Below are positions 1 through 48,584 of a DNA stretch of 48,584 nt, one piece after another. Position 1 is the first letter of the stretch, and the number at the start of each line of letters is the position of its first letter. This stretch comes from a bacterium (GTDB taxonomy: Bacteria > Sysuimicrobiota > Sysuimicrobiia > Sysuimicrobiales > Segetimicrobiaceae), in the NCBI GenBank assembly GCA_035703895.1, contig DASSXJ010000058.1:1-48584 (forward strand), given 5' to 3'. The notes beneath the pieces are model-generated. The model was not told the origin of the DNA. It was given only the letters and a program-made list of their open reading frames with translations, and ran no database searches. A program made the position numbers and the translations under genes.

Positions 1-14
1 GTACGGAGCGAGCG

Positions 15-68
15 CAAGAGGCGCCGGGCATGCCGTCGCTCGGCGCCTCTTGAGTTGATCCGCCTTTT
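15..68 (+). terminator. Terminator-like hairpin at left edge
   Basis: A perfect 12-bp inverted repeat (15-26 with 41-52, loop 27-40) is followed 11 bases later by five Ts (64-68). The stem is GC-rich and nothing downstream codes, so it could end transcription of a gene left of the window. The gap before the T-run is longer than ideal for an intrinsic terminator. Confidence 0.45.
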
Positions 69-221
69 TAGCTATCTTCTTAGTCCATTCGGGCCCATCG
101 AAGGAGGTTGGGTGGGCGGGTCCGCATTGGCCAACAGTTGCGTACCCCCGGACGCAGGAGTGAGCCACAAGACACAGGAGACGCTGGAAGAAAGACGAAC
201 CGTGCACGGGATGTAAAACAC

Positions 222-264
222 GGAGGGGCAAGGGTCCTGGTGGGCCTCGCAGTCTTCAAAACTG
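222..264 (+). tRNA. selC: Selenocysteine tRNA, 5' half only (truncated)
   Basis: The sequence begins with an acceptor-like GGAGGGG, continues with the CCTGGTGGG D-arm typical of bacterial tRNA-Sec, and reaches an anticodon stem-loop with loop CTTCAAA (254-260), anticodon UCA at 256-258, and a four-base-pair stem plus wobble. This is the usual 5' half of selC. Beyond about 264 no T-arm (GTTCGA) and no CCCCTCC acceptor strand follow at tRNA distance. I therefore read it as a remnant broken after the anticodon arm. selC is a common integration target, which would explain it; that is inference. Confidence 0.5.
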
Positions 265-579
265 TATTCTCCGTGCGCCATCTTAAGACGAGAATCACCG
301 CAAAGCATTGTCAGACTTGCCTCACAGATGGACGCCAGAAAGCGAGCCCGCCGGCCTGCACTTGATTTGCACTCATTTTGCACATGTTCCAGAACTTCGG
401 AGCCATCAGATCTGAGCTTCCATGAGCGAGGCAGTCGCTAATAGAACGTGTCCTGCGTGCCTCCAGAGGCTCTTGAAAGAGCTCCAGGGGCAGGAGGGGA
501 GGGAAGGTGGCTGCCCAAGTTCTTATAGCGACCCAGGCCCATTTTGGGCGCTGCCTCCGGACCAGACGTCGTCGAAGTT

Positions 580-604
580 GCGGGTTCGATTTCCGCCGCC
601 TCCA
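580..604 (+). repeat. tmRNA/tRNA 3'-end-like sequence, copy 1 (possible att remnant)
   Basis: A 25-base sequence with T-stem GCGGG, T-loop TTCGATT and acceptor strand CGCCTCC plus discriminator A. It matches 41154-41178 with one mismatch, in the same orientation. No matching 5' part (GGAGGCG...) is seen upstream and no CCA follows. Such isolated 3' ends are typical left-over attachment sites of elements that integrate into tmRNA or tRNA genes. Confidence 0.5.
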
Positions 605-778
605 GCTTCCCCGCGGACACCTGCTTCTCCGAGGCCCGGACCACACTGGCTCACTCCTCCACCCCCAGCGCCGGAGAGGCTCACACCGAGGCGACCAGGT
701 TCATCGCGCACCGTCCGGCGCTCAGGCCGGTCGTCGCACTGCCTTGTGGGCGACCGCCTCCGGGTGGGGCCATCTCTT

Positions 779-807
779 TTGACACGCCGCCAGCGAATGG
801 GTAAACT
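779..807 (+). promoter_or_regulatory. Sigma70-type promoter of the copper operon
   Basis: A consensus -35 TTGACA (779-784) is followed, after a 17-base spacer, by TAAACT (802-807, 4 of 6 matches). A start around 813-815 would place the GC-rich operator just downstream, as expected for a repressor that blocks the promoter. Confidence 0.65.
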
Positions 808-817
808 GGGATTGCAA

Positions 818-833
818 CCCCCCCTATGGGGGG
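818..833 (+). promoter_or_regulatory. Probable CsoR operator
   Basis: A run of seven C, TAT and six G forms a near-perfect palindrome directly after the predicted transcription start. Its right arm merges into the purine-rich ribosome site of csoR. CsoR repressors are known to bind pseudo-palindromes of C-run/AT/G-run type at copper-efflux promoters, so autoregulation of csoR-copA-copZ is likely. Confidence 0.65.
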
Positions 834-845
834 AGGGAGGCGGGC

Positions 846-1145
846 ATGCCGAGGACTGTCACAGGAATCGATCCCAAGAGCAAGGAGAAGATCCTGGGGC
901 GGCTGCGCAGCATCGAAGGACACATGGGCGCGGTGATCCGGATGGTCGAAGCAGATCGGTATTGTATGGATGTGCTCAAACAGACCCGGGCGATCCAGAG
1001 CGCCATCAGCCGGGCCAACGCGCTCCTGCTCGAGCGCCACCTCAACCACTGCGTCAGCTCGGCCATCCGCTCAGACGATGCCGGGGAGCGCGAGCGTGTG
1101 ATCTCCGAACTGCTCGAGATCTTCGAGAATGGCCGGCCGAGCTAG
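846..1145 (+). CDS. csoR: Copper-sensing transcriptional repressor CsoR
   Basis: A 99-residue all-helical DUF156 protein. It has the family's Cys-His-Cys copper triad: C40, H65 and C69, with the N-terminal [14 protein letters not shown] signature at 13-26. In CsoR, Cu(I) binding by this triad releases DNA and switches on copper export. The start has a strong purine-rich ribosome site that overlaps the operator at 818-833. copA begins five bases after its stop, so the two are co-transcribed. The triad and the adjacent copper ATPase favour CsoR over the formaldehyde (FrmR) or nickel (RcnR) members of the family. Confidence 0.9.
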
Positions 1146-1150
1146 ATAAC

Positions 1151-3964
1151 ATGGCACCTGTAACGCAACAGCTCGGCATCAAGGGTATGACCTGCGCGTC
1201 CTGCGTCCGGCGGGTCGAGAAGGCCTTGTCCAAGGTGGCGGGCGTGCGGGAGGCCAGCGTGAACCTGGCCACCGAGACCGCGACTGTTGCGTACGACCAG
1301 TCGGTGACCGCTCCCGAGCAACTGCAAAGGGCGGTTGAGCAGGCGGGCTACAAGGTCGACGCGCGGCCCGCGGCACCAGCCTCGACGCAGCCCGGGGCGG
1401 GGCAGGGGCCTCCCGGGGCTGCGTCGACGGCGCTGCCGGCAAGCGACCCGCGCGAACAAGATCGGCAGCGCGAGCTCGATGACCTCCGGCAGAAGTGGCT
1501 GGTGAGTCTCCTCTTGGGCCTCGGCATGATGGCCGTCATGTACCTCCCGTTCCACGTGGAGATGGAGCTCCTCGCCCCGGCCCTCCTCATCGCGGCCACG
1601 GTCGTCCAGTTCTGGGCCGGCGCCGTCTTCTACACAACCGCGTGGGCGGCCGCCAGGCACGGTAGCGCGGAGATGAACACGCTCGTTGCGATGGGCACGA
1701 GCGTCGCCTTCGGTTACAGCGCGTTCGTCACGCTGTGGCCGCGTCTGGCCGAGCGCTGGGGGTTCCCGCCCCATCTCTACTATGAGACGGCGGTAATTAT
1801 CATCGCCCTGGTCCTCCTGGGCCGGTGGATGGAGGCGCGCGCCATGCGGCAGACGAGCGCCGCGATCAAGGCCCTCATGGGCCTCCAGGCCAGGACCGCG
1901 CGCGTCGTCCGGGACGAGATCGAGCAGGATATCCCGGTCGATGCCGTGCAGGTTGGCGATCTCGTCCGCGTCCGTCCGGGTGAGAAGGTGCCGGTGGACG
2001 GCGCCGTCGTCGAGGGTGGCTCGGCTGTGGACGAAAGCATGCTTACCGGCGAGAGCCTGCCCGTGGACAAAGGCCCGGGCGACACCGTCATCGGTGCAAC
2101 CCTCAACACAACGGGCTCGTTTGTCTTCCTCGCCACGAAGGTCGGCAAGGATACCACGCTCGCGCAGATCGTCCGGTTGGTCGAGGAGGCCCAGGGCTCC
2201 AAGGCCCCGATCCAGCGGCTGGCCGACACCATCTCGGGCTACTTCGTCCCCGCGGTGCTCGCGATTGCGTCCTTGACGTTCGCTGGCTGGCTCGCCCTCG
2301 GGCCCGAGCCACGCCTCATGCTCGCCCTGCAGGCGGCGATCGCGGTCCTCATCATCGCGTGCCCGTGCGCCTTGGGTCTCGCCACGCCGACGGCGATCAT
2401 GGTTGGCACCGGCAAGGCCGCCGAGCAGGGCATCCTGATCCGCGGCGGCAAGGCACTGGAGCAGGCGCGCCGGATCACGGCGATCATCCTGGACAAGACA
2501 GGCACGCTGACCCGCGGAAGACCACGGGTCACTCACATCGTCCCGCTCAACGGCCTCGGGGAGTCCGACTTGCTGCGGCTCGCCGCGAGCGTAGAGGTCG
2601 GTTCCGAGCACCCGCTCGGCGTGGCGGTCGTCGCCCGCGCGAAGGAGCTAGGGGTGCCGCTCCCCTCGCACGAGCGCTTCCAGTCGCTGACGGGCCAGGG
2701 CGTCCAGGCGGTGGTGGAGGGACGCGAGGTCGTGTTGGGCAACCGCGCGCTGATGCAGGAGCGCGGCATCGCCGAGGACGGGTTCGCCGCCGCGGTCGCG
2801 CGGTTGTCCGCCAACGGGGAGACGCCGCTCTATGTCGCTGTGGACGGGCAGGGGGCCGGCGTAATCGGAATGGCGGACACGCTCAAGCCTGAATCGCGCG
2901 AGGCGGTGGCGCAGCTCCGCGCGCTGGGGCTCGAGGTCTGGATGCTGACGGGCGACATCCGAGCTACTGCCGAGGCGATCGCCAAGCAGGCGGGCATCGA
3001 CGCTGAGCAGGTGCTGGCTGAAGTGCGGCCGGACGAGAAGGCCGACGTCGTCCGCCGGCTCCAGGGAGGCGGCAAGGTCGTCGCGATGGTAGGCGACGGC
3101 ATCAACGACGCTCCGGCGCTCGCGCAGGCCGACCTCGGCATCGCGGTCGGCACCGGGACGGACGTCGCGATGGCCGCATCGGACATCACACTCATCGGCG
3201 GAGACCTCCGCAGCATCGTGACCGCGATCGCCCTGTCCCGCAAGACCGTGGGCGTGATCAAGCAGGGGCTCGTCTGGGCGTTCGGCTACAACATTGTCCT
3301 CATACCGGTCGCGGTCGGCGCGCTCTACCCGTTCTTCCATGTCCTGCTGAGTCCGGTGCTCGCGGCGGCGGCGATGGCGATGAGTAGCGTGAGCGTCGTC
3401 ACCAACGCGCTCCGGTTGCGCCGCTTCCGCCGGCCCGCGAGCGTGGACGAGATCCTGCACCCGCCTCTCCGCGCACGCGTTGCCGAGTATGCGTACCTCG
3501 CCGCGATCGCGGCGTTGGCCCTGGCCGTCGGAGCCGCGGCGCTCATGCTGACGGGGCGGGGGACCGCCGCTGGCACGGCGATGACCTCGGCCGGCGCGGG
3601 ACCCGCCAAGCCATCGGACCGGACGATCGCCGTCAAGGCGACCGACGGGCTGCGGTTCGTCCCAGGGACCATCACGGTGCGGGCCGATGAGACCGTGGCC
3701 TTCGTCGTCACGAACACCGGCCGCCTTCCACATGAGTTCGTCATCGGTACGGCAGCGATCCAGGACACGCACGAGCGCGAGATGGCCAGCGGAATGCACA
3801 TGACTATGGGCGATGAGGCCGCGTTCAGCCTCGACTTGCCCGTCGGGCAGACGCGCACGCTGGTCTACAGGTTTCGCACGCCCGGCGTGCTGCTGTACAG
3901 CTGCCACGTCCTCGGCCACTACGCCGGCGGCATGCGCGGCACCATCACCGTGAAGAACCGGTAG
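1151..3964 (+). CDS. copA: Cu(I)-exporting P1B-type ATPase with C-terminal cupredoxin domain
   Basis: A 937-residue copper efflux ATPase using ATP to move Cu(I) out of the cytoplasm. It has an N-terminal heavy-metal-associated domain with CxxC (C15, C18), actuator TGES (299-302), the transmembrane CPC metal site (404-406), the phosphorylated aspartate D448 in DKTGT, the SEHP motif (H487), and GDGIND from 648. Typical members end soon after the last two helices. Here an additional membrane helix (about 777-803) leads to a COG4454-like cupredoxin domain (about 825-937). Its type 1 copper ligands H861, C918, H923 and M928 are visible, with a Met/His-rich stretch between. The extra helix should place the cupredoxin outside the membrane, where it could take the exported ion. 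The ATG at 1151 is five bases after csoR; a longer upstream frame has no start signal. Confidence 0.93.
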
Positions 3965-3999
3965 CCACTCGAGAGGCTGCGAGAACAGGAGGAGCGATC

Positions 4000-4221
4000 A
4001 TGCGAAGGGTCGTCTTGAGCGTCCCGGGTATTTCCTGCGAGCACTGCGAACGCGTCGTCAGCGGCGCCCTCACCCCGTTGCAGGGTGTCCGGAGCGTCAA
4101 GGTCAACATCCCGGCAGCGCAGGTGGAGGTCGAGTACGACGAGGTGAAGGCCGACGTCGAGCGGATGAAACAGGTACTGGCGGACGAGGATTATCCGGTG
4201 CAGGCGGTGGTGGAACGGTAA
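4000..4221 (+). CDS. copZ: Copper chaperone CopZ (heavy-metal-associated domain)
   Basis: A 73-residue single ferredoxin-like metal-binding domain. The Cu(I) motif is CEHC near residues 14-17 within GISCEHC. CopZ proteins carry Cu(I) in the cytoplasm to CopA or to the CsoR repressor. A clear ribosome site (AGGAGGAGC) precedes the ATG. It lies 35 bases after copA and closes the csoR-copA-copZ operon, although the next gene starts only 43 bases on and could be read through. The glycine before the motif and the short length separate it from the homologous N-terminal domain of CopA. Confidence 0.88.
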   Translation: MRRVVLSVPGISCEHCERVVSGALTPLQGVRSVKVNIPAAQVEVEYDEVKADVERMKQVLADEDYPVQAVVER

Positions 4222-4264
4222 GGGACTGTTGATGCCTGCACTGATGCGTCGAGAGGAGCGTGTC

Positions 4265-5779
4265 ATGAGGAGGATGCTGGTCCTGCTCGTCGCGGTTCTG
4301 ATGTTCATTACGTCTTGGGCATCGGCGGCCTCGCCGCCGCTCAAGCGGATCACGGTCGCCGAGTCGACCGAGGTCCGACCGTCCCACGCGTGGGCGCTGG
4401 AGACCGACGACGCGGAGCACCTTTCGCGGACGAGTGTGTGCGAAACGCTGGTGAAGATCGACGTCGACGGACGGCTTACCCCCGGCCTCGCCGAATCCTG
4501 GCAACGGACCGACCAGACGACCTGGCAATTCAAGCTGCGCTCAGGCGTGAAGTTTCAAAACGGGGAACCGTTCAATGCTCAGGCGGTCATCACCGCGCTG
4601 AATCATATCCGAAGCGTGCCGACCCTCCCCCGAGGCTTCACGGCCAATACCATCACGTCCGTCAATGCGGCAGGGGATATGGCGGTGGTCATTCGCACGG
4701 GCGCTCCGGATACGCTGCTGCCCAACCGGTTGTTCTCGTACAACACCTGCATCCTCGCGCCGTCGGCCTACAAAGCGGGGGCGCAGCCGAATCCGCTGGG
4801 CACCGGCACGGGTCCGTTTGTCCTCACGCAGGCGGCCCAAGACGTCTTGAAGCTCATGAAAAACAAGAACTATTGGGGTGGCCCCGTGACCATCGATGAG
4901 GCCACTTGGCTGTTCGTGCCCGACGGCGTCGTGCGGGCAGGGATGGTGCGAACCGGTGAGGCCGATATTGCGAACAACGTCCCAGTGTCTCAGGTCCCAT
5001 TGCTCGAGAAGGACGCGAGAGTCACCGTGATGAGGTCACCGGATCCCCGCACGGTTACCTTTTACTTCAATGTCAGCCGGCGGCCCTTTACCGACGTGCG
5101 CGTCCGCCGCGCGATACAGTACGCGATCGACAAGAAGGCGATTGTGAACAGCATCCTCGAGGGCATCGGCCAGCCCGCTGTTGGGCCCTTTGCGCCCACC
5201 GAGAAAACGTGGTTGAATTCGCGGCTCAAGGGGTATCCGTACGACCCGCAGCGGGCGAAGACACTACTGGCCGAGGCGGGCTACAAGCCGGGCGACCTGA
5301 AGTTCGCCCTGTTGACCTACCCGAGCCGAGCGGAGCTACCGCCGACGGCGGAAGCGATCCAGAAGATGCTGAAAGACGTCGGGATTGTTGCCGATTTGCA
5401 GGTGAAGCCTCTCGTCGATGAAGATGCCGTCGCCGGAAAATTCGACACACTGTTGCTCTCGCGCGGTCATCTCGTCGACGTCTACGATCCGGAAGGGTTC
5501 CTGACCGCGGACTACTCCTGCAAGGGGACGTACAATATCAGTCAGTATTGCAACCCGAGGGTTGACGCCTTTCTCGCACAAGTCAGGGACGCGCGTGTCC
5601 CCGAGGCGCGGTACAATCTGTACCGGCAGATCCAATCCGTCCTCGTCGATGACGAGGCCGTCAGCGTGTTCGTGTACCATCCGATCACGATCGTCGCCCA
5701 TGACAAAAAGGTGCTCAACTACAGGCAGTATCCGCTTACCCGGTACATCTTGACCCCAACGCTGGACATCGCCCGGTAG
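4265..5779 (+). CDS. ABC transporter substrate-binding protein, family 5 (peptide/nickel/opine type)
   Basis: A 504-residue extracytoplasmic receptor for an ABC importer. The start at 4265 has a strong ribosome site (GAGAGGAGC) and begins a signal peptide: basic MRRM, a hydrophobic stretch, and cleavage near ASAASPP (about residue 24). The family-5 signature lies in VCETLVKID, GLAESWQ and LRSGVKFQNGEPFNA. The later VRRAIQYAIDKKAI and NPR/VDAFLAQ blocks are also typical. It is followed by two permeases and a double ATPase, making a full importer. Members of this family bind peptides, nickel chelates, metal-opine complexes or EDTA. The downstream amine oxidases and lyase remnant favour an N-substituted amino acid over a plain peptide, but this is inference. 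Confidence 0.88.
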   Translation: MRRMLVLLVAVLMFITSWASAASPPLKRITVAESTEVRPSHAWALETDDAEHLSRTSVCETLVKIDVDGRLTPGLAESWQRTDQTTWQFKLRSGVKFQNGEPFNAQAVITALNHIRSVPTLPRGFTANTITSVNAAGDMAVVIRTGAPDTLLPNRLFSYNTCILAPSAYKAGAQPNPLGTGTGPFVLTQAAQDVLKLMKNKNYWGGPVTIDEATWLFVPDGVVRAGMVRTGEADIANNVPVSQVPLLEKDARVTVMRSPDPRTVTFYFNVSRRPFTDVRVRRAIQYAIDKKAIVNSILEGIGQPAVGPFAPTEKTWLNSRLKGYPYDPQRAKTLLAEAGYKPGDLKFALLTYPSRAELPPTAEAIQKMLKDVGIVADLQVKPLVDEDAVAGKFDTLLLSRGHLVDVYDPEGFLTADYSCKGTYNISQYCNPRVDAFLAQVRDARVPEARYNLYRQIQSVLVDDEAVSVFVYHPITIVAHDKKVLNYRQYPLTRYILTPTLDIAR

Positions 5780-5803
5780 GCCGCGGGACGGAGTGTTCGC
5801 CTG

Positions 5804-6751
5804 ATGTGCGGTCTGGTGGTCCGACGGCTGGCCGTCTTGCCGATACTGTTGATGTTCGTGTCGCTATTGGTCTTTTTCTTGCCGCGCCTGGCCGGCGTGG
5901 ATCCGACGTTTGCTATTCTGCATGCTCGCGTACCGGATCGCAACCCGGACCCCGAGGTGCTCCAACGAATCCGCGTGGAGCTCGGCTTGGATCGCCCGAT
6001 GCCGTTCAGGTTTCTCAACTGGCTCGAGCGTCTTGGGCGCGGTGATTTGGGCTACTCCTACGTGACTCGGCAGCCCGTGGCCGGGCTGCTCCGCGAAGGT
6101 CTGTCCGTCACCGCGACACTCGTGGGCCTGTGCCTCGCCCTGGCGGTTGCCGTGGCGATTCCGCTCGGCGTCGTCGCGGCGGTCCGGCCGGGTAAATGGC
6201 TGGACAACCTCATTGCGATCGCGTCTCAGGTCGGGGTCGCCGTGCCCGAATACTGGATCGCGCTACTGCTGATCCTCCTATTTGCGCAGAGGTTGGGCTG
6301 GCTGCCGTCGGCCGGCTGGCGCGGTCCGGCTTACATGATCATGCCGGTCCTGACACTGGCGTTCCGCCCCATCGCGTACTTCGCATGGGCCACGCGGGCT
6401 GCCGTCATCGAGGCGATGAAGATGGACTATATCCGGGCGGCCAGGGCGCGCGGCCTGACCCGGACGCAAACCATTTGGGTACACGCGTTGCGGAACGCCC
6501 TGATTCCCGTCGTCACGCTGGTGGCGCTATGGTTGGCCGGCATGTTGGGCGGATCCGTGATCGTGGAGGTCATCTTTGGGATTCCCGGGATCGGGTTGGT
6601 GCTCTACAGTGCCGTGCTGGCGACCGACCTGCCACTGATCCAAGCGGGTTTGGTGTTTCTGATCAGTCTGGCGGTGGTGATCAATACGCTGGCGGATCTC
6701 GCGTACGTCGCGCTCAACCCGGCGATCCGGCTGGCCCGGCCGCAACCCTAA
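5804..6751 (+). CDS. ABC transporter permease (DppB/NikB-like)
   Basis: A 315-residue inner-membrane permease with about six helices, the first at residues 8-28. The family's large loop after helix 1 contains LGLDRPMPFRFLNWL. The cytoplasmic EAA-type coupling loop AARARGLTRTQTIWVHALRN contacts the ATPase. It starts 24 bases after the binding-protein gene and forms the first half of the membrane channel with the next gene. Length and motifs match DppB/NikB. The substrate is not readable from the permease. Confidence 0.88.
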   Translation: MCGLVVRRLAVLPILLMFVSLLVFFLPRLAGVDPTFAILHARVPDRNPDPEVLQRIRVELGLDRPMPFRFLNWLERLGRGDLGYSYVTRQPVAGLLREGLSVTATLVGLCLALAVAVAIPLGVVAAVRPGKWLDNLIAIASQVGVAVPEYWIALLLILLFAQRLGWLPSAGWRGPAYMIMPVLTLAFRPIAYFAWATRAAVIEAMKMDYIRAARARGLTRTQTIWVHALRNALIPVVTLVALWLAGMLGGSVIVEVIFGIPGIGLVLYSAVLATDLPLIQAGLVFLISLAVVINTLADLAYVALNPAIRLARPQP

Positions 6752-6772
6752 TATGATGGAGCGTGATCGGAC

Positions 6773-7663
6773 GTGAGCGCGATGGCCGGCTACCCCGCCG
6801 CGGTGCGCCCGGATGCGGAGATGGGATTGCGCAACGTCCCGCGGCGGTCCTGGCACGCGGCGGCCGTCGCAGGCCTCGGGATCTTTTGTCTCGTCGTGGT
6901 CGTCACGGTGGGCGCCCCGCTGCTCGCGCGCTACGATCCTATCGACCAGGTTCTTCGCGATGCCTTCCAGCCGGCATCGGCGGCACATTGGCTCGGGACG
7001 GATCGGTTGGGACGGGACCTGTTTGCCCGGATCGCGTACGGTGGACGTTTCCCGTTGGCCATCACGCTTGTCGCCGTCTCGGTGTCTGCCGTTTTCGGCA
7101 CGCTGATCGGCGCCATCGTCGGGCGGGTCGGCGGCGCGATCGAAGAAATCGCCATGCGGCTGATCGACGTGTTTATCTCGTTTCCGTCTATTCTCGTCGG
7201 CTTCGTGATCGCCGCGCTGCTGAAGCCGGGGTTCGCCACACTCGTGCTGGCGATTACCGTGACGGATTGGACGCCGTTCGCGCGCCTGGCGCGGGCCATT
7301 ACGCTCGAGATCAATACCCGCGCCTATATTGAAGCGGCATCGGCGGTGGGAGCGACGGAGCCGCTCATACTGCGTAAGCACGTCCTTCATCATCTCGTGG
7401 GCCCCGTGCTCGCCATGGGCTTCCTTCGATTCGGACACGGCCTGCTGACCATCGCCGGGCTCTCGTACCTCGGCCTCGGTGCGCCGCCGCCGGCGCCGGA
7501 CTGGGGCGCCATGCTGGCCGAGGCGCAGCCGTACATGGTGCGCTTCCCGATTCTGGTCCTCGCGCCGGGACTGATCATCTTCGTGACCGCGCTCAGCGTG
7601 GCGCTGGCCGGCCGCGGGTTGATGCTGATGTTCGATGCGCCGCACGGCGCTCCGCGCACGTGA
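6773..7663 (+). CDS. ABC transporter permease (DppC/NikC-like)
   Basis: A 296-residue second permease of the importer. The N-terminal cytoplasmic tail with a first helix near 27-48, then the [18 protein letters not shown] motif, are classic for DppC/OppC/NikC. The coupling loop is [20 protein letters not shown] use the GTG at 6773, with GGAG about 11 bases upstream; an ATG at 6782 is possible and would shorten it by three residues. Its stop overlaps the start of the ATPase gene by four bases, which points to translational coupling. Confidence 0.87.
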
Positions 7664-9714
7664 ACCTGCTCGAGGTGCGCGACCTCCGGACGCGCTTCTT
7701 CTGCGAGGAAGGGGTCGTCAAGGCCGTCGACGGTGTCGATCTCACGGTCCGGCGCGGCGAGATTCTCGGACTCGTCGGCGAAACCGGGTGCGGAAAGAGC
7801 GCGATCGCGTTGTCAATTATGAGCCTGCTCGATCCGCCCGGCCGAGTCGTCGGCGGCTCGATCCGGCTCGGCGGCATCAATCTGCTCGGTCTTCCCGAGG
7901 CCGAGATGGCAAAGATTCGCGGAAACCGCGTCGCCATGATATTTCAGCAGCCGCAGTCCTCGCTGGACCCGGTGTTCAAAGTGGGTCAGCACATTGTCGA
8001 GGCCATTCGGGTGCATCGTGCCGTCCCGAAATGCGAGGCGTGGCGGCAGGCCGTCGAGCTGCTGCGTGAGGCCGGCATCCCGGATCCTGAACGCCTGGCC
8101 CATGCCTATCCGCACGAACTGTCGGGGGGCATGGCACAGCGGGTCATGATCGCCATCGCCCTGGCATGCAGGCCGGATCTAGTGATCGCCGATGAACCCA
8201 CGACGGCGCTCGATGTGACGATTCAGGCGCAGATCCTGGACTTGCTGCGGAGTCTCCGCTCAAGATTCGGCATGGCCGTGATTGTCATCACGCACGACCT
8301 TGGCGTGATTGCCGAGGTGGCCGACCGCGTCGCCGTGATGTACGCGGGGCGTATCGTGGAGCAGACGAACGTCCGCAGCCTTTTCTCCGAGCCACGCCAC
8401 CCGTACACGCGGGGATTGATCGAGTGCATGCCGCGGCTCGATGAGGTGCGCGACCGACTTGTCGTTATACCGGGCGCCGTTCCCACCCTGACGGACACGG
8501 CGCCTGGCTGTCGGTTCGCGTCACGCTGTCAGGCCCGCGTGCTGCACAACATGAGCCGGTGCACGGAGCTCGAACCGCCGCTGGAAGCCGTCTCTCAGGG
8601 ACATGAGGTACGATGCTGGCTGTACGACCGGGCGGCGGTAGTCAAGCCTGAACTTCCCGAAGCTCCGGGGTCAAGTGCTGATTGCCGCCCCGGCCTCGGC
8701 GCGCTTGCCAACGGTTCGTCTGCCGCGCGCGTGTCTGCCGACCGGGATTCCCTCGTGCATCCGCTCCTTTCCGTCACCGATCTCTTCAAGCGCTTTCCCA
8801 CGAGCAACGGCGTCTTTCGCCGCGGGGGCGGCACGGTACGAGCCGTGGACGGCGTGTCGTTCGAGATCCGCGAGGGCGAGACGCTCGCTCTCGTCGGCGA
8901 GTCGGGTTGCGGCAAGACCACCGTGGGCCGCGCGATCTTGCGACTGATTCCCTCCACGTCGGGAACGGTGCTCTTCGACGGCCAGGACGTCTTGCGGGCC
9001 AATCGGACCCAGCTCAAGGCGCTGCGGCGGCAGATGCAGATCATCTTCCAAGATCCCTCTTCGTCGCTTGATCCTCGCATGCAGGTGGGTGACAGCATCG
9101 GCCTGGGACTGTTGGTCAACGGCGTCAGGGGCAAGGAGCGGGACGCCGCGGTGATCGCCACGCTGCGCAAGGTGGGCCTGGAACCGTATCACGCGCGGCG
9201 CTATCCCCGTGAATTATCGGGCGGTCAACGGCAGCGCATCGTCATCGCAAGGGCGCTGGCCTTGCGTCCGAAGTTCATCGTCTGCGACGAACCGGTGTCG
9301 GCCCTCGACGTGTCCGTGCAGTCGCAGATTTTGAATCTCTTGCGCGATCTGCAGGAAGAGCTCCGGCTCAGTTATCTGTTCATCGCCCACAACCTGAGCG
9401 TGGTGAACCACATTGCCAACCGGGTGGCGGTCATGTACCTCGGCAAGATCGTCGAGCTCGCGGACCGGGAGGAGCTGTTCCGCAACCCCCTGCACCCGTA
9501 CACGCGCGCCCTCATGTCCGCCGTTCCGTCAACGCAGCCATCGGCCGGACGGACGAGGACCGTGCTGAACGGCGATCTGCCGAGTCAGCGCAACGTGCCG
9601 TCTGGATGCCGTTTTCATACCCGCTGTCCGCTCGCCCAGGCGCGGTGTGCGCGGGAAGAGCCAATGCTGAAGCAGGTGACGCCCGGACACACGGCCGCTT
9701 GCTGGCTGGTGTAA
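7660..9714 (+). CDS. Fused double ATPase of a dipeptide-type ABC transporter (DppD-DppF)
   Basis: A 684-residue cytoplasmic protein holding two complete nucleotide-binding domains that power the importer. Domain 1 has Walker A GETGCGKS (40-47), signature LSGGMAQR and Walker B VIADEP. Domain 2 has Walker A GESGCGKT (413-420), LSGGQRQR and FIVCDEP. Each ends in the oligopeptide/dipeptide C-terminal extension with clustered cysteines (GCRFASRC... and GCRFHTRC...). A poorly conserved linker of about 45 residues joins them. Such DppD-DppF fusions are known (YejF/GsiA type) and assemble as one chain with both permeases. GTG start, overlapping the upstream permease by four bases. Confidence 0.9.
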
Positions 9715-9737
9715 CCCGGACCACGATGGGAGGAGCG

Positions 9738-10400
9738 ATGAAACGGCCCAGGTTCGTGACGTTTGATTGCTACGGAACGCTCGTCAAGTTTGAGCTCCAC
9801 GCGGCGACCCGGAAGGTGCTTGGACGTCAACTCGACGGCATCGACACCGAGGCGTTTTTCGACGAGTTCCACGATCTCCGGTTCAAAGAAATCGTCGGGA
9901 AATACCGGTCGTACGATCAAGTTCTGTGCCGGAGTCTCGAGAAGGCGATGCGGGAGTTCGGTCTCGAGTACCAACCGGAATACGGGGCGGCGATTGTCGA
10001 GGCGGTTCCGACCTTCGGCCCGTACCCCGAGGTGCCGCCGGCCCTCGAGCGGCTTCGCAAGCATTCCAAACTGGTGATCATATCGAACAGCGAGGATCGC
10101 CTGATCGCCGGCAACGTGCGGAACATCGGGGTGCCGTTTGACCACGTCATCACGTCGCAGCAGGCCGGGGCGTACAAGCCGTCGCTGGCGCCCTTACGCT
10201 ACGCGCTACGCAAACTGGGCTGCGGGCCGGAGGAGATCCTTCACGTGGCGCGGGGATTCGAGTACGATATCCCGCCCGCGCACGCGCTGGGCTGGCCGCG
10301 GGTCTGGATCAACCGTGATGGTGAAACGGGCGACCCGGCATATGGGCCGTACGAGGTGCTGCCCGACCTGTCCCGGCTGCCCGATCTGATCGGCGCATGA
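9738..10400 (+). CDS. HAD-superfamily hydrolase, haloacid dehalogenase type II-like
   Basis: A 220-residue HAD hydrolase. Motif I FDCYGTL (about 9-15) holds the nucleophilic aspartate, motif II is IISNS, and the motif III lysine lies in GAYKPS. The cap insertion and length agree with the L-2-haloacid dehalogenase/phosphatase group. Close homologues are often called haloacid dehalogenase without proof, so a phosphatase or another C-X hydrolase is equally possible. A strong ribosome site (GGGAGGAGCG) fixes the start at 9738. It overlaps the next gene by four bases (ATGA), placing it in the same operon as the importer and the amine oxidases. Confidence 0.8.
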   Translation: MKRPRFVTFDCYGTLVKFELHAATRKVLGRQLDGIDTEAFFDEFHDLRFKEIVGKYRSYDQVLCRSLEKAMREFGLEYQPEYGAAIVEAVPTFGPYPEVPPALERLRKHSKLVIISNSEDRLIAGNVRNIGVPFDHVITSQQAGAYKPSLAPLRYALRKLGCGPEEILHVARGFEYDIPPAHALGWPRVWINRDGETGDPAYGPYEVLPDLSRLPDLIGA

Positions 10401-11710
10401 GCGTCTTGGTCAAACCGCGGTCCGCACTCCGCGAGGTCTGTTTCTGGCGGGAGACCGCGCCGCCCATCCCTTCATACGACGCTCGACCGCTACCCGTGCA
10501 GGCCGATGTCGTCGTAATCGGCGGCGGGTACACCGGGCTCTCCACGGCGCTGCACCTGGCGAAGAAGGGCGCTCAGGTGACCCTCCTTGAGCGCGCCACG
10601 TTGGGATGGGAAGCTTCGTCGCGCAACGGCGGCTTTTCTACCTGCGGTCTCAGCATCAGTGTGCAGGCAGCGGTCCGTCGGTACGGCTTGGCGCAGGCGC
10701 GGCGATTATTTCGCGCGGCGGTCGAGGCCGTCGATTGCGTCGAAGAAATCGTTCGGGCCGAGGGCATCGAGTGCAATTTTGAGCGGTGCGGGGGATTGCG
10801 GGCGGCCTCCAAGCCGTCACACTTTGAGCATCTTGGCGACACCCAGGTCCTGCTGGCGCGGGATTTCGGCTACGCGACCGAGCTTATTTCGCGCGACGAG
10901 CAACGCCGGGAGGTCGGCTCGGGCTCGTACCACGGCCTGTTGCTCGATCGAAAAGGGGCCGCGCTCCATCCGGGGAAATATGTCGCCGGGCTGGCACACG
11001 CGGCCGCCCGAGCGGGCGTGGATCTGCACGAGCGTGCGGACGCCACTGGGATCCGTCGCGTTCGAGGCACGCCTGGCGCCGGCTTCGACGTCACAATGTC
11101 GCGGGGTGTCGTTCGTGCCAAACAGGTGATGCTGGCGACCAATGCCCTTGGAGGACCGGTCCATCCCGGCGTTCGGCGGCGCATTCTCCCGGTCGGCAGT
11201 TACATCATCGCGACGGCACCGCTCGGCGACGCGCTGGCACGTGATGTCATCCCGCACGGCCGTGTCATCTCTGATACCAAGAACTTTTCGAGTTACTACC
11301 GGCTGACGCCGGACGGGCGTATGGCGTACGGCGGGCGGGCCCGCTTCGGGCAGTCCACGGCGGAGACGAATCGGATATCCGGCCGCATTTTGTACGAGAC
11401 AATGGCCCGCGTGTTTCCTCAACTCGCCGGCGTGGGGGTGGAATACGTTTGGGGCGGAACGGTCGATTTTTCCTTCGACCGCATGATCCATGCCGGACAA
11501 ATGGATGGCGTGTTCTACGCCGTGGGATACTGCGGCCACGGGGTGCAGATGGCCACGTACATGGGGCGGTGCATGGCCGAGGTGATGGACGGCCATCCCG
11601 AAGCCAACCTCTTCGATTCGCCGTTTCCAGTGATCCCCTTGTACAACGGCCGGCCGTGGTTCATGCCCATGATCGGCGCCTATTACAGAGTGCTGGACTG
11701 GTTGACGTGA
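10397..11710 (+). CDS. FAD-dependent amine oxidoreductase (OrdL/PuuB-like, DAO family)
   Basis: A 437-residue flavoprotein. The dinucleotide-binding motif VVVIGGGYTGLSTALHLAKKG begins near residue 36, after an N-terminal arm with CFWRETAPP that is typical of gamma-glutamylputrescine oxidase/OrdL proteins. RNGG near 76 and the C-terminal YCGHGVQMATYMG also fit this group. These enzymes oxidise C-N bonds of secondary or N-substituted amines and amino acids to an imine, which hydrolyses. It sits between the HAD hydrolase (4-base overlap) and the YHS-nitroreductase, consistent with catabolism of the imported compound. Confidence 0.85.
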   Translation: MSVLVKPRSALREVCFWRETAPPIPSYDARPLPVQADVVVIGGGYTGLSTALHLAKKGAQVTLLERATLGWEASSRNGGFSTCGLSISVQAAVRRYGLAQARRLFRAAVEAVDCVEEIVRAEGIECNFERCGGLRAASKPSHFEHLGDTQVLLARDFGYATELISRDEQRREVGSGSYHGLLLDRKGAALHPGKYVAGLAHAAARAGVDLHERADATGIRRVRGTPGAGFDVTMSRGVVRAKQVMLATNALGGPVHPGVRRRILPVGSYIIATAPLGDALARDVIPHGRVISDTKNFSSYYRLTPDGRMAYGGRARFGQSTAETNRISGRILYETMARVFPQLAGVGVEYVWGGTVDFSFDRMIHAGQMDGVFYAVGYCGHGVQMATYMGRCMAEVMDGHPEANLFDSPFPVIPLYNGRPWFMPMIGAYYRVLDWLT

Positions 11711-11712
11711 CG

Positions 11713-12474
11713 ATGGCAACGGCGATCGATCCGGTCTGCGAAATGGACGTCGACATCGCGACGGCTGCATGGACGAGCGACTACCGCGGCACGACATACT
11801 ATTTTTGCGCGCGGGCGTGCAAGGGGGCGTTTGACAGCGACCCCGAGCGATATCTGGAGCGAGATCGAAAAACCGCAGTCGCCGCCGTGCTCGATGGGCC
11901 TACTATCACCATGCCGGTCGACGTGGCCATCAAAACCCGGCGAAGCATCTCCCGCTTCAAAGACGAGCCGGTTCCACGCGAACTCGTGGAGCGCATGCTG
12001 GAAAGCGCCGTCTGGGCGCCCAATCACCATCTCACCGAGCCGTGGGAGTTTCACGTCCTCGGCGGCGAGGCCAAACGCGCCTTTGCCAAACATCGGATCG
12101 ACTTCCGGCAGACGCTCTTCAAGAACCCGGACGCACCGGAGATTGAGAAGGCGCTTCAAAAGCTGTACGCCGATACCGTCGCCGTCCCCATGATCATCGC
12201 CGTCACAACGACGTCTCCCGACGATCCCGATCTCCGGGACGACGACTATGCCGCGACCATGTGCGCCATTCAAAACATGCTGCTCACCGCGGTGGGTCTT
12301 GGATTGGGCGCCTACCTCCGGACTGGAGGATTCATCCACCACCGCGGGCTCCGTGACCTTCTCGCCGTTCCGGATGGCCGGCGCGTCGCGGGAATCCTGT
12401 ACGCCGGTTATCCGGAACGCACGCCCGAGCGCCGGCGCACGCCATACGCGCAGAAGACGCGTTGGCTCGAATAA
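11713..12474 (+). CDS. YHS-domain/nitroreductase fusion
   Basis: A 253-residue two-domain protein. Residues 1-48 form a YHS-type metal-binding domain: DPVCEMDV, then YYFCARACKGAFDSDPERYL. Residues about 62-253 are a nitroreductase-family FMN flavoprotein: IKTRRSISRFKDEPVP, WAPNHHLTEPWEF, and GLGAYLRTGGFIHH. Nitroreductase-fold enzymes reduce nitro groups or quinones or dehydrogenate substrates; YHS domains bind metals, commonly copper. The fusion is unusual and suggests metal-linked control or a metal-chelated substrate. A GTG at 11707 overlapping the previous stop (GTGA) is an alternative start. It belongs to the same operon as the amine oxidases. Confidence 0.8.
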   Translation: MATAIDPVCEMDVDIATAAWTSDYRGTTYYFCARACKGAFDSDPERYLERDRKTAVAAVLDGPTITMPVDVAIKTRRSISRFKDEPVPRELVERMLESAVWAPNHHLTEPWEFHVLGGEAKRAFAKHRIDFRQTLFKNPDAPEIEKALQKLYADTVAVPMIIAVTTTSPDDPDLRDDDYAATMCAIQNMLLTAVGLGLGAYLRTGGFIHHRGLRDLLAVPDGRRVAGILYAGYPERTPERRRTPYAQKTRWLE

Positions 12475-12528
12475 CGCGTCCCGCCCGCGCGGTCGACGCC
12501 GCGAGCCACACCGACAGGGAGGGTCCGG

Positions 12529-12813
12529 ATGTGTGCCGTTACGGTCTGCCGATGTGAACTGGTGACGGACGAAGACGTCACGCGGGCGATCGATGACTGG
12601 GACGCCCGTACGTTGAATGAGGTGAAGCTTATTACGCGCGCCGGCAAGGGGGCATGCCAGGGTCGCTGTTGTTTCTCCTTGCTGAGAGCGTTTGTGGCCC
12701 GACGTCTTGGCATAGAGCCGGCCATGCTCCAGGCTCCTCGTCCACGGCTGCCGGTGCGCCTGGTGCCGATGGTGCGTCTAGCCGGGCCGGCGGAGCGCTG
12801 CGAGCATGAGTAG
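12529..12813 (+). CDS. Small BFD-like [2Fe-2S] subunit of an amino-acid/opine dehydrogenase
   Basis: A 94-residue protein made almost wholly of a bacterioferritin-associated-ferredoxin-like [2Fe-2S] domain. The cysteines sit in VCRCELVTDEDV (about 7-9) and GACQGRCC (about 43-49), after the usual TRAGKG turn. In opine oxidase, HcnB and hydroxyproline dehydrogenase alpha subunits this domain is usually the C-terminal part of the larger FAD/NAD protein. Here it is a separate gene, and the FAD protein at 14313 lacks it. It overlaps the next gene by eight bases and has a good ribosome site (GGGAGGG). Confidence 0.75.
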   Translation: MCAVTVCRCELVTDEDVTRAIDDWDARTLNEVKLITRAGKGACQGRCCFSLLRAFVARRLGIEPAMLQAPRPRLPVRLVPMVRLAGPAERCEHE

Positions 12814-13960
12814 CGTGCGCAACCACGACGTTGTGGTCATCGGCGGCGGCATCATGGGCTGCTCGGCCGCGTATTTTCTGGCCCGAGAGGGCCTGGACGT
12901 CGCGCTCGTCGAGCGAGCGGTGCAGGTCGGCACCGAGGCCTCCGGACGGAACGCCGGGGGAATTCGCCAGAATGCCCGGCATCCTGCCGAGGTGCCGTTG
13001 GCCATGGCGAGCGTGAAGTGGTGGGAGTTTTTTCGCGACGAGCTTCGCGGCGCGTTTCATTACGAGCAGCACGGCAACCTTTCACTAGCTTGCACGGAAG
13101 AGGAGGTTCGCGGCCTTCAACAAGCGGCCGTGCGCCTGCGGAGCATCGGACTCGATGTTCGCCACATCCAGGGCGCGGACTTGAAGGAACTGTGCCCCAA
13201 TCTTTCAGAGATGGTCCTAGCCGCGAATTATTGTCCGACCGACGGACAGTCGAACCCCATTCTTGCGACGCGATTCATCGCCCGCTGCGCGCGCGATCTC
13301 GGCGCAACTATATACCTTGACACGCCGGTCGTCGGGCTCGCCGTGCGCGGCGGGCAGGTCACCGCGGTGCAGACCACTCACGGAACGATCGGCACGGACG
13401 CAGTGGTCAACACGGCCGGGCCGTGGGCGAACGAGATTGCCGCGATGATCGGAAGCCGGTTGCCCATCCTGGCTCGCCCGACGCAGGTCGCGGTCACCCT
13501 CCCCATGCCCCCGGTGCTCCGCCAGTTCATCAGCGGGAACACGGTTTACATCAGGCCGACGCGGACAGGAAACCTGTTGGTCGGGGGTGGGGGGGCGTGG
13601 GACGTACTTGGGTTTACGCGGGAAAACACGTACTCGTCTATCCGCCGCTTCGCCGTGCGGGGCATGCAAGTCTTGCCGGCCTTGAAGCACACGAGCATGC
13701 TTCGAGCCTGGGCCGGCATTCTCGCCGTCTCGCCGGACCGCGTCACCATCGTAGACCGCATGCCCGGTGTCGAGAACATGGTCGTCGCGACCGGCTGCAC
13801 CGGCCACGGCTTTTGTCTGGGTCCCGGCGCGGGGCAGACGCTCGCCGAGATGGTCCAGGGCCGCGCCCCGAGCATCGATATCGAAGGCCTGCGCCTGAGC
13901 CGGTTCCCGCCCGGCCTGGACATCAACTCCGTGTATAAGACCGAACCGGAACCGATGTAG
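12806..13960 (+). CDS. FAD-dependent oxidoreductase, beta/catalytic subunit (HcnC/opine oxidase B-like)
   Basis: A 384-residue DAO-family flavoprotein. The Rossmann motif VVVIGGGIMGCSAAYFLA lies at 10-27 and GRNAGGIRQNARHP near 47-60. The C-terminal ATGCTGHGFCLGPGAGQTLAEM block is typical of sarcosine, glycine, proline or opine oxidase subunits. In such complexes this subunit oxidises the amino substrate and passes electrons to the Fe-S/FAD partner. Adjacent genes supply those partners (12529, 13978, 14313). The exact substrate (opine, D-hydroxyproline, proline, sarcosine-like) cannot be told. Confidence 0.85.
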   Translation: MSSVRNHDVVVIGGGIMGCSAAYFLAREGLDVALVERAVQVGTEASGRNAGGIRQNARHPAEVPLAMASVKWWEFFRDELRGAFHYEQHGNLSLACTEEEVRGLQQAAVRLRSIGLDVRHIQGADLKELCPNLSEMVLAANYCPTDGQSNPILATRFIARCARDLGATIYLDTPVVGLAVRGGQVTAVQTTHGTIGTDAVVNTAGPWANEIAAMIGSRLPILARPTQVAVTLPMPPVLRQFISGNTVYIRPTRTGNLLVGGGGAWDVLGFTRENTYSSIRRFAVRGMQVLPALKHTSMLRAWAGILAVSPDRVTIVDRMPGVENMVVATGCTGHGFCLGPGAGQTLAEMVQGRAPSIDIEGLRLSRFPPGLDINSVYKTEPEPM

Positions 13961-13977
13961 CGCGGGAGGGTGAGATC

Positions 13978-14313
13978 GTGGCGAATGGACGAGTGCTGGA
14001 CCACCCTCTCCTGGGTCCGTTGCCGGACGTTCCGGCCGTGACATTTTGTTTCAACGGACAGCCTGTCCAGGCACGAGAGGGCGAAACGATCGCAGCCGCC
14101 CTCTGGGCGGCCGGCATCAAGACGCTTCGGTACACGGGCTCCGGGAGGGAGCCACGCGGCGTCTATTGCGGCATCGGACACTGCTATGACTGCCGTGTCA
14201 CCGTGGACGGCGTTCCCGACGTGCGCGCCTGCCTCGAACCCGTGCGCGCGGGGTTGCAGGTCGAAGGCCTATGGGAGCGGCAAGGCCCGTCGGCCGACAA
14301 AGTGAGCGACTGA
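13978..14313 (+). CDS. (2Fe-2S)-binding subunit (HcnA/LhpF-like)
   Basis: A 111-residue plant-type ferredoxin-like protein. FNGQPVQAREGETIAAALWAAG forms the N-terminal ubiquitin-like fold. The cluster cysteines are in YCGIGHCYDCRVTVDGVPDVRAC, a C-x4-C-x2-C spacing followed by a distal cysteine. This is the small subunit found beside opine oxidase, HcnA or D-hydroxyproline dehydrogenase genes, handling electrons between the flavin subunits. GTG start with ribosome site GGGAGGG; the stop and the next ATG share one base (TGATG). Confidence 0.83.
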   Translation: MANGRVLDHPLLGPLPDVPAVTFCFNGQPVQAREGETIAAALWAAGIKTLRYTGSGREPRGVYCGIGHCYDCRVTVDGVPDVRACLEPVRAGLQVEGLWERQGPSADKVSD

Positions 14314-15548
14314 TGCAAGTCGACGTAGCGATCATCGGCGCCGGACCGGCGGGGCTCGCAGCGGCCGCCGCGGCAGCCGAGCACGGCCTCAACACGATTA
14401 TCCTCGATGAAGGCCTCGAGCCCGGCGGACGCCTCTTGAGTCAGGTTCACGAGATCTCGGAAGCGGGCCGTGCAGGCCATGTGTGGAACGGACCTCGGGT
14501 GGCCGCGGATCTCGCCGCCGCCGCGAAGAACGCCGGCGCTCAGTTCTGTCTGCGATCGACGGTATGGGGACTGTTCCCGGGATGGCGGATCATGCTCCAC
14601 GGGCCCGGCCCGGCAGAAATCGAGGCTGCTCGTCTCATCGTGGCGACCGGAGCCATGCAACTGCCCGTCGCGCTTCCGGGATGGACCCTGCCGGGAGTCA
14701 TGACCGTTGGCGCGGCCCAATCGATGATTAATCACCACCGGGTGCTGCCCGGCAGGCGAGCGGTACTGATCGGCATCGACCTGCTCGCGTTGACCGTTGC
14801 CCAGCAACTGACCTCCGTGGGTGTTGAGGTCGCAGGCGTCGTGATGCCGGCTCCTGGGCCGCTTACCGGGCCGCCGGCCGATCTCGGTCGGGTTGTGGAC
14901 GAGTTGTTGCGATTGGGGGCCTGGGCGCCGGCCGCCGGACTGCGGCTGGCGGGGTGTGTGCTGCAGGGTTTCGCGGCGTCGCATCTTGTCGCCCGTCTCT
15001 TTCCTCCTGACGGCGTTAGAGTTTGGGATATTGCCGTCATGCCCCGTCGGGCCGCACTGGAGATCCGCGGTAATGGATCGGTGAAGTCAGTCATTCTCGC
15101 CGACCTGACGCCGGCAGGTGAACCCGACCTGGAGACCGCCCGCGAGGTTGAGGTCGACCTCGTCTGTACCTCAGGAGGTCTCGCCCCGTTGACCGAGCTG
15201 CCGGAGATCGCCGGCTGTCGGATCTCCTACGTGGCTGAGTGGGACGCATCTGTGCCCCTGCACGGTCCCGCGCTTGAGACGACCGCCGAGGGCGTCTTCG
15301 TTGCTGGGAGCGTCACGGGGGTCGAGGGTGCGCCGATTGCAGCGCTTCAGGGCCGTCTTGCCGGCTATGCGGTCGCTAGTGCCGCGGGACGGATGCCGCG
15401 CGGCGAGTACGATGCGGAACTCCAGCGGGTACAAAAGGAGCTCAACGATATTCGCCGCCACGCGATCCCCTTGTGGCGCAACATTGCCGCCGGCCGCGCC
15501 GCGATCGCCGGCTCGTGGCAAGAGGCGCGCCGCGGCGCGCAGGCGTGA
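14313..15548 (+). CDS. FAD/NAD(P)-type subunit of an opine-oxidase-like dehydrogenase (HcnB-like)
   Basis: A 411-residue pyridine-nucleotide-disulphide-type flavoprotein. The first dinucleotide motif VAIIGAGPAGLAAAAAA is at 5-21, GGRLLSQ is near 37, IVATGAMQLPVALPGWTLPG lies near 108-127, and the second nucleotide fold includes RRAVLIGIDLLAL. A GVFVAGSVTGVEGAP block near the C-terminus is the FAD-binding GD-like motif. Unlike HcnB or opine oxidase A it has no C-terminal [2Fe-2S] domain; the separate 94-residue protein at 12529 probably replaces it. The ATG overlaps the ferredoxin stop, so the subunits should be made together. Confidence 0.85.
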   Translation: MQVDVAIIGAGPAGLAAAAAAAEHGLNTIILDEGLEPGGRLLSQVHEISEAGRAGHVWNGPRVAADLAAAAKNAGAQFCLRSTVWGLFPGWRIMLHGPGPAEIEAARLIVATGAMQLPVALPGWTLPGVMTVGAAQSMINHHRVLPGRRAVLIGIDLLALTVAQQLTSVGVEVAGVVMPAPGPLTGPPADLGRVVDELLRLGAWAPAAGLRLAGCVLQGFAASHLVARLFPPDGVRVWDIAVMPRRAALEIRGNGSVKSVILADLTPAGEPDLETAREVEVDLVCTSGGLAPLTELPEIAGCRISYVAEWDASVPLHGPALETTAEGVFVAGSVTGVEGAPIAALQGRLAGYAVASAAGRMPRGEYDAELQRVQKELNDIRRHAIPLWRNIAAGRAAIAGSWQEARRGAQA

Positions 15549-15556
15549 GGAAGACC

Positions 15557-15915
15557 GTGAAGTCGCTCGTGACCGAACGATTTACCGAGGCCGTGGCTCA
15601 GGAAGTCTTGGAGCACGTTTACCGGCCCAGGCTTCAGACGGAATTCAGCAGCACCCTCGGCTACATGTCGGTCGCCAACAAGGCGCACGTGATCATGCTG
15701 GCCGTGTCGCAGGCACGTCGAACATCATGCCGCAGAAGAAACACCCGGTGGTGCTGGAGCATCTCAGGGGCAAGCCGCCGCATCTCATCGCCGGGTTCGT
15801 TTCGGCCGGGTCGGCCGTCAAGAACACCAACTTCACCAACACGATTGATGGGAACCGCGAAGCGGTCGGCGCCCTGTACCCATTCTTCCATGTGCGGCTG
15901 AGCGAAGCGGGATGA
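15557..15915 (+). pseudogene. Argininosuccinate-lyase-family pseudogene, internally deleted and joined to a copA-like scrap
   Basis: The first part (from GTG 15557, VKSLVTERFTEAVAQ... to VANKAHVIMLA) matches the start of the intact lyase at 22483-23985. At about 15700 it jumps, in another frame, to the signature GTSNIMPQKKHP and on to NTNFTNTIDGNREA, skipping roughly 235 residues. After about 15861 the DNA instead resembles copA: 15862-15903 matches 3311-3352 at 36 of 42 bases and encodes the same GALYPFFHV. It follows the dehydrogenase operon by eight bases, so the parent operon once ended in a lyase. It cannot make a working enzyme. Confidence 0.8.
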
Positions 15916-16085
15916 CACAATACCTCGTCCAGTTGGGGCGCTGATCCCTTGCTCTTGCCATGGGCAGCGCCTGCGTCCCTTCGATTTCCAGGTCCCTGGT
16001 GCGCCCTTAGCTCCACCTCCCTTCTTGGGTGCCTCGTTATCTGGGCACGCCGCAACCGGGGCAACTTCACTGTGGAGTTTTTGGA

Positions 16086-18701
16086 TCAGCCGCCAATCCG
16101 CAGAAAAGTCGCGTATAGACTTGGCCGACCGCCGTCATCGAGAAGCCAGAGCATATAATTGCCTGGAGCAGCAATGTTCCCATTTGGCGGGGATTGCACC
16201 CGAAGATAGCCAACGGGTGAGCCAAGTGTAGCAGCCGTCGTAGTCTCGAATGCCAGCGCGACATAGCGCTGATCATAGTTAAACCCGTGAGTTACTGATC
16301 CGACTCTGATGACAGCCACTCTAGAAATGGAATGAAACCTCGACTCCACTTGACCTGCTGACCCTAACGACAATTGGAATGAAACGGTGAAAGTTTCACC
16401 ATAGCCGATTTTGGACGGAGCTAAGCTAATCACAAGCCGGTCGCATTCGGCAATATAGTCCGGATTGAACACTTCAATCCTGAACTCGGAAGAAGGTGCG
16501 CCGAAGGTATTGTTTACCTCTGACCCAGCCGTCCAAACACGCCCGTCAGCCATAAGAAGCGCAACGGAATGGTAACCGCGTGGGACTCTGGCTGGCGCGT
16601 CATTAAGCGCCCGCCAAGTAGTAGTGCTCGGATCGAAGATTTCCGGAACCTGCTGGCCATTTGTTGCATCGGTGCCTGGACCGCTCAGGGCCGGATCCTT
16701 CATCCCCCCGTTGACAAACACTTCACCGGTTGGAAGCAATGTTGCGTTGCAATGGTTTCTTTTCCCCTTCACCTGACGCGGATTCGTCACTTGCCAGGAT
16801 GCAGAGGACTCGGCACCCGCCTGCAACGTGGTAATCAGCGCCTGCTCCCCGCCACATAGCAGGATCCTAACACGATATTTGTCATCGGGAAGCAACGGTA
16901 GCAGGACGGAACTCGTATATTGAGCCAGTGTATTGCTATTGAGGTAGTCCTCTTCGCTATTCTGGGGCCCCGGGAAGCTGGCGGTAACGGCTTGCGACGA
17001 CGCATCATAAATCAAGCTCCGCATCGCAAAGGCAAGCGTGTTTTCCTGTGACGCAACGTCCGAATAGAGAGGTTGAACAATGAGAATTTTCCCAGACGGC
17101 AAGACGTGCAGCCTTGGATAGAATACAGCCATGTTTGGATTAAGACCCTCGCCTAGCGCGTCCAACAACGTCCAGGCTCCGGTCACGAGAGAGAACACCT
17201 CGGGGGTATTGTTGTTGTGCCGCTCATCATCCCAAGGAAGGACCGAGAATGGTGGAGGAAAGGAAGACCCGGGCGGGGCACTGTATTGATCAATTGGAAC
17301 GCCTTTGAATTTTGCGGTTGCCGAGTAGATTCTCGGATGTCCGCACATCGCGATTACGGAGCCATCACCGAGCGTCAGGAGGCTCGGATACCATCGTCCA
17401 CCACCCTGTTTGGTTTTGCCGGGAGTGTAGGATTGTGGAGCGTAATTCATCGGCGCGATGGAGACCCAACTCGGCGTAGCGGCCGGGTCAAAGATCCAGG
17501 CTTCCCGCAACCCGCCCCAATGCCCCGCATGTGGATTGCTGGACGTTGGAATGGACATCATACTCGTGCCGCCAGCTACCAAAAGGCGACCATCCGCGAG
17601 CAGAGAATGACCGCTGCAAAAGAGGTCAAAGAATTCATTCTGAGCCAAACCTCCTGGGCCTCTTGGCGTGCCAGGCCTGGTTACTGCTTGTGACTGATAA
17701 TTAACTAACACGGTGTGATTGACCATGCCCGCATCGTGGTTATTGGCGTCCCATCGGTTGCCCGAGAAATATAGTATCGAGCCCAGTATTCCTTCTCCGA
17801 CGGGTAGCAGAGCAGCGTGAACTGCAAGGGTCCACTTGCTTTTATCCGGTTCGCCGAAACTGGCTTCGGGCTCGAAAGGTGAGGACCAATAAGCCATTCT
17901 TGCCGGGTCAATCGTGATGCTCGGCTCGTTCTCGATCGGGTTGTTTTGCAGCGAGCCGCCGAACGCGGTTCGCATGATCCACAACGTCTGGTTGCTGACC
18001 ACTGGAGCGTTGGCCGTGACGGTGAAGTGCAGGCTTGCATTGACGCTGGCTCCGCGTGGAACGTGAACGGTCGTCGGCTGCAGCGACACCCCTTGCGGGC
18101 CGGGCCCGGTGTCCAGGGTGTAGGTGACGTCGGTGTCTGGTCCGGCCAGCGACTGCACGACGATCGGTAGATCGCCCGAGCCGCCTTGCGGGATCGTCAA
18201 CAAAGTCGCTCCCAGATGTGTCGCGATCTCACCGAGCGAGAGGGAGAGCGGAATCTGCACTGGGTTCGGAGACCAGGCATCGCCTGCAATCAAGAGCGTT
18301 GCGCCGAAGGCGTCGCCCTTTTTAGGAGCCGTGTACCGAATGCTGACGAGCACGAACTGGCCTTGCCTGACGGGGAGCGAACTCGTGCCATCCGACTGCG
18401 CGACCAGCTCGAGGACGCGCTCTCCCCGTACTGGAAAACGGGGAGAGATTGGCGCCTGAGGTGGGCCGGGAGGGAGTGGTATCACGACCCAATGATATAC
18501 GGCGACGCTCGCGATCTTGAAAACTCCGGCAGTGTTGTCGGAGAGCTTGGCCGTCACGTTCGCGGGGGGCGCATTATCAAGAAACACGCCACCTGACAAG
18601 TCGACATTCTCGCCGGGCGGCCCGGGCGGCGGGCCCGTCGACCCCGGCGAGACCGACCCAAAGTTCACCGCTTGCGGAGTGAACTTGACGGGAGCGCCCA
18701 C
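16086..18701 (-). CDS. Galactose-oxidase-like copper radical oxidase with N-terminal Ig-like domains
   Basis: An 871-residue protein. Residues 1-220 resemble ASPM/Hydin-type Ig-like domains (KFTPQAVNFGSVSPGS); the rest is a kelch propeller with a C-terminal DUF1929-type domain, as in galactose and glyoxal oxidases. All active-site residues are present: C362 (FCSGHS), Y438 (RWYPS), Y710-H711 (RGYHS) and H805 (VTHGFN). They correspond to the Cys-Tyr cofactor, axial Tyr and two His of galactose oxidase, so oxidation of an alcohol or aldehyde with H2O2 release is expected. GTG start with a strong AAAGGAGG site. No signal peptide is visible, odd for this family. The DNA looks more AT-rich than its neighbours. 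It is the last gene of the riboswitch-led operon. Confidence 0.85.
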   Translation of the reverse strand: MGAPVKFTPQAVNFGSVSPGSTGPPPGPPGENVDLSGGVFLDNAPPANVTAKLSDNTAGVFKIASVAVYHWVVIPLPPGPPQAPISPRFPVRGERVLELVAQSDGTSSLPVRQGQFVLVSIRYTAPKKGDAFGATLLIAGDAWSPNPVQIPLSLSLGEIATHLGATLLTIPQGGSGDLPIVVQSLAGPDTDVTYTLDTGPGPQGVSLQPTTVHVPRGASVNASLHFTVTANAPVVSNQTLWIMRTAFGGSLQNNPIENEPSITIDPARMAYWSSPFEPEASFGEPDKSKWTLAVHAALLPVGEGILGSILYFSGNRWDANNHDAGMVNHTVLVNYQSQAVTRPGTPRGPGGLAQNEFFDLFCSGHSLLADGRLLVAGGTSMMSIPTSSNPHAGHWGGLREAWIFDPAATPSWVSIAPMNYAPQSYTPGKTKQGGGRWYPSLLTLGDGSVIAMCGHPRIYSATAKFKGVPIDQYSAPPGSSFPPPFSVLPWDDERHNNNTPEVFSLVTGAWTLLDALGEGLNPNMAVFYPRLHVLPSGKILIVQPLYSDVASQENTLAFAMRSLIYDASSQAVTASFPGPQNSEEDYLNSNTLAQYTSSVLLPLLPDDKYRVRILLCGGEQALITTLQAGAESSASWQVTNPRQVKGKRNHCNATLLPTGEVFVNGGMKDPALSGPGTDATNGQQVPEIFDPSTTTWRALNDAPARVPRGYHSVALLMADGRVWTAGSEVNNTFGAPSSEFRIEVFNPDYIAECDRLVISLAPSKIGYGETFTVSFQLSLGSAGQVESRFHSISRVAVIRVGSVTHGFNYDQRYVALAFETTTAATLGSPVGYLRVQSPPNGNIAAPGNYMLWLLDDGGRPSLYATFLRIGG

Positions 18702-18784
18702 GCGTCCTCCTTTGTAGCGACTGCTAGCATAGCGCCTGAGTTGCGACTCTCCACGTAAAGCTTCGCTATGACAGTGAGGCTTCG

Positions 18785-19552
18785 CTAACGCATCAGGATG
18801 CGCTCCATATGGGAGCGCACGTCGGCTGGAAGCTCCTCCAGCCTGATGCCAGACAGCCGTCCGATCTCGATCGCCTTGACCCCAGCCTGCGTATGAAGGG
18901 GCTCCGGCGTCAGGGGTCGGTCCGGGGCTTCTCCCACTTGATGGAGCACGATCGTCAGACGCGGGAGCGTGGCCGCCTGCAGTTCCCGCTTAGGAACGCG
19001 AACGAAGAAGTCGAAGCTGGGCTCGGCGATGAACCGATGTTTGCCCTCGGGGCCCGGCACGTCGCGATTGGCGAAGGCGCGACGCACGCCGAGATCCGGA
19101 ATAGAGCCGAGGCCGATTCGTCGAGTGTCGATGGAGGCTTCATACACGTAGCCGCGGGCTACGGCGCTTGGGAGGTCGATGGGCCCTGCCACTTCGTGCA
19201 CGCCAACCACGGAGAGCCTGCCGTTTTCGACGTGCACCTCAAGTCGAACATACGCTTCTGGAGGCGCGGTCTCAACCGGCGTACTTCGCCGCTCTTGCGG
19301 TTTCCCCGGTAACGGCTGTGGGACTGATGGCTGCTGCGGAACGGCCGCCATGCGGGGTTGACCAACGATGGGTGCCGTGGTGTCCTTCCCCATTACGGGG
19401 CCGTCAGTGATTCTCGGGACAGGTTCGACATCACCGATCCGGGCCATCGAGGGCAGACCGCGGACGGCCACGACCGGGTCAGCGCCCGCGCGCTGTTCAC
19501 GCGGCAGATCGGGACGGACATCGACCAGCCTCTTACTTTCTTGGTTTGCCAT
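18785..19552 (-). CDS. Uncharacterised protein between peptidase and copper oxidase
   Basis: A 255-residue protein I do not recognise. Residues about 60-100 are rich in Pro and Gln and look disordered. The C-terminal part (about 100-255: YVRLEVHVENGRLSVVGVHEVAG..., FDFFVRVPKRELQAATLPRLTIVLHQ) alternates hydrophobic and polar residues like a beta domain. No membrane helix or signal peptide is seen. It starts 15 bases after the M64 peptidase gene with ribosome site GGGAGCG and ends 83 bases before the copper oxidase, so it lies inside the same operon. A helper of the two large enzymes is possible but unsupported. Confidence 0.65.
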   Translation of the reverse strand: MANQESKRLVDVRPDLPREQRAGADPVVAVRGLPSMARIGDVEPVPRITDGPVMGKDTTAPIVGQPRMAAVPQQPSVPQPLPGKPQERRSTPVETAPPEAYVRLEVHVENGRLSVVGVHEVAGPIDLPSAVARGYVYEASIDTRRIGLGSIPDLGVRRAFANRDVPGPEGKHRFIAEPSFDFFVRVPKRELQAATLPRLTIVLHQVGEAPDRPLTPEPLHTQAGVKAIEIGRLSGIRLEELPADVRSHMERILMR

Positions 19553-19567
19553 GGCGCGCTCCCGACT

Positions 19568-21607
19568 TCAAAAATTATGTCCGTACTTGTAGTTGTGGAT
19601 CCACCTGTAGTATATCCTGTCGAGCGCGTACGGTGCTGCACTTCTGAGCATCCCGAACCAATCTTGATTGTGAACGAAGAGGTCCGACCGCCGCCCACTG
19701 CCCTGATAGTCGCACGGCTCGAAATGGTCGACCGTGCCGAGATGCCAGCCGCCGATCCAATCGGCCGCCCAGTCGCAGTTCAACCCGACGCCTGTCGAGA
19801 GCATACGGCCCAGGTAGACGGGCCCCCAGTCGTTTGCGTTGAACACGGCCAAGTCTGCCCTGCCGTCCGCATTCAGATCCGCGACGTAGTGGCGGTCGTG
19901 GGTGCGCATCTGCCAGCCCGGCGCGTTGCCGTCGTACCGCTGCACCATGGTCAGCGCGGAGCCCGTAGATTCGAGCATCCCGAGGTAGGCGATCGCCCAC
20001 GCGTCCCCATTGAAGACGAAGAGATCCGTCTTCCCATCACCGTTGAAGTCGCCGATGAAGTGCTGATCCGACGGGCGCATCTGCCAGCCGGGCATGGTGC
20101 CGTCATAGCGCGTCGCCATGGATAGGCTTGCCCCGTTGGAACTGAGCATCCCAAGATAGGGGAAAGCCCACGCATTCCCGTTGAAGACGAAGAGATCCGC
20201 CATCCCATCACCGTTGAAGTCGCCGATGAAGTGCTGATCCGACGGGCGCATCTGCCAGTCGGGCAAGTTGGCGTCGTAGCGCTGGACCAACGATAGCCCC
20301 GTACCGTTCGACCGCAGGAGCCCCAGATAGGGGATCGCCCAGTTGCTGCCGTTGAAGACGAAGACATCGGCCCTCCGGTCGCCGTCGAAATCGCCGACGA
20401 AGAACTGATCGCCGCTCGTAAACTGCCATCCCGGCATTGCCCCGTCGTAGCGGGCGATCAATCGGAGGCCACCGCTTCCGTCATCCGCGAGGAGCCCGAG
20501 GTACGGCATGATCCAATCCGTGCCGTTGAACACCAGGACCTCGTCCTTCCCGTCTGCGTTGAAGTCGGCTACCCAGTACCGGTCGCCGGGCTGGAATTGC
20601 CAGGAGCCGGGTACGAGATTCACCACGCTGAACTGAACATCCAGTTGGCTGCTATTGGACCGGTACAGCATGATGCCGTTGCCGTTGTGCACAAGGAGGC
20701 CCGACCTGCGATCGCCGTCAAAATCCCCCGGATAGCAGTCCCAGAACGTGCGCCCCGTTTTCGAGTCGTTGAGTTGTTTCATGGACGTGTAGCACACGGG
20801 GCAGTACGGCGGCAAATTGGAGTTCATGCGACAGTTGATGACGGGCCGGTACACGCCCCGGGTGACGGTCCCGCCGCCTTCGAACAGGCCGACGCTCTGG
20901 TTGTCGTCCCAATCAGCAGGGCGGGCACCCTGCGTGTAGCCGGCGCACTTGCCGACCCCGGTCGGAATGGGTGTCGCCGGATTAACGAATCTGCCCCATT
21001 TCAGCGTGGCCCGGTTGGTGTTGATCGTAAGGTCGACGCATCCGGGCTCGCCGCCAGTGTACGTCGTGTCCGTTTCGCAATACTCGTCGCAAAAACCGCC
21101 CAGCCCGTGGCCGAATTCGTGGGCGATGGTGTCCCACGTGATCCCGAGCGGCAAGACGGCGAACCCGCCACCCCCACAGCCGCCGAACCCGGGGTTGTTC
21201 AGCAGGATCAGGACCAGGTTGTGGTCGGGGACCCAGGTGTTGAGCGCGTTTTGCACGAGCGTTCCAGTGTTCGGGCCGCCCTCGAGCCAGCAGTGTGACC
21301 AGGAACCGCTATAGTAGTACCCGAGCGCCGTGTTCCGTGTCGTCGTGCTCAACAAGGTCCCGTTGTTGTACGTTTTGGTGCCGACGCCAGAATCGACGGA
21401 GATGAGGTTGACGCGGTAGATATTGAAAGCTTGAATGTCCTCAAAGTAGTAGTCGTGCTTGAACAGGCCATTGATCAGCAACTCATTGACTTTCGCGTTG
21501 TAGACATCTTGATCCGCGCCGGCCGCGAAGCCATCCCCCAGGACGGCGATATTGACTTTAGTGCCGGGCGCCCCCGAGGAGAGGATTTGCGTCATGCTAT
21601 CGGGCAT
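19568..21607 (-). CDS. M64-type metallopeptidase with FG-GAP/VCBS-like repeats
   Basis: A 679-residue protein. Residues about 1-310 form an IgA-peptidase-M64-like domain (ILSSGAPGTKVNIAVLGDGF at the start) with zinc motif HEFGH (163-167) followed by FCDEY. The C-terminal half has about six units of roughly 57 residues with Ca-binding-like DFDGDRRAD, DFNADGKDE and DFNGDGMAD loops, as in integrin-type FG-GAP propellers. Two units share a 55-base identical DNA stretch, so the repeat array grew recently. The start at 21607 has a very good site (GGGAGGATCGCC); a longer frame has none. No signal peptide is visible. First gene of the operon below the c-di-GMP riboswitch. Confidence 0.82.
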   Translation of the reverse strand: MPDSMTQILSSGAPGTKVNIAVLGDGFAAGADQDVYNAKVNELLINGLFKHDYYFEDIQAFNIYRVNLISVDSGVGTKTYNNGTLLSTTTRNTALGYYYSGSWSHCWLEGGPNTGTLVQNALNTWVPDHNLVLILLNNPGFGGCGGGGFAVLPLGITWDTIAHEFGHGLGGFCDEYCETDTTYTGGEPGCVDLTINTNRATLKWGRFVNPATPIPTGVGKCAGYTQGARPADWDDNQSVGLFEGGGTVTRGVYRPVINCRMNSNLPPYCPVCYTSMKQLNDSKTGRTFWDCYPGDFDGDRRSGLLVHNGNGIMLYRSNSSQLDVQFSVVNLVPGSWQFQPGDRYWVADFNADGKDEVLVFNGTDWIMPYLGLLADDGSGGLRLIARYDGAMPGWQFTSGDQFFVGDFDGDRRADVFVFNGSNWAIPYLGLLRSNGTGLSLVQRYDANLPDWQMRPSDQHFIGDFNGDGMADLFVFNGNAWAFPYLGMLSSNGASLSMATRYDGTMPGWQMRPSDQHFIGDFNGDGKTDLFVFNGDAWAIAYLGMLESTGSALTMVQRYDGNAPGWQMRTHDRHYVADLNADGRADLAVFNANDWGPVYLGRMLSTGVGLNCDWAADWIGGWHLGTVDHFEPCDYQGSGRRSDLFVHNQDWFGMLRSAAPYALDRIYYRWIHNYKYGHNF
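20033..20258. repeat. 55-base direct repeat within the propeller-coding region
   Basis: 20033-20087 and 20204-20258 are identical, 171 bases (57 codons) apart, the length of one FG-GAP-like unit. This indicates recent duplication or gene conversion between repeats of the M64-type gene. Confidence 0.75.
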
Positions 21608-21870
21608 GGCGATCCTCCCAAGTGAATTCCGCTCGTGAGATTCCGCGATCGGTGTCAGTATCCACGAAACCACCTCCCCTCCGGCACAGCATCAGCGCCT
21701 TCATGCCGGTTCGAGGCACGCGGCGAAATACGTGCCGGGACGTTGCCGAGACGTTCAACTGACCCAGGGACCGGGCGCTACGGCGTTTTTCTGGTGGGTC
21801 CTCAAACTGGCGCAGCGTTCGCTGTGAGTGCAAGCGCAAACGCGAGTGTTGAGAGGGTCAATGGACGAGG

Positions 21871-21908
21871 GATCAAAACGAAACGCGGCGTCCCGCAAGG
21901 GACCCCGC
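21871..21908 (-). terminator. Intrinsic terminator, likely expression platform of the riboswitch
   Basis: On the minus strand a hairpin with nine of ten pairs (21899-21908 with 21885-21894, loop TTGC) is followed by a T-rich tract (GTTTCGTTTTGATC). It lies 26 bases after the c-di-GMP aptamer and 264 bases before the peptidase start. That is the position expected for a ligand-controlled terminator. I could not find a clear antiterminator by eye. Confidence 0.6.
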
Positions 21909-21933
21909 GTCAGATCACGCCAATCATCCATCA

Positions 21934-22014
21934 CCTCCGGCAGCCCGGCCGACCTCTGATCGAGGTCCCGTGGCTTTGCGTCCCCGAATTGCTTCGAGTT
22001 TGCCCGTGCGGAGG
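21934..22014 (-). ncRNA. Cyclic-di-GMP-I (GEMM) riboswitch
   Basis: The minus strand carries the GEMM-I core. GGGCAAAC (21998-22005) is followed by a stem capped with a GCAA tetraloop, then the hallmark GGGGACGCAAAGCC (21972-21985), a second stem with ACCTC/GAGGT, and a closing GGCCGGGCTGCC. The outer P1 stem pairs CCTCCG (22009-22014) with CGGAGG (21934-21939). A promoter lies upstream and an intrinsic terminator downstream. It should control the M64 peptidase / unknown / copper oxidase operon in response to c-di-GMP. Whether ligand turns it on or off is not evident. Confidence 0.85.
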
Positions 22015-22034
22015 AACGTGCTCTCTCCGATGCT

Positions 22035-22064
22035 AGTATCGCGGTCGGGGCGCACGAACGTCAA
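22035..22064 (-). promoter_or_regulatory. Promoter of the riboswitch operon
   Basis: On the minus strand, TTGACG (22059-22064) and GATACT (22035-22040) are 18 bases apart. A start near 22028 lies just before the c-di-GMP aptamer and gives a leader of about 420 bases to the peptidase ATG. Confidence 0.6.
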
Positions 22065-22482
22065 GGCGAAATCTCCTTCATCTGGGCATTCGAATCGCAC
22101 CCTGGAGCGGCTGTGGCGATGACGCTACCGCTCTCGCCGTCTTGCTCCTCAGTGGGACCGCAGCAAAGTCACGCTTCGGTTAGCGGGGTCGTTTGTGCGC
22201 AACCCTCGCGAGGAGATGACATTTCCAGAAGTTCGTGGGAGACGTGATGGCGGTTCGCGAACGCAATGCAGCGCGGACAGCCGGGAAGCAGGGCAAATGA
22301 CCGTCAGGGGAGCTGGGCGACGATCGTGGCAATTGGGGGGCGATTCCGCCGGTCGGGAACGGAGGGTTGGCCTCGCCGCTCCGGGAAATGTGTGACCACA
22401 CGTTCGTGTGCTTCAGCACAGGAACTCCCTTGCCAGGCCAAAGGCGCCTTTACCGGGATCGTCGGCGCCGAGGACATTCGGA
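22065..22482. other. Intergenic stretch without recognisable genes
   Basis: Between the riboswitch promoter and the 3' end of the lyase gene I see no coding frame with a ribosome site or family resemblance. Short frames exist on both strands but look random. Confidence 0.5.
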
Positions 22483-23985
22483 CTAGGCACCGAGGAGCGC
22501 TTTGACTGCTTCATCAAGCCCGCGCCTCGCGCGTGCGAGTTTGGCCTTCCGGGCGGCATGCGCCCTCTCCTCGGAGGCGAGCCGTCGTTCGCCCTCGCGG
22601 GCCATTCGACGGACCTGCCGCGGCCCGGGTCCCCCGATGGTATTCCGCGCGCGAACCGAGCGCACAGGATCTAGGGCCTGCTTCACCACGGACTCCGCAA
22701 GCCCCGCGGGGCGGCCGAGCACCTTCCGGGCAACCTCGTCGACGAGTCTGGAGCCGATACGGTCGGAACTGAGGCCGCGCCTGATCGCTTCCCGAACGAC
22801 CGCCCCCACCACATGATGGGCCTGCCTGAACGGCATGCCGCCGTGACGCACGCAGGCATCCGCGAGGTCCGTGGCGGTGCAGAAGTTCTGCCGGGCTCGT
22901 TCAAGCATCAGCGATGCGCGTGGGAGTACTGTGGAAAGGCTGAGGCGCAGCAGGACCGTACAGGTCTCGGCGACGTTGGTGGCGCGCCAGAGGGCGTCGG
23001 CGCATTCGTGGTTGGCATCGATGACGTTCGTGAAGTGCGTGTTTTTGACCGATGACGCCGCCCAGGCAAATCCGGCGACGAGGGCTGAGGCCTTGCCCTT
23101 AAGGTGCTCCAGGACGACCGGGTTCTTTTTTTGGGGCATGATGCTCGAGGTGCCCGCGACGCGGTCGGGAAAGTCAATGAGGCCGAGTTCGGGAGTGAAC
23201 CACACATGGAAATCCTGCGCGAGGCGACTGCACGTCAGGCCGAACACAGCCCAGGCCGCCAGCAGCTGGAGGGCGAAATCTCGGGAGGCCACCGCGTCTT
23301 GTGTGTGCTCCACCAACCCATCGAATCCCAAGAGGCGGCATGTATAGGCTCGATCGATCGGAAAGGTCGTCCCAGTCATGGCCGCGGCGCCCAGGGGGCA
23401 CCGGTTCGTCACAGGGTAGCCGCCGGTGACGCGATCGGTGTCGCGTTCCAGTGCCGCCGCCACGCCAAGGAGGTAATGGCCGAAGGTGGTCGGCTGCGCG
23501 GGCTGGAGATGTGTGTAACCCGACATTACGACGTCCGCACATCGTTTCGCCTGCGCCAAGGCGGCGCGTCTCGCCTCGAATAACGAAGCCAGAAACTTGA
23601 GGACGAGGTCACGCGTGCGCAACCGAGCGAGCGTGGCGTTGAGATCGTTGCGGCTTCGGCCGGTGTGCATCTGTCCGCCGATCTCCGGGCCCGCGAGCGC
23701 GATGACGGCGCGCTCATAGTTGAAGTAGATATCCTCCAGTGAACGATCGAGCGCAACGGACTCGGGCCCTCGGCGCTCCAATGCGAGGATGGCGCGCAGG
23801 AGCTTGCGGGCTGCCGGCTTAGTGATGACCGCCTGTCTCGCAAGCATCAGGACGTGGGCTTTGTTGACCGCCGTCATATATGGGAACATGGGCGCGAAGT
23901 CGGCGTTGATCTCCGGGGCATAGAGGCAGTCGACGATCTCTTGGGCGGGACCTTCTGCCAGACGTTCTGTGACGCGTGACTTCAC
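22483..23985 (-). CDS. Argininosuccinate/EDDS-lyase-like C-N lyase
   Basis: A 500-residue member of the fumarase/aspartase superfamily, which cleaves C-N bonds by beta-elimination, typically releasing fumarate. Signature GTSSIMPQKKNP lies near 285. TGRSRNDLNATLARL, YTHLQPAQPTTFGHYLL and the AHHVVGAVVREA C-terminal motif are also present. Length and context (importers, amine oxidases, GntR regulator) resemble ethylenediaminedisuccinate lyases more than biosynthetic ArgH, but ArgH cannot be excluded by eye. GTG start at 23985 with GGAGG seven bases upstream; longer frames run into the GntR gene. It lies 28 bases after the regulator and is probably co-transcribed. Confidence 0.82.
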   Translation of the reverse strand: MKSRVTERLAEGPAQEIVDCLYAPEINADFAPMFPYMTAVNKAHVLMLARQAVITKPAARKLLRAILALERRGPESVALDRSLEDIYFNYERAVIALAGPEIGGQMHTGRSRNDLNATLARLRTRDLVLKFLASLFEARRAALAQAKRCADVVMSGYTHLQPAQPTTFGHYLLGVAAALERDTDRVTGGYPVTNRCPLGAAAMTGTTFPIDRAYTCRLLGFDGLVEHTQDAVASRDFALQLLAAWAVFGLTCSRLAQDFHVWFTPELGLIDFPDRVAGTSSIMPQKKNPVVLEHLKGKASALVAGFAWAASSVKNTHFTNVIDANHECADALWRATNVAETCTVLLRLSLSTVLPRASLMLERARQNFCTATDLADACVRHGGMPFRQAHHVVGAVVREAIRRGLSSDRIGSRLVDEVARKVLGRPAGLAESVVKQALDPVRSVRARNTIGGPGPRQVRRMAREGERRLASEERAHAARKAKLARARRGLDEAVKALLGA

Positions 23986-24013
23986 ACGAACACCTCCGGT
24001 CGTTACCTCGTCC

Positions 24014-24703
24014 CTACCCCTGCTGTTCCTTGGCGGGGGCGGTCTGCGCGCCGAGCAACCTCGTAAGGCCATTGTGCCAATTCGTGGCCACTGCGCCGAC
24101 GGCGGCGTCGATGTCGCCCTTCTGCAGCGCGCGAATGATGGCCAGGTGCTCTTCCACGGAGCGGTCGGCGAGGGCGCACCGGTCAAAGTAGGCGATCTCA
24201 ATGCGCCGCAACTTGACCCTCAGCTGATCGAGGATCGCCGTGAGCTCAGGATTCCCCGCGGGACGTACGAGGGCGAAATGAAAATCGCGATCGGCTTCCG
24301 TGGCCTTGGCCGCGTTCCGAGTCTTCAGCGTCCGGGCCAACTGCTGGTTGGCGTCGGTCAGCTTCGTCAGGTCGATCTCGGATGCCCGCGGGCCGGCTGA
24401 GCGTAGCGCAAACGCCTCGAGGGTGCTCACGATCGGGTAGATACGCATTGCATCGTCGAGGTTGAGCGGGGAGACGCGGGTCCACCTATTCGGGGCCGTC
24501 TGCACGAGGCCGTCTTCCTCGAGACGTTGAAAGGCTTCCCGGACAGGCATTCGGCTCACGCCAAACCGGGCCGCGAGGTCCACGTCCCGTACTTTCTCAT
24601 CCGGCTTGAGCGTGCCATCGACGATCCAGGTCCGGAGGGTTGTATAGAGCTGCTCCTTTACGAATTTCCGTTCGATACGGCCGACGGTCTTCGGTACAGG
24701 CAT
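24014..24703 (-). CDS. GntR-family regulator with FCD effector domain
   Basis: A 229-residue regulator. The N-terminal winged helix has LYTTLRTWIVDGTLKPDEKVRDVDLAARFGVSRMPVREAFQRLEEDGLV (about 19-66). The C-terminal all-helical FCD domain (about 85-215) has a metal-site pattern in DRDFHFAL and HLAIIRALQKGD. FCD regulators usually sense organic acids or amino acids and repress catabolic genes. It is divergent from the aminotransferase/importer operon and upstream of the lyase. The shared intergenic region holds a 13-base palindrome over both -10 boxes, so it probably represses both directions and itself. Confidence 0.88.
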   Translation of the reverse strand: MPVPKTVGRIERKFVKEQLYTTLRTWIVDGTLKPDEKVRDVDLAARFGVSRMPVREAFQRLEEDGLVQTAPNRWTRVSPLNLDDAMRIYPIVSTLEAFALRSAGPRASEIDLTKLTDANQQLARTLKTRNAAKATEADRDFHFALVRPAGNPELTAILDQLRVKLRRIEIAYFDRCALADRSVEEHLAIIRALQKGDIDAAVGAVATNWHNGLTRLLGAQTAPAKEQQG

Positions 24704-24718
24704 GCGGTCGTTTCCCCC

Positions 24719-24747
24719 TTGAAAAGTGCCGAGACAACTGATATGTT
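24719..24747 (+). promoter_or_regulatory. Rightward promoter (aminotransferase/importer operon)
   Basis: TTGAAA (24719-24724), a 17-base spacer and TATGTT (24742-24747) precede the aminotransferase start by about 47 bases. The -10 box lies inside the palindrome 24741-24753. Confidence 0.6.
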
Positions 24748-24753
24748 ACATAT
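24741..24753. promoter_or_regulatory. Putative GntR operator
   Basis: A perfect inverted repeat ATATGT-T-ACATAT. It overlaps the -10 boxes of both divergent promoters, contains the GT...AC core common to FadR/FCD-type operators, and lies next to a GntR/FCD regulator gene. Confidence 0.6.
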
Positions 24754-24771
24754 TACTATCCCAATTATCAA
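24743..24771 (-). promoter_or_regulatory. Leftward promoter (GntR-lyase)
   Basis: On the minus strand TTGATA (24766-24771), a 17-base spacer and TAACAT (24743-24748). It is face to face with the rightward promoter and shares the operator, giving a short leader to the GntR ATG at 24703. Confidence 0.55.
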
Positions 24772-24793
24772 GGGGACCTCGCGGAGGGATCCC

Positions 24794-25690
24794 ATGCGCG
24801 TCGCGTCCGGGGACCAGGAATCAATCGTGTATATCGACGGGGAGTATCTCCCCGAGAACCAGGCCAAGATCTCGGTCTTCGACCATGTCGTGCTGTACGG
24901 CGACGGCGTCTACGACACGTGTTGCGCCTGGGGTGGCAAAGTCTTCAAGCTGGACGCCCACCTGGACCGGTTGTTCGAGTCGGCCCGCGCGGTGAAGTTA
25001 GACGTTCCCGTTGAGAAGTCCACACTCAGACGCGTGGTGCTGGAGACGGTCAAGAGGAATCACCTCGAGGAGGCGTACGTCAAAATCATCGTCACCCGCG
25101 GGGTGGGGAAGCTCCCGTTGCTCAGCCCGTACCATTGCGTGCCGACCGTGATCGTGTTCGCGAAACCGTACATGCGTCTCGCCGATGGTGATGACGAGAA
25201 GAGTATCCGGGTGAAAATCGCCTCGCTGAGACGCATCCCGGATGAAAGCCTCTATGCGAAGGTGAAGTCCTCGAACTATCAAAACCACGTCCTCGCCAGG
25301 ATGGAAGCCAATGAGGCCGGGTATGATGACGCGATTGAGCTGACGATTGGCGGGTACGTGGCGGAAGCCCCCGGATACAACGTGTTTGTCATCAAGCACG
25401 GCGCCCTTCTTACCCCGAGGGACAACATCCTTGTGGGGATTACCCGACAGACCGTTCTTGAGTTGGCATCGCGCCACGGCATCGTCAGCCACGAATGCGC
25501 CCTCACGCCCTTTGACCTGTTCAATGCCGACGAGATTTTCTTCAGCAGCACGGCGGGGGGCATTTTCCCCGTGGGGGAGGTCGACGGGCGGCGGATCGGC
25601 GATGGTGCGCCCGGGCCTGTCACGAGGCGGGTGCGGTCGCTCTACCATGAGCTGCTTGAAAGCGGTGAGGCGAGTATACCCGTGTATTGA
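24794..25690 (+). CDS. Class IV aminotransferase (branched-chain / D-amino acid type)
   Basis: A 298-residue PLP enzyme of fold type IV. VYIDGEYLPENQAKISVFDHVVLYGDGVYD opens it. The catalytic lysine is in LYAKVKSSNYQNHVLARMEA, the PLP phosphate region is GYVAEAPGYNVFVIK, and the C-terminal EIFFSSTAGGIFPVGEVDGR is typical of IlvE/Dat proteins. It exchanges amino groups between an amino acid and a keto acid; chirality and substrate are not certain. The ATG at 24794 has a good site (GGAGGG). It heads an operon with a polar amino-acid importer, opposite the GntR-lyase pair, so it may process the amino acid released by the lyase. Confidence 0.85.
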   Translation: MRVASGDQESIVYIDGEYLPENQAKISVFDHVVLYGDGVYDTCCAWGGKVFKLDAHLDRLFESARAVKLDVPVEKSTLRRVVLETVKRNHLEEAYVKIIVTRGVGKLPLLSPYHCVPTVIVFAKPYMRLADGDDEKSIRVKIASLRRIPDESLYAKVKSSNYQNHVLARMEANEAGYDDAIELTIGGYVAEAPGYNVFVIKHGALLTPRDNILVGITRQTVLELASRHGIVSHECALTPFDLFNADEIFFSSTAGGIFPVGEVDGRRIGDGAPGPVTRRVRSLYHELLESGEASIPVY

Positions 25691-25733
25691 TCCGGCAACG
25701 CGGAAGCACTGACGTCTGGCCTGGGGGCGTGCG

Positions 25734-26579
25734 ATGGGCACAGGTTCCAACTGGTCCGGGGTTATGCGGGTGATGCTCGCGGGGTCGCTCGCGGTGATCG
25801 TGGTGGCCCTGACTCTGCCCGCGGCATGGAGCGACGACCCGCTTAGCCGACTCAAGGCGGCCGGGGTGCTCCGCGTAGCCAACACGCAGGCGTCACCTCC
25901 GTGGAGTCTCCTCGACGAGCGTAACCAGCCCGCCGGATACGACATCGACGTGGCCCTCGATCTCGCGAGGCGCCTCGGGATCCCTAAGGTGTCGTTCATC
26001 CAATCCACCTTTGCCGACTTCATTCCCGGCGTGCAATCGGATCGGTACGATATCGTCATCTCCGGCCAAACCATTACCGACGAACGGCTGAAGCAGGTCG
26101 ACTTCTCGGTCCCCTACGAGGTCAACGGCGTCGCCATCTTCGTCGGGTCATCGAACCAGTCGCTCAAAACCCTGGCCGACCTCTCGGGCAGGCGGATCGG
26201 CGTCACCGCTGGCGGCACGCAGGAGACGTTTGCGCGGGAGAGCATCCCCCGAGCCGATGTGCGCACCTATTCGAACGCGATCCTGGCGCTCACCGATCTG
26301 CACGTCGGCCGGATCGACGCGGCCCTCTACTCGAAGTTCACAGGCGCCTTCCTCGCGGAGCGCCACGGCCTCAAGGTGCGGCCGCTGCCGACCCTCTTGA
26401 ATTATGAAGTCAACGGCATGTCCTTCAAGAAGGGACAGGCCGATCTCAAGGCGGCGGTCGACAACGCGGTCGTGGCGATGATCGCCGACGGTACGCTGAC
26501 CAAGATCTCGAAGAAGTGGCTGGGCGGACTCGACATGGCGGCAGACCTGACCGCCCGGGGCCTCGTCAAGGTGAAGTAG
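25734..26579 (+). CDS. Amino-acid ABC transporter substrate-binding protein (family 3)
   Basis: A 281-residue receptor of the polar amino-acid family. The N-terminus has a hydrophobic stretch ending at AAWSDDP (about residue 34), a plausible secretion signal; an ATG at 25764 would give a more standard signal length. [39 protein letters not shown] is the classic opening, and [23 protein letters not shown] and [18 protein letters not shown] follow. It is followed by one permease and one ATPase, a complete importer with a permease homodimer. Confidence 0.88.
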
Positions 26580-26596
26580 GCGCCGGGAGCATAGCG

Positions 26597-27241
26597 ATGG
26601 ATCTGGTCGGGCGCGCGCTCCCGCTCCTCTTACGCGGCCTCGCCGTGACCGTGGGGCTGGGCATATCGGCCTTCGTCATCGGCTGTGGTCTCGGCCTCGC
26701 CATCGCCCTGGCGCGGTTTTCCGGGGGGCGCCTGTTGCGCTTTGCGGCGGGCGCCTATGTGTCGGTCTTTCGCGGCACCCCGTTACTGGTGCAAATTCTC
26801 CTCATCTACTTTGCCCTGCCGCAGGTGGGCGTGCGCCTCGAGCCCATTCCGTCGGCGTTGCTCGCCTTGTCGCTGAACGCGTCCGCGTACCTCGGGGAGA
26901 ACTTCCGCTCGGGCCTGGTCGCGGTGGACAAAGGACAGTGGGAGGCCGCGCTCTCGCTCGGTATGGCGTCCGCCCGCATCCTAAGACGGATCATCCTGCC
27001 GCAGGCGATCCGCGTGGCGCTGCCGCCGATCGGGAGCCGGTTCATCGCCCTGATGAAGGACACGTCGCTCGCGTCCGTCGTCACGGTCGTCGAGCTCACG
27101 CGGGTGGCGGAAAACGTCGGGTCGGCGACGTTCCGGTACATGGAGATGTTTGTCATCGTGGGCGTGATGTACTGGATCGTGAACACGCTGCTGCAACTCG
27201 TGCAGGAAGGCCTCGAGCGACGGATGCAACGGGCGTATTGA
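26597..27241 (+). CDS. Amino-acid ABC transporter permease (HisM/GlnP type)
   Basis: A 214-residue inner-membrane permease with about five helices. The family motif [23 protein letters not shown] lies near 53-75. The coupling loop is [31 protein letters not shown] 26597 has a GGGAG site, and it lies 17 bases after the binding protein gene and two bases before the ATPase gene. Only one permease is present, so a homodimer is expected. Confidence 0.9.
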
Positions 27242-27243
27242 CC

Positions 27244-28017
27244 ATGGGGACGCTCGAGTGCCAGATCCGGACCGAGGGATTGCGCAAGCGGTTCGGGCCG
27301 CTCGAGGTGCTCAAGGGCGTCGACATCAGCGTGACCCGCGGCGATGTCGTCGTGATCATGGGGCCGTCCGGGTCGGGGAAGACCACGCTGCTTCGGTGCA
27401 TGAACCTGCTCGAGGAGCCCGACGCCGGCCGCGTCACCGTCTGCGGCCTGGAGGTCCCGGGACGATCGGTGTTGCGGGGACGCGAACGCGCGCGCCGGAT
27501 CCGGGAGATCCGCATCCGGGTCGGCATGGTGTTCCAGCAGTTCAACCTCTTTCCCCATATGACGGTGTTGCAAAATATTGTCGAGGCGCCGCTCTCGGTG
27601 CAGGGCGTGCCGCACCGCGAGGCCCGCGTCCTCGGGGAGGCCCTACTGGACCGTGTGGGGCTCGCGGACAAGCGGGACGAATACCCGTCGCGACTCTCCG
27701 GAGGCCAGAAGCAACGCGTTGCCATCGCGCGGGCGCTGGCGATGAAGCCGGAGGTCGTGCTGTTCGACGAGCCGACGTCCGCTCTCGATCCGGAGCTGCA
27801 CGAGGAGGTCCTGCAGACTATGCGCGAGCTGGCCCGCGACGGCATGACCATGGCGGTCGTGACGCATGAGGTGGGCTTCGCGCGAGAGGCGGCCGACCGC
27901 GTCTTCTTCATGGACGATGGGGTCATTGTTGAGGAGGGGGACGCGGCGCAGTTCTTCGCCCACCCGCAGCACCCCCGCGCCCGGGCGTTCTTGCGCAGCG
28001 TCGTCCACAACGTGTAA
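27244..28017 (+). CDS. Amino-acid ABC transporter ATPase (GlnQ/HisP type)
   Basis: A 257-residue ATPase. Walker [10 protein letters not shown] is near 40-48, Q-loop [19 protein letters not shown] is near 97-115, the signature is [15 protein letters not shown], Walker B is [15 protein letters not shown], and the H-loop is VVTHEV. All motifs are intact, and the protein fits the polar amino-acid subgroup. Last gene of the aminotransferase/importer operon. Confidence 0.92.
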
Positions 28018-28074
28018 GTTGAGGCGCTGAACTTTTTCCCGCTGCGACATCGCGGCGACCACCCTTCTCCGCTT

Positions 28075-28255
28075 CAAATCCTTGTTAGGTGCCGCTCAGC
28101 GGTCTTCAGCAGCACCGCGTTGGTCGCGACGATGATCGAGGAGGCCGACATCAGGAGCGCCGACCACTCCGGGCGCAGCATGATGCCGAAGCGTGGGTAC
28201 AGGATCCCCGCGGCGACTGGGATGGCGAGGACGTTGTAGCACGATGCCATCCGCC
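28075..28255 (-). pseudogene. P1B-type copper ATPase, C-terminal fragment
   Basis: Read on the minus strand this encodes the last two helices and tail of a copper-type ATPase: [17 protein letters not shown], then [19 protein letters not shown], and a stop (TGA at 28075-28077). Everything upstream is missing, because the sequence changes abruptly at about 28255 into a DUF1254 remnant. It derives from a different ATPase than the copA of this window. Confidence 0.75.
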
Positions 28256-28944
28256 CTACCCCGCCGACGCCCCAATGGTTGGGAAGCTCAAGAAGCTTGG
28301 CATTGAGCCAGACCAGGACTTCGACATCTATAAGATCGATCCGGCTGTTGCGAAGGGACTGAACCGCGTGCCGCAGAAGGTCTGGGACATTTTCCAGTCA
28401 GCCCCACAGCAGACGAACGCGCAGCAGACGAACGGGTGGCTTCTGTTTCTCAGGCTGGGGAGGTACGGTACCGACTACAATACCCGTGCCCTCATCGCCT
28501 GGCTCGGGCTCGGCGCGGCGACATTGGACGACGTGATTTATCCCACCGCGTTTGTGGATGGTGGCGGAAGGCTGCTGGATGGTGCCCCGCACCTACGTGA
28601 TGCATTTTGAGAAGGGCGCGATATTCCCCTCGCACAGCGGGGTCTGGTCCATTTCGCCGTATCGAGAGAACTTTTAGGTGCGCAACTCCATCGATCGCTA
28701 CGCGATCGCCCTTGGGATGCCTCTGAGGTACAATGCGGACGGCTCGCTGGAGGTGTATATTTAGGCCAAATCCCCTAGCGCGGGTAAAGAAGCAAACTGG
28801 CTGCCGTCTCCCCCGAGCGGCCCCTTCAATCTGAGCATCCGTGTCTACCAGCCGGAACAAGTGATGCTCGACGGGCGTACGAAGGACGGGCTTGTGGTTG
28901 AGTTTGGAACGTACAAGATTCCCCCGATCCGGCAAGTGCCATAA
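28256..28944 (+). pseudogene. DUF1254/DUF1214-family gene remnant
   Basis: The segment from [22 protein letters not shown] through NGWLLFLRLGRYGTDYNTRALIAW matches the C-terminal half of DUF1254/DUF1214 proteins. After a frame change it continues as MHFEKGAIFPSHSGVWS, NSIDRYAIALGMPLRYNADGSLEVYI, and NWLPSPPSGPFNLSIRVYQPE. At least two stops (near 28676 and 28762) and one frameshift interrupt it, and the N-terminal half is gone. Confidence 0.72.
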
Positions 28945-28968
28945 GCGGCGCGCACAGTTCGAATCGCG

Positions 28969-29358
28969 GTGAAACCATTGCTGGCGCTGGCCGCGGGGAC
29001 TGAGGTGGTCACCGGCCTGGCCTTGATCGTCGCCCCCTCCGTCGTCGCGCGACTGCTCTTCGGCGGGGACCTTTCCGGTCCGGGCCAGGCGCTGGGGACG
29101 CTCGCAGGCTTCGGACTGCTCGCGCTGGCATTGGCCTGCTGGCCGGCGCGTGATGCTGCCGGCTCCGCGGCCCCCGCGCTTCGGGGCATGCTGCTGTTCA
29201 GCTTGCTCGCGGCGCTCTATCTCGCCTATCGGGGTGTCGTTGGCGGAGCGGTCGGGCTCCTGTTGTGGCCGGCGGCCGCGTTCCATGCGGTGCTGGCGCT
29301 GCTCCTCGCTCGCGTTTGGCTGAGAACACAAGGCGCGTTGAGGCCAGACGAGGCTTGA
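28969..29358 (+). CDS. Small integral membrane protein of unknown function
   Basis: A 129-residue protein with about four hydrophobic segments: LLALAAGTEVVTGLALIVAP, GTLAGFGLLALALACWP, MLLFSLLAALYLAYRG, and LLLWPAAAFHAVLALLLARVW. The ending is charged. GTG start with no strong ribosome site. It resembles the many small four-helix proteins of unknown role in high-GC soil bacteria. It lies among gene remnants but its own frame is intact. Confidence 0.55.
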   Translation: MKPLLALAAGTEVVTGLALIVAPSVVARLLFGGDLSGPGQALGTLAGFGLLALALACWPARDAAGSAAPALRGMLLFSLLAALYLAYRGVVGGAVGLLLWPAAAFHAVLALLLARVWLRTQGALRPDEA

Positions 29359-29447
29359 GAAGCCAAAATGTCATAGCTTACTCTGTAGGCGAGAGGCAGC
29401 TCAAGCCGGGCGTGGGCCAGGAGGTCAACTGCCTGCCCACACCCGCA

Positions 29448-30035
29448 ATGGGCCGTTCAAAATGGACGATATTCGCGGCGCATCGCGATGATGAAGCGCA
29501 GCCAAAGATCGGTTCTCACCCCGTTGCGCCACTACCGGCTACCTCGATCGTCAAGGAGGAGGTGCTCCGGCTCCTCGAGGCTGGCAAGCGGCATGGTCCC
29601 CGCGCTCACGCCATGGTGCTCTTGGCGATCCGGCACGGCCTGCGGGTGTCGGAGGTCACGGGCCTGCGGGTCAAGCACGTCAACGTGAAGGAGGGCTGGA
29701 TCCGCGTCGAGCGGCTGAAGGGCAGTCTCACCACGGTGCAGACGCTCGAGCGCCACCCCGGCCAGCCGCTGCTAGACGAGGTGCGCGTGCTCAGCCGGTG
29801 GCTGCGGGAACGGCGGGACGACGGCAGCGGCGTCCTGTTCGTCTCCTCGCACGGCGGCCAGATGAACCGCTCGACCTTCGCCCGACTCTGGCGGCGCCTG
29901 GCCGCGGCGGCCGGCCTGCCGCCGGTCGAGTGGCATCCGCACGTCGCCAAACACCCGACCGGAACGCTGCTCGCCCGCTCGGGCGCGAGCGCGTTCCTAA
30001 TCCGGCAGTACCTCGGCCACCACAGGCTCCTTTAG
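29448..30035 (+). pseudogene. Truncated tyrosine recombinase (integrase)
   Basis: About 195 residues of a phage-integrase-type catalytic domain. The first arginine is in RHGLRVSEVTGLR, the beta-strand lysine region is in VERLKGS, and HVAKHPTG takes the place of the usual HxxRH box, a HxxK variant seen in some integrases. The chain stops right after IRQYLGHHRLL, before the nucleophilic tyrosine. Without it the protein cannot recombine DNA. No N-terminal arm-binding domain is seen. Probably the remnant of the element that brought some of the neighbouring genes. Confidence 0.72.
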
Positions 30036-30239
30036 GGTAATCCGTTGGGGCCTGAGACTGACCGGGGGCCGTTGCCCTGATCCAACGCCGTCCTCTGTTG
30101 CGAAACCAAATCCTTGTGAGATGGCCAAGACATCCCCGCTCCATGCCGGGACGCCCCGCACGCGCCACGACGTTGTGCGGAGACGCGCCCGGCGTCCCCA
30201 AGGGGCAATTGCCGGGGCCCCCCCTTTCTCGACGCTCTT

Positions 30240-30340
30240 GGTGTTGCGCCACCAGTTTCCTGATCGTCCGCTTCACGCGCCTTTCACCCCCACCGTTCCA
30301 TCCGTGTTCTGCTGGCGTCCAGTTTCTCGTGGAGTGCGAC
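30240..30340 (-). pseudogene. Fragment of the zinc-ribbon protein family seen at 39426-39998
   Basis: On the minus strand this reads LHEKLDASRTRMERWG, the same C-terminal segment as in the protein at 39426-39998. The DNA 30282-30338 matches 39482-39537 almost exactly in the same orientation. Upstream coding sequence is absent. Confidence 0.55.
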
Positions 30341-30600
30341 CAAGTGAACCTCGCCCCCAAGCCGGCGACGGTGGAAGGGCTCATGGCGCTCCCGGTTCCG
30401 GACGAGTTCGGCCGCGACGCCGAGCGGCTCGAGCCGGAGTTCCAGGTGTACACCGTCGCGGCGACGCTCGTGGAGTTCAAGGAGGAGGCCAACAACGACA
30501 TCCATCTGGTGATGCCTGTTTCCGCCGCGTCGCAGGCACAGAAAGCCGCCGACTTTATCCAAGGCAAAACCGCCGCGCTTCAGTGTTGTTTCTGGGTCAG
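30340..30600 (+). pseudogene. Fragment of an uncharacterised protein gene
   Basis: The frame VNLAPKPATVEGLMALPVPDE, then FQVYTVAATLVEFKEEANNDIHLVM, looks like the opening of a small-protein family from soil bacteria (KEEADxDIHLVL motif). The family-like part stops after about 60 residues, where the sequence drifts before the oxidase 3' end. It begins at the junction with the preceding fragment and has no start of its own. Confidence 0.45.
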
Positions 30601-33600
30601 TGGAGGCGAATCCATCGGGCTACCGACGGAACGCGGCCGCCATCGACGAGGAAGAGTAGGTACCAGCCCGGAGGGGCGTACGTGCCGTCAGGCGGGGCCT
30701 TCGCGTCGATCGACGTCGCGCTAACCGCGGAGATAGCGCAGCCGACGAAGCGCTGTGACTGGTTGAAGCCGTGAGTGACGGCGCCTGGCCGCAGCAATAC
30801 AACCTCGGCGATAGACGCTGCGTTCGGAGTGTCGACATTGAACGTAGCGCCATACCCTATGGTGGCCGGGGCCCCGACGATCGATGGCCGCGGTTTGAAG
30901 AAGTAGCCGGGGAAGTAGCGCTCAAGGGGTCTCTCGACCGTCGCCCCCTCCGGTTCGCCACCCCCCATGAGCACGCTGCCGTCGGGTAGCAGGATCGCGG
31001 AGGAGTGGTAGCCGCGCGCGTACTTCATGGTGGGGCCGAGCGTCCATCCAGCGGCCAGGTTCTCCGGATCGAGAATCTCCGATGGGCCCACGGTCCCGAA
31101 GCTCGTGCCGGGGACGCCGCCCGCGACGAACACTCGCCCGTCGGGCAGGATCACCGAGTTGACCTGCTCGGGCCGCGGCACGTTGAGGTCCTTCGGCACC
31201 ACCGTCCAGGCGGGCGTCGCGACCGAGAGGTCGATCACCTCGGCGGTACCTTGTGCGTCGGGTGTGTTGCCGCCCACCATCAGGACGCGCGGGGCGTACG
31301 CCGGCGGGCGCAGCGGCAGCAGCACCGACGTCCCGCTCTGGGCGAAGATACTGCGGTTGCCCTTCTGGCTGTTCCAGCGCTTGGCCGGATCGTCGATAGG
31401 CGCGGCCCAATTGTAGCGGCGCGAGACGCTCGGTCCAGCTCCGGGCGGGGTGCCCGGCACCACGTGGTCGGCATTGCCGGCGGAGAAGAGGTCGCCGCCT
31501 GGCAACAGATAGGTCCAGGGGTAGTAGAGGTAATCGAAGGACGCTGGGATGTCGATTGGCGGCTTCTGCCATTTTTGCGTCACCGGGTCGTACACCTCGA
31601 TGCGGTATCCATGCCCCGGGCTGAGCGGCGTGCCAAAGAGTGTGAGGATCTTCCCGTCGCCAAGCGTGAGGCTGGTCGAGTAGAAACGGCCATCTTCCGT
31701 CGGGTCGGTGATCTTCCATTCGTTCGTCGCGCCGTGGAAGAGGAACGACTGGCGGTGCGCGACCGTGCCGCTGGGGTCGGACTCGCCACCGTGCGCGAGC
31801 AAGGTGCCTTCGTCAGTGTCGAGATAGGCGTGTCCGGCGGAGTGGAGGTTCGAGAACAGCGTGTCGCGCGGCGTTTGGGAGTCGGCGGGCTGCTTGGCCG
31901 GATCGCTGTAAACGCCGGTGGCGCTGTCCCAGAGCTGCGTCTCCTGGTACCAATAGCCCCAGAAAAGCACCTTGTCGGTCTTCGGCACCAGCGTGGAGTG
32001 CATCAGCGTGGAGTGCAGCTTGGGCGGTGTCCCATCAGGAACCTCCGTCCACTTACCGTTGTCCAGGGTGTGACAACGCTCCAGGTCGATCGGCGCACAG
32101 TCGTTGCCGCCTGGATCGACTGGAAGCCCGGTCGCGTTGCGCAGGATGTCGGCCTGGGCGTCGGTGAGCCACACCGTCTGGCGGGAGCGCACTAGGCCGG
32201 CTAGTCCTTGCATCATGTGCATCTCAACATGGCAGTGGACGAGGAAGTCGGCGCGCAGATGATAGGCCTTGGCGTGCTTCGGCCGGGACTCAGGTGGCTG
32301 CGTCTTCTCGATCTCGGGCGGCAACAGAAGAACGGGCGGCGCGGTGGTCTCTGCGACGAACGACTCGGCGGGGCTCAGGCTGCGCACGTCGATCGTCTCT
32401 CCGCCGAACTGCCAGCGCTGCGCGTGCGGATGGAAGTTGTGCCAGATGGTGCCAAGGTCGAGGTCGAACACGTACCAGCGGATCTTCTGGCCTGTCACCG
32501 CCTCGATGGTGGGTGTATTGCCGACGAAGGAACGACCATTCAGGCAGAAGCTCGGGATGCCGGCGCCATCTTCAGTGACGCTGTGGGTTTCCATGCTGGC
32601 GTGGACCCATTGGACGGTGCCGCCTGGGCGCACCGTCGCGGTGTTGGTGTTGGTGGCGGGGTTGACGAACTTCATGGGGGGTCCGACGAGGTTAAAGCTG
32701 GCCGTGTCGGCGCCGCCGACGGCGACAGTAACCGTGCCTGTCATCACTGCGTGGAAGTTGCAGTGGAAGTTAAATGTGGCGGGCGCGCCGAACGTCACAA
32801 CGAAGGGCGGGTCGCCTGGGTTGAACGGGTTCTTGTTGAATGCCGGCTGCCCGCTAAGGCCGGCCATGAGGTGGAAGAACAGCGGCACATGTAGCATCGG
32901 GTGGTGCTCCATGGGGGCGTGGCGCACATGTGGGAACTCCGCCCATTCCTTGAGGTGCTCGGCGAGCGCGGTGATCTGCTGTGCAGGCGGCAGCTTCCCC
33001 CGCTTTTCGTGGAGCTCGAGGAATTCTTCGAGCTCCGGAAACAGCGCCATTTCAGGCGGCTTATGGTGCTTGCGCGGGAGAACGACGATCCCTCCGAACA
33101 GCCCGCGGTTTATGAAGTCGCCGATAGTCTTGTAGTGGTCATGGAAAGGCCATGCGCCGACCATGTCGTCGGTTATGTCATACGTGTAGGTCCAGGTCTG
33201 GCCGGGACAGATTTCGTCGGAGCGGCGCCCGTCGCTGCTTTGAACCCCGAGCGGCCACGCGCCGTCGCCATCGATTCCGTACCGGAGGCCATGGAGATGG
33301 AAGCTGTGCGGCTCGGCGGCGCCGTTTAGCACGTGAATGTGTAAGCGTTCCCCCGGGTGCGCGTAGATCACCGTTCCCGGCACGCGCGCGTAATAAACTG
33401 GTTCGTTGATGTCGGCGAGCACGAGCTTGTCGGGTTTCGGGATCGTGTAGGCTGAATCGAGATACTCGCGGTAGACGAGGGCGGTTAAGCCGCGCGCCAG
33501 TATCTCCGACGGCGGGATGTTGCCGTCCTCATGGCCCATCCCGCGCATGCAGTCGCGCCGATAGACTTGCATTGGTTTGGGCTGAGGGTTGACCGGGTTG

Positions 33601-33638
33601 TAATTGGCGATCGACTCGATCTTCAAATAGACGTCCAT
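30597..33638 (-). CDS. Multicopper oxidase fused to a galactose-oxidase-like kelch/DUF1929 domain
   Basis: A 1013-residue chimera. Residues about 1-490 are a laccase-type multicopper oxidase with all four copper motifs: HSFHLH (111-116), HDH (166-168), HNFHPH (400-405) and HCHVEMH (468-474) with C469 as type 1 ligand and probable axial L479. Residues about 520-1013 form a kelch propeller plus DUF1929-type domain like that at 16086. Y653, Y877-H878 and H956 match the radical-copper site, but the thioether cysteine is replaced by S600. The second half may therefore be a poor or inactive oxidase. ATG 33638 has a GGGGGGATCGCC site. No signal peptide is visible. It is downstream of a small secreted protein gene. 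Confidence 0.85.
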   Translation of the reverse strand: MDVYLKIESIANYNPVNPQPKPMQVYRRDCMRGMGHEDGNIPPSEILARGLTALVYREYLDSAYTIPKPDKLVLADINEPVYYARVPGTVIYAHPGERLHIHVLNGAAEPHSFHLHGLRYGIDGDGAWPLGVQSSDGRRSDEICPGQTWTYTYDITDDMVGAWPFHDHYKTIGDFINRGLFGGIVVLPRKHHKPPEMALFPELEEFLELHEKRGKLPPAQQITALAEHLKEWAEFPHVRHAPMEHHPMLHVPLFFHLMAGLSGQPAFNKNPFNPGDPPFVVTFGAPATFNFHCNFHAVMTGTVTVAVGGADTASFNLVGPPMKFVNPATNTNTATVRPGGTVQWVHASMETHSVTEDGAGIPSFCLNGRSFVGNTPTIEAVTGQKIRWYVFDLDLGTIWHNFHPHAQRWQFGGETIDVRSLSPAESFVAETTAPPVLLLPPEIEKTQPPESRPKHAKAYHLRADFLVHCHVEMHMMQGLAGLVRSRQTVWLTDAQADILRNATGLPVDPGGNDCAPIDLERCHTLDNGKWTEVPDGTPPKLHSTLMHSTLVPKTDKVLFWGYWYQETQLWDSATGVYSDPAKQPADSQTPRDTLFSNLHSAGHAYLDTDEGTLLAHGGESDPSGTVAHRQSFLFHGATNEWKITDPTEDGRFYSTSLTLGDGKILTLFGTPLSPGHGYRIEVYDPVTQKWQKPPIDIPASFDYLYYPWTYLLPGGDLFSAGNADHVVPGTPPGAGPSVSRRYNWAAPIDDPAKRWNSQKGNRSIFAQSGTSVLLPLRPPAYAPRVLMVGGNTPDAQGTAEVIDLSVATPAWTVVPKDLNVPRPEQVNSVILPDGRVFVAGGVPGTSFGTVGPSEILDPENLAAGWTLGPTMKYARGYHSSAILLPDGSVLMGGGEPEGATVERPLERYFPGYFFKPRPSIVGAPATIGYGATFNVDTPNAASIAEVVLLRPGAVTHGFNQSQRFVGCAISAVSATSIDAKAPPDGTYAPPGWYLLFLVDGGRVPSVARWIRLH

Positions 33639-33671
33639 GGCGATCCCCCCCGAGCTAGGCAATGCTCGGCT

Positions 33672-33989
33672 CTATGGCAATGTGATAACGACAGACCGTC
33701 CAGAAGCTATGGCCCCTCCTCGCCAAACTTCTCTTCCGTTAAGCGAGAAGCTTACTAAGTACCTGCCGCTTTGAATTCCGAAGAACGCAAACCTACCAAG
33801 ACTGTCTGTAATGCTGGGTCCTATCCACTGCGTTGAATCGCTATAGATGTAGACCTCGTAGCCGACTGCGGAGGAGCCATCTCTGTGATGGGCGACGCCG
33901 AAAAGATCCACTGTTGCAGCACTCGCGGAGTGCACAAGTAATATACTGAGGACTGCGCTGAAGATCACCAACCCGATGAGCCGTGTCAT
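33672..33989 (-). CDS. Small secreted protein with carboxypeptidase-regulatory-like (Ig) fold
   Basis: A 105-residue protein. Residues 1-24 are a clear signal peptide (MTRLIGLVIFSAVLSILLVHSASA). The rest, VDLFGVAHHRDGSSAVGYEVYIYS..., TDSLGRFAFFGIQSGRYLVSFSLNG, has the GxFxFxxxxxGxYxV pattern of carboxypeptidase-D-regulatory-like beta sandwiches. Its ATG overlaps the stop of the upstream membrane protein (four bases), and the multicopper oxidase starts 33 bases after it. Base composition looks more AT-rich than the oxidase. Confidence 0.72.
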   Translation of the reverse strand: MTRLIGLVIFSAVLSILLVHSASAATVDLFGVAHHRDGSSAVGYEVYIYSDSTQWIGPSITDSLGRFAFFGIQSGRYLVSFSLNGREVWRGGAIASGRSVVITLP

Positions 33990-34705
33990 TGTTCCATCCC
34001 AGCTTGGATCCCAGGGGGCGTGCCCGCATTTGGAAAAAGGGGCGGGGATTGCGATCCATTCGACGATACTATTTCGGGGCTAGTGTCCGTAGGGCTCCTC
34101 CTAAGTGGGAGCGAGATAGTTGTGATCTCGGCTGAGCCATGATCAAGTGCGATTGGGCCAAGGGGAGGTCGCTTCGGTATCGTGGGAAAGGAAACTGTCA
34201 CCTGGGCGGGTATGCTCACCTTATTGATCGTCACTTCAATCGTGACCGGTTCAAACATTCCTCCAGCAATATTAAATCGACTAGGGCGATTAACATAGGG
34301 TAAGGGGATACGGAAAGAACCCGTGTCTGGATCCACCCCATTCGGCAACTCAACATTCAGGTTCTGAAATGGCTTTTCCGCGTTAGCGGGCTTTTCGATG
34401 AAGCCTGCGAGCTCAACCACGGTCGTGTTCGACTCTTCGCTTATGAACCCCCAAACTAGAAGGAGTGGAATTGCCAACGCTACAATGGCCGCGGTCACGT
34501 AAAATCCTACTGCGGGCACTGTCGACGTCAACTTTATCTTGTCCAGAATCTCCAATCGGATTGCTTGAGCGTCAGCGAATTTTTCCGCTTTAAGAGCATC
34601 GCTGATTGTGTCTCCCTTTCGGGTCAGAAGCCACGTCGCAAGCACGGCGAAAACCACTCCGGTAGCGAGGCATGGAATGAGAAACTGTGTGAGCAGGGAC
34701 GCCAT
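33986..34705 (-). CDS. Membrane protein of unknown function
   Basis: A 239-residue protein with two helices: residues about 5-26 (FLIPCLATGVVFAVLATWLL) and about 63-84 (GFYVTAAIVALAIPLLLVWGF). A predicted extracytoplasmic beta-rich region follows (SFRIPLPYVNRPSRFNIAGGMFEPVTIEV). The C-terminus is Ser/Pro-rich. I do not recognise a family. ATG 34705 has a GGGAGG site; a longer frame to 34753 lacks one. It heads the operon with the small secreted protein and the multicopper oxidase. A structured leader lies just upstream. Confidence 0.65.
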   Translation of the reverse strand: MASLLTQFLIPCLATGVVFAVLATWLLTRKGDTISDALKAEKFADAQAIRLEILDKIKLTSTVPAVGFYVTAAIVALAIPLLLVWGFISEESNTTVVELAGFIEKPANAEKPFQNLNVELPNGVDPDTGSFRIPLPYVNRPSRFNIAGGMFEPVTIEVTINKVSIPAQVTVSFPTIPKRPPLGPIALDHGSAEITTISLPLRRSPTDTSPEIVSSNGSQSPPLFPNAGTPPGIQAGMEQ

Positions 34706-34720
34706 AGACTGCCTCCCATT

Positions 34721-34772
34721 GAATCTTTGGCACGCGCACCGAACCCGCTGCAATGCTTGCCTGCCAAGATTC
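34721..34772 (-). promoter_or_regulatory. Leader hairpin before the oxidase operon
   Basis: GAATCTTGGCA (34762-34772 on the minus strand) can pair with TGCCAAAGATTC (34721-34732), 11 pairs with one bulge. It ends just before the GGGAGG ribosome site of the membrane protein gene. It does not match a riboswitch class I know. Confidence 0.35.
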
Positions 34773-35100
34773 TATTCAGCGATTCCCAGTTGAGGGAACA
34801 CTGAACCTACTACAGCATAATCGCCAGAGCGGTCCAGAGCAGTGAACTGCTTCACATCTGTCAGCCATTCACCCACAACTCAACTGGGAGCGGCCCGTCA
34901 CCCAGTAGCACGCCGCGCCGTGCCACGTGGGTGGGACTTGGAGCCAGTGACAGAAATGCAACCCACAACTCTGGAACAGCGGAGACGATGTTGACCCGGA
35001 TTTCCGATTTGACCGCGCACTGAGAATCCCGGGGCTGCGTCGAATGTCTTTGTTGAAGCGGGTTTGCGCACGACGATGACGGGGCGGAGGCCGACACCCA
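34773..35100. other. Intergenic stretch to the left of the IS1380-type element
   Basis: No coding frame with support. The right part, from about 34997, probably belongs to the transposable element: CGGATTTCCG at 34997-35006 has an imperfect inverted counterpart at 36628-36638. Confidence 0.4.
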
Positions 35101-36429
35101 ATGGGTGAACCAGCAAACCAGCCTTTTCAGCTCTCTTTCAACGCTGCATTGAAGGTCGAGTTCCAGGGATCACGGGTCACTTCCGATGGCGGCCTGATCC
35201 TCGTACGCGAGCTGGACGAGCGGTTGGGTTTCAGCGACCTGATCGCGCAGCACATCACCGATCCGCGGGGCAAGAACACGCAATTCCCACTTACCGACCT
35301 GGTCCGGCAATCAGTCTACCGGCGGCTGGCGGGCTATGAAGACGTGAACGACGCGGAGCGACTTTCCCACGATCCCACGTTCCACCTGATCGGGTCGGAG
35401 CAGATCTGGGAGCGCGGAGCTGCTTTGACGTCTCGAGTGCACTCGTTCGAGACGGAGCTGTTGACCCAAGGCGACAACCTCACAGGATTGGCGGCGATCA
35501 ACCGGGAGCTGATCGCAAGAGTGGAGGCCCTAGCCTCCCCGCAGCGCGTGGTGCTCGATCTGGACAGCACCGAGATCCCGTCTACGGCGAGCAGGAGCAG
35601 AGCGCCTATAACGGCCACTTCGAGTCGACCTGCTATCATCCGCTGCTGCTGTTCAATCGGGAGGGCGACTGCCTGGCGGCCAAGCTGCGACCAGGCAACG
35701 TCCACAGCGCCGCGGATTGGGATCAGGTGCTTCTGCCGGAGATCGAGCGGCAGCAGAAGCAGGGCAAGGACGTGGTCGTTCGCCCCGATGCCGCCTTCGC
35801 CAAACCGGAGATCTATGAGGCCCTGGAGGGACGGGATGTGAAGTACGCTATCCGCATCGCATCCAACGACATTCTGGAGCGGGAGGTCGCGGAGTTGCTG
35901 ACGCGGCCTGTGGGCAGACCCAGTCACACCCCGGTGGTCCGCTACAAGAGCTTCCGCTACCAAGCCGCCAGTTGGGAGACGGCACGGCGGGTGATCGCGA
36001 AAATCGAGTTTCACTGCGGGGAGCTGTTTCCCCGGGTGGGTTTCATCGTGACGACTCTGGAGATGGACAGTCGGGCAGTCGTGCGGTTCTACAATAAGGC
36101 GGGGGACGGCGGAGCAATGGATCAGGGAAGGTAAGCAGGCGGTGAGGATGACGCGGCTGAGCTGCCACAGGTTCCGGGCGAACGAGGTGCGGCTCGCCCT
36201 GAGCGTCATCGCCTACAATCTCGGGAACCTGTGGCGGCGACTCGCCGTGCCGAAGCGGGTTGACACCTGGTCGCTGACGAGTCTACAGCAACGGTTGATG
36301 AAAACGGGTGGCCGTCTCGTGAAACACGCGCGATACTATTGGCTGTTGCTTGCGGAAGGGCACCTGACACGGCGGCTGTTCGGAGCGGTCGTGCAGCGGC
36401 TGGCGATGCTGCCGGGGCCCGCCGGGTAG
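35101..36429 (+). pseudogene. IS1380-family transposase, frameshifted
   Basis: The three consecutive frames together give a near-full IS1380 DDE transposase. Part 1 has FQLSFNAALKVEFQGSRVTSDGG and VVLDLDSTEIP. After a one-base loss near 35579 part 2 runs YNGHFESTCYHPLLLFN and VVVRPDAAFAKPEIYEAL to RFYNK. After a second frame change near 36105 part 3 runs TAEQWI, FRANEVRLALSVIAYNLGNLWRRL to the stop. The acidic residues are in DLDSTE and RPDAAF. Weak inverted ends at 34997 and 36638 would give an element of about 1.64 kb. Two frameshifts make it inactive unless they are assembly errors. Confidence 0.82.
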
Positions 36430-36725
36430 CGGACGGTATCGTTGCAGCCAAAGCGAGCGGCAAGGAGGCCGACAGGAGCGGTGTCTGAGAAATCGGTTGC
36501 CAGCGCGACCATGCCAAGGGTTGGGCTCCTCGGAAAGGCCAGATCGAGCGTTTGGGGTCGCAGAGCATACTCTCCACCCGAAGCGGCAGTCAAATTTCTT
36601 CCACGGGAGGTGTTCAGGAACCCATAGCGGAAATTCCGATTCAAGTACGAAAATCGAGAGTTCGACCAAACCGGGCAGATCGGTGCTAGCTCGGTGAAAC
36701 CGTCTGCCGGAAGGGTGGACCCAGA
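36430..36725. other. Stretch between IS remnant and protease gene
   Basis: No protein gene seen. The left part, up to about 36638, is probably the right end of the IS. At 36671-36710 an imperfect hairpin (CCGGGCAGA with TCTGCCGG) lies just before the ribosome region of the metzincin gene and may be a leader structure. Confidence 0.35.
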
Positions 36726-39011
36726 ATGTTTCTCCCCCAGATTAAAGGATTGGTCCGCGCCATGTCGGCTCGAGCCCGAGCCAGCGATGTACCCACGTTT
36801 GCTATTCCTACCTATGTTGAGATGGTAGAGATGGGGACGGCGCTCAGTCGTTACTGGAGCGATGCATCCAAAGGTTCGCTGAATCTTGTTTTTCACGCGT
36901 ATGCGCGCGAGGTGGCTCTTCCCCAAACGGCGAGCGTGCTGGCCGGCATGAGCCGCTACGCCATCGCCGACGCGATTATTGCCGCCGCATCTCCAGATAT
37001 CAGCGCGGGAGATTTCGACATTTTTGTCGGATTCGTGAATACGCCCTGTGGGGGTGGCGCGCAAGGCAACCGGGTCATCGCCGGGATCTACCAAGAGCTC
37101 GGACAGCGGGGGTGGGCTTGGTGCAACAAGTGCCAATCCCTGGCGTTCTGGGATCAGAGTAGGCCTCCAGGCTGGTGTGCTGGAGGTAACCGCCATGACC
37201 ACTCGCAGAGTGGTTCATATGTCGCGCGCTTCGAGCAGCAAGCGCCGGGAGAGACAGGATGGAGATGGTGCTCGAAGTGTGAATGCCTGGCACGTCTCGA
37301 TGGTCAAACACCAGGCCCCTGCGCCGCAGGGGGCCAACATAATCACGGGGCAAGTGGGGCTTATGTTGTTGCAACAGCAGCGACGCCCGCAACGCAAGAC
37401 AAGTGGCGGCATTGCACCCGGTGCCATGTCCTTGTCTACGGTGGTGGGCCGACTACTGCACCTTGCCCTGCAGTTGGTCAGCACCAGCTGGTTGGCGACT
37501 ACTATGTCGGAGTCGATCAACGGCCCTCGCTGGGATTCTTCTCGCATGAGACGGGCCATACTCTCGGTCTCGATCACTCTTTTAACGATAGTCCCCAGCC
37601 GCTCGACCCGGGGGACGATAGTCGGCCGGGAGCTTATGGTGATCGGTGGGACATCATGTCTTTTTCGAACACGAACAGCTACCGGTCAGTTCAGTTCGGA
37701 AGCTCTGGCCCCATGTTGGCCGCCCCGACCCTATACAAGAACGGATGGATTGACTCCGATCGAGTATGGACGAACAGCCAGGGGCCTGGTGTCACGCAGG
37801 TCGAACTCGTGTCGACCTCCGAGGCGATTGCCACTGGCTACCTAACGGCCATCGCTCCGATTCGGAGCCGTGGAACCCTTTACAGCATAGAATATCGAAC
37901 ACCTCAGAACTGGGATCAAGCTATCCCCGGCAACGGTGTCTTGATTCGGGAGCACCGGGCATTACTGGACACGCCGGTCCTCGGACTAGTAGCCCAAAAC
38001 GCGTGGCGATGGTGCATCCGCTGTAGCAGTCTTGTCTTCCGTGGCAACCGCGCTTGTGGGGCGGGCAACGAACATGTCACCGATGGTTCGCAACTCTCAA
38101 TCGCGCTCGGGGCGGCGCCGAGCGCACCCAGCCAGTCCGGTTGGCGTTGGTGTTGGCGTTGCCAATCGCTCGTCCAGGAGGAATCGGGCTCGGGGATCTG
38201 CGCCGCTGGTGGTAATCACGATACCAGTCTGAGCGGTTCGTACTGGGTTCAATGGTCGGGCGCGAATGATCCCCCCGGGTCGTTGTGGCTTTGGTGTGAG
38301 AACTGCAAAGCGCTCTACCACTACGACCCAGTGGGTGGCAAATGCCCGACCGGAAACCAGCATGCCGGCGCACAAAGCGGACACTACCGAGTTTTTTCCG
38401 GTGGCGCCGGCACGCAGGGTCAGTGGACAAACTGTCAGCGCTGCCTCGCTGTGTTCTTCGATGGAATCGGCGCCTGTCCCGCTGGAGGAGTACACGATTC
38501 CACACAAAGCTCCGATTATTTCCTGGTTCATGACGTTGACTGGGCTCCAGGCCAAACTGGATGGCGGTGGTGCTCCAAGTGTTATGGTGTTGCCTATCTC
38601 GATCAAGCGCGGGGCCCTGGTCGGTGCGCGGCGGGTGGCCAGCACGATCACAGCATGAGTGGCGCATACGCCGTTGAGTTTGTGGCCCCACATGCACCCA
38701 TGATTCCTCAGAACATGATTGATCAAGTCGAGCAAACGGGCTGGTCGTGGTGCTCCAAATGCGAGATGCTCGGTTACCAACCACAGCCGTCGCGCTGCCC
38801 CGCCGGTGGGCAGCACGATTTTTCATCTAGTGGTAAGTACCGGATGAGGTATTCTGTTGCTGCCTCCGGCGACCATGGCCTACTCCAACAGACGCGGAGT
38901 TGGCAACAAGGCCAGAGCTATACCAGTCCTGACGGAGTGCTCACAGTTGACGTCGTCTCCGTCCTCACCCAGCCATCACGCGCACAAGTGAGACTGACGG
39001 TCAAATCCTAG
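36726..39011 (+). CDS. Metzincin-like metalloprotease with nine Cys/His-rich W-x-W-C-x-x-C repeats
   Basis: A 761-residue protein. The zinc motif HETGHTLGLDH (H274, E275, H278, H284) and a Met-turn-like DIMSFS define a metzincin-type protease. Nine units of about 40-50 residues follow the pattern WxWCxKCxxL(x)n C(A/P)AGGxHDxSxSGxY, each with CxxC, a third Cys and a His that could form a metal site. Three units (about 126-260) sit inside the protease domain, before the HExxH helix; six follow it (about 415-710). The repeat occurs in other bacterial proteins of unknown function, to my memory. No signal peptide is apparent. GGAAGGG is the likely ribosome site. The DNA looks less GC-rich than the core genes. 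Confidence 0.75.
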   Translation: MFLPQIKGLVRAMSARARASDVPTFAIPTYVEMVEMGTALSRYWSDASKGSLNLVFHAYAREVALPQTASVLAGMSRYAIADAIIAAASPDISAGDFDIFVGFVNTPCGGGAQGNRVIAGIYQELGQRGWAWCNKCQSLAFWDQSRPPGWCAGGNRHDHSQSGSYVARFEQQAPGETGWRWCSKCECLARLDGQTPGPCAAGGQHNHGASGAYVVATAATPATQDKWRHCTRCHVLVYGGGPTTAPCPAVGQHQLVGDYYVGVDQRPSLGFFSHETGHTLGLDHSFNDSPQPLDPGDDSRPGAYGDRWDIMSFSNTNSYRSVQFGSSGPMLAAPTLYKNGWIDSDRVWTNSQGPGVTQVELVSTSEAIATGYLTAIAPIRSRGTLYSIEYRTPQNWDQAIPGNGVLIREHRALLDTPVLGLVAQNAWRWCIRCSSLVFRGNRACGAGNEHVTDGSQLSIALGAAPSAPSQSGWRWCWRCQSLVQEESGSGICAAGGNHDTSLSGSYWVQWSGANDPPGSLWLWCENCKALYHYDPVGGKCPTGNQHAGAQSGHYRVFSGGAGTQGQWTNCQRCLAVFFDGIGACPAGGVHDSTQSSDYFLVHDVDWAPGQTGWRWCSKCYGVAYLDQARGPGRCAAGGQHDHSMSGAYAVEFVAPHAPMIPQNMIDQVEQTGWSWCSKCEMLGYQPQPSRCPAGGQHDFSSSGKYRMRYSVAASGDHGLLQQTRSWQQGQSYTSPDGVLTVDVVSVLTQPSRAQVRLTVKS

Positions 39012-39017
39012 TCTTAG

Positions 39018-39233
39018 TCTTTCAAAGCCTTCCGTGGTCTATGGTCCGCCGCCGCGCCTCTCTTGGCTGCTGCTGCAGGCTTCGTAGCGAAATGGCTGTT
39101 CGATCAAATCAGCGGGCATCTGACCTTATACCAACCCCGCACGAAGGTTCCTGTGCTAGACCGAGCGAGTTGGTATTCTGGAGGTATTCATTTACTCTCG
39201 ACGGTAAACAAAGTCCTTAGGGACTACACGTAG
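39018..39233 (+). other. Short open frame after the protease gene
   Basis: In the protease frame, after two close stops, runs a protein-like stretch with a hydrophobic segment (APLLAAAAGFVAKWLF) and SGGIHLLSTVNKVLRDYT to a stop. There is no ATG or GTG start, only a TTG without a ribosome site, so it may be a gene remnant. Confidence 0.25.
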
Positions 39234-39425
39234 CCATTGATTGATCCGCGGTGCACCCGCAGTTCCCAGGGATCGCTTGTCCCTTTGCCTTCCGGCAAGG
39301 ATCGTGGGTATATTGAGTTGAGAGGGTTAGTTGCGGAACGTGAATAAATCCGTCGCTGACTAACGATGCGGCGTGGCCCGAAAAAGATCTCTTGCCAGGC
39401 CACCCGGGCGGAGACTGAATCGCCT
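39234..39425. other. Non-coding stretch
   Basis: Nothing recognisable between the short frame and the 3' end of the zinc-ribbon gene. Confidence 0.4.
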
Positions 39426-39998
39426 TTACAAGCGGGTTTGCGCGGTGCCGTTTCCACCACCATTCCGGGCCACGACGAGCTTTTCACCCCACCGTTCCAT
39501 CCGCGCTCTGCTGGCGTCCAGTTTCTCGTGGAGTGCGCTGCAAGCTGCCTGATCGGCCCGCTCGCTTCGAGCACGCAGGCGCTCGTAGGTGCGCTCTGAC
39601 ATGTCAGGCGGCTTCCCGGGAAACTCCTCCAGCAGACTGCCCGTGCCACCGAGACGCACGCGCAGGCGCTTCGCCTTGAGAATCTTCCGGCCTGTCCGAG
39701 TCTCGTTCTCCATCTGGTAGGCGAGATTGCCGCACTGCCGACAGAAGAACCCGTCCCCGGCGTCATAGAGAACGCCCACCCTCCGACCGCAACCTGGGCA
39801 TAGAAACCACGGACGTTCCCCGCCGAAGTGGGATGGTGTCCACTCGAGTTCCACCGTCTGCATCCCGCCCCTGCCGCGCCGGGTCGACAGGGTCGCCGTC
39901 GTGCGGCCGGCTTCGGCCCACGCCCGCGCCTCCACCCGGTCACACTGCTCCACTGTGTGACGTTTGAGCGCGAGCCGCGGTGTTGTCGCCCAAATCAT
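39426..39998 (-). CDS. Zinc-ribbon protein of unknown function
   Basis: A protein of up to 190 residues. LEWTPSHFGGERPWFLCPGCGRRVGVLYDAGDGFFCRQCGNLAYQ is a four-cysteine zinc ribbon (two CxxC pairs). It is followed by a charged helical part (KILKAKRLRVRLGG, then MSERTYERLRARSERADQAA, then ALHEKLDASRARMERWG). This matches a widespread hypothetical family of soil bacteria often seen near integrases or transposons. The N-terminus may be cut: homologues usually have a longer beta domain before the ribbon, and no ribosome site marks the start at 39998. A scrap of a second copy lies at 30240-30340. Confidence 0.55.
   Translation of the reverse strand: MIWATTPRLALKRHTVEQCDRVEARAWAEAGRTTATLSTRRGRGGMQTVELEWTPSHFGGERPWFLCPGCGRRVGVLYDAGDGFFCRQCGNLAYQMENETRTGRKILKAKRLRVRLGGTGSLLEEFPGKPPDMSERTYERLRARSERADQAACSALHEKLDASRARMERWGEKLVVARNGGGNGTAQTRL
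39482..39537. repeat. Short dispersed repeat (also at 30282-30338)
   Basis: About 56 bases nearly identical in both places and in the same orientation, with a few substitutions and one indel. They encode the LHEKLDASR(A/T)RMERWG end of the zinc-ribbon family on the minus strand. Confidence 0.7.
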
Positions 39999-40004
39999 CT
40001 ACAA

Positions 40005-41074
40005 TCCGCGTCGCTCGCGACTACCTGCGGGAGGGGCGCCGGTGGTTGGAGCAGGCCTCGCGCTGAGCCCGGATGGCCCGCCGCGGCCCTGCGCCAAGGC
40101 GCTGGTGGGCGCCGGCACCCTTGCCGGGACGCTGGGCGACTACCCGGCAGCCCGGGGGTTCTTGCAAAACGCGTTGAAGCTCGCCGTCGGGGACCCGGTC
40201 ACGACGACTCGTGCCCTCACCCGGCTTGGCATGGTCGCCATGTTCGCGGATGACATTTCGGGGGCAAGGGCGCTGCAGGAGCGGAGCCTCGCCCTTTGCC
40301 GAGAAATCCAGGATCTCCGGTGGCAGGCTCTAACGCTGTTCCTGTTGGGGTTGGCGCGCATGCTTCTTGGAGATCTCGACCGGGCCGAGGCCACCCTCAC
40401 AGAAAGCCTGGACCTCTGCCGCACCGTGGGAAACGGCGCCTGACGGTGGTCGCCATGAGTTATCTCGTCCGAGTCAAGCTGAAGCGGCGGGATAATGCAG
40501 GGGCCGCCGTGCTGGCGGCCGCGGCGCTGACGTCCGCACGAGAAACAGGCCAGTCGCGCCCCTTATGGGGGGCGGTGGCGACCGCCGCGTTATTCAGCCC
40601 GCACCGAGGTGACCTCGACCGCGCCGTCCGCCTGTTGGCCGCGGTGGACGCGGGAGCGAGTGGACGGGTGACGCCTTTGTCTTTGGGCCCGCGGTTCAAG
40701 AGGCCCGAGAGGAGATCACCGCCCGCGCACGTCAGCAGATGGGGGACTCGGCGTACCGCACGGCCGTCGCGGAGGGGCGGGCGCTGTCGGCGGACGAGGC
40801 GGTCGACCTCGCGCAAGCTGCGCTCGAGCCGCTCACGCGCACCGGGCCGGATCGGGCCGCCGCGACCGGCGAGGCGCGGTCGCCCGCGTTCCTCAGCGAC
40901 CGCGAGCAAACCGTCCTGCGACTCATCGAGGGGCTGCCCAACAAGCAGATCGCCACCGCGCTGAGCATCGGCGAACGCACGGTGAAATCGCACGTCGCCT
41001 CGGCGATGAACAAACTGGGCGTCGACAACCGCGCGCACGCTGCGGTCGTGGCGATCCAGCGCGGGCTGCTCTAA
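40005..41074 (+). pseudogene. LuxR-type regulator with TPR-like repeats, degraded
   Basis: Pieces in different frames line up as one protein. RVARDYLREGRRWLEQA (from 40007) is followed after a shift by TPR-like helices LGDYPAARGFLQNALKLAVGD and LGDLDRAEATLTESLDLCRTVGN. After another shift comes GAVATAALFSPHRGDLDRAVRLLAAVDA, and finally YRTAVAEGRALSADEAVDLA and the LuxR helix-turn-helix LSDREQTVLRLIEGLPNKQIATALSIGERTVKSHV to 41074. Such proteins normally begin with an ATPase or cyclase domain, here lost. At least three frameshifts are present. It abuts the tmRNA-like 3' end. Confidence 0.72.
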
Positions 41075-41153
41075 GATCCCGCCCCCAACGATACCGCAGG
41101 CTGCTCCGGCGCTCCAATCGTGATGGCTAAGCCATAGGCACGGTTTTTCAGGC

Positions 41154-41181
41154 GCGGGTTCGATTCCCGCCGCCTCCACCA
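41154..41181 (+). repeat. tmRNA 3'-end-like sequence, copy 2 (possible att site)
   Basis: T-stem GCGGG/CCCGC around loop TTCGATT, acceptor strand CGCCTCC (41171-41177) and encoded ACCA. This is how many bacterial tmRNAs end. The 5' tmRNA part and tag-peptide region are not found upstream, so it is only a 3' fragment. It repeats 580-604 (24 of 25 bases) in direct orientation. Confidence 0.6.
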
Positions 41182-41210
41182 CCCTCACCTGGCGAGTAAT
41201 CCGCAAGATC

Positions 41211-41559
41211 ATGGCCGAATCCGTGTGGTTGCCGTCGGTGCTCTGTAGCGTATCGTGGACGGCACCGGATCCTGTGTATTCGCGCACCCGCCTTGCCGTT
41301 CAAGGTGAGGTGGGCGAACTCACGCTCACTATCGATGACGCGGGCCGTCTCAAAATGATCAACCAGCCGCGCTGGGGCAACCCCAAAGGTGCAGCGTTCC
41401 ACTGCGTGGACTTCGGTTGGTGTTATGGAGGAGGAGCGTACGTTTGGAGGTTATACTGTTCCGAGCCGCCTGCGAATCGGTTACTATGTCGGCACAGACA
41501 GGTTTGTGCTGGACGGCGAGTTCTTCCGTGCCGCAATTGACGAGGCGGCGTATCGGTAA
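41211..41559 (+). pseudogene. DUF6544-like gene remnant
   Basis: SVWLPSVLC, LTLTIDDAGRLKMINQPRWGNPKGAAFHCVDFG and, after a one-base shift near 41415, VMEEERTFGGYTVPSRLRIGYYVGTDRF, LDGEFFRAAIDEAAYR match the C-terminal half of a DUF6544-type protein as I remember it. The N-terminal half is absent. The frameshift and truncation make it non-functional. Confidence 0.6.
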
Positions 41560-41767
41560 CGCTCTGTGGCGGCGCGGTGGAGGATTGGATTCCGCCGGTG
41601 GTCATGGAGGCTCTCCGGTAGTGGTGGTGGCGTATCTCGTAGATCTCTTTTGAATCAGGTCTCGAACCGATAGCCTGTGTCTAGGCAGCTGTGTATCCTT
41701 GTCCCAAGGCTGTGTGCCTTTGCGGTGTGATTCGACCGCTACAGCAAGAGAGAAACGCGGCAGTTAG

Positions 41768-42031
41768 GTGGAGGAACGGCGATGGCAGCGCAGCGCCGGC
41801 GTTTGGCCGTTGGAGACCCAAGAGCGGTGGAGGTTCTCGACAGGAAGATCCAACACGAAGGCCCGGGACGAGATCGCGTGGCGGCGGCTCCTGCATGGAG
41901 CGGCCGCAGCCCGGCAGAGGCACCGGCAGGTTCGGAGCCGCGCCGACCTGGGGTTCTACCATGGGCTCCTGACGGGATACGCCGTAGCGCTCAAGACGCT
42001 CGAGGGCAAAGTCGGACAGAGCCGCCGCTAA
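41768..42031 (+). CDS. Small hypothetical protein
   Basis: An 87-residue frame (GTG start, GGTGGAGG nearby). The second half, ARDEIAWRRLLHGAAAARQRHRQVRSRADLGFYHGLLTGYAVALKTLEG, is helical and protein-like. The first half is Arg/Trp-rich and unconvincing. An ATG at 41782 opens a competing frame, so a frameshift between the two is possible. No family recognised. Confidence 0.35.
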   Translation: MEERRWQRSAGVWPLETQERWRFSTGRSNTKARDEIAWRRLLHGAAAARQRHRQVRSRADLGFYHGLLTGYAVALKTLEGKVGQSRR

Positions 42032-42078
42032 CGACCTCGATTGGGTGGCTGCAGGAACGACGAAAGGGAGGGGCGAGT

Positions 42079-42147
42079 ATGAAGAACGGAGAACAAAGCC
42101 CCACGCTGGGAGAGCCGGTGCCGCCACGCAGCCCCATGCCCGTGTGA
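42079..42147 (+). CDS. Possible 22-residue peptide
   Basis: MKNGEQSPTLGEPVPPRSPM plus two residues, preceded at good distance by GGGAGGGG. It lies 17 bases before the CsbD gene. Proline-rich with no helix expected; it could be a leader or a chance frame with a good ribosome site. Confidence 0.3.
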   Translation: MKNGEQSPTLGEPVPPRSPMPV

Positions 42148-42164
42148 CACGTTGGAGGTGACTG

Positions 42165-42374
42165 ATGGACAAGGATGAGTTCGCACGGCAGTGGCCCGTC
42201 ATTCGCGCTCGCGCGAAAGCCCGCTGGAGCAAGCTGACCGATCGCGATCTCGAGGCCGTGCGGGGAAACCCCGAGTTGCTGATTGGGATTATCCAGGAGA
42301 AATACGACGAAGCTCGCCAGGCCATCGAAATCGAGGTCAAATCGCTCCTCCAGCCCAAGGCGCCCACCCAGTAA
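42165..42374 (+). CDS. CsbD-family general stress protein
   Basis: A 69-residue protein. The CsbD-like pattern WPVIRARAKARWSKLTDRDLEAVRGNPELLIGIIQEKYDEARQAIEIEV is clear: short helices with the conserved W-KLTD-DL and L-G-IQ-YG/Y-A motifs. CsbD proteins are abundant, induced by general stress, and without known biochemistry. The start has a GGAGGTGAC site. Intact and typical length. Confidence 0.85.
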   Translation: MDKDEFARQWPVIRARAKARWSKLTDRDLEAVRGNPELLIGIIQEKYDEARQAIEIEVKSLLQPKAPTQ

Positions 42375-42441
42375 AGCATGCGCGTGAGGTCCAACTTCCG
42401 CGGACACCGCTCTCGACAATCGAGCCCGAAGGAGGGCGAAA

Positions 42442-42711
42442 ATGGCGACGACCAAGCAGCTGGAGAAATATCGTCGCATGGTCGAGGAGGCCGTGGCAGC
42501 CATCGGCCGTGACGATATTGGAGTGAACGTGGGGGACGAGGGTGGAGGCATGCTTGCAGTCACCTTCTCTCGAGGATCGCGCGAACACATCGCGCACGTC
42601 CCCGCTGCAGAACTCGAGGACCGTGAGCGCGGTCATATCGCCGTAAACACGGCCCTTTTGGCTTTCAGCAAGCGGATCGCTCAGGATGCGTTGACCAAAG
42701 GCTCGCCCTGA
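42442..42711 (+). CDS. Small conserved-looking protein of unknown function
   Basis: An 89-residue protein. An N-terminal helix (TKQLEKYRRMVEEAVAAIG) is followed by a beta-like GVNVGDEGGGMLAVTFSRGSREHIAHVPAAELED and a C-terminal helix. The AAGGAGGGCGAAA site is strong. Located after CsbD in the same direction, so possibly also stress-linked. No family recognised. Confidence 0.65.
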   Translation: MATTKQLEKYRRMVEEAVAAIGRDDIGVNVGDEGGGMLAVTFSRGSREHIAHVPAAELEDRERGHIAVNTALLAFSKRIAQDALTKGSP

Positions 42712-42852
42712 GCACGCGCGGCCGCGCGCTCCCACGCGGAGATGTTTCACGATCCGTAGACGGTGATGTTCGAGCCCGAGTGGCCTGGGTTTCGCCCTGG
42801 ACCTCGGGTCTATCTTGATCGGGGTAGGGGACGCCGGAAGATGGAGCGGCCG

Positions 42853-43080
42853 TTACGACTCGGTCAAACCTTTCTGAATCGCGTACCTGACGAGCATGGT
42901 GCGGTCGTGAAGTTTGAGCTTCTCCATGATGTGCGGCCGGTGCGTCTGGAGGATTTTCACGCTGATGTATAGCTTTTGGGCGATGTCCTGGTTTGTCGCG
43001 CCCTCGGCCACCAGAGTGAGGATCTCATTCTCCCGCTCAGTGAGGCCGTCGTAGGTCTCGCGCCCCTCGCCGGTCTCCAA
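42853..43080 (-). CDS. LuxR/NarL-type DNA-binding domain, no receiver
   Basis: A 75-residue frame containing only the C-terminal helix-turn-helix of a NarL-type response regulator: YDGLTERENEILTLVAEGATNQDIAQKLYISVKILQTHRPHIMEKLKLHDRTMLVRYAIQKG. The phosphoacceptor receiver domain normally in front is missing, and the sequence beyond 43080 does not encode it. ILQTHRPH deviates from the usual TVxTHRxH recognition helix. Either a stand-alone regulator or, more likely, a truncated gene. Confidence 0.55.
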   Translation of the reverse strand: METGEGRETYDGLTERENEILTLVAEGATNQDIAQKLYISVKILQTHRPHIMEKLKLHDRTMLVRYAIQKGLTES

Positions 43081-43172
43081 GCGCCTCAGGTAGTCGCCAC
43101 GACGGCCGCAGGCATGGCCAAGTCCTGGGCCAAGGTTGCTGACGGGGTATGCCGTGGTGTTGATCTCGCAGC

Positions 43173-43694
43173 TCAGGCCGAGGGTGAATCGAGGCTGGCG
43201 CGGTTCTTACGATACCGCTCCTGGAACGCCTGCTCCCAGAGGTTGCCCGTCCACATCACGATCGCGTCCTGGCGGTTGTCACTGTAGTACCCTTTCCGGA
43301 TGGCGATGTCCTTGAACCCGTACTTCCTGTAGAGGCTGTGGGCCCCCAGATTCGACTTGCGGACCTCCAGCGCGACCCGCCGCGCCTGCCGCCGCATCGC
43401 TTCATCGATGAGCGCGGCGAGAAGGCGCTCGCCGATCCGCCGCCGGCGGTGCAGAGGGTCGACGGCGATCGTGGTGACGTGCGCCTCATCGAGGAACACC
43501 CTCATCCCGGCGTATCCGACGATCCGGTGGAACTCCCGCGCCACCAAGTAGCAGGCCTGGCGGTTGTTTTTGAGTTCGTGCATGTAGGCGGCCCGGGCCC
43601 AGGGCGTTGGGAAGGACATCTGCTCGATCTCGAGCACGCTGCTGACGTCCTCGAGCCGCATGATCTTGATGGTGATGTGATCGGTGATGACCAT
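43173..43694 (-). CDS. rimI: Ribosomal-protein-alanine N-acetyltransferase RimI
   Basis: A 173-residue GNAT acetyltransferase. IKIMRLEDVSSVLEIEQMSFPTPWARAAY opens it. The acetyl-CoA loop is DPLHRRRRIGERLLAALIDEAMRRQ, ALEVRKSNLGAHSLYRKYGFKDIAIRKGYY is diagnostic of RimI, and DAIVMW ends the domain. It acetylates the N-terminal alanine of ribosomal protein S18 in model bacteria. I use ATG 43694 (AGAGGTAAG site) rather than longer frames. It lies downstream of ftsH on the same strand, 222 bases away. Confidence 0.85.
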   Translation of the reverse strand: MVITDHITIKIMRLEDVSSVLEIEQMSFPTPWARAAYMHELKNNRQACYLVAREFHRIVGYAGMRVFLDEAHVTTIAVDPLHRRRRIGERLLAALIDEAMRRQARRVALEVRKSNLGAHSLYRKYGFKDIAIRKGYYSDNRQDAIVMWTGNLWEQAFQERYRKNRASLDSPSA

Positions 43695-43916
43695 CTTACC
43701 TCTGGTTTCCGCCTGGATTATGGACTCCTGCGCTGGGCCAAGCGACCGGGCGCCGAACACAGACCCGGAGCAGCGCGGCGAGGTCTGTTCGCTTGCTGTG
43801 CATGAGACGCATGGGCGCCACAGAACCGATTGGGGCTGCGCGCCGATGGAGATGCATCCCGCCGACGAAGCGCTGCGTTAGGCCTCGTCGGGTGCTTCTG
43901 CCGAACCCCACCGTAC

Positions 43917-45734
43917 TCATGCAGCCGCCGCGGGCGTCTGCGAGGCGAATGATCGGGTGGAAATCAGGGCGTCGAGATCGTCGCCCGTGAGCGATTCGCG
44001 CTCCAGGAGCGCTTTGGCGATGCGGTCGAGGACCTCTTGGTGGTCGGTCAGCACTTGCCGCGCGCGGCTGTAGCACTCATCGATGATCCGGCGGACTTCC
44101 TTGTCGATCTCGTAGGCGATCTCATCCGAGTAGTTCCGGCTTTCCACGAGATCCCGTCCCAGAAACACCGGCCCGTGCTTGGTGCCGAGCGTCAGGGGCC
44201 CGAGCTTATCCGACATCCCGAACTCGGTCACCATCTTGCGGGCCAGTTCGGTGGCTTTCTCGAAGTCGTTGGCCGCGCCGGTCGTGATCTCCCCGAAGAC
44301 GATCTCCTCGGCCACCCGGCCGCCCAAGATCGCCGTGATGTTCGCCAGAATCTCGCTCCGCGTGATGGTGTACTTGTCCTCCTGCGGAAGCGGGAGCGTG
44401 TAGCCGAGCGCCATGCCGCGAGGTAGAATCGTGACCTTGTGGGGCGGGTTCGCCTGCGGCAGCAGCTTGCCCAACAGCGCGTGCCCGCCCTCGTGGAACG
44501 CGGTCAACTCTCGCTCTTTGGGGGACAGGATCCGGCTCTTTCGCTGCGGACCCGCGATCACCCGCTCGATCGCTTCGTCAAACTCGGACATGCCGACCCG
44601 CTTCTTTCCCCGCCGGGCCGCCAGCAACGCCGCCTCGTTCACCATGTTCGCCAGATCGGCCCCGCTGAATCCAGGCGTGCGCTTGGCCAGAACGTCCAGG
44701 TTGGCATCGTCGCCGATCGGCTTGCCGCGCACATGCACATCCAGGATGGCGCGCCGCCCCTTCGTGTCCGGGTTGTCCACGACGATGCGGCGGTCGAACC
44801 GACCGGGACGCAGCAGAGCCGGGTCGAGGATGTCCGGCCGGTTGGTGGCGGCGATGACGATGATCCCAGAGTTGGGATCGAACCCGTCCATCTCCACCAG
44901 CAACTGGTTCAGCGTCTGCTCCCGTTCGTCGTGCCCGCCGCCCAATCCGGCGCCGCGCTGCCGTCCCACCGCGTCGATCTCGTCGATGAACACGAGACAG
45001 GGCGCGCTCTTCTTTGCCTGGTCGAAGAGATCTCGAACCCGGCTCGCCCCGACGCCGACGAACATCTCCACAAACTCGCTGCCGGAGATCGAGAAGAACG
45101 GCACCCACGCCTCACCCGCGATCGCCTTGGCCAGAAGTGTCTTGCCGCTGCCTGGCGGGCCGACCAGCAGCACCCCGCGAGGAATCTTGGCGCCGAGCGC
45201 CTGAAACTTATTGGGGTGGCGAAGAAACTCGATGATCTCCTCGAGCTCCTCCTTGGCTTCATCCACCCCGGCGACATCGCCGAAAGTGACCCCGACCGTC
45301 GATCCTACAAAGAGACGCGCTCGGCTCCTGCCGAATCTCAGGGCCGGATGCTCGCCTTGTTGCCGCGGCTGGCGGGGCCACAGGAGGAGCATGAACAGAA
45401 CGGGCAGCGCGAATGGGAGCAACGACGACAGCGTGACGCGCGGCTGCGGCCTGACGTCGACGGTCACGTCCTTGTCCTTGAACAGCCCCGGGTAAATGGG
45501 ATCGCCGCTAGGGAGATAGGTGAGAAAGCGGCGGCCATCGGGTAGTATCCCGCTGGCGGTATCGTTCTGGAGCGTGACCGACGCGATCGCCCCTTGGCGT
45601 ACTAGGTCCAGGAACTCGGTGTAGGAAATGGCAGTCGGCGGCTGACCGGACTCGTGCACAATGATCGCCAGTGCGGCGGCTGCGATAATCAGCGTGCCGA
45701 TGATCTCTACAACCCGTCGCGGTCCCGGGTTCAT
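43917..45734 (-). CDS. ftsH: ATP-dependent zinc metalloprotease FtsH
   Basis: A 605-residue membrane AAA+ protease that degrades misfolded membrane and some soluble proteins. Two helices (about 9-26 and 92-112) flank a short periplasmic domain. The Walker A GPPGSGKT lies near 190, Walker [12 protein letters not shown] and second-region-of-homology [20 protein letters not shown] follow, and the zinc motif is HEGGH near 413 (usual HEAGH). The C-terminal tail is short, ending in Ala. The start at 45734 is eight bases after the stop of the CBS protein; GGAGG directly abuts the ATG, an unusually tight spacing. Confidence 0.92.
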
Positions 45735-45741
45735 CCTCCGA

Positions 45742-46419
45742 TCATGCCCCCACGCGCGCAAGGTCGATGACGACCCTGCCGCCATCGGCGGCGTGAACGA
45801 TCTCGAGACCTCGCTCCTTTAGAGCGTTAACCAGACTTGTGAGCGGGATCGCCCGCCCGACGCGCATCACTACTTCAAACCGCCCTTGCTCGGCGGAATA
45901 GGTGGACACGCTATATAGCGGAAGCCCGAGGGTGAAGAAGACTGCCGTGATGTTGGGCAGGGCGGCTGCGCCATCGTCGACATCCAAGGTGAGTCGGTAC
46001 GAGGGCCACCGAACTCCCAGCAGCTCAATGAACGCATCGAAGATATCGCTCTCGGTGACGATCCCCACCAGGACCCCGTTCTTTACTACGGGCAGCCCAC
46101 CGATTTTGCGCCGGCGCATGCAGACGGCGGCCTCTTCTAGCGGGGTTTCGGGGCTTACGGTCTCGGGAGACGGCGTCATTACCTCGTGCACCTGCGCGTC
46201 TTGCATGAGCGCGGGGATCTCCAACCGCCTCAAGAACGTGGCCGGCGGAGGTTGGGCGCGCATCAGGTCGGTCAAAGTGACGATCCCCACGAGACGGCCC
46301 TGCTGGAGCACCGGCAGGCTGCGAATGTGCCGGCTGCGTATCAACATCAGGGCGCGCTCCAATGGTGTGTCGGGAGAGACGGTACAGACGCTGGTGGTCA
46401 TCCGGTCGCGAACCAGCAT
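45742..46419 (-). CDS. CBS-pair/ACT-like regulatory protein (AcuB type)
   Basis: A 225-residue protein. Two CBS motifs (about 1-58: VRDRMTTSVCTVSPDTPLERALMLI; about 70-128: VHEVMTPSPETVSPETPLEEAAVCM) form one Bateman nucleotide-binding module. A C-terminal ACT-like part (about 140-215: YRLTLDVDDGAAALPNITAVFF, GRFEVVMRV) follows, an architecture shared with AcuB. Such proteins sense adenine nucleotides or related ligands; the target here is unknown. ATG 46419 is preceded by GGGGGAAGGAGAG. Its stop lies eight bases before ftsH, so the two form an operon. Confidence 0.82.
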   Translation of the reverse strand: MLVRDRMTTSVCTVSPDTPLERALMLIRSRHIRSLPVLQQGRLVGIVTLTDLMRAQPPPATFLRRLEIPALMQDAQVHEVMTPSPETVSPETPLEEAAVCMRRRKIGGLPVVKNGVLVGIVTESDIFDAFIELLGVRWPSYRLTLDVDDGAAALPNITAVFFTLGLPLYSVSTYSAEQGRFEVVMRVGRAIPLTSLVNALKERGLEIVHAADGGRVVIDLARVGA

Positions 46420-46439
46420 CTCTCCTTCCCCCTTCACGC

Positions 46440-46833
46440 GCCGACCCAGCGGGGACCGTTGCCCCGCCGCCGCCGCGCCTCTGTTTGGCGGCCCTGGGCT
46501 AAAGGGCCTGGGTTCGAGACAAGGATAGCGCTGGCGTCCCCCCGGAAACCATCGGTTCGGGACAGTATTTCAGGCGCCTGACGGATCCGGTTTTGAGGAT
46601 GCTGGTGCGGGTTGCCCGGCCTGAGGGGGAATCAGGGCGGACGCCCCATTCTGACAACCGCTCTGACGGCCAGCCGAGAATTTGGTAGCGGCCCGATACC
46701 TAGGGACGAGCACATTTCACCCCGCGCCGCCAGAGGGCAAGCCTATACTTCTTGACCATGAACCTTCAACCCGTTGTCACTTTAGCTTCCCGAGCGCTCC
46801 CCCCGGAGGCTAGTTGCCACGCCCAAGGGGCGG
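46440..46833. other. Intergenic stretch before the CBS-ftsH operon
   Basis: No gene seen. A weak minus-strand promoter candidate (TTGAAG 46764-46769, 16-base spacer, TATAGG 46742-46747) points toward the CBS-ftsH operon, but the leader would be over 300 bases. Confidence 0.35.
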
Positions 46834-46986
46834 TTACGCTGCTCGCTTCGGCTCGACCTCCCAGTCTATGTTCTCGTCGGCATCCCACCTGGCGGCAATG
46901 AGGACGCTCAGGAGCTCGAACGCCCCCAGAACCATGATCAGCCCGATGCTGGCCAGAACCGGCCGGACCCACTCCGCGTCCAACAC
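46834..46986 (-). CDS. Small single-helix membrane protein (50 residues)
   Basis: GTG start with an exceptionally strong ribosome site (GGAAGGAGGAGGGGC). The sequence is VLDAEWVRPVLASIGLIMVL, then GAFELLSVLIAARW, then an acidic tail DADENIDWEVEP ending KRAA. Residues about 8-32 form one membrane helix, with the charged tail probably cytoplasmic. No family recognised. It is too short for standard gene callers but the ribosome site, helix and complete frame support it. Confidence 0.55.
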   Translation of the reverse strand: MLDAEWVRPVLASIGLIMVLGAFELLSVLIAARWDADENIDWEVEPKRAA

Positions 46987-47151
46987 ATGCCCCTCCTCCT
47001 TCCTTTACCTCACCTTCCATATTGAGGGTAGGCTTCTGGGTCGGTTTGTGCATCGGGTCACCGCCCGATTTGTCATGCGTGAACAATTGGGGGCATCTCC
47101 GGCATTGCCCGGGATCGCCGGGCGCCTGCTGGACTCAGGAAGGCCAGGTCA

Positions 47152-47177
47152 TGGCATCGGGTAGGGGCCCGATGCCA
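47152..47177. terminator. Hairpin after the acyl-CoA synthetase gene
   Basis: A perfect 10-bp inverted repeat (47152-47161 with 47168-47177, loop of six) lies 50 bases downstream of the minus-strand stop at 47228. No T-run follows on either strand, so it may be a weak terminator or mRNA-end stabiliser. Confidence 0.45.
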
Positions 47178-47227
47178 AAGGCCCGACCCGTTCGATCCTA
47201 GGGAGCCGAGCTCTGTGGGTCTGCGAG

Positions 47228-48584
47228 CTAGCGCCGCCGGGCAAACAAGGAGGGTGGCTCGAAGGCGACAATTCGAATGCGGGCATCGACGATGGCGGCT
47301 CCATGCTCGTGAACGATGATCGGATTGCAGTCCAGTTCTGCGATCTGAGGAAGGTCCTCGACCATTATGCCGATCCGCAACAACACATCCTCGAGCGCGG
47401 CCACGTCGGCTTTCGCCGCACCTCGAAACCCGGTCAACAGCGGGGAGGTCTTGAGTTCCCGAATCATCTCCGAGGCATCTTCCTGCGTGAGAGGGGTCAG
47501 GCGCACGGACACATCCCGCAGCAATTCTACGAGGGTGCCACCGGCGCCGCAGGCGACGACCGGACCGAACTGCGCGTCGTGAACGACGCCCGCGATCATT
47601 TCGACACCGGAAGCCGCCATCTTCTGCACCAGGAATCCCTCGGGGGGGTGTCCTTTAGACGCCAACGTGGCCGCCATCTGCTCTGCCGCAGTCTGCACCT
47701 CTTTCGGCCCATGTAGGTGCAGCCGGACCCCTCCGAACTCGGTCTTATGAACGACCCCCGGGACGACCGCCTTAAGCGCGATATCCCCTCCGATGGCCTG
47801 CGCCGCCTTGGCTGCCTCCGCCGGCGTGCGCGCGAGCCTTTGGTCGATGGCAGGAAGTCCGTAACAGACCAGGAGCGCGTGAACCTCTTCCGGTGGCATC
47901 CATCCATCGGTCCGGGCGAGCGCCCTCGCGACCACGCGCCCGGCCTCGTCCCGTTGCAGGGCTTCGAACCGGGGGAGCGTCCCCGATGGGCGCGCCCGCC
48001 ATTCTCCGTACCGGGAGATCCGTGCCAGGGCGATCGCCGCCGACTCGGGGAAGGCGTAAGAGGGAATGCGAACGTCGCCGGTTTTGAGTGCGTCGGGAAC
48101 CCCTCGGGCCGACATGAAAACCGTCAGGACGGGTTTGCCGCCGCCCAACTCGTGTACGCCTTCGATGATCGCACGCGCGACATCTTCCGCCCGCGTCACA
48201 AGCGGCGGGACGAAGATGACGATGAGCGCATCCACGCTTGGGTCGGCGGCCACGGCACGAAGGGCCTCCCGGTAGTGCTCCGCCGGAGCAGACGCGATCA
48301 TGTCCACCGGGTTGCCGACGCTCGCCTGCGGGGGGAGGAACGTACGCAGCCTGGCTCGGGTATCGTCCGTCAAGAGCGGGATCTCCATGCCTTCGGCCTC
48401 GCAGGTATCGGCGCACAGGATCCCCGGGCCGCCCCCATTGGTGATAATGCCGACCCGGCGGCCCTTCGGGGGCGGCTGACTCGCGAGGAGCGAGGCGACG
48501 TCGAACAGCTCCTCGAGCGTATCCGTCCGGATGACGCCGGACTGCCGAAATAGCGCGTCCACCGTGACGTCGGAGGCGGCCAGC
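47228..48584 (-). CDS. ADP-forming acyl-CoA synthetase (acetate-CoA ligase type), partial
   Basis: 452 residues are visible and the frame runs open off the right edge, so the N-terminal CoA-binding domain is missing from view. GRRVGIITNGGGPGILCADTCE is the succinyl-CoA-ligase-like flavodoxin domain with the family's NGGG/PG motif. The ATP-grasp domain follows (CYGLPAIDQRLARTPAEAAKAAQAIGGDIALKAVVPGVVHKTEFGGVRL, then GVVHDAQFGPVVACGAGGTLVELLRDVSVRL, and the end IAELDCNPIIVHEHG). These enzymes interconvert acyl-CoA and acid with ADP or ATP. No GNAT domain is seen at the C-terminus, so it is not a Pat-type acetyltransferase as far as visible. Confidence 0.9.
   Translation of the reverse strand, partial: LAASDVTVDALFRQSGVIRTDTLEELFDVASLLASQPPPKGRRVGIITNGGGPGILCADTCEAEGMEIPLLTDDTRARLRTFLPPQASVGNPVDMIASAPAEHYREALRAVAADPSVDALIVIFVPPLVTRAEDVARAIIEGVHELGGGKPVLTVFMSARGVPDALKTGDVRIPSYAFPESAAIALARISRYGEWRARPSGTLPRFEALQRDEAGRVVARALARTDGWMPPEEVHALLVCYGLPAIDQRLARTPAEAAKAAQAIGGDIALKAVVPGVVHKTEFGGVRLHLHGPKEVQTAAEQMAATLASKGHPPEGFLVQKMAASGVEMIAGVVHDAQFGPVVACGAGGTLVELLRDVSVRLTPLTQEDASEMIRELKTSPLLTGFRGAAKADVAALEDVLLRIGIMVEDLPQIAELDCNPIIVHEHGAAIVDARIRIVAFEPPSLFARRR

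Follow-up and report, generated by a model that had tools for sequence, protein, structure and literature searches.

Among c-di-GMP-I riboswitches (GEMM-I, RF01051), the pocket residues reported to contact c-di-GMP in the Vc2 RNA are G20, A47 and C92 (PMC4744006). Geobacter GEMM-I riboswitches that sense cGAMP have the same fold and carry A20, the consensus of the c-di-GMP-I-GGC variant (RF03167) reads ACGCGAAgCC and so has G47, and the printed consensus lines of the UAU variant model have U at positions 20 and 92. Judging from these model consensus lines, G47 (an A47G change) appears to be the change that defines the GGC variant. On the protein side, the peptidase M64 family is represented by BF3526 (4df9/9qdi) and BACOVA_00663 (3p1v) from Bacteroides, and in Streptomyces the radical copper oxidase GlxA functions alongside CslA to make and deposit glucan (PMC11022532).

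Here we describe a c-di-GMP-I riboswitch located in a bacterial contig, DASSXJ010000058.1, whose 48,584 nucleotides constitute the window analysed. It resembles other members of RF01051 in architecture, core, G20/A47/C92 triad and terminator-type expression platform, and differs from them in its target, an operon encoding an M64 peptidase and a copper radical oxidase, for which a search of the open-access literature found no paper describing an association with GEMM-I RNAs. We consider it likely, with a probability of roughly 0.75, that a canonical c-di-GMP-I aptamer and its terminator gate the peptidase, a partner protein and the oxidase, and that a cassette belonging to the lineage thereby drives an operon containing an acquired gene pair. 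The features of the locus are collected in Table 1.

Table 1. Positions of the riboswitch cassette and of the operon genes within the window
Feature	Positions	Strand	Basis or remark
Sigma-70-like promoter, TTGACG-18-GATACT	22035..22064	-	9/12 match; 1 found against 0.1 expected in shuffles
Cassette of aptamer and terminator, with homologues among the leaders of pilus-like operons of congeners	21875..22020	-	Alignment
c-di-GMP-I (GEMM-I) aptamer with G20, A47 and C92	21935..22013	-	Covariance-model match and fold; triad read against Vc2 numbering
Intrinsic terminator, hairpin and U-rich tail	21875..21911	-	Fold; stem about 21911-21881, -24.2 kcal/mol
M64-family metallopeptidase, 679 aa, C-terminal FG-GAP repeats, HEFGH motif, no signal peptide	19568..21607	-
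Partner protein, 255 aa, no assigned family	18785..19552	-	Follows the M64 gene in 3/3 homologous loci
Galactose-oxidase-like copper radical oxidase, 871 aa, no signal peptide	16086..18701	-	G+C 0.573 (lower)

Identity of the aptamer and its ligand pocket

The first-pass annotation of this DNA had described a complete GEMM-I aptamer on the minus strand and proposed a covariance-model comparison with RF01051. That comparison returned 63.2 bits at 21935-22013 (-) against a gathering cut-off of 35 bits, and the P1 helix (CCUCCG/CGGAGG, 22014-21934), the GCAA loop that closes P2 and the GGGGACGCAAAGCC core are all present as that annotation describes them; folded by itself, the leader likewise gives P1, P2 and P3 in its minimum-energy structure. 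Within the pocket, G20 occurs in GGGCAAAC, A47 in ACGCAAAG and C92 in CUGCCG. Because these are the residues reported to contact the ligand in Vc2, we infer that the aptamer is a canonical c-di-GMP sensor. The presence of G20 distinguishes it from the cGAMP-sensing Geobacter riboswitches.

When the members of the clan are compared by cmscan, RF03167 emerges as the best match at the same positions (60.4 bits, E 7.1e-12, gathering cut-off 59 bits), as would be expected if the RNA belonged to the c-di-GMP-I-GGC class and bound a ligand other than c-di-GMP. We regard this as very unlikely. The pocket carries A47 (in ACGCAAAGCC) where the GGC consensus has G47, its G20 and C92 agree with ordinary c-di-GMP sensors, and the bit score with RF01051 exceeds that with RF03167. 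Moreover, two further copies with A47 in this genome are also assigned to RF03167, indicating that the label tracks overall sequence and not the pocket. A GGC-type ligand was thus rejected on the basis of A47.

The genome encodes 12 GGDEF domains, eight of which have a readable motif, and all eight have the Asp of guanine specificity in place and keep the GGDEF or GSDEF motif intact; therefore, c-di-GMP is probably made in this organism. No Hypr-type cGAMP synthase was found among these eight domains.

Promoter, terminator and direction of regulation

The good promoter and the intrinsic terminator reported by the first-pass annotation on either side of the aptamer were both recovered (Table 1), the terminator being a strong one, and the promoter is the only promoter-like site between 21550 and 22500. 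The terminator begins approximately 22 nt past P1, a placement that is consistent with its serving as the expression platform. Transcription would start near 22028 (-), after which the canonical aptamer would fold, and the decision would be made at the terminator (21911-21875, minus strand), where the polymerase would either stop or read through into the peptidase, partner and oxidase genes. The intergenic gaps in the operon are 15 and 83 nt and no terminator-like sites were found between the three genes, which would be controlled as a single transcript. The proposal that the riboswitch controls the operon is partly supported, in that the RNA is a GEMM-I riboswitch, carries the canonical triad and is placed to control the three genes.

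The minimum-energy fold accommodates the aptamer and the terminator simultaneously. Because the terminator can form while the aptamer holds its ligand, an OFF switch, in which c-di-GMP lowers expression, is weakly favoured. Two candidate pairings were rejected. There is a 9-bp pairing between P3 and the 5′ arm of the terminator, which might have formed a simple antiterminator, but equally good pairings arise in 104 of 500 dinucleotide shuffles of this G+C-rich leader, and one congeneric leader (L053) carries a mismatch within it. The second pairing, GGGCUCCG with CGGGGUCC, was spotted by eye in congeneric leaders and is not present in the leader at 21875-22020.

Products of the downstream genes

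The genes that follow had been annotated as an M64-type peptidase with FG-GAP repeats, an unknown protein and a galactose-oxidase-like enzyme with its copper-radical residues, and this description agrees with the analysis of their products. The first protein belongs to Peptidase M64 (Pfam E 7e-27; 94.8 bits against a cut-off of 26), and its HEFGH motif is kept in its homologues. Its catalytic domain matches BF3526 and BACOVA_00663 (E 1.6e-21 and 5.6e-19), with HEFGH in common, and it differs from the known family in its additional FG-GAP repeats, in having no signal peptide and in the separate 255-aa protein encoded next to it. The ATG at 21607 was confirmed as the translation start: homologues start at the same MPD(S/T), and a clear Shine-Dalgarno sequence lies just upstream in two of the three. 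In the partner protein, the N-terminal third (residues 1 to approximately 90) is predicted to be disordered and the remainder to form a mostly beta domain. A fold search with this protein returned nothing at E <= 0.001, and a weak likeness to part of the M64 peptidase structures was seen at E 0.15.

The third protein matches the galactose-oxidase-like E-set (E 3e-19), and Cys362, Tyr438, Tyr710, His711 and His805 occupy the positions of an AA5-like copper-radical site, with Tyr438 assigned by motif and not from a scored alignment. It shares with galactose oxidase and GlxA-type enzymes the Cys, the two Tyr and the two His of this site, and has a weak match to the GlxA model; it is distinguished from GlxA by its score (125 bits against a GlxA cut-off of 800), by its lack of a signal peptide and by a long, unrelated N-terminal part. 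No signal peptide is recognisable in any of the three operon proteins, while the N-termini of control proteins from this regulon do look like signal peptides, and no export route for the three is visible. For the peptidase, this absence is not a start-site error, since its homologues start at the same residue. Given that GlxA works with CslA in Streptomyces glucan synthesis, a role for the operon at the cell surface or in the extracellular matrix of a biofilm is plausible by analogy.

A second copper enzyme is encoded elsewhere in the window (30597-33662, minus strand). This 1021-aa protein is a fusion of multicopper-oxidase-like and galactose-oxidase-like parts, and its galactose-oxidase-like part has another residue where the cofactor Cys should be (LHSAGHA versus LFCSGHS), such that the enzyme may lack the Tyr-Cys cofactor.

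Origins of the cassette and of the genes behind it

Matches to c-di-GMP-I were found in all 42 sampled relatives from the same order, at 1 to 13 copies per sampled genome; this riboswitch is an ordinary, nearly universal element of the order. In two relatives the aptamers occur in tandem, with two lying approximately 110 nt apart in one (L035) and three within 1.4 kb in the other (L098). The genome under study has nine aptamers above the RF01051 cut-off, and the genes that follow the other eight include those for a polysaccharide export protein (AMIN and SLBB domains), a GspH-like pilin, proteins of the CAP-domain, DUF7453 and esterase-like types, and a 1597-aa protein that matches no Pfam family. 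Three of the other aptamers carry A20, as in the Geobacter cGAMP-sensing riboswitches (L003, C250; L008, C187; L009, C30), and the C30 aptamer has G47 as well. Directly 3′ of the C30 aptamer are genes for two large leaderless proteins of 1597 and 1185 aa without Pfam matches (L075:213-8573, minus strand). The larger of these has a homologue in just one further genome among the 43 (31% identity) and is a second accessory case.

The cassette ahead of the peptidase operon aligns with leaders from congeneric genomes at 77% over 152 nt (L092), 76% over 133 nt (L096) and, across the aptamer, 86% (L082), and this alignment stops at the terminator. The genes behind the leaders encode a protein with a hydrophobic PilX-like N-terminus and DUF4900 in L082 and L092, and proteins with pilin-like N-termini in L096. 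Other congeneric leaders score somewhat lower, the pilus leaders being closest by a modest margin. The cassette belongs to a leader family that already serves pilus-like and polysaccharide-export genes in the lineage.

For the peptidase, no homologue was detected in the 42 relatives. Its close homologues belong to distant phyla, with 82% identity to a protein of Paraburkholderia ribeironis and 73% and 57% to those of two Chloroflexi MAGs; the remaining matches are remote and fall in unrelated phyla. Since the partner gene lies directly 3′ of the peptidase gene in all three of these loci, the arrangement marks the two, which look recently acquired, as a horizontally mobile pair. A galactose-oxidase-like gene sits beside them at just one of the three loci and on the opposite strand, so that the case for counting the oxidase gene with the acquired module is weak. 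No plasmid-borne close relatives of the peptidase were found. In tetranucleotide make-up, the 16-22.1 kb region stands apart from the remainder of the contig (0.45 versus 0.69-0.75 with the organism's own genome), a comparison that is noisy over so short a stretch. Flanking the operon are decayed argininosuccinate-lyase-like fragments (15473-15901, plus strand; 61% identity over residues 338-406 and 42% over 47-124) on one side and an intact copy (22483-24201, minus strand) on the other; the fragments are possibly the trace of a rearrangement around the operon.

Arrival of the riboswitch together with the operon was rejected, as searches of the three homologous loci, and of the genomes that carry them, found no GEMM-I riboswitch. 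Because the riboswitch is lineage-wide, the peptidase is new to the lineage and the cassette match ends at the terminator, the most likely history is one in which the acquired operon came under a switch cassette already resident in the lineage, and foreign genes would in this way have been wired into an existing control circuit of surface lifestyle. Neither the mobility of the first two genes nor the occurrence of the cassette throughout the lineage, also before pilus-like and export genes, is part of the first-pass annotation.

The likeness of the cassette to leaders of pilus-like operons could also mean that the riboswitch was left behind by an operon of that type which once stood here, and that the genes inserted behind it use an unrecognised start of their own, free of switch control. 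The long untranslated stretch of approximately 267 nt between the terminator and the M64 start codon would fit such a history, but several hundred bases precede the first gene in the congeneric leaders as well. The switch has kept an intact pocket, promoter and terminator, and a single promoter-like site is present in the region searched, making this account unlikely.

Finally, because the genome is a 337-contig draft and the genes flanking the operon have homologues in congeners at only 30-39% identity, one might suspect a binning or assembly error, with riboswitch and operon not of one organism. This seems extremely improbable, given that the leader is specific to the lineage and that aptamer and peptidase lie 0.33 kb apart on one contig; the FtsH encoded on this contig shares 78-91% identity with that of family genomes, which assigns the contig to the lineage, and contamination was judged unlikely.

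With this locus, the possible targets of c-di-GMP riboswitches come to include an M64 peptidase and a copper radical oxidase, and a native riboswitch cassette can be read ahead of horizontally acquired genes. More tentatively, and with the odds somewhat against it, the cassette might be a portable c-di-GMP input that has repeatedly been placed before newly acquired genes for leaderless, secreted-type proteins, the instances being the peptidase, partner and oxidase genes and the 1597-aa protein behind the C30 aptamer. Were this so, foreign surface enzymes would join the sessile-lifestyle regulon on arrival. The near-universal occurrence of c-di-GMP-I riboswitches in this order is, in addition, useful for mapping c-di-GMP regulons in uncultured bacteria.
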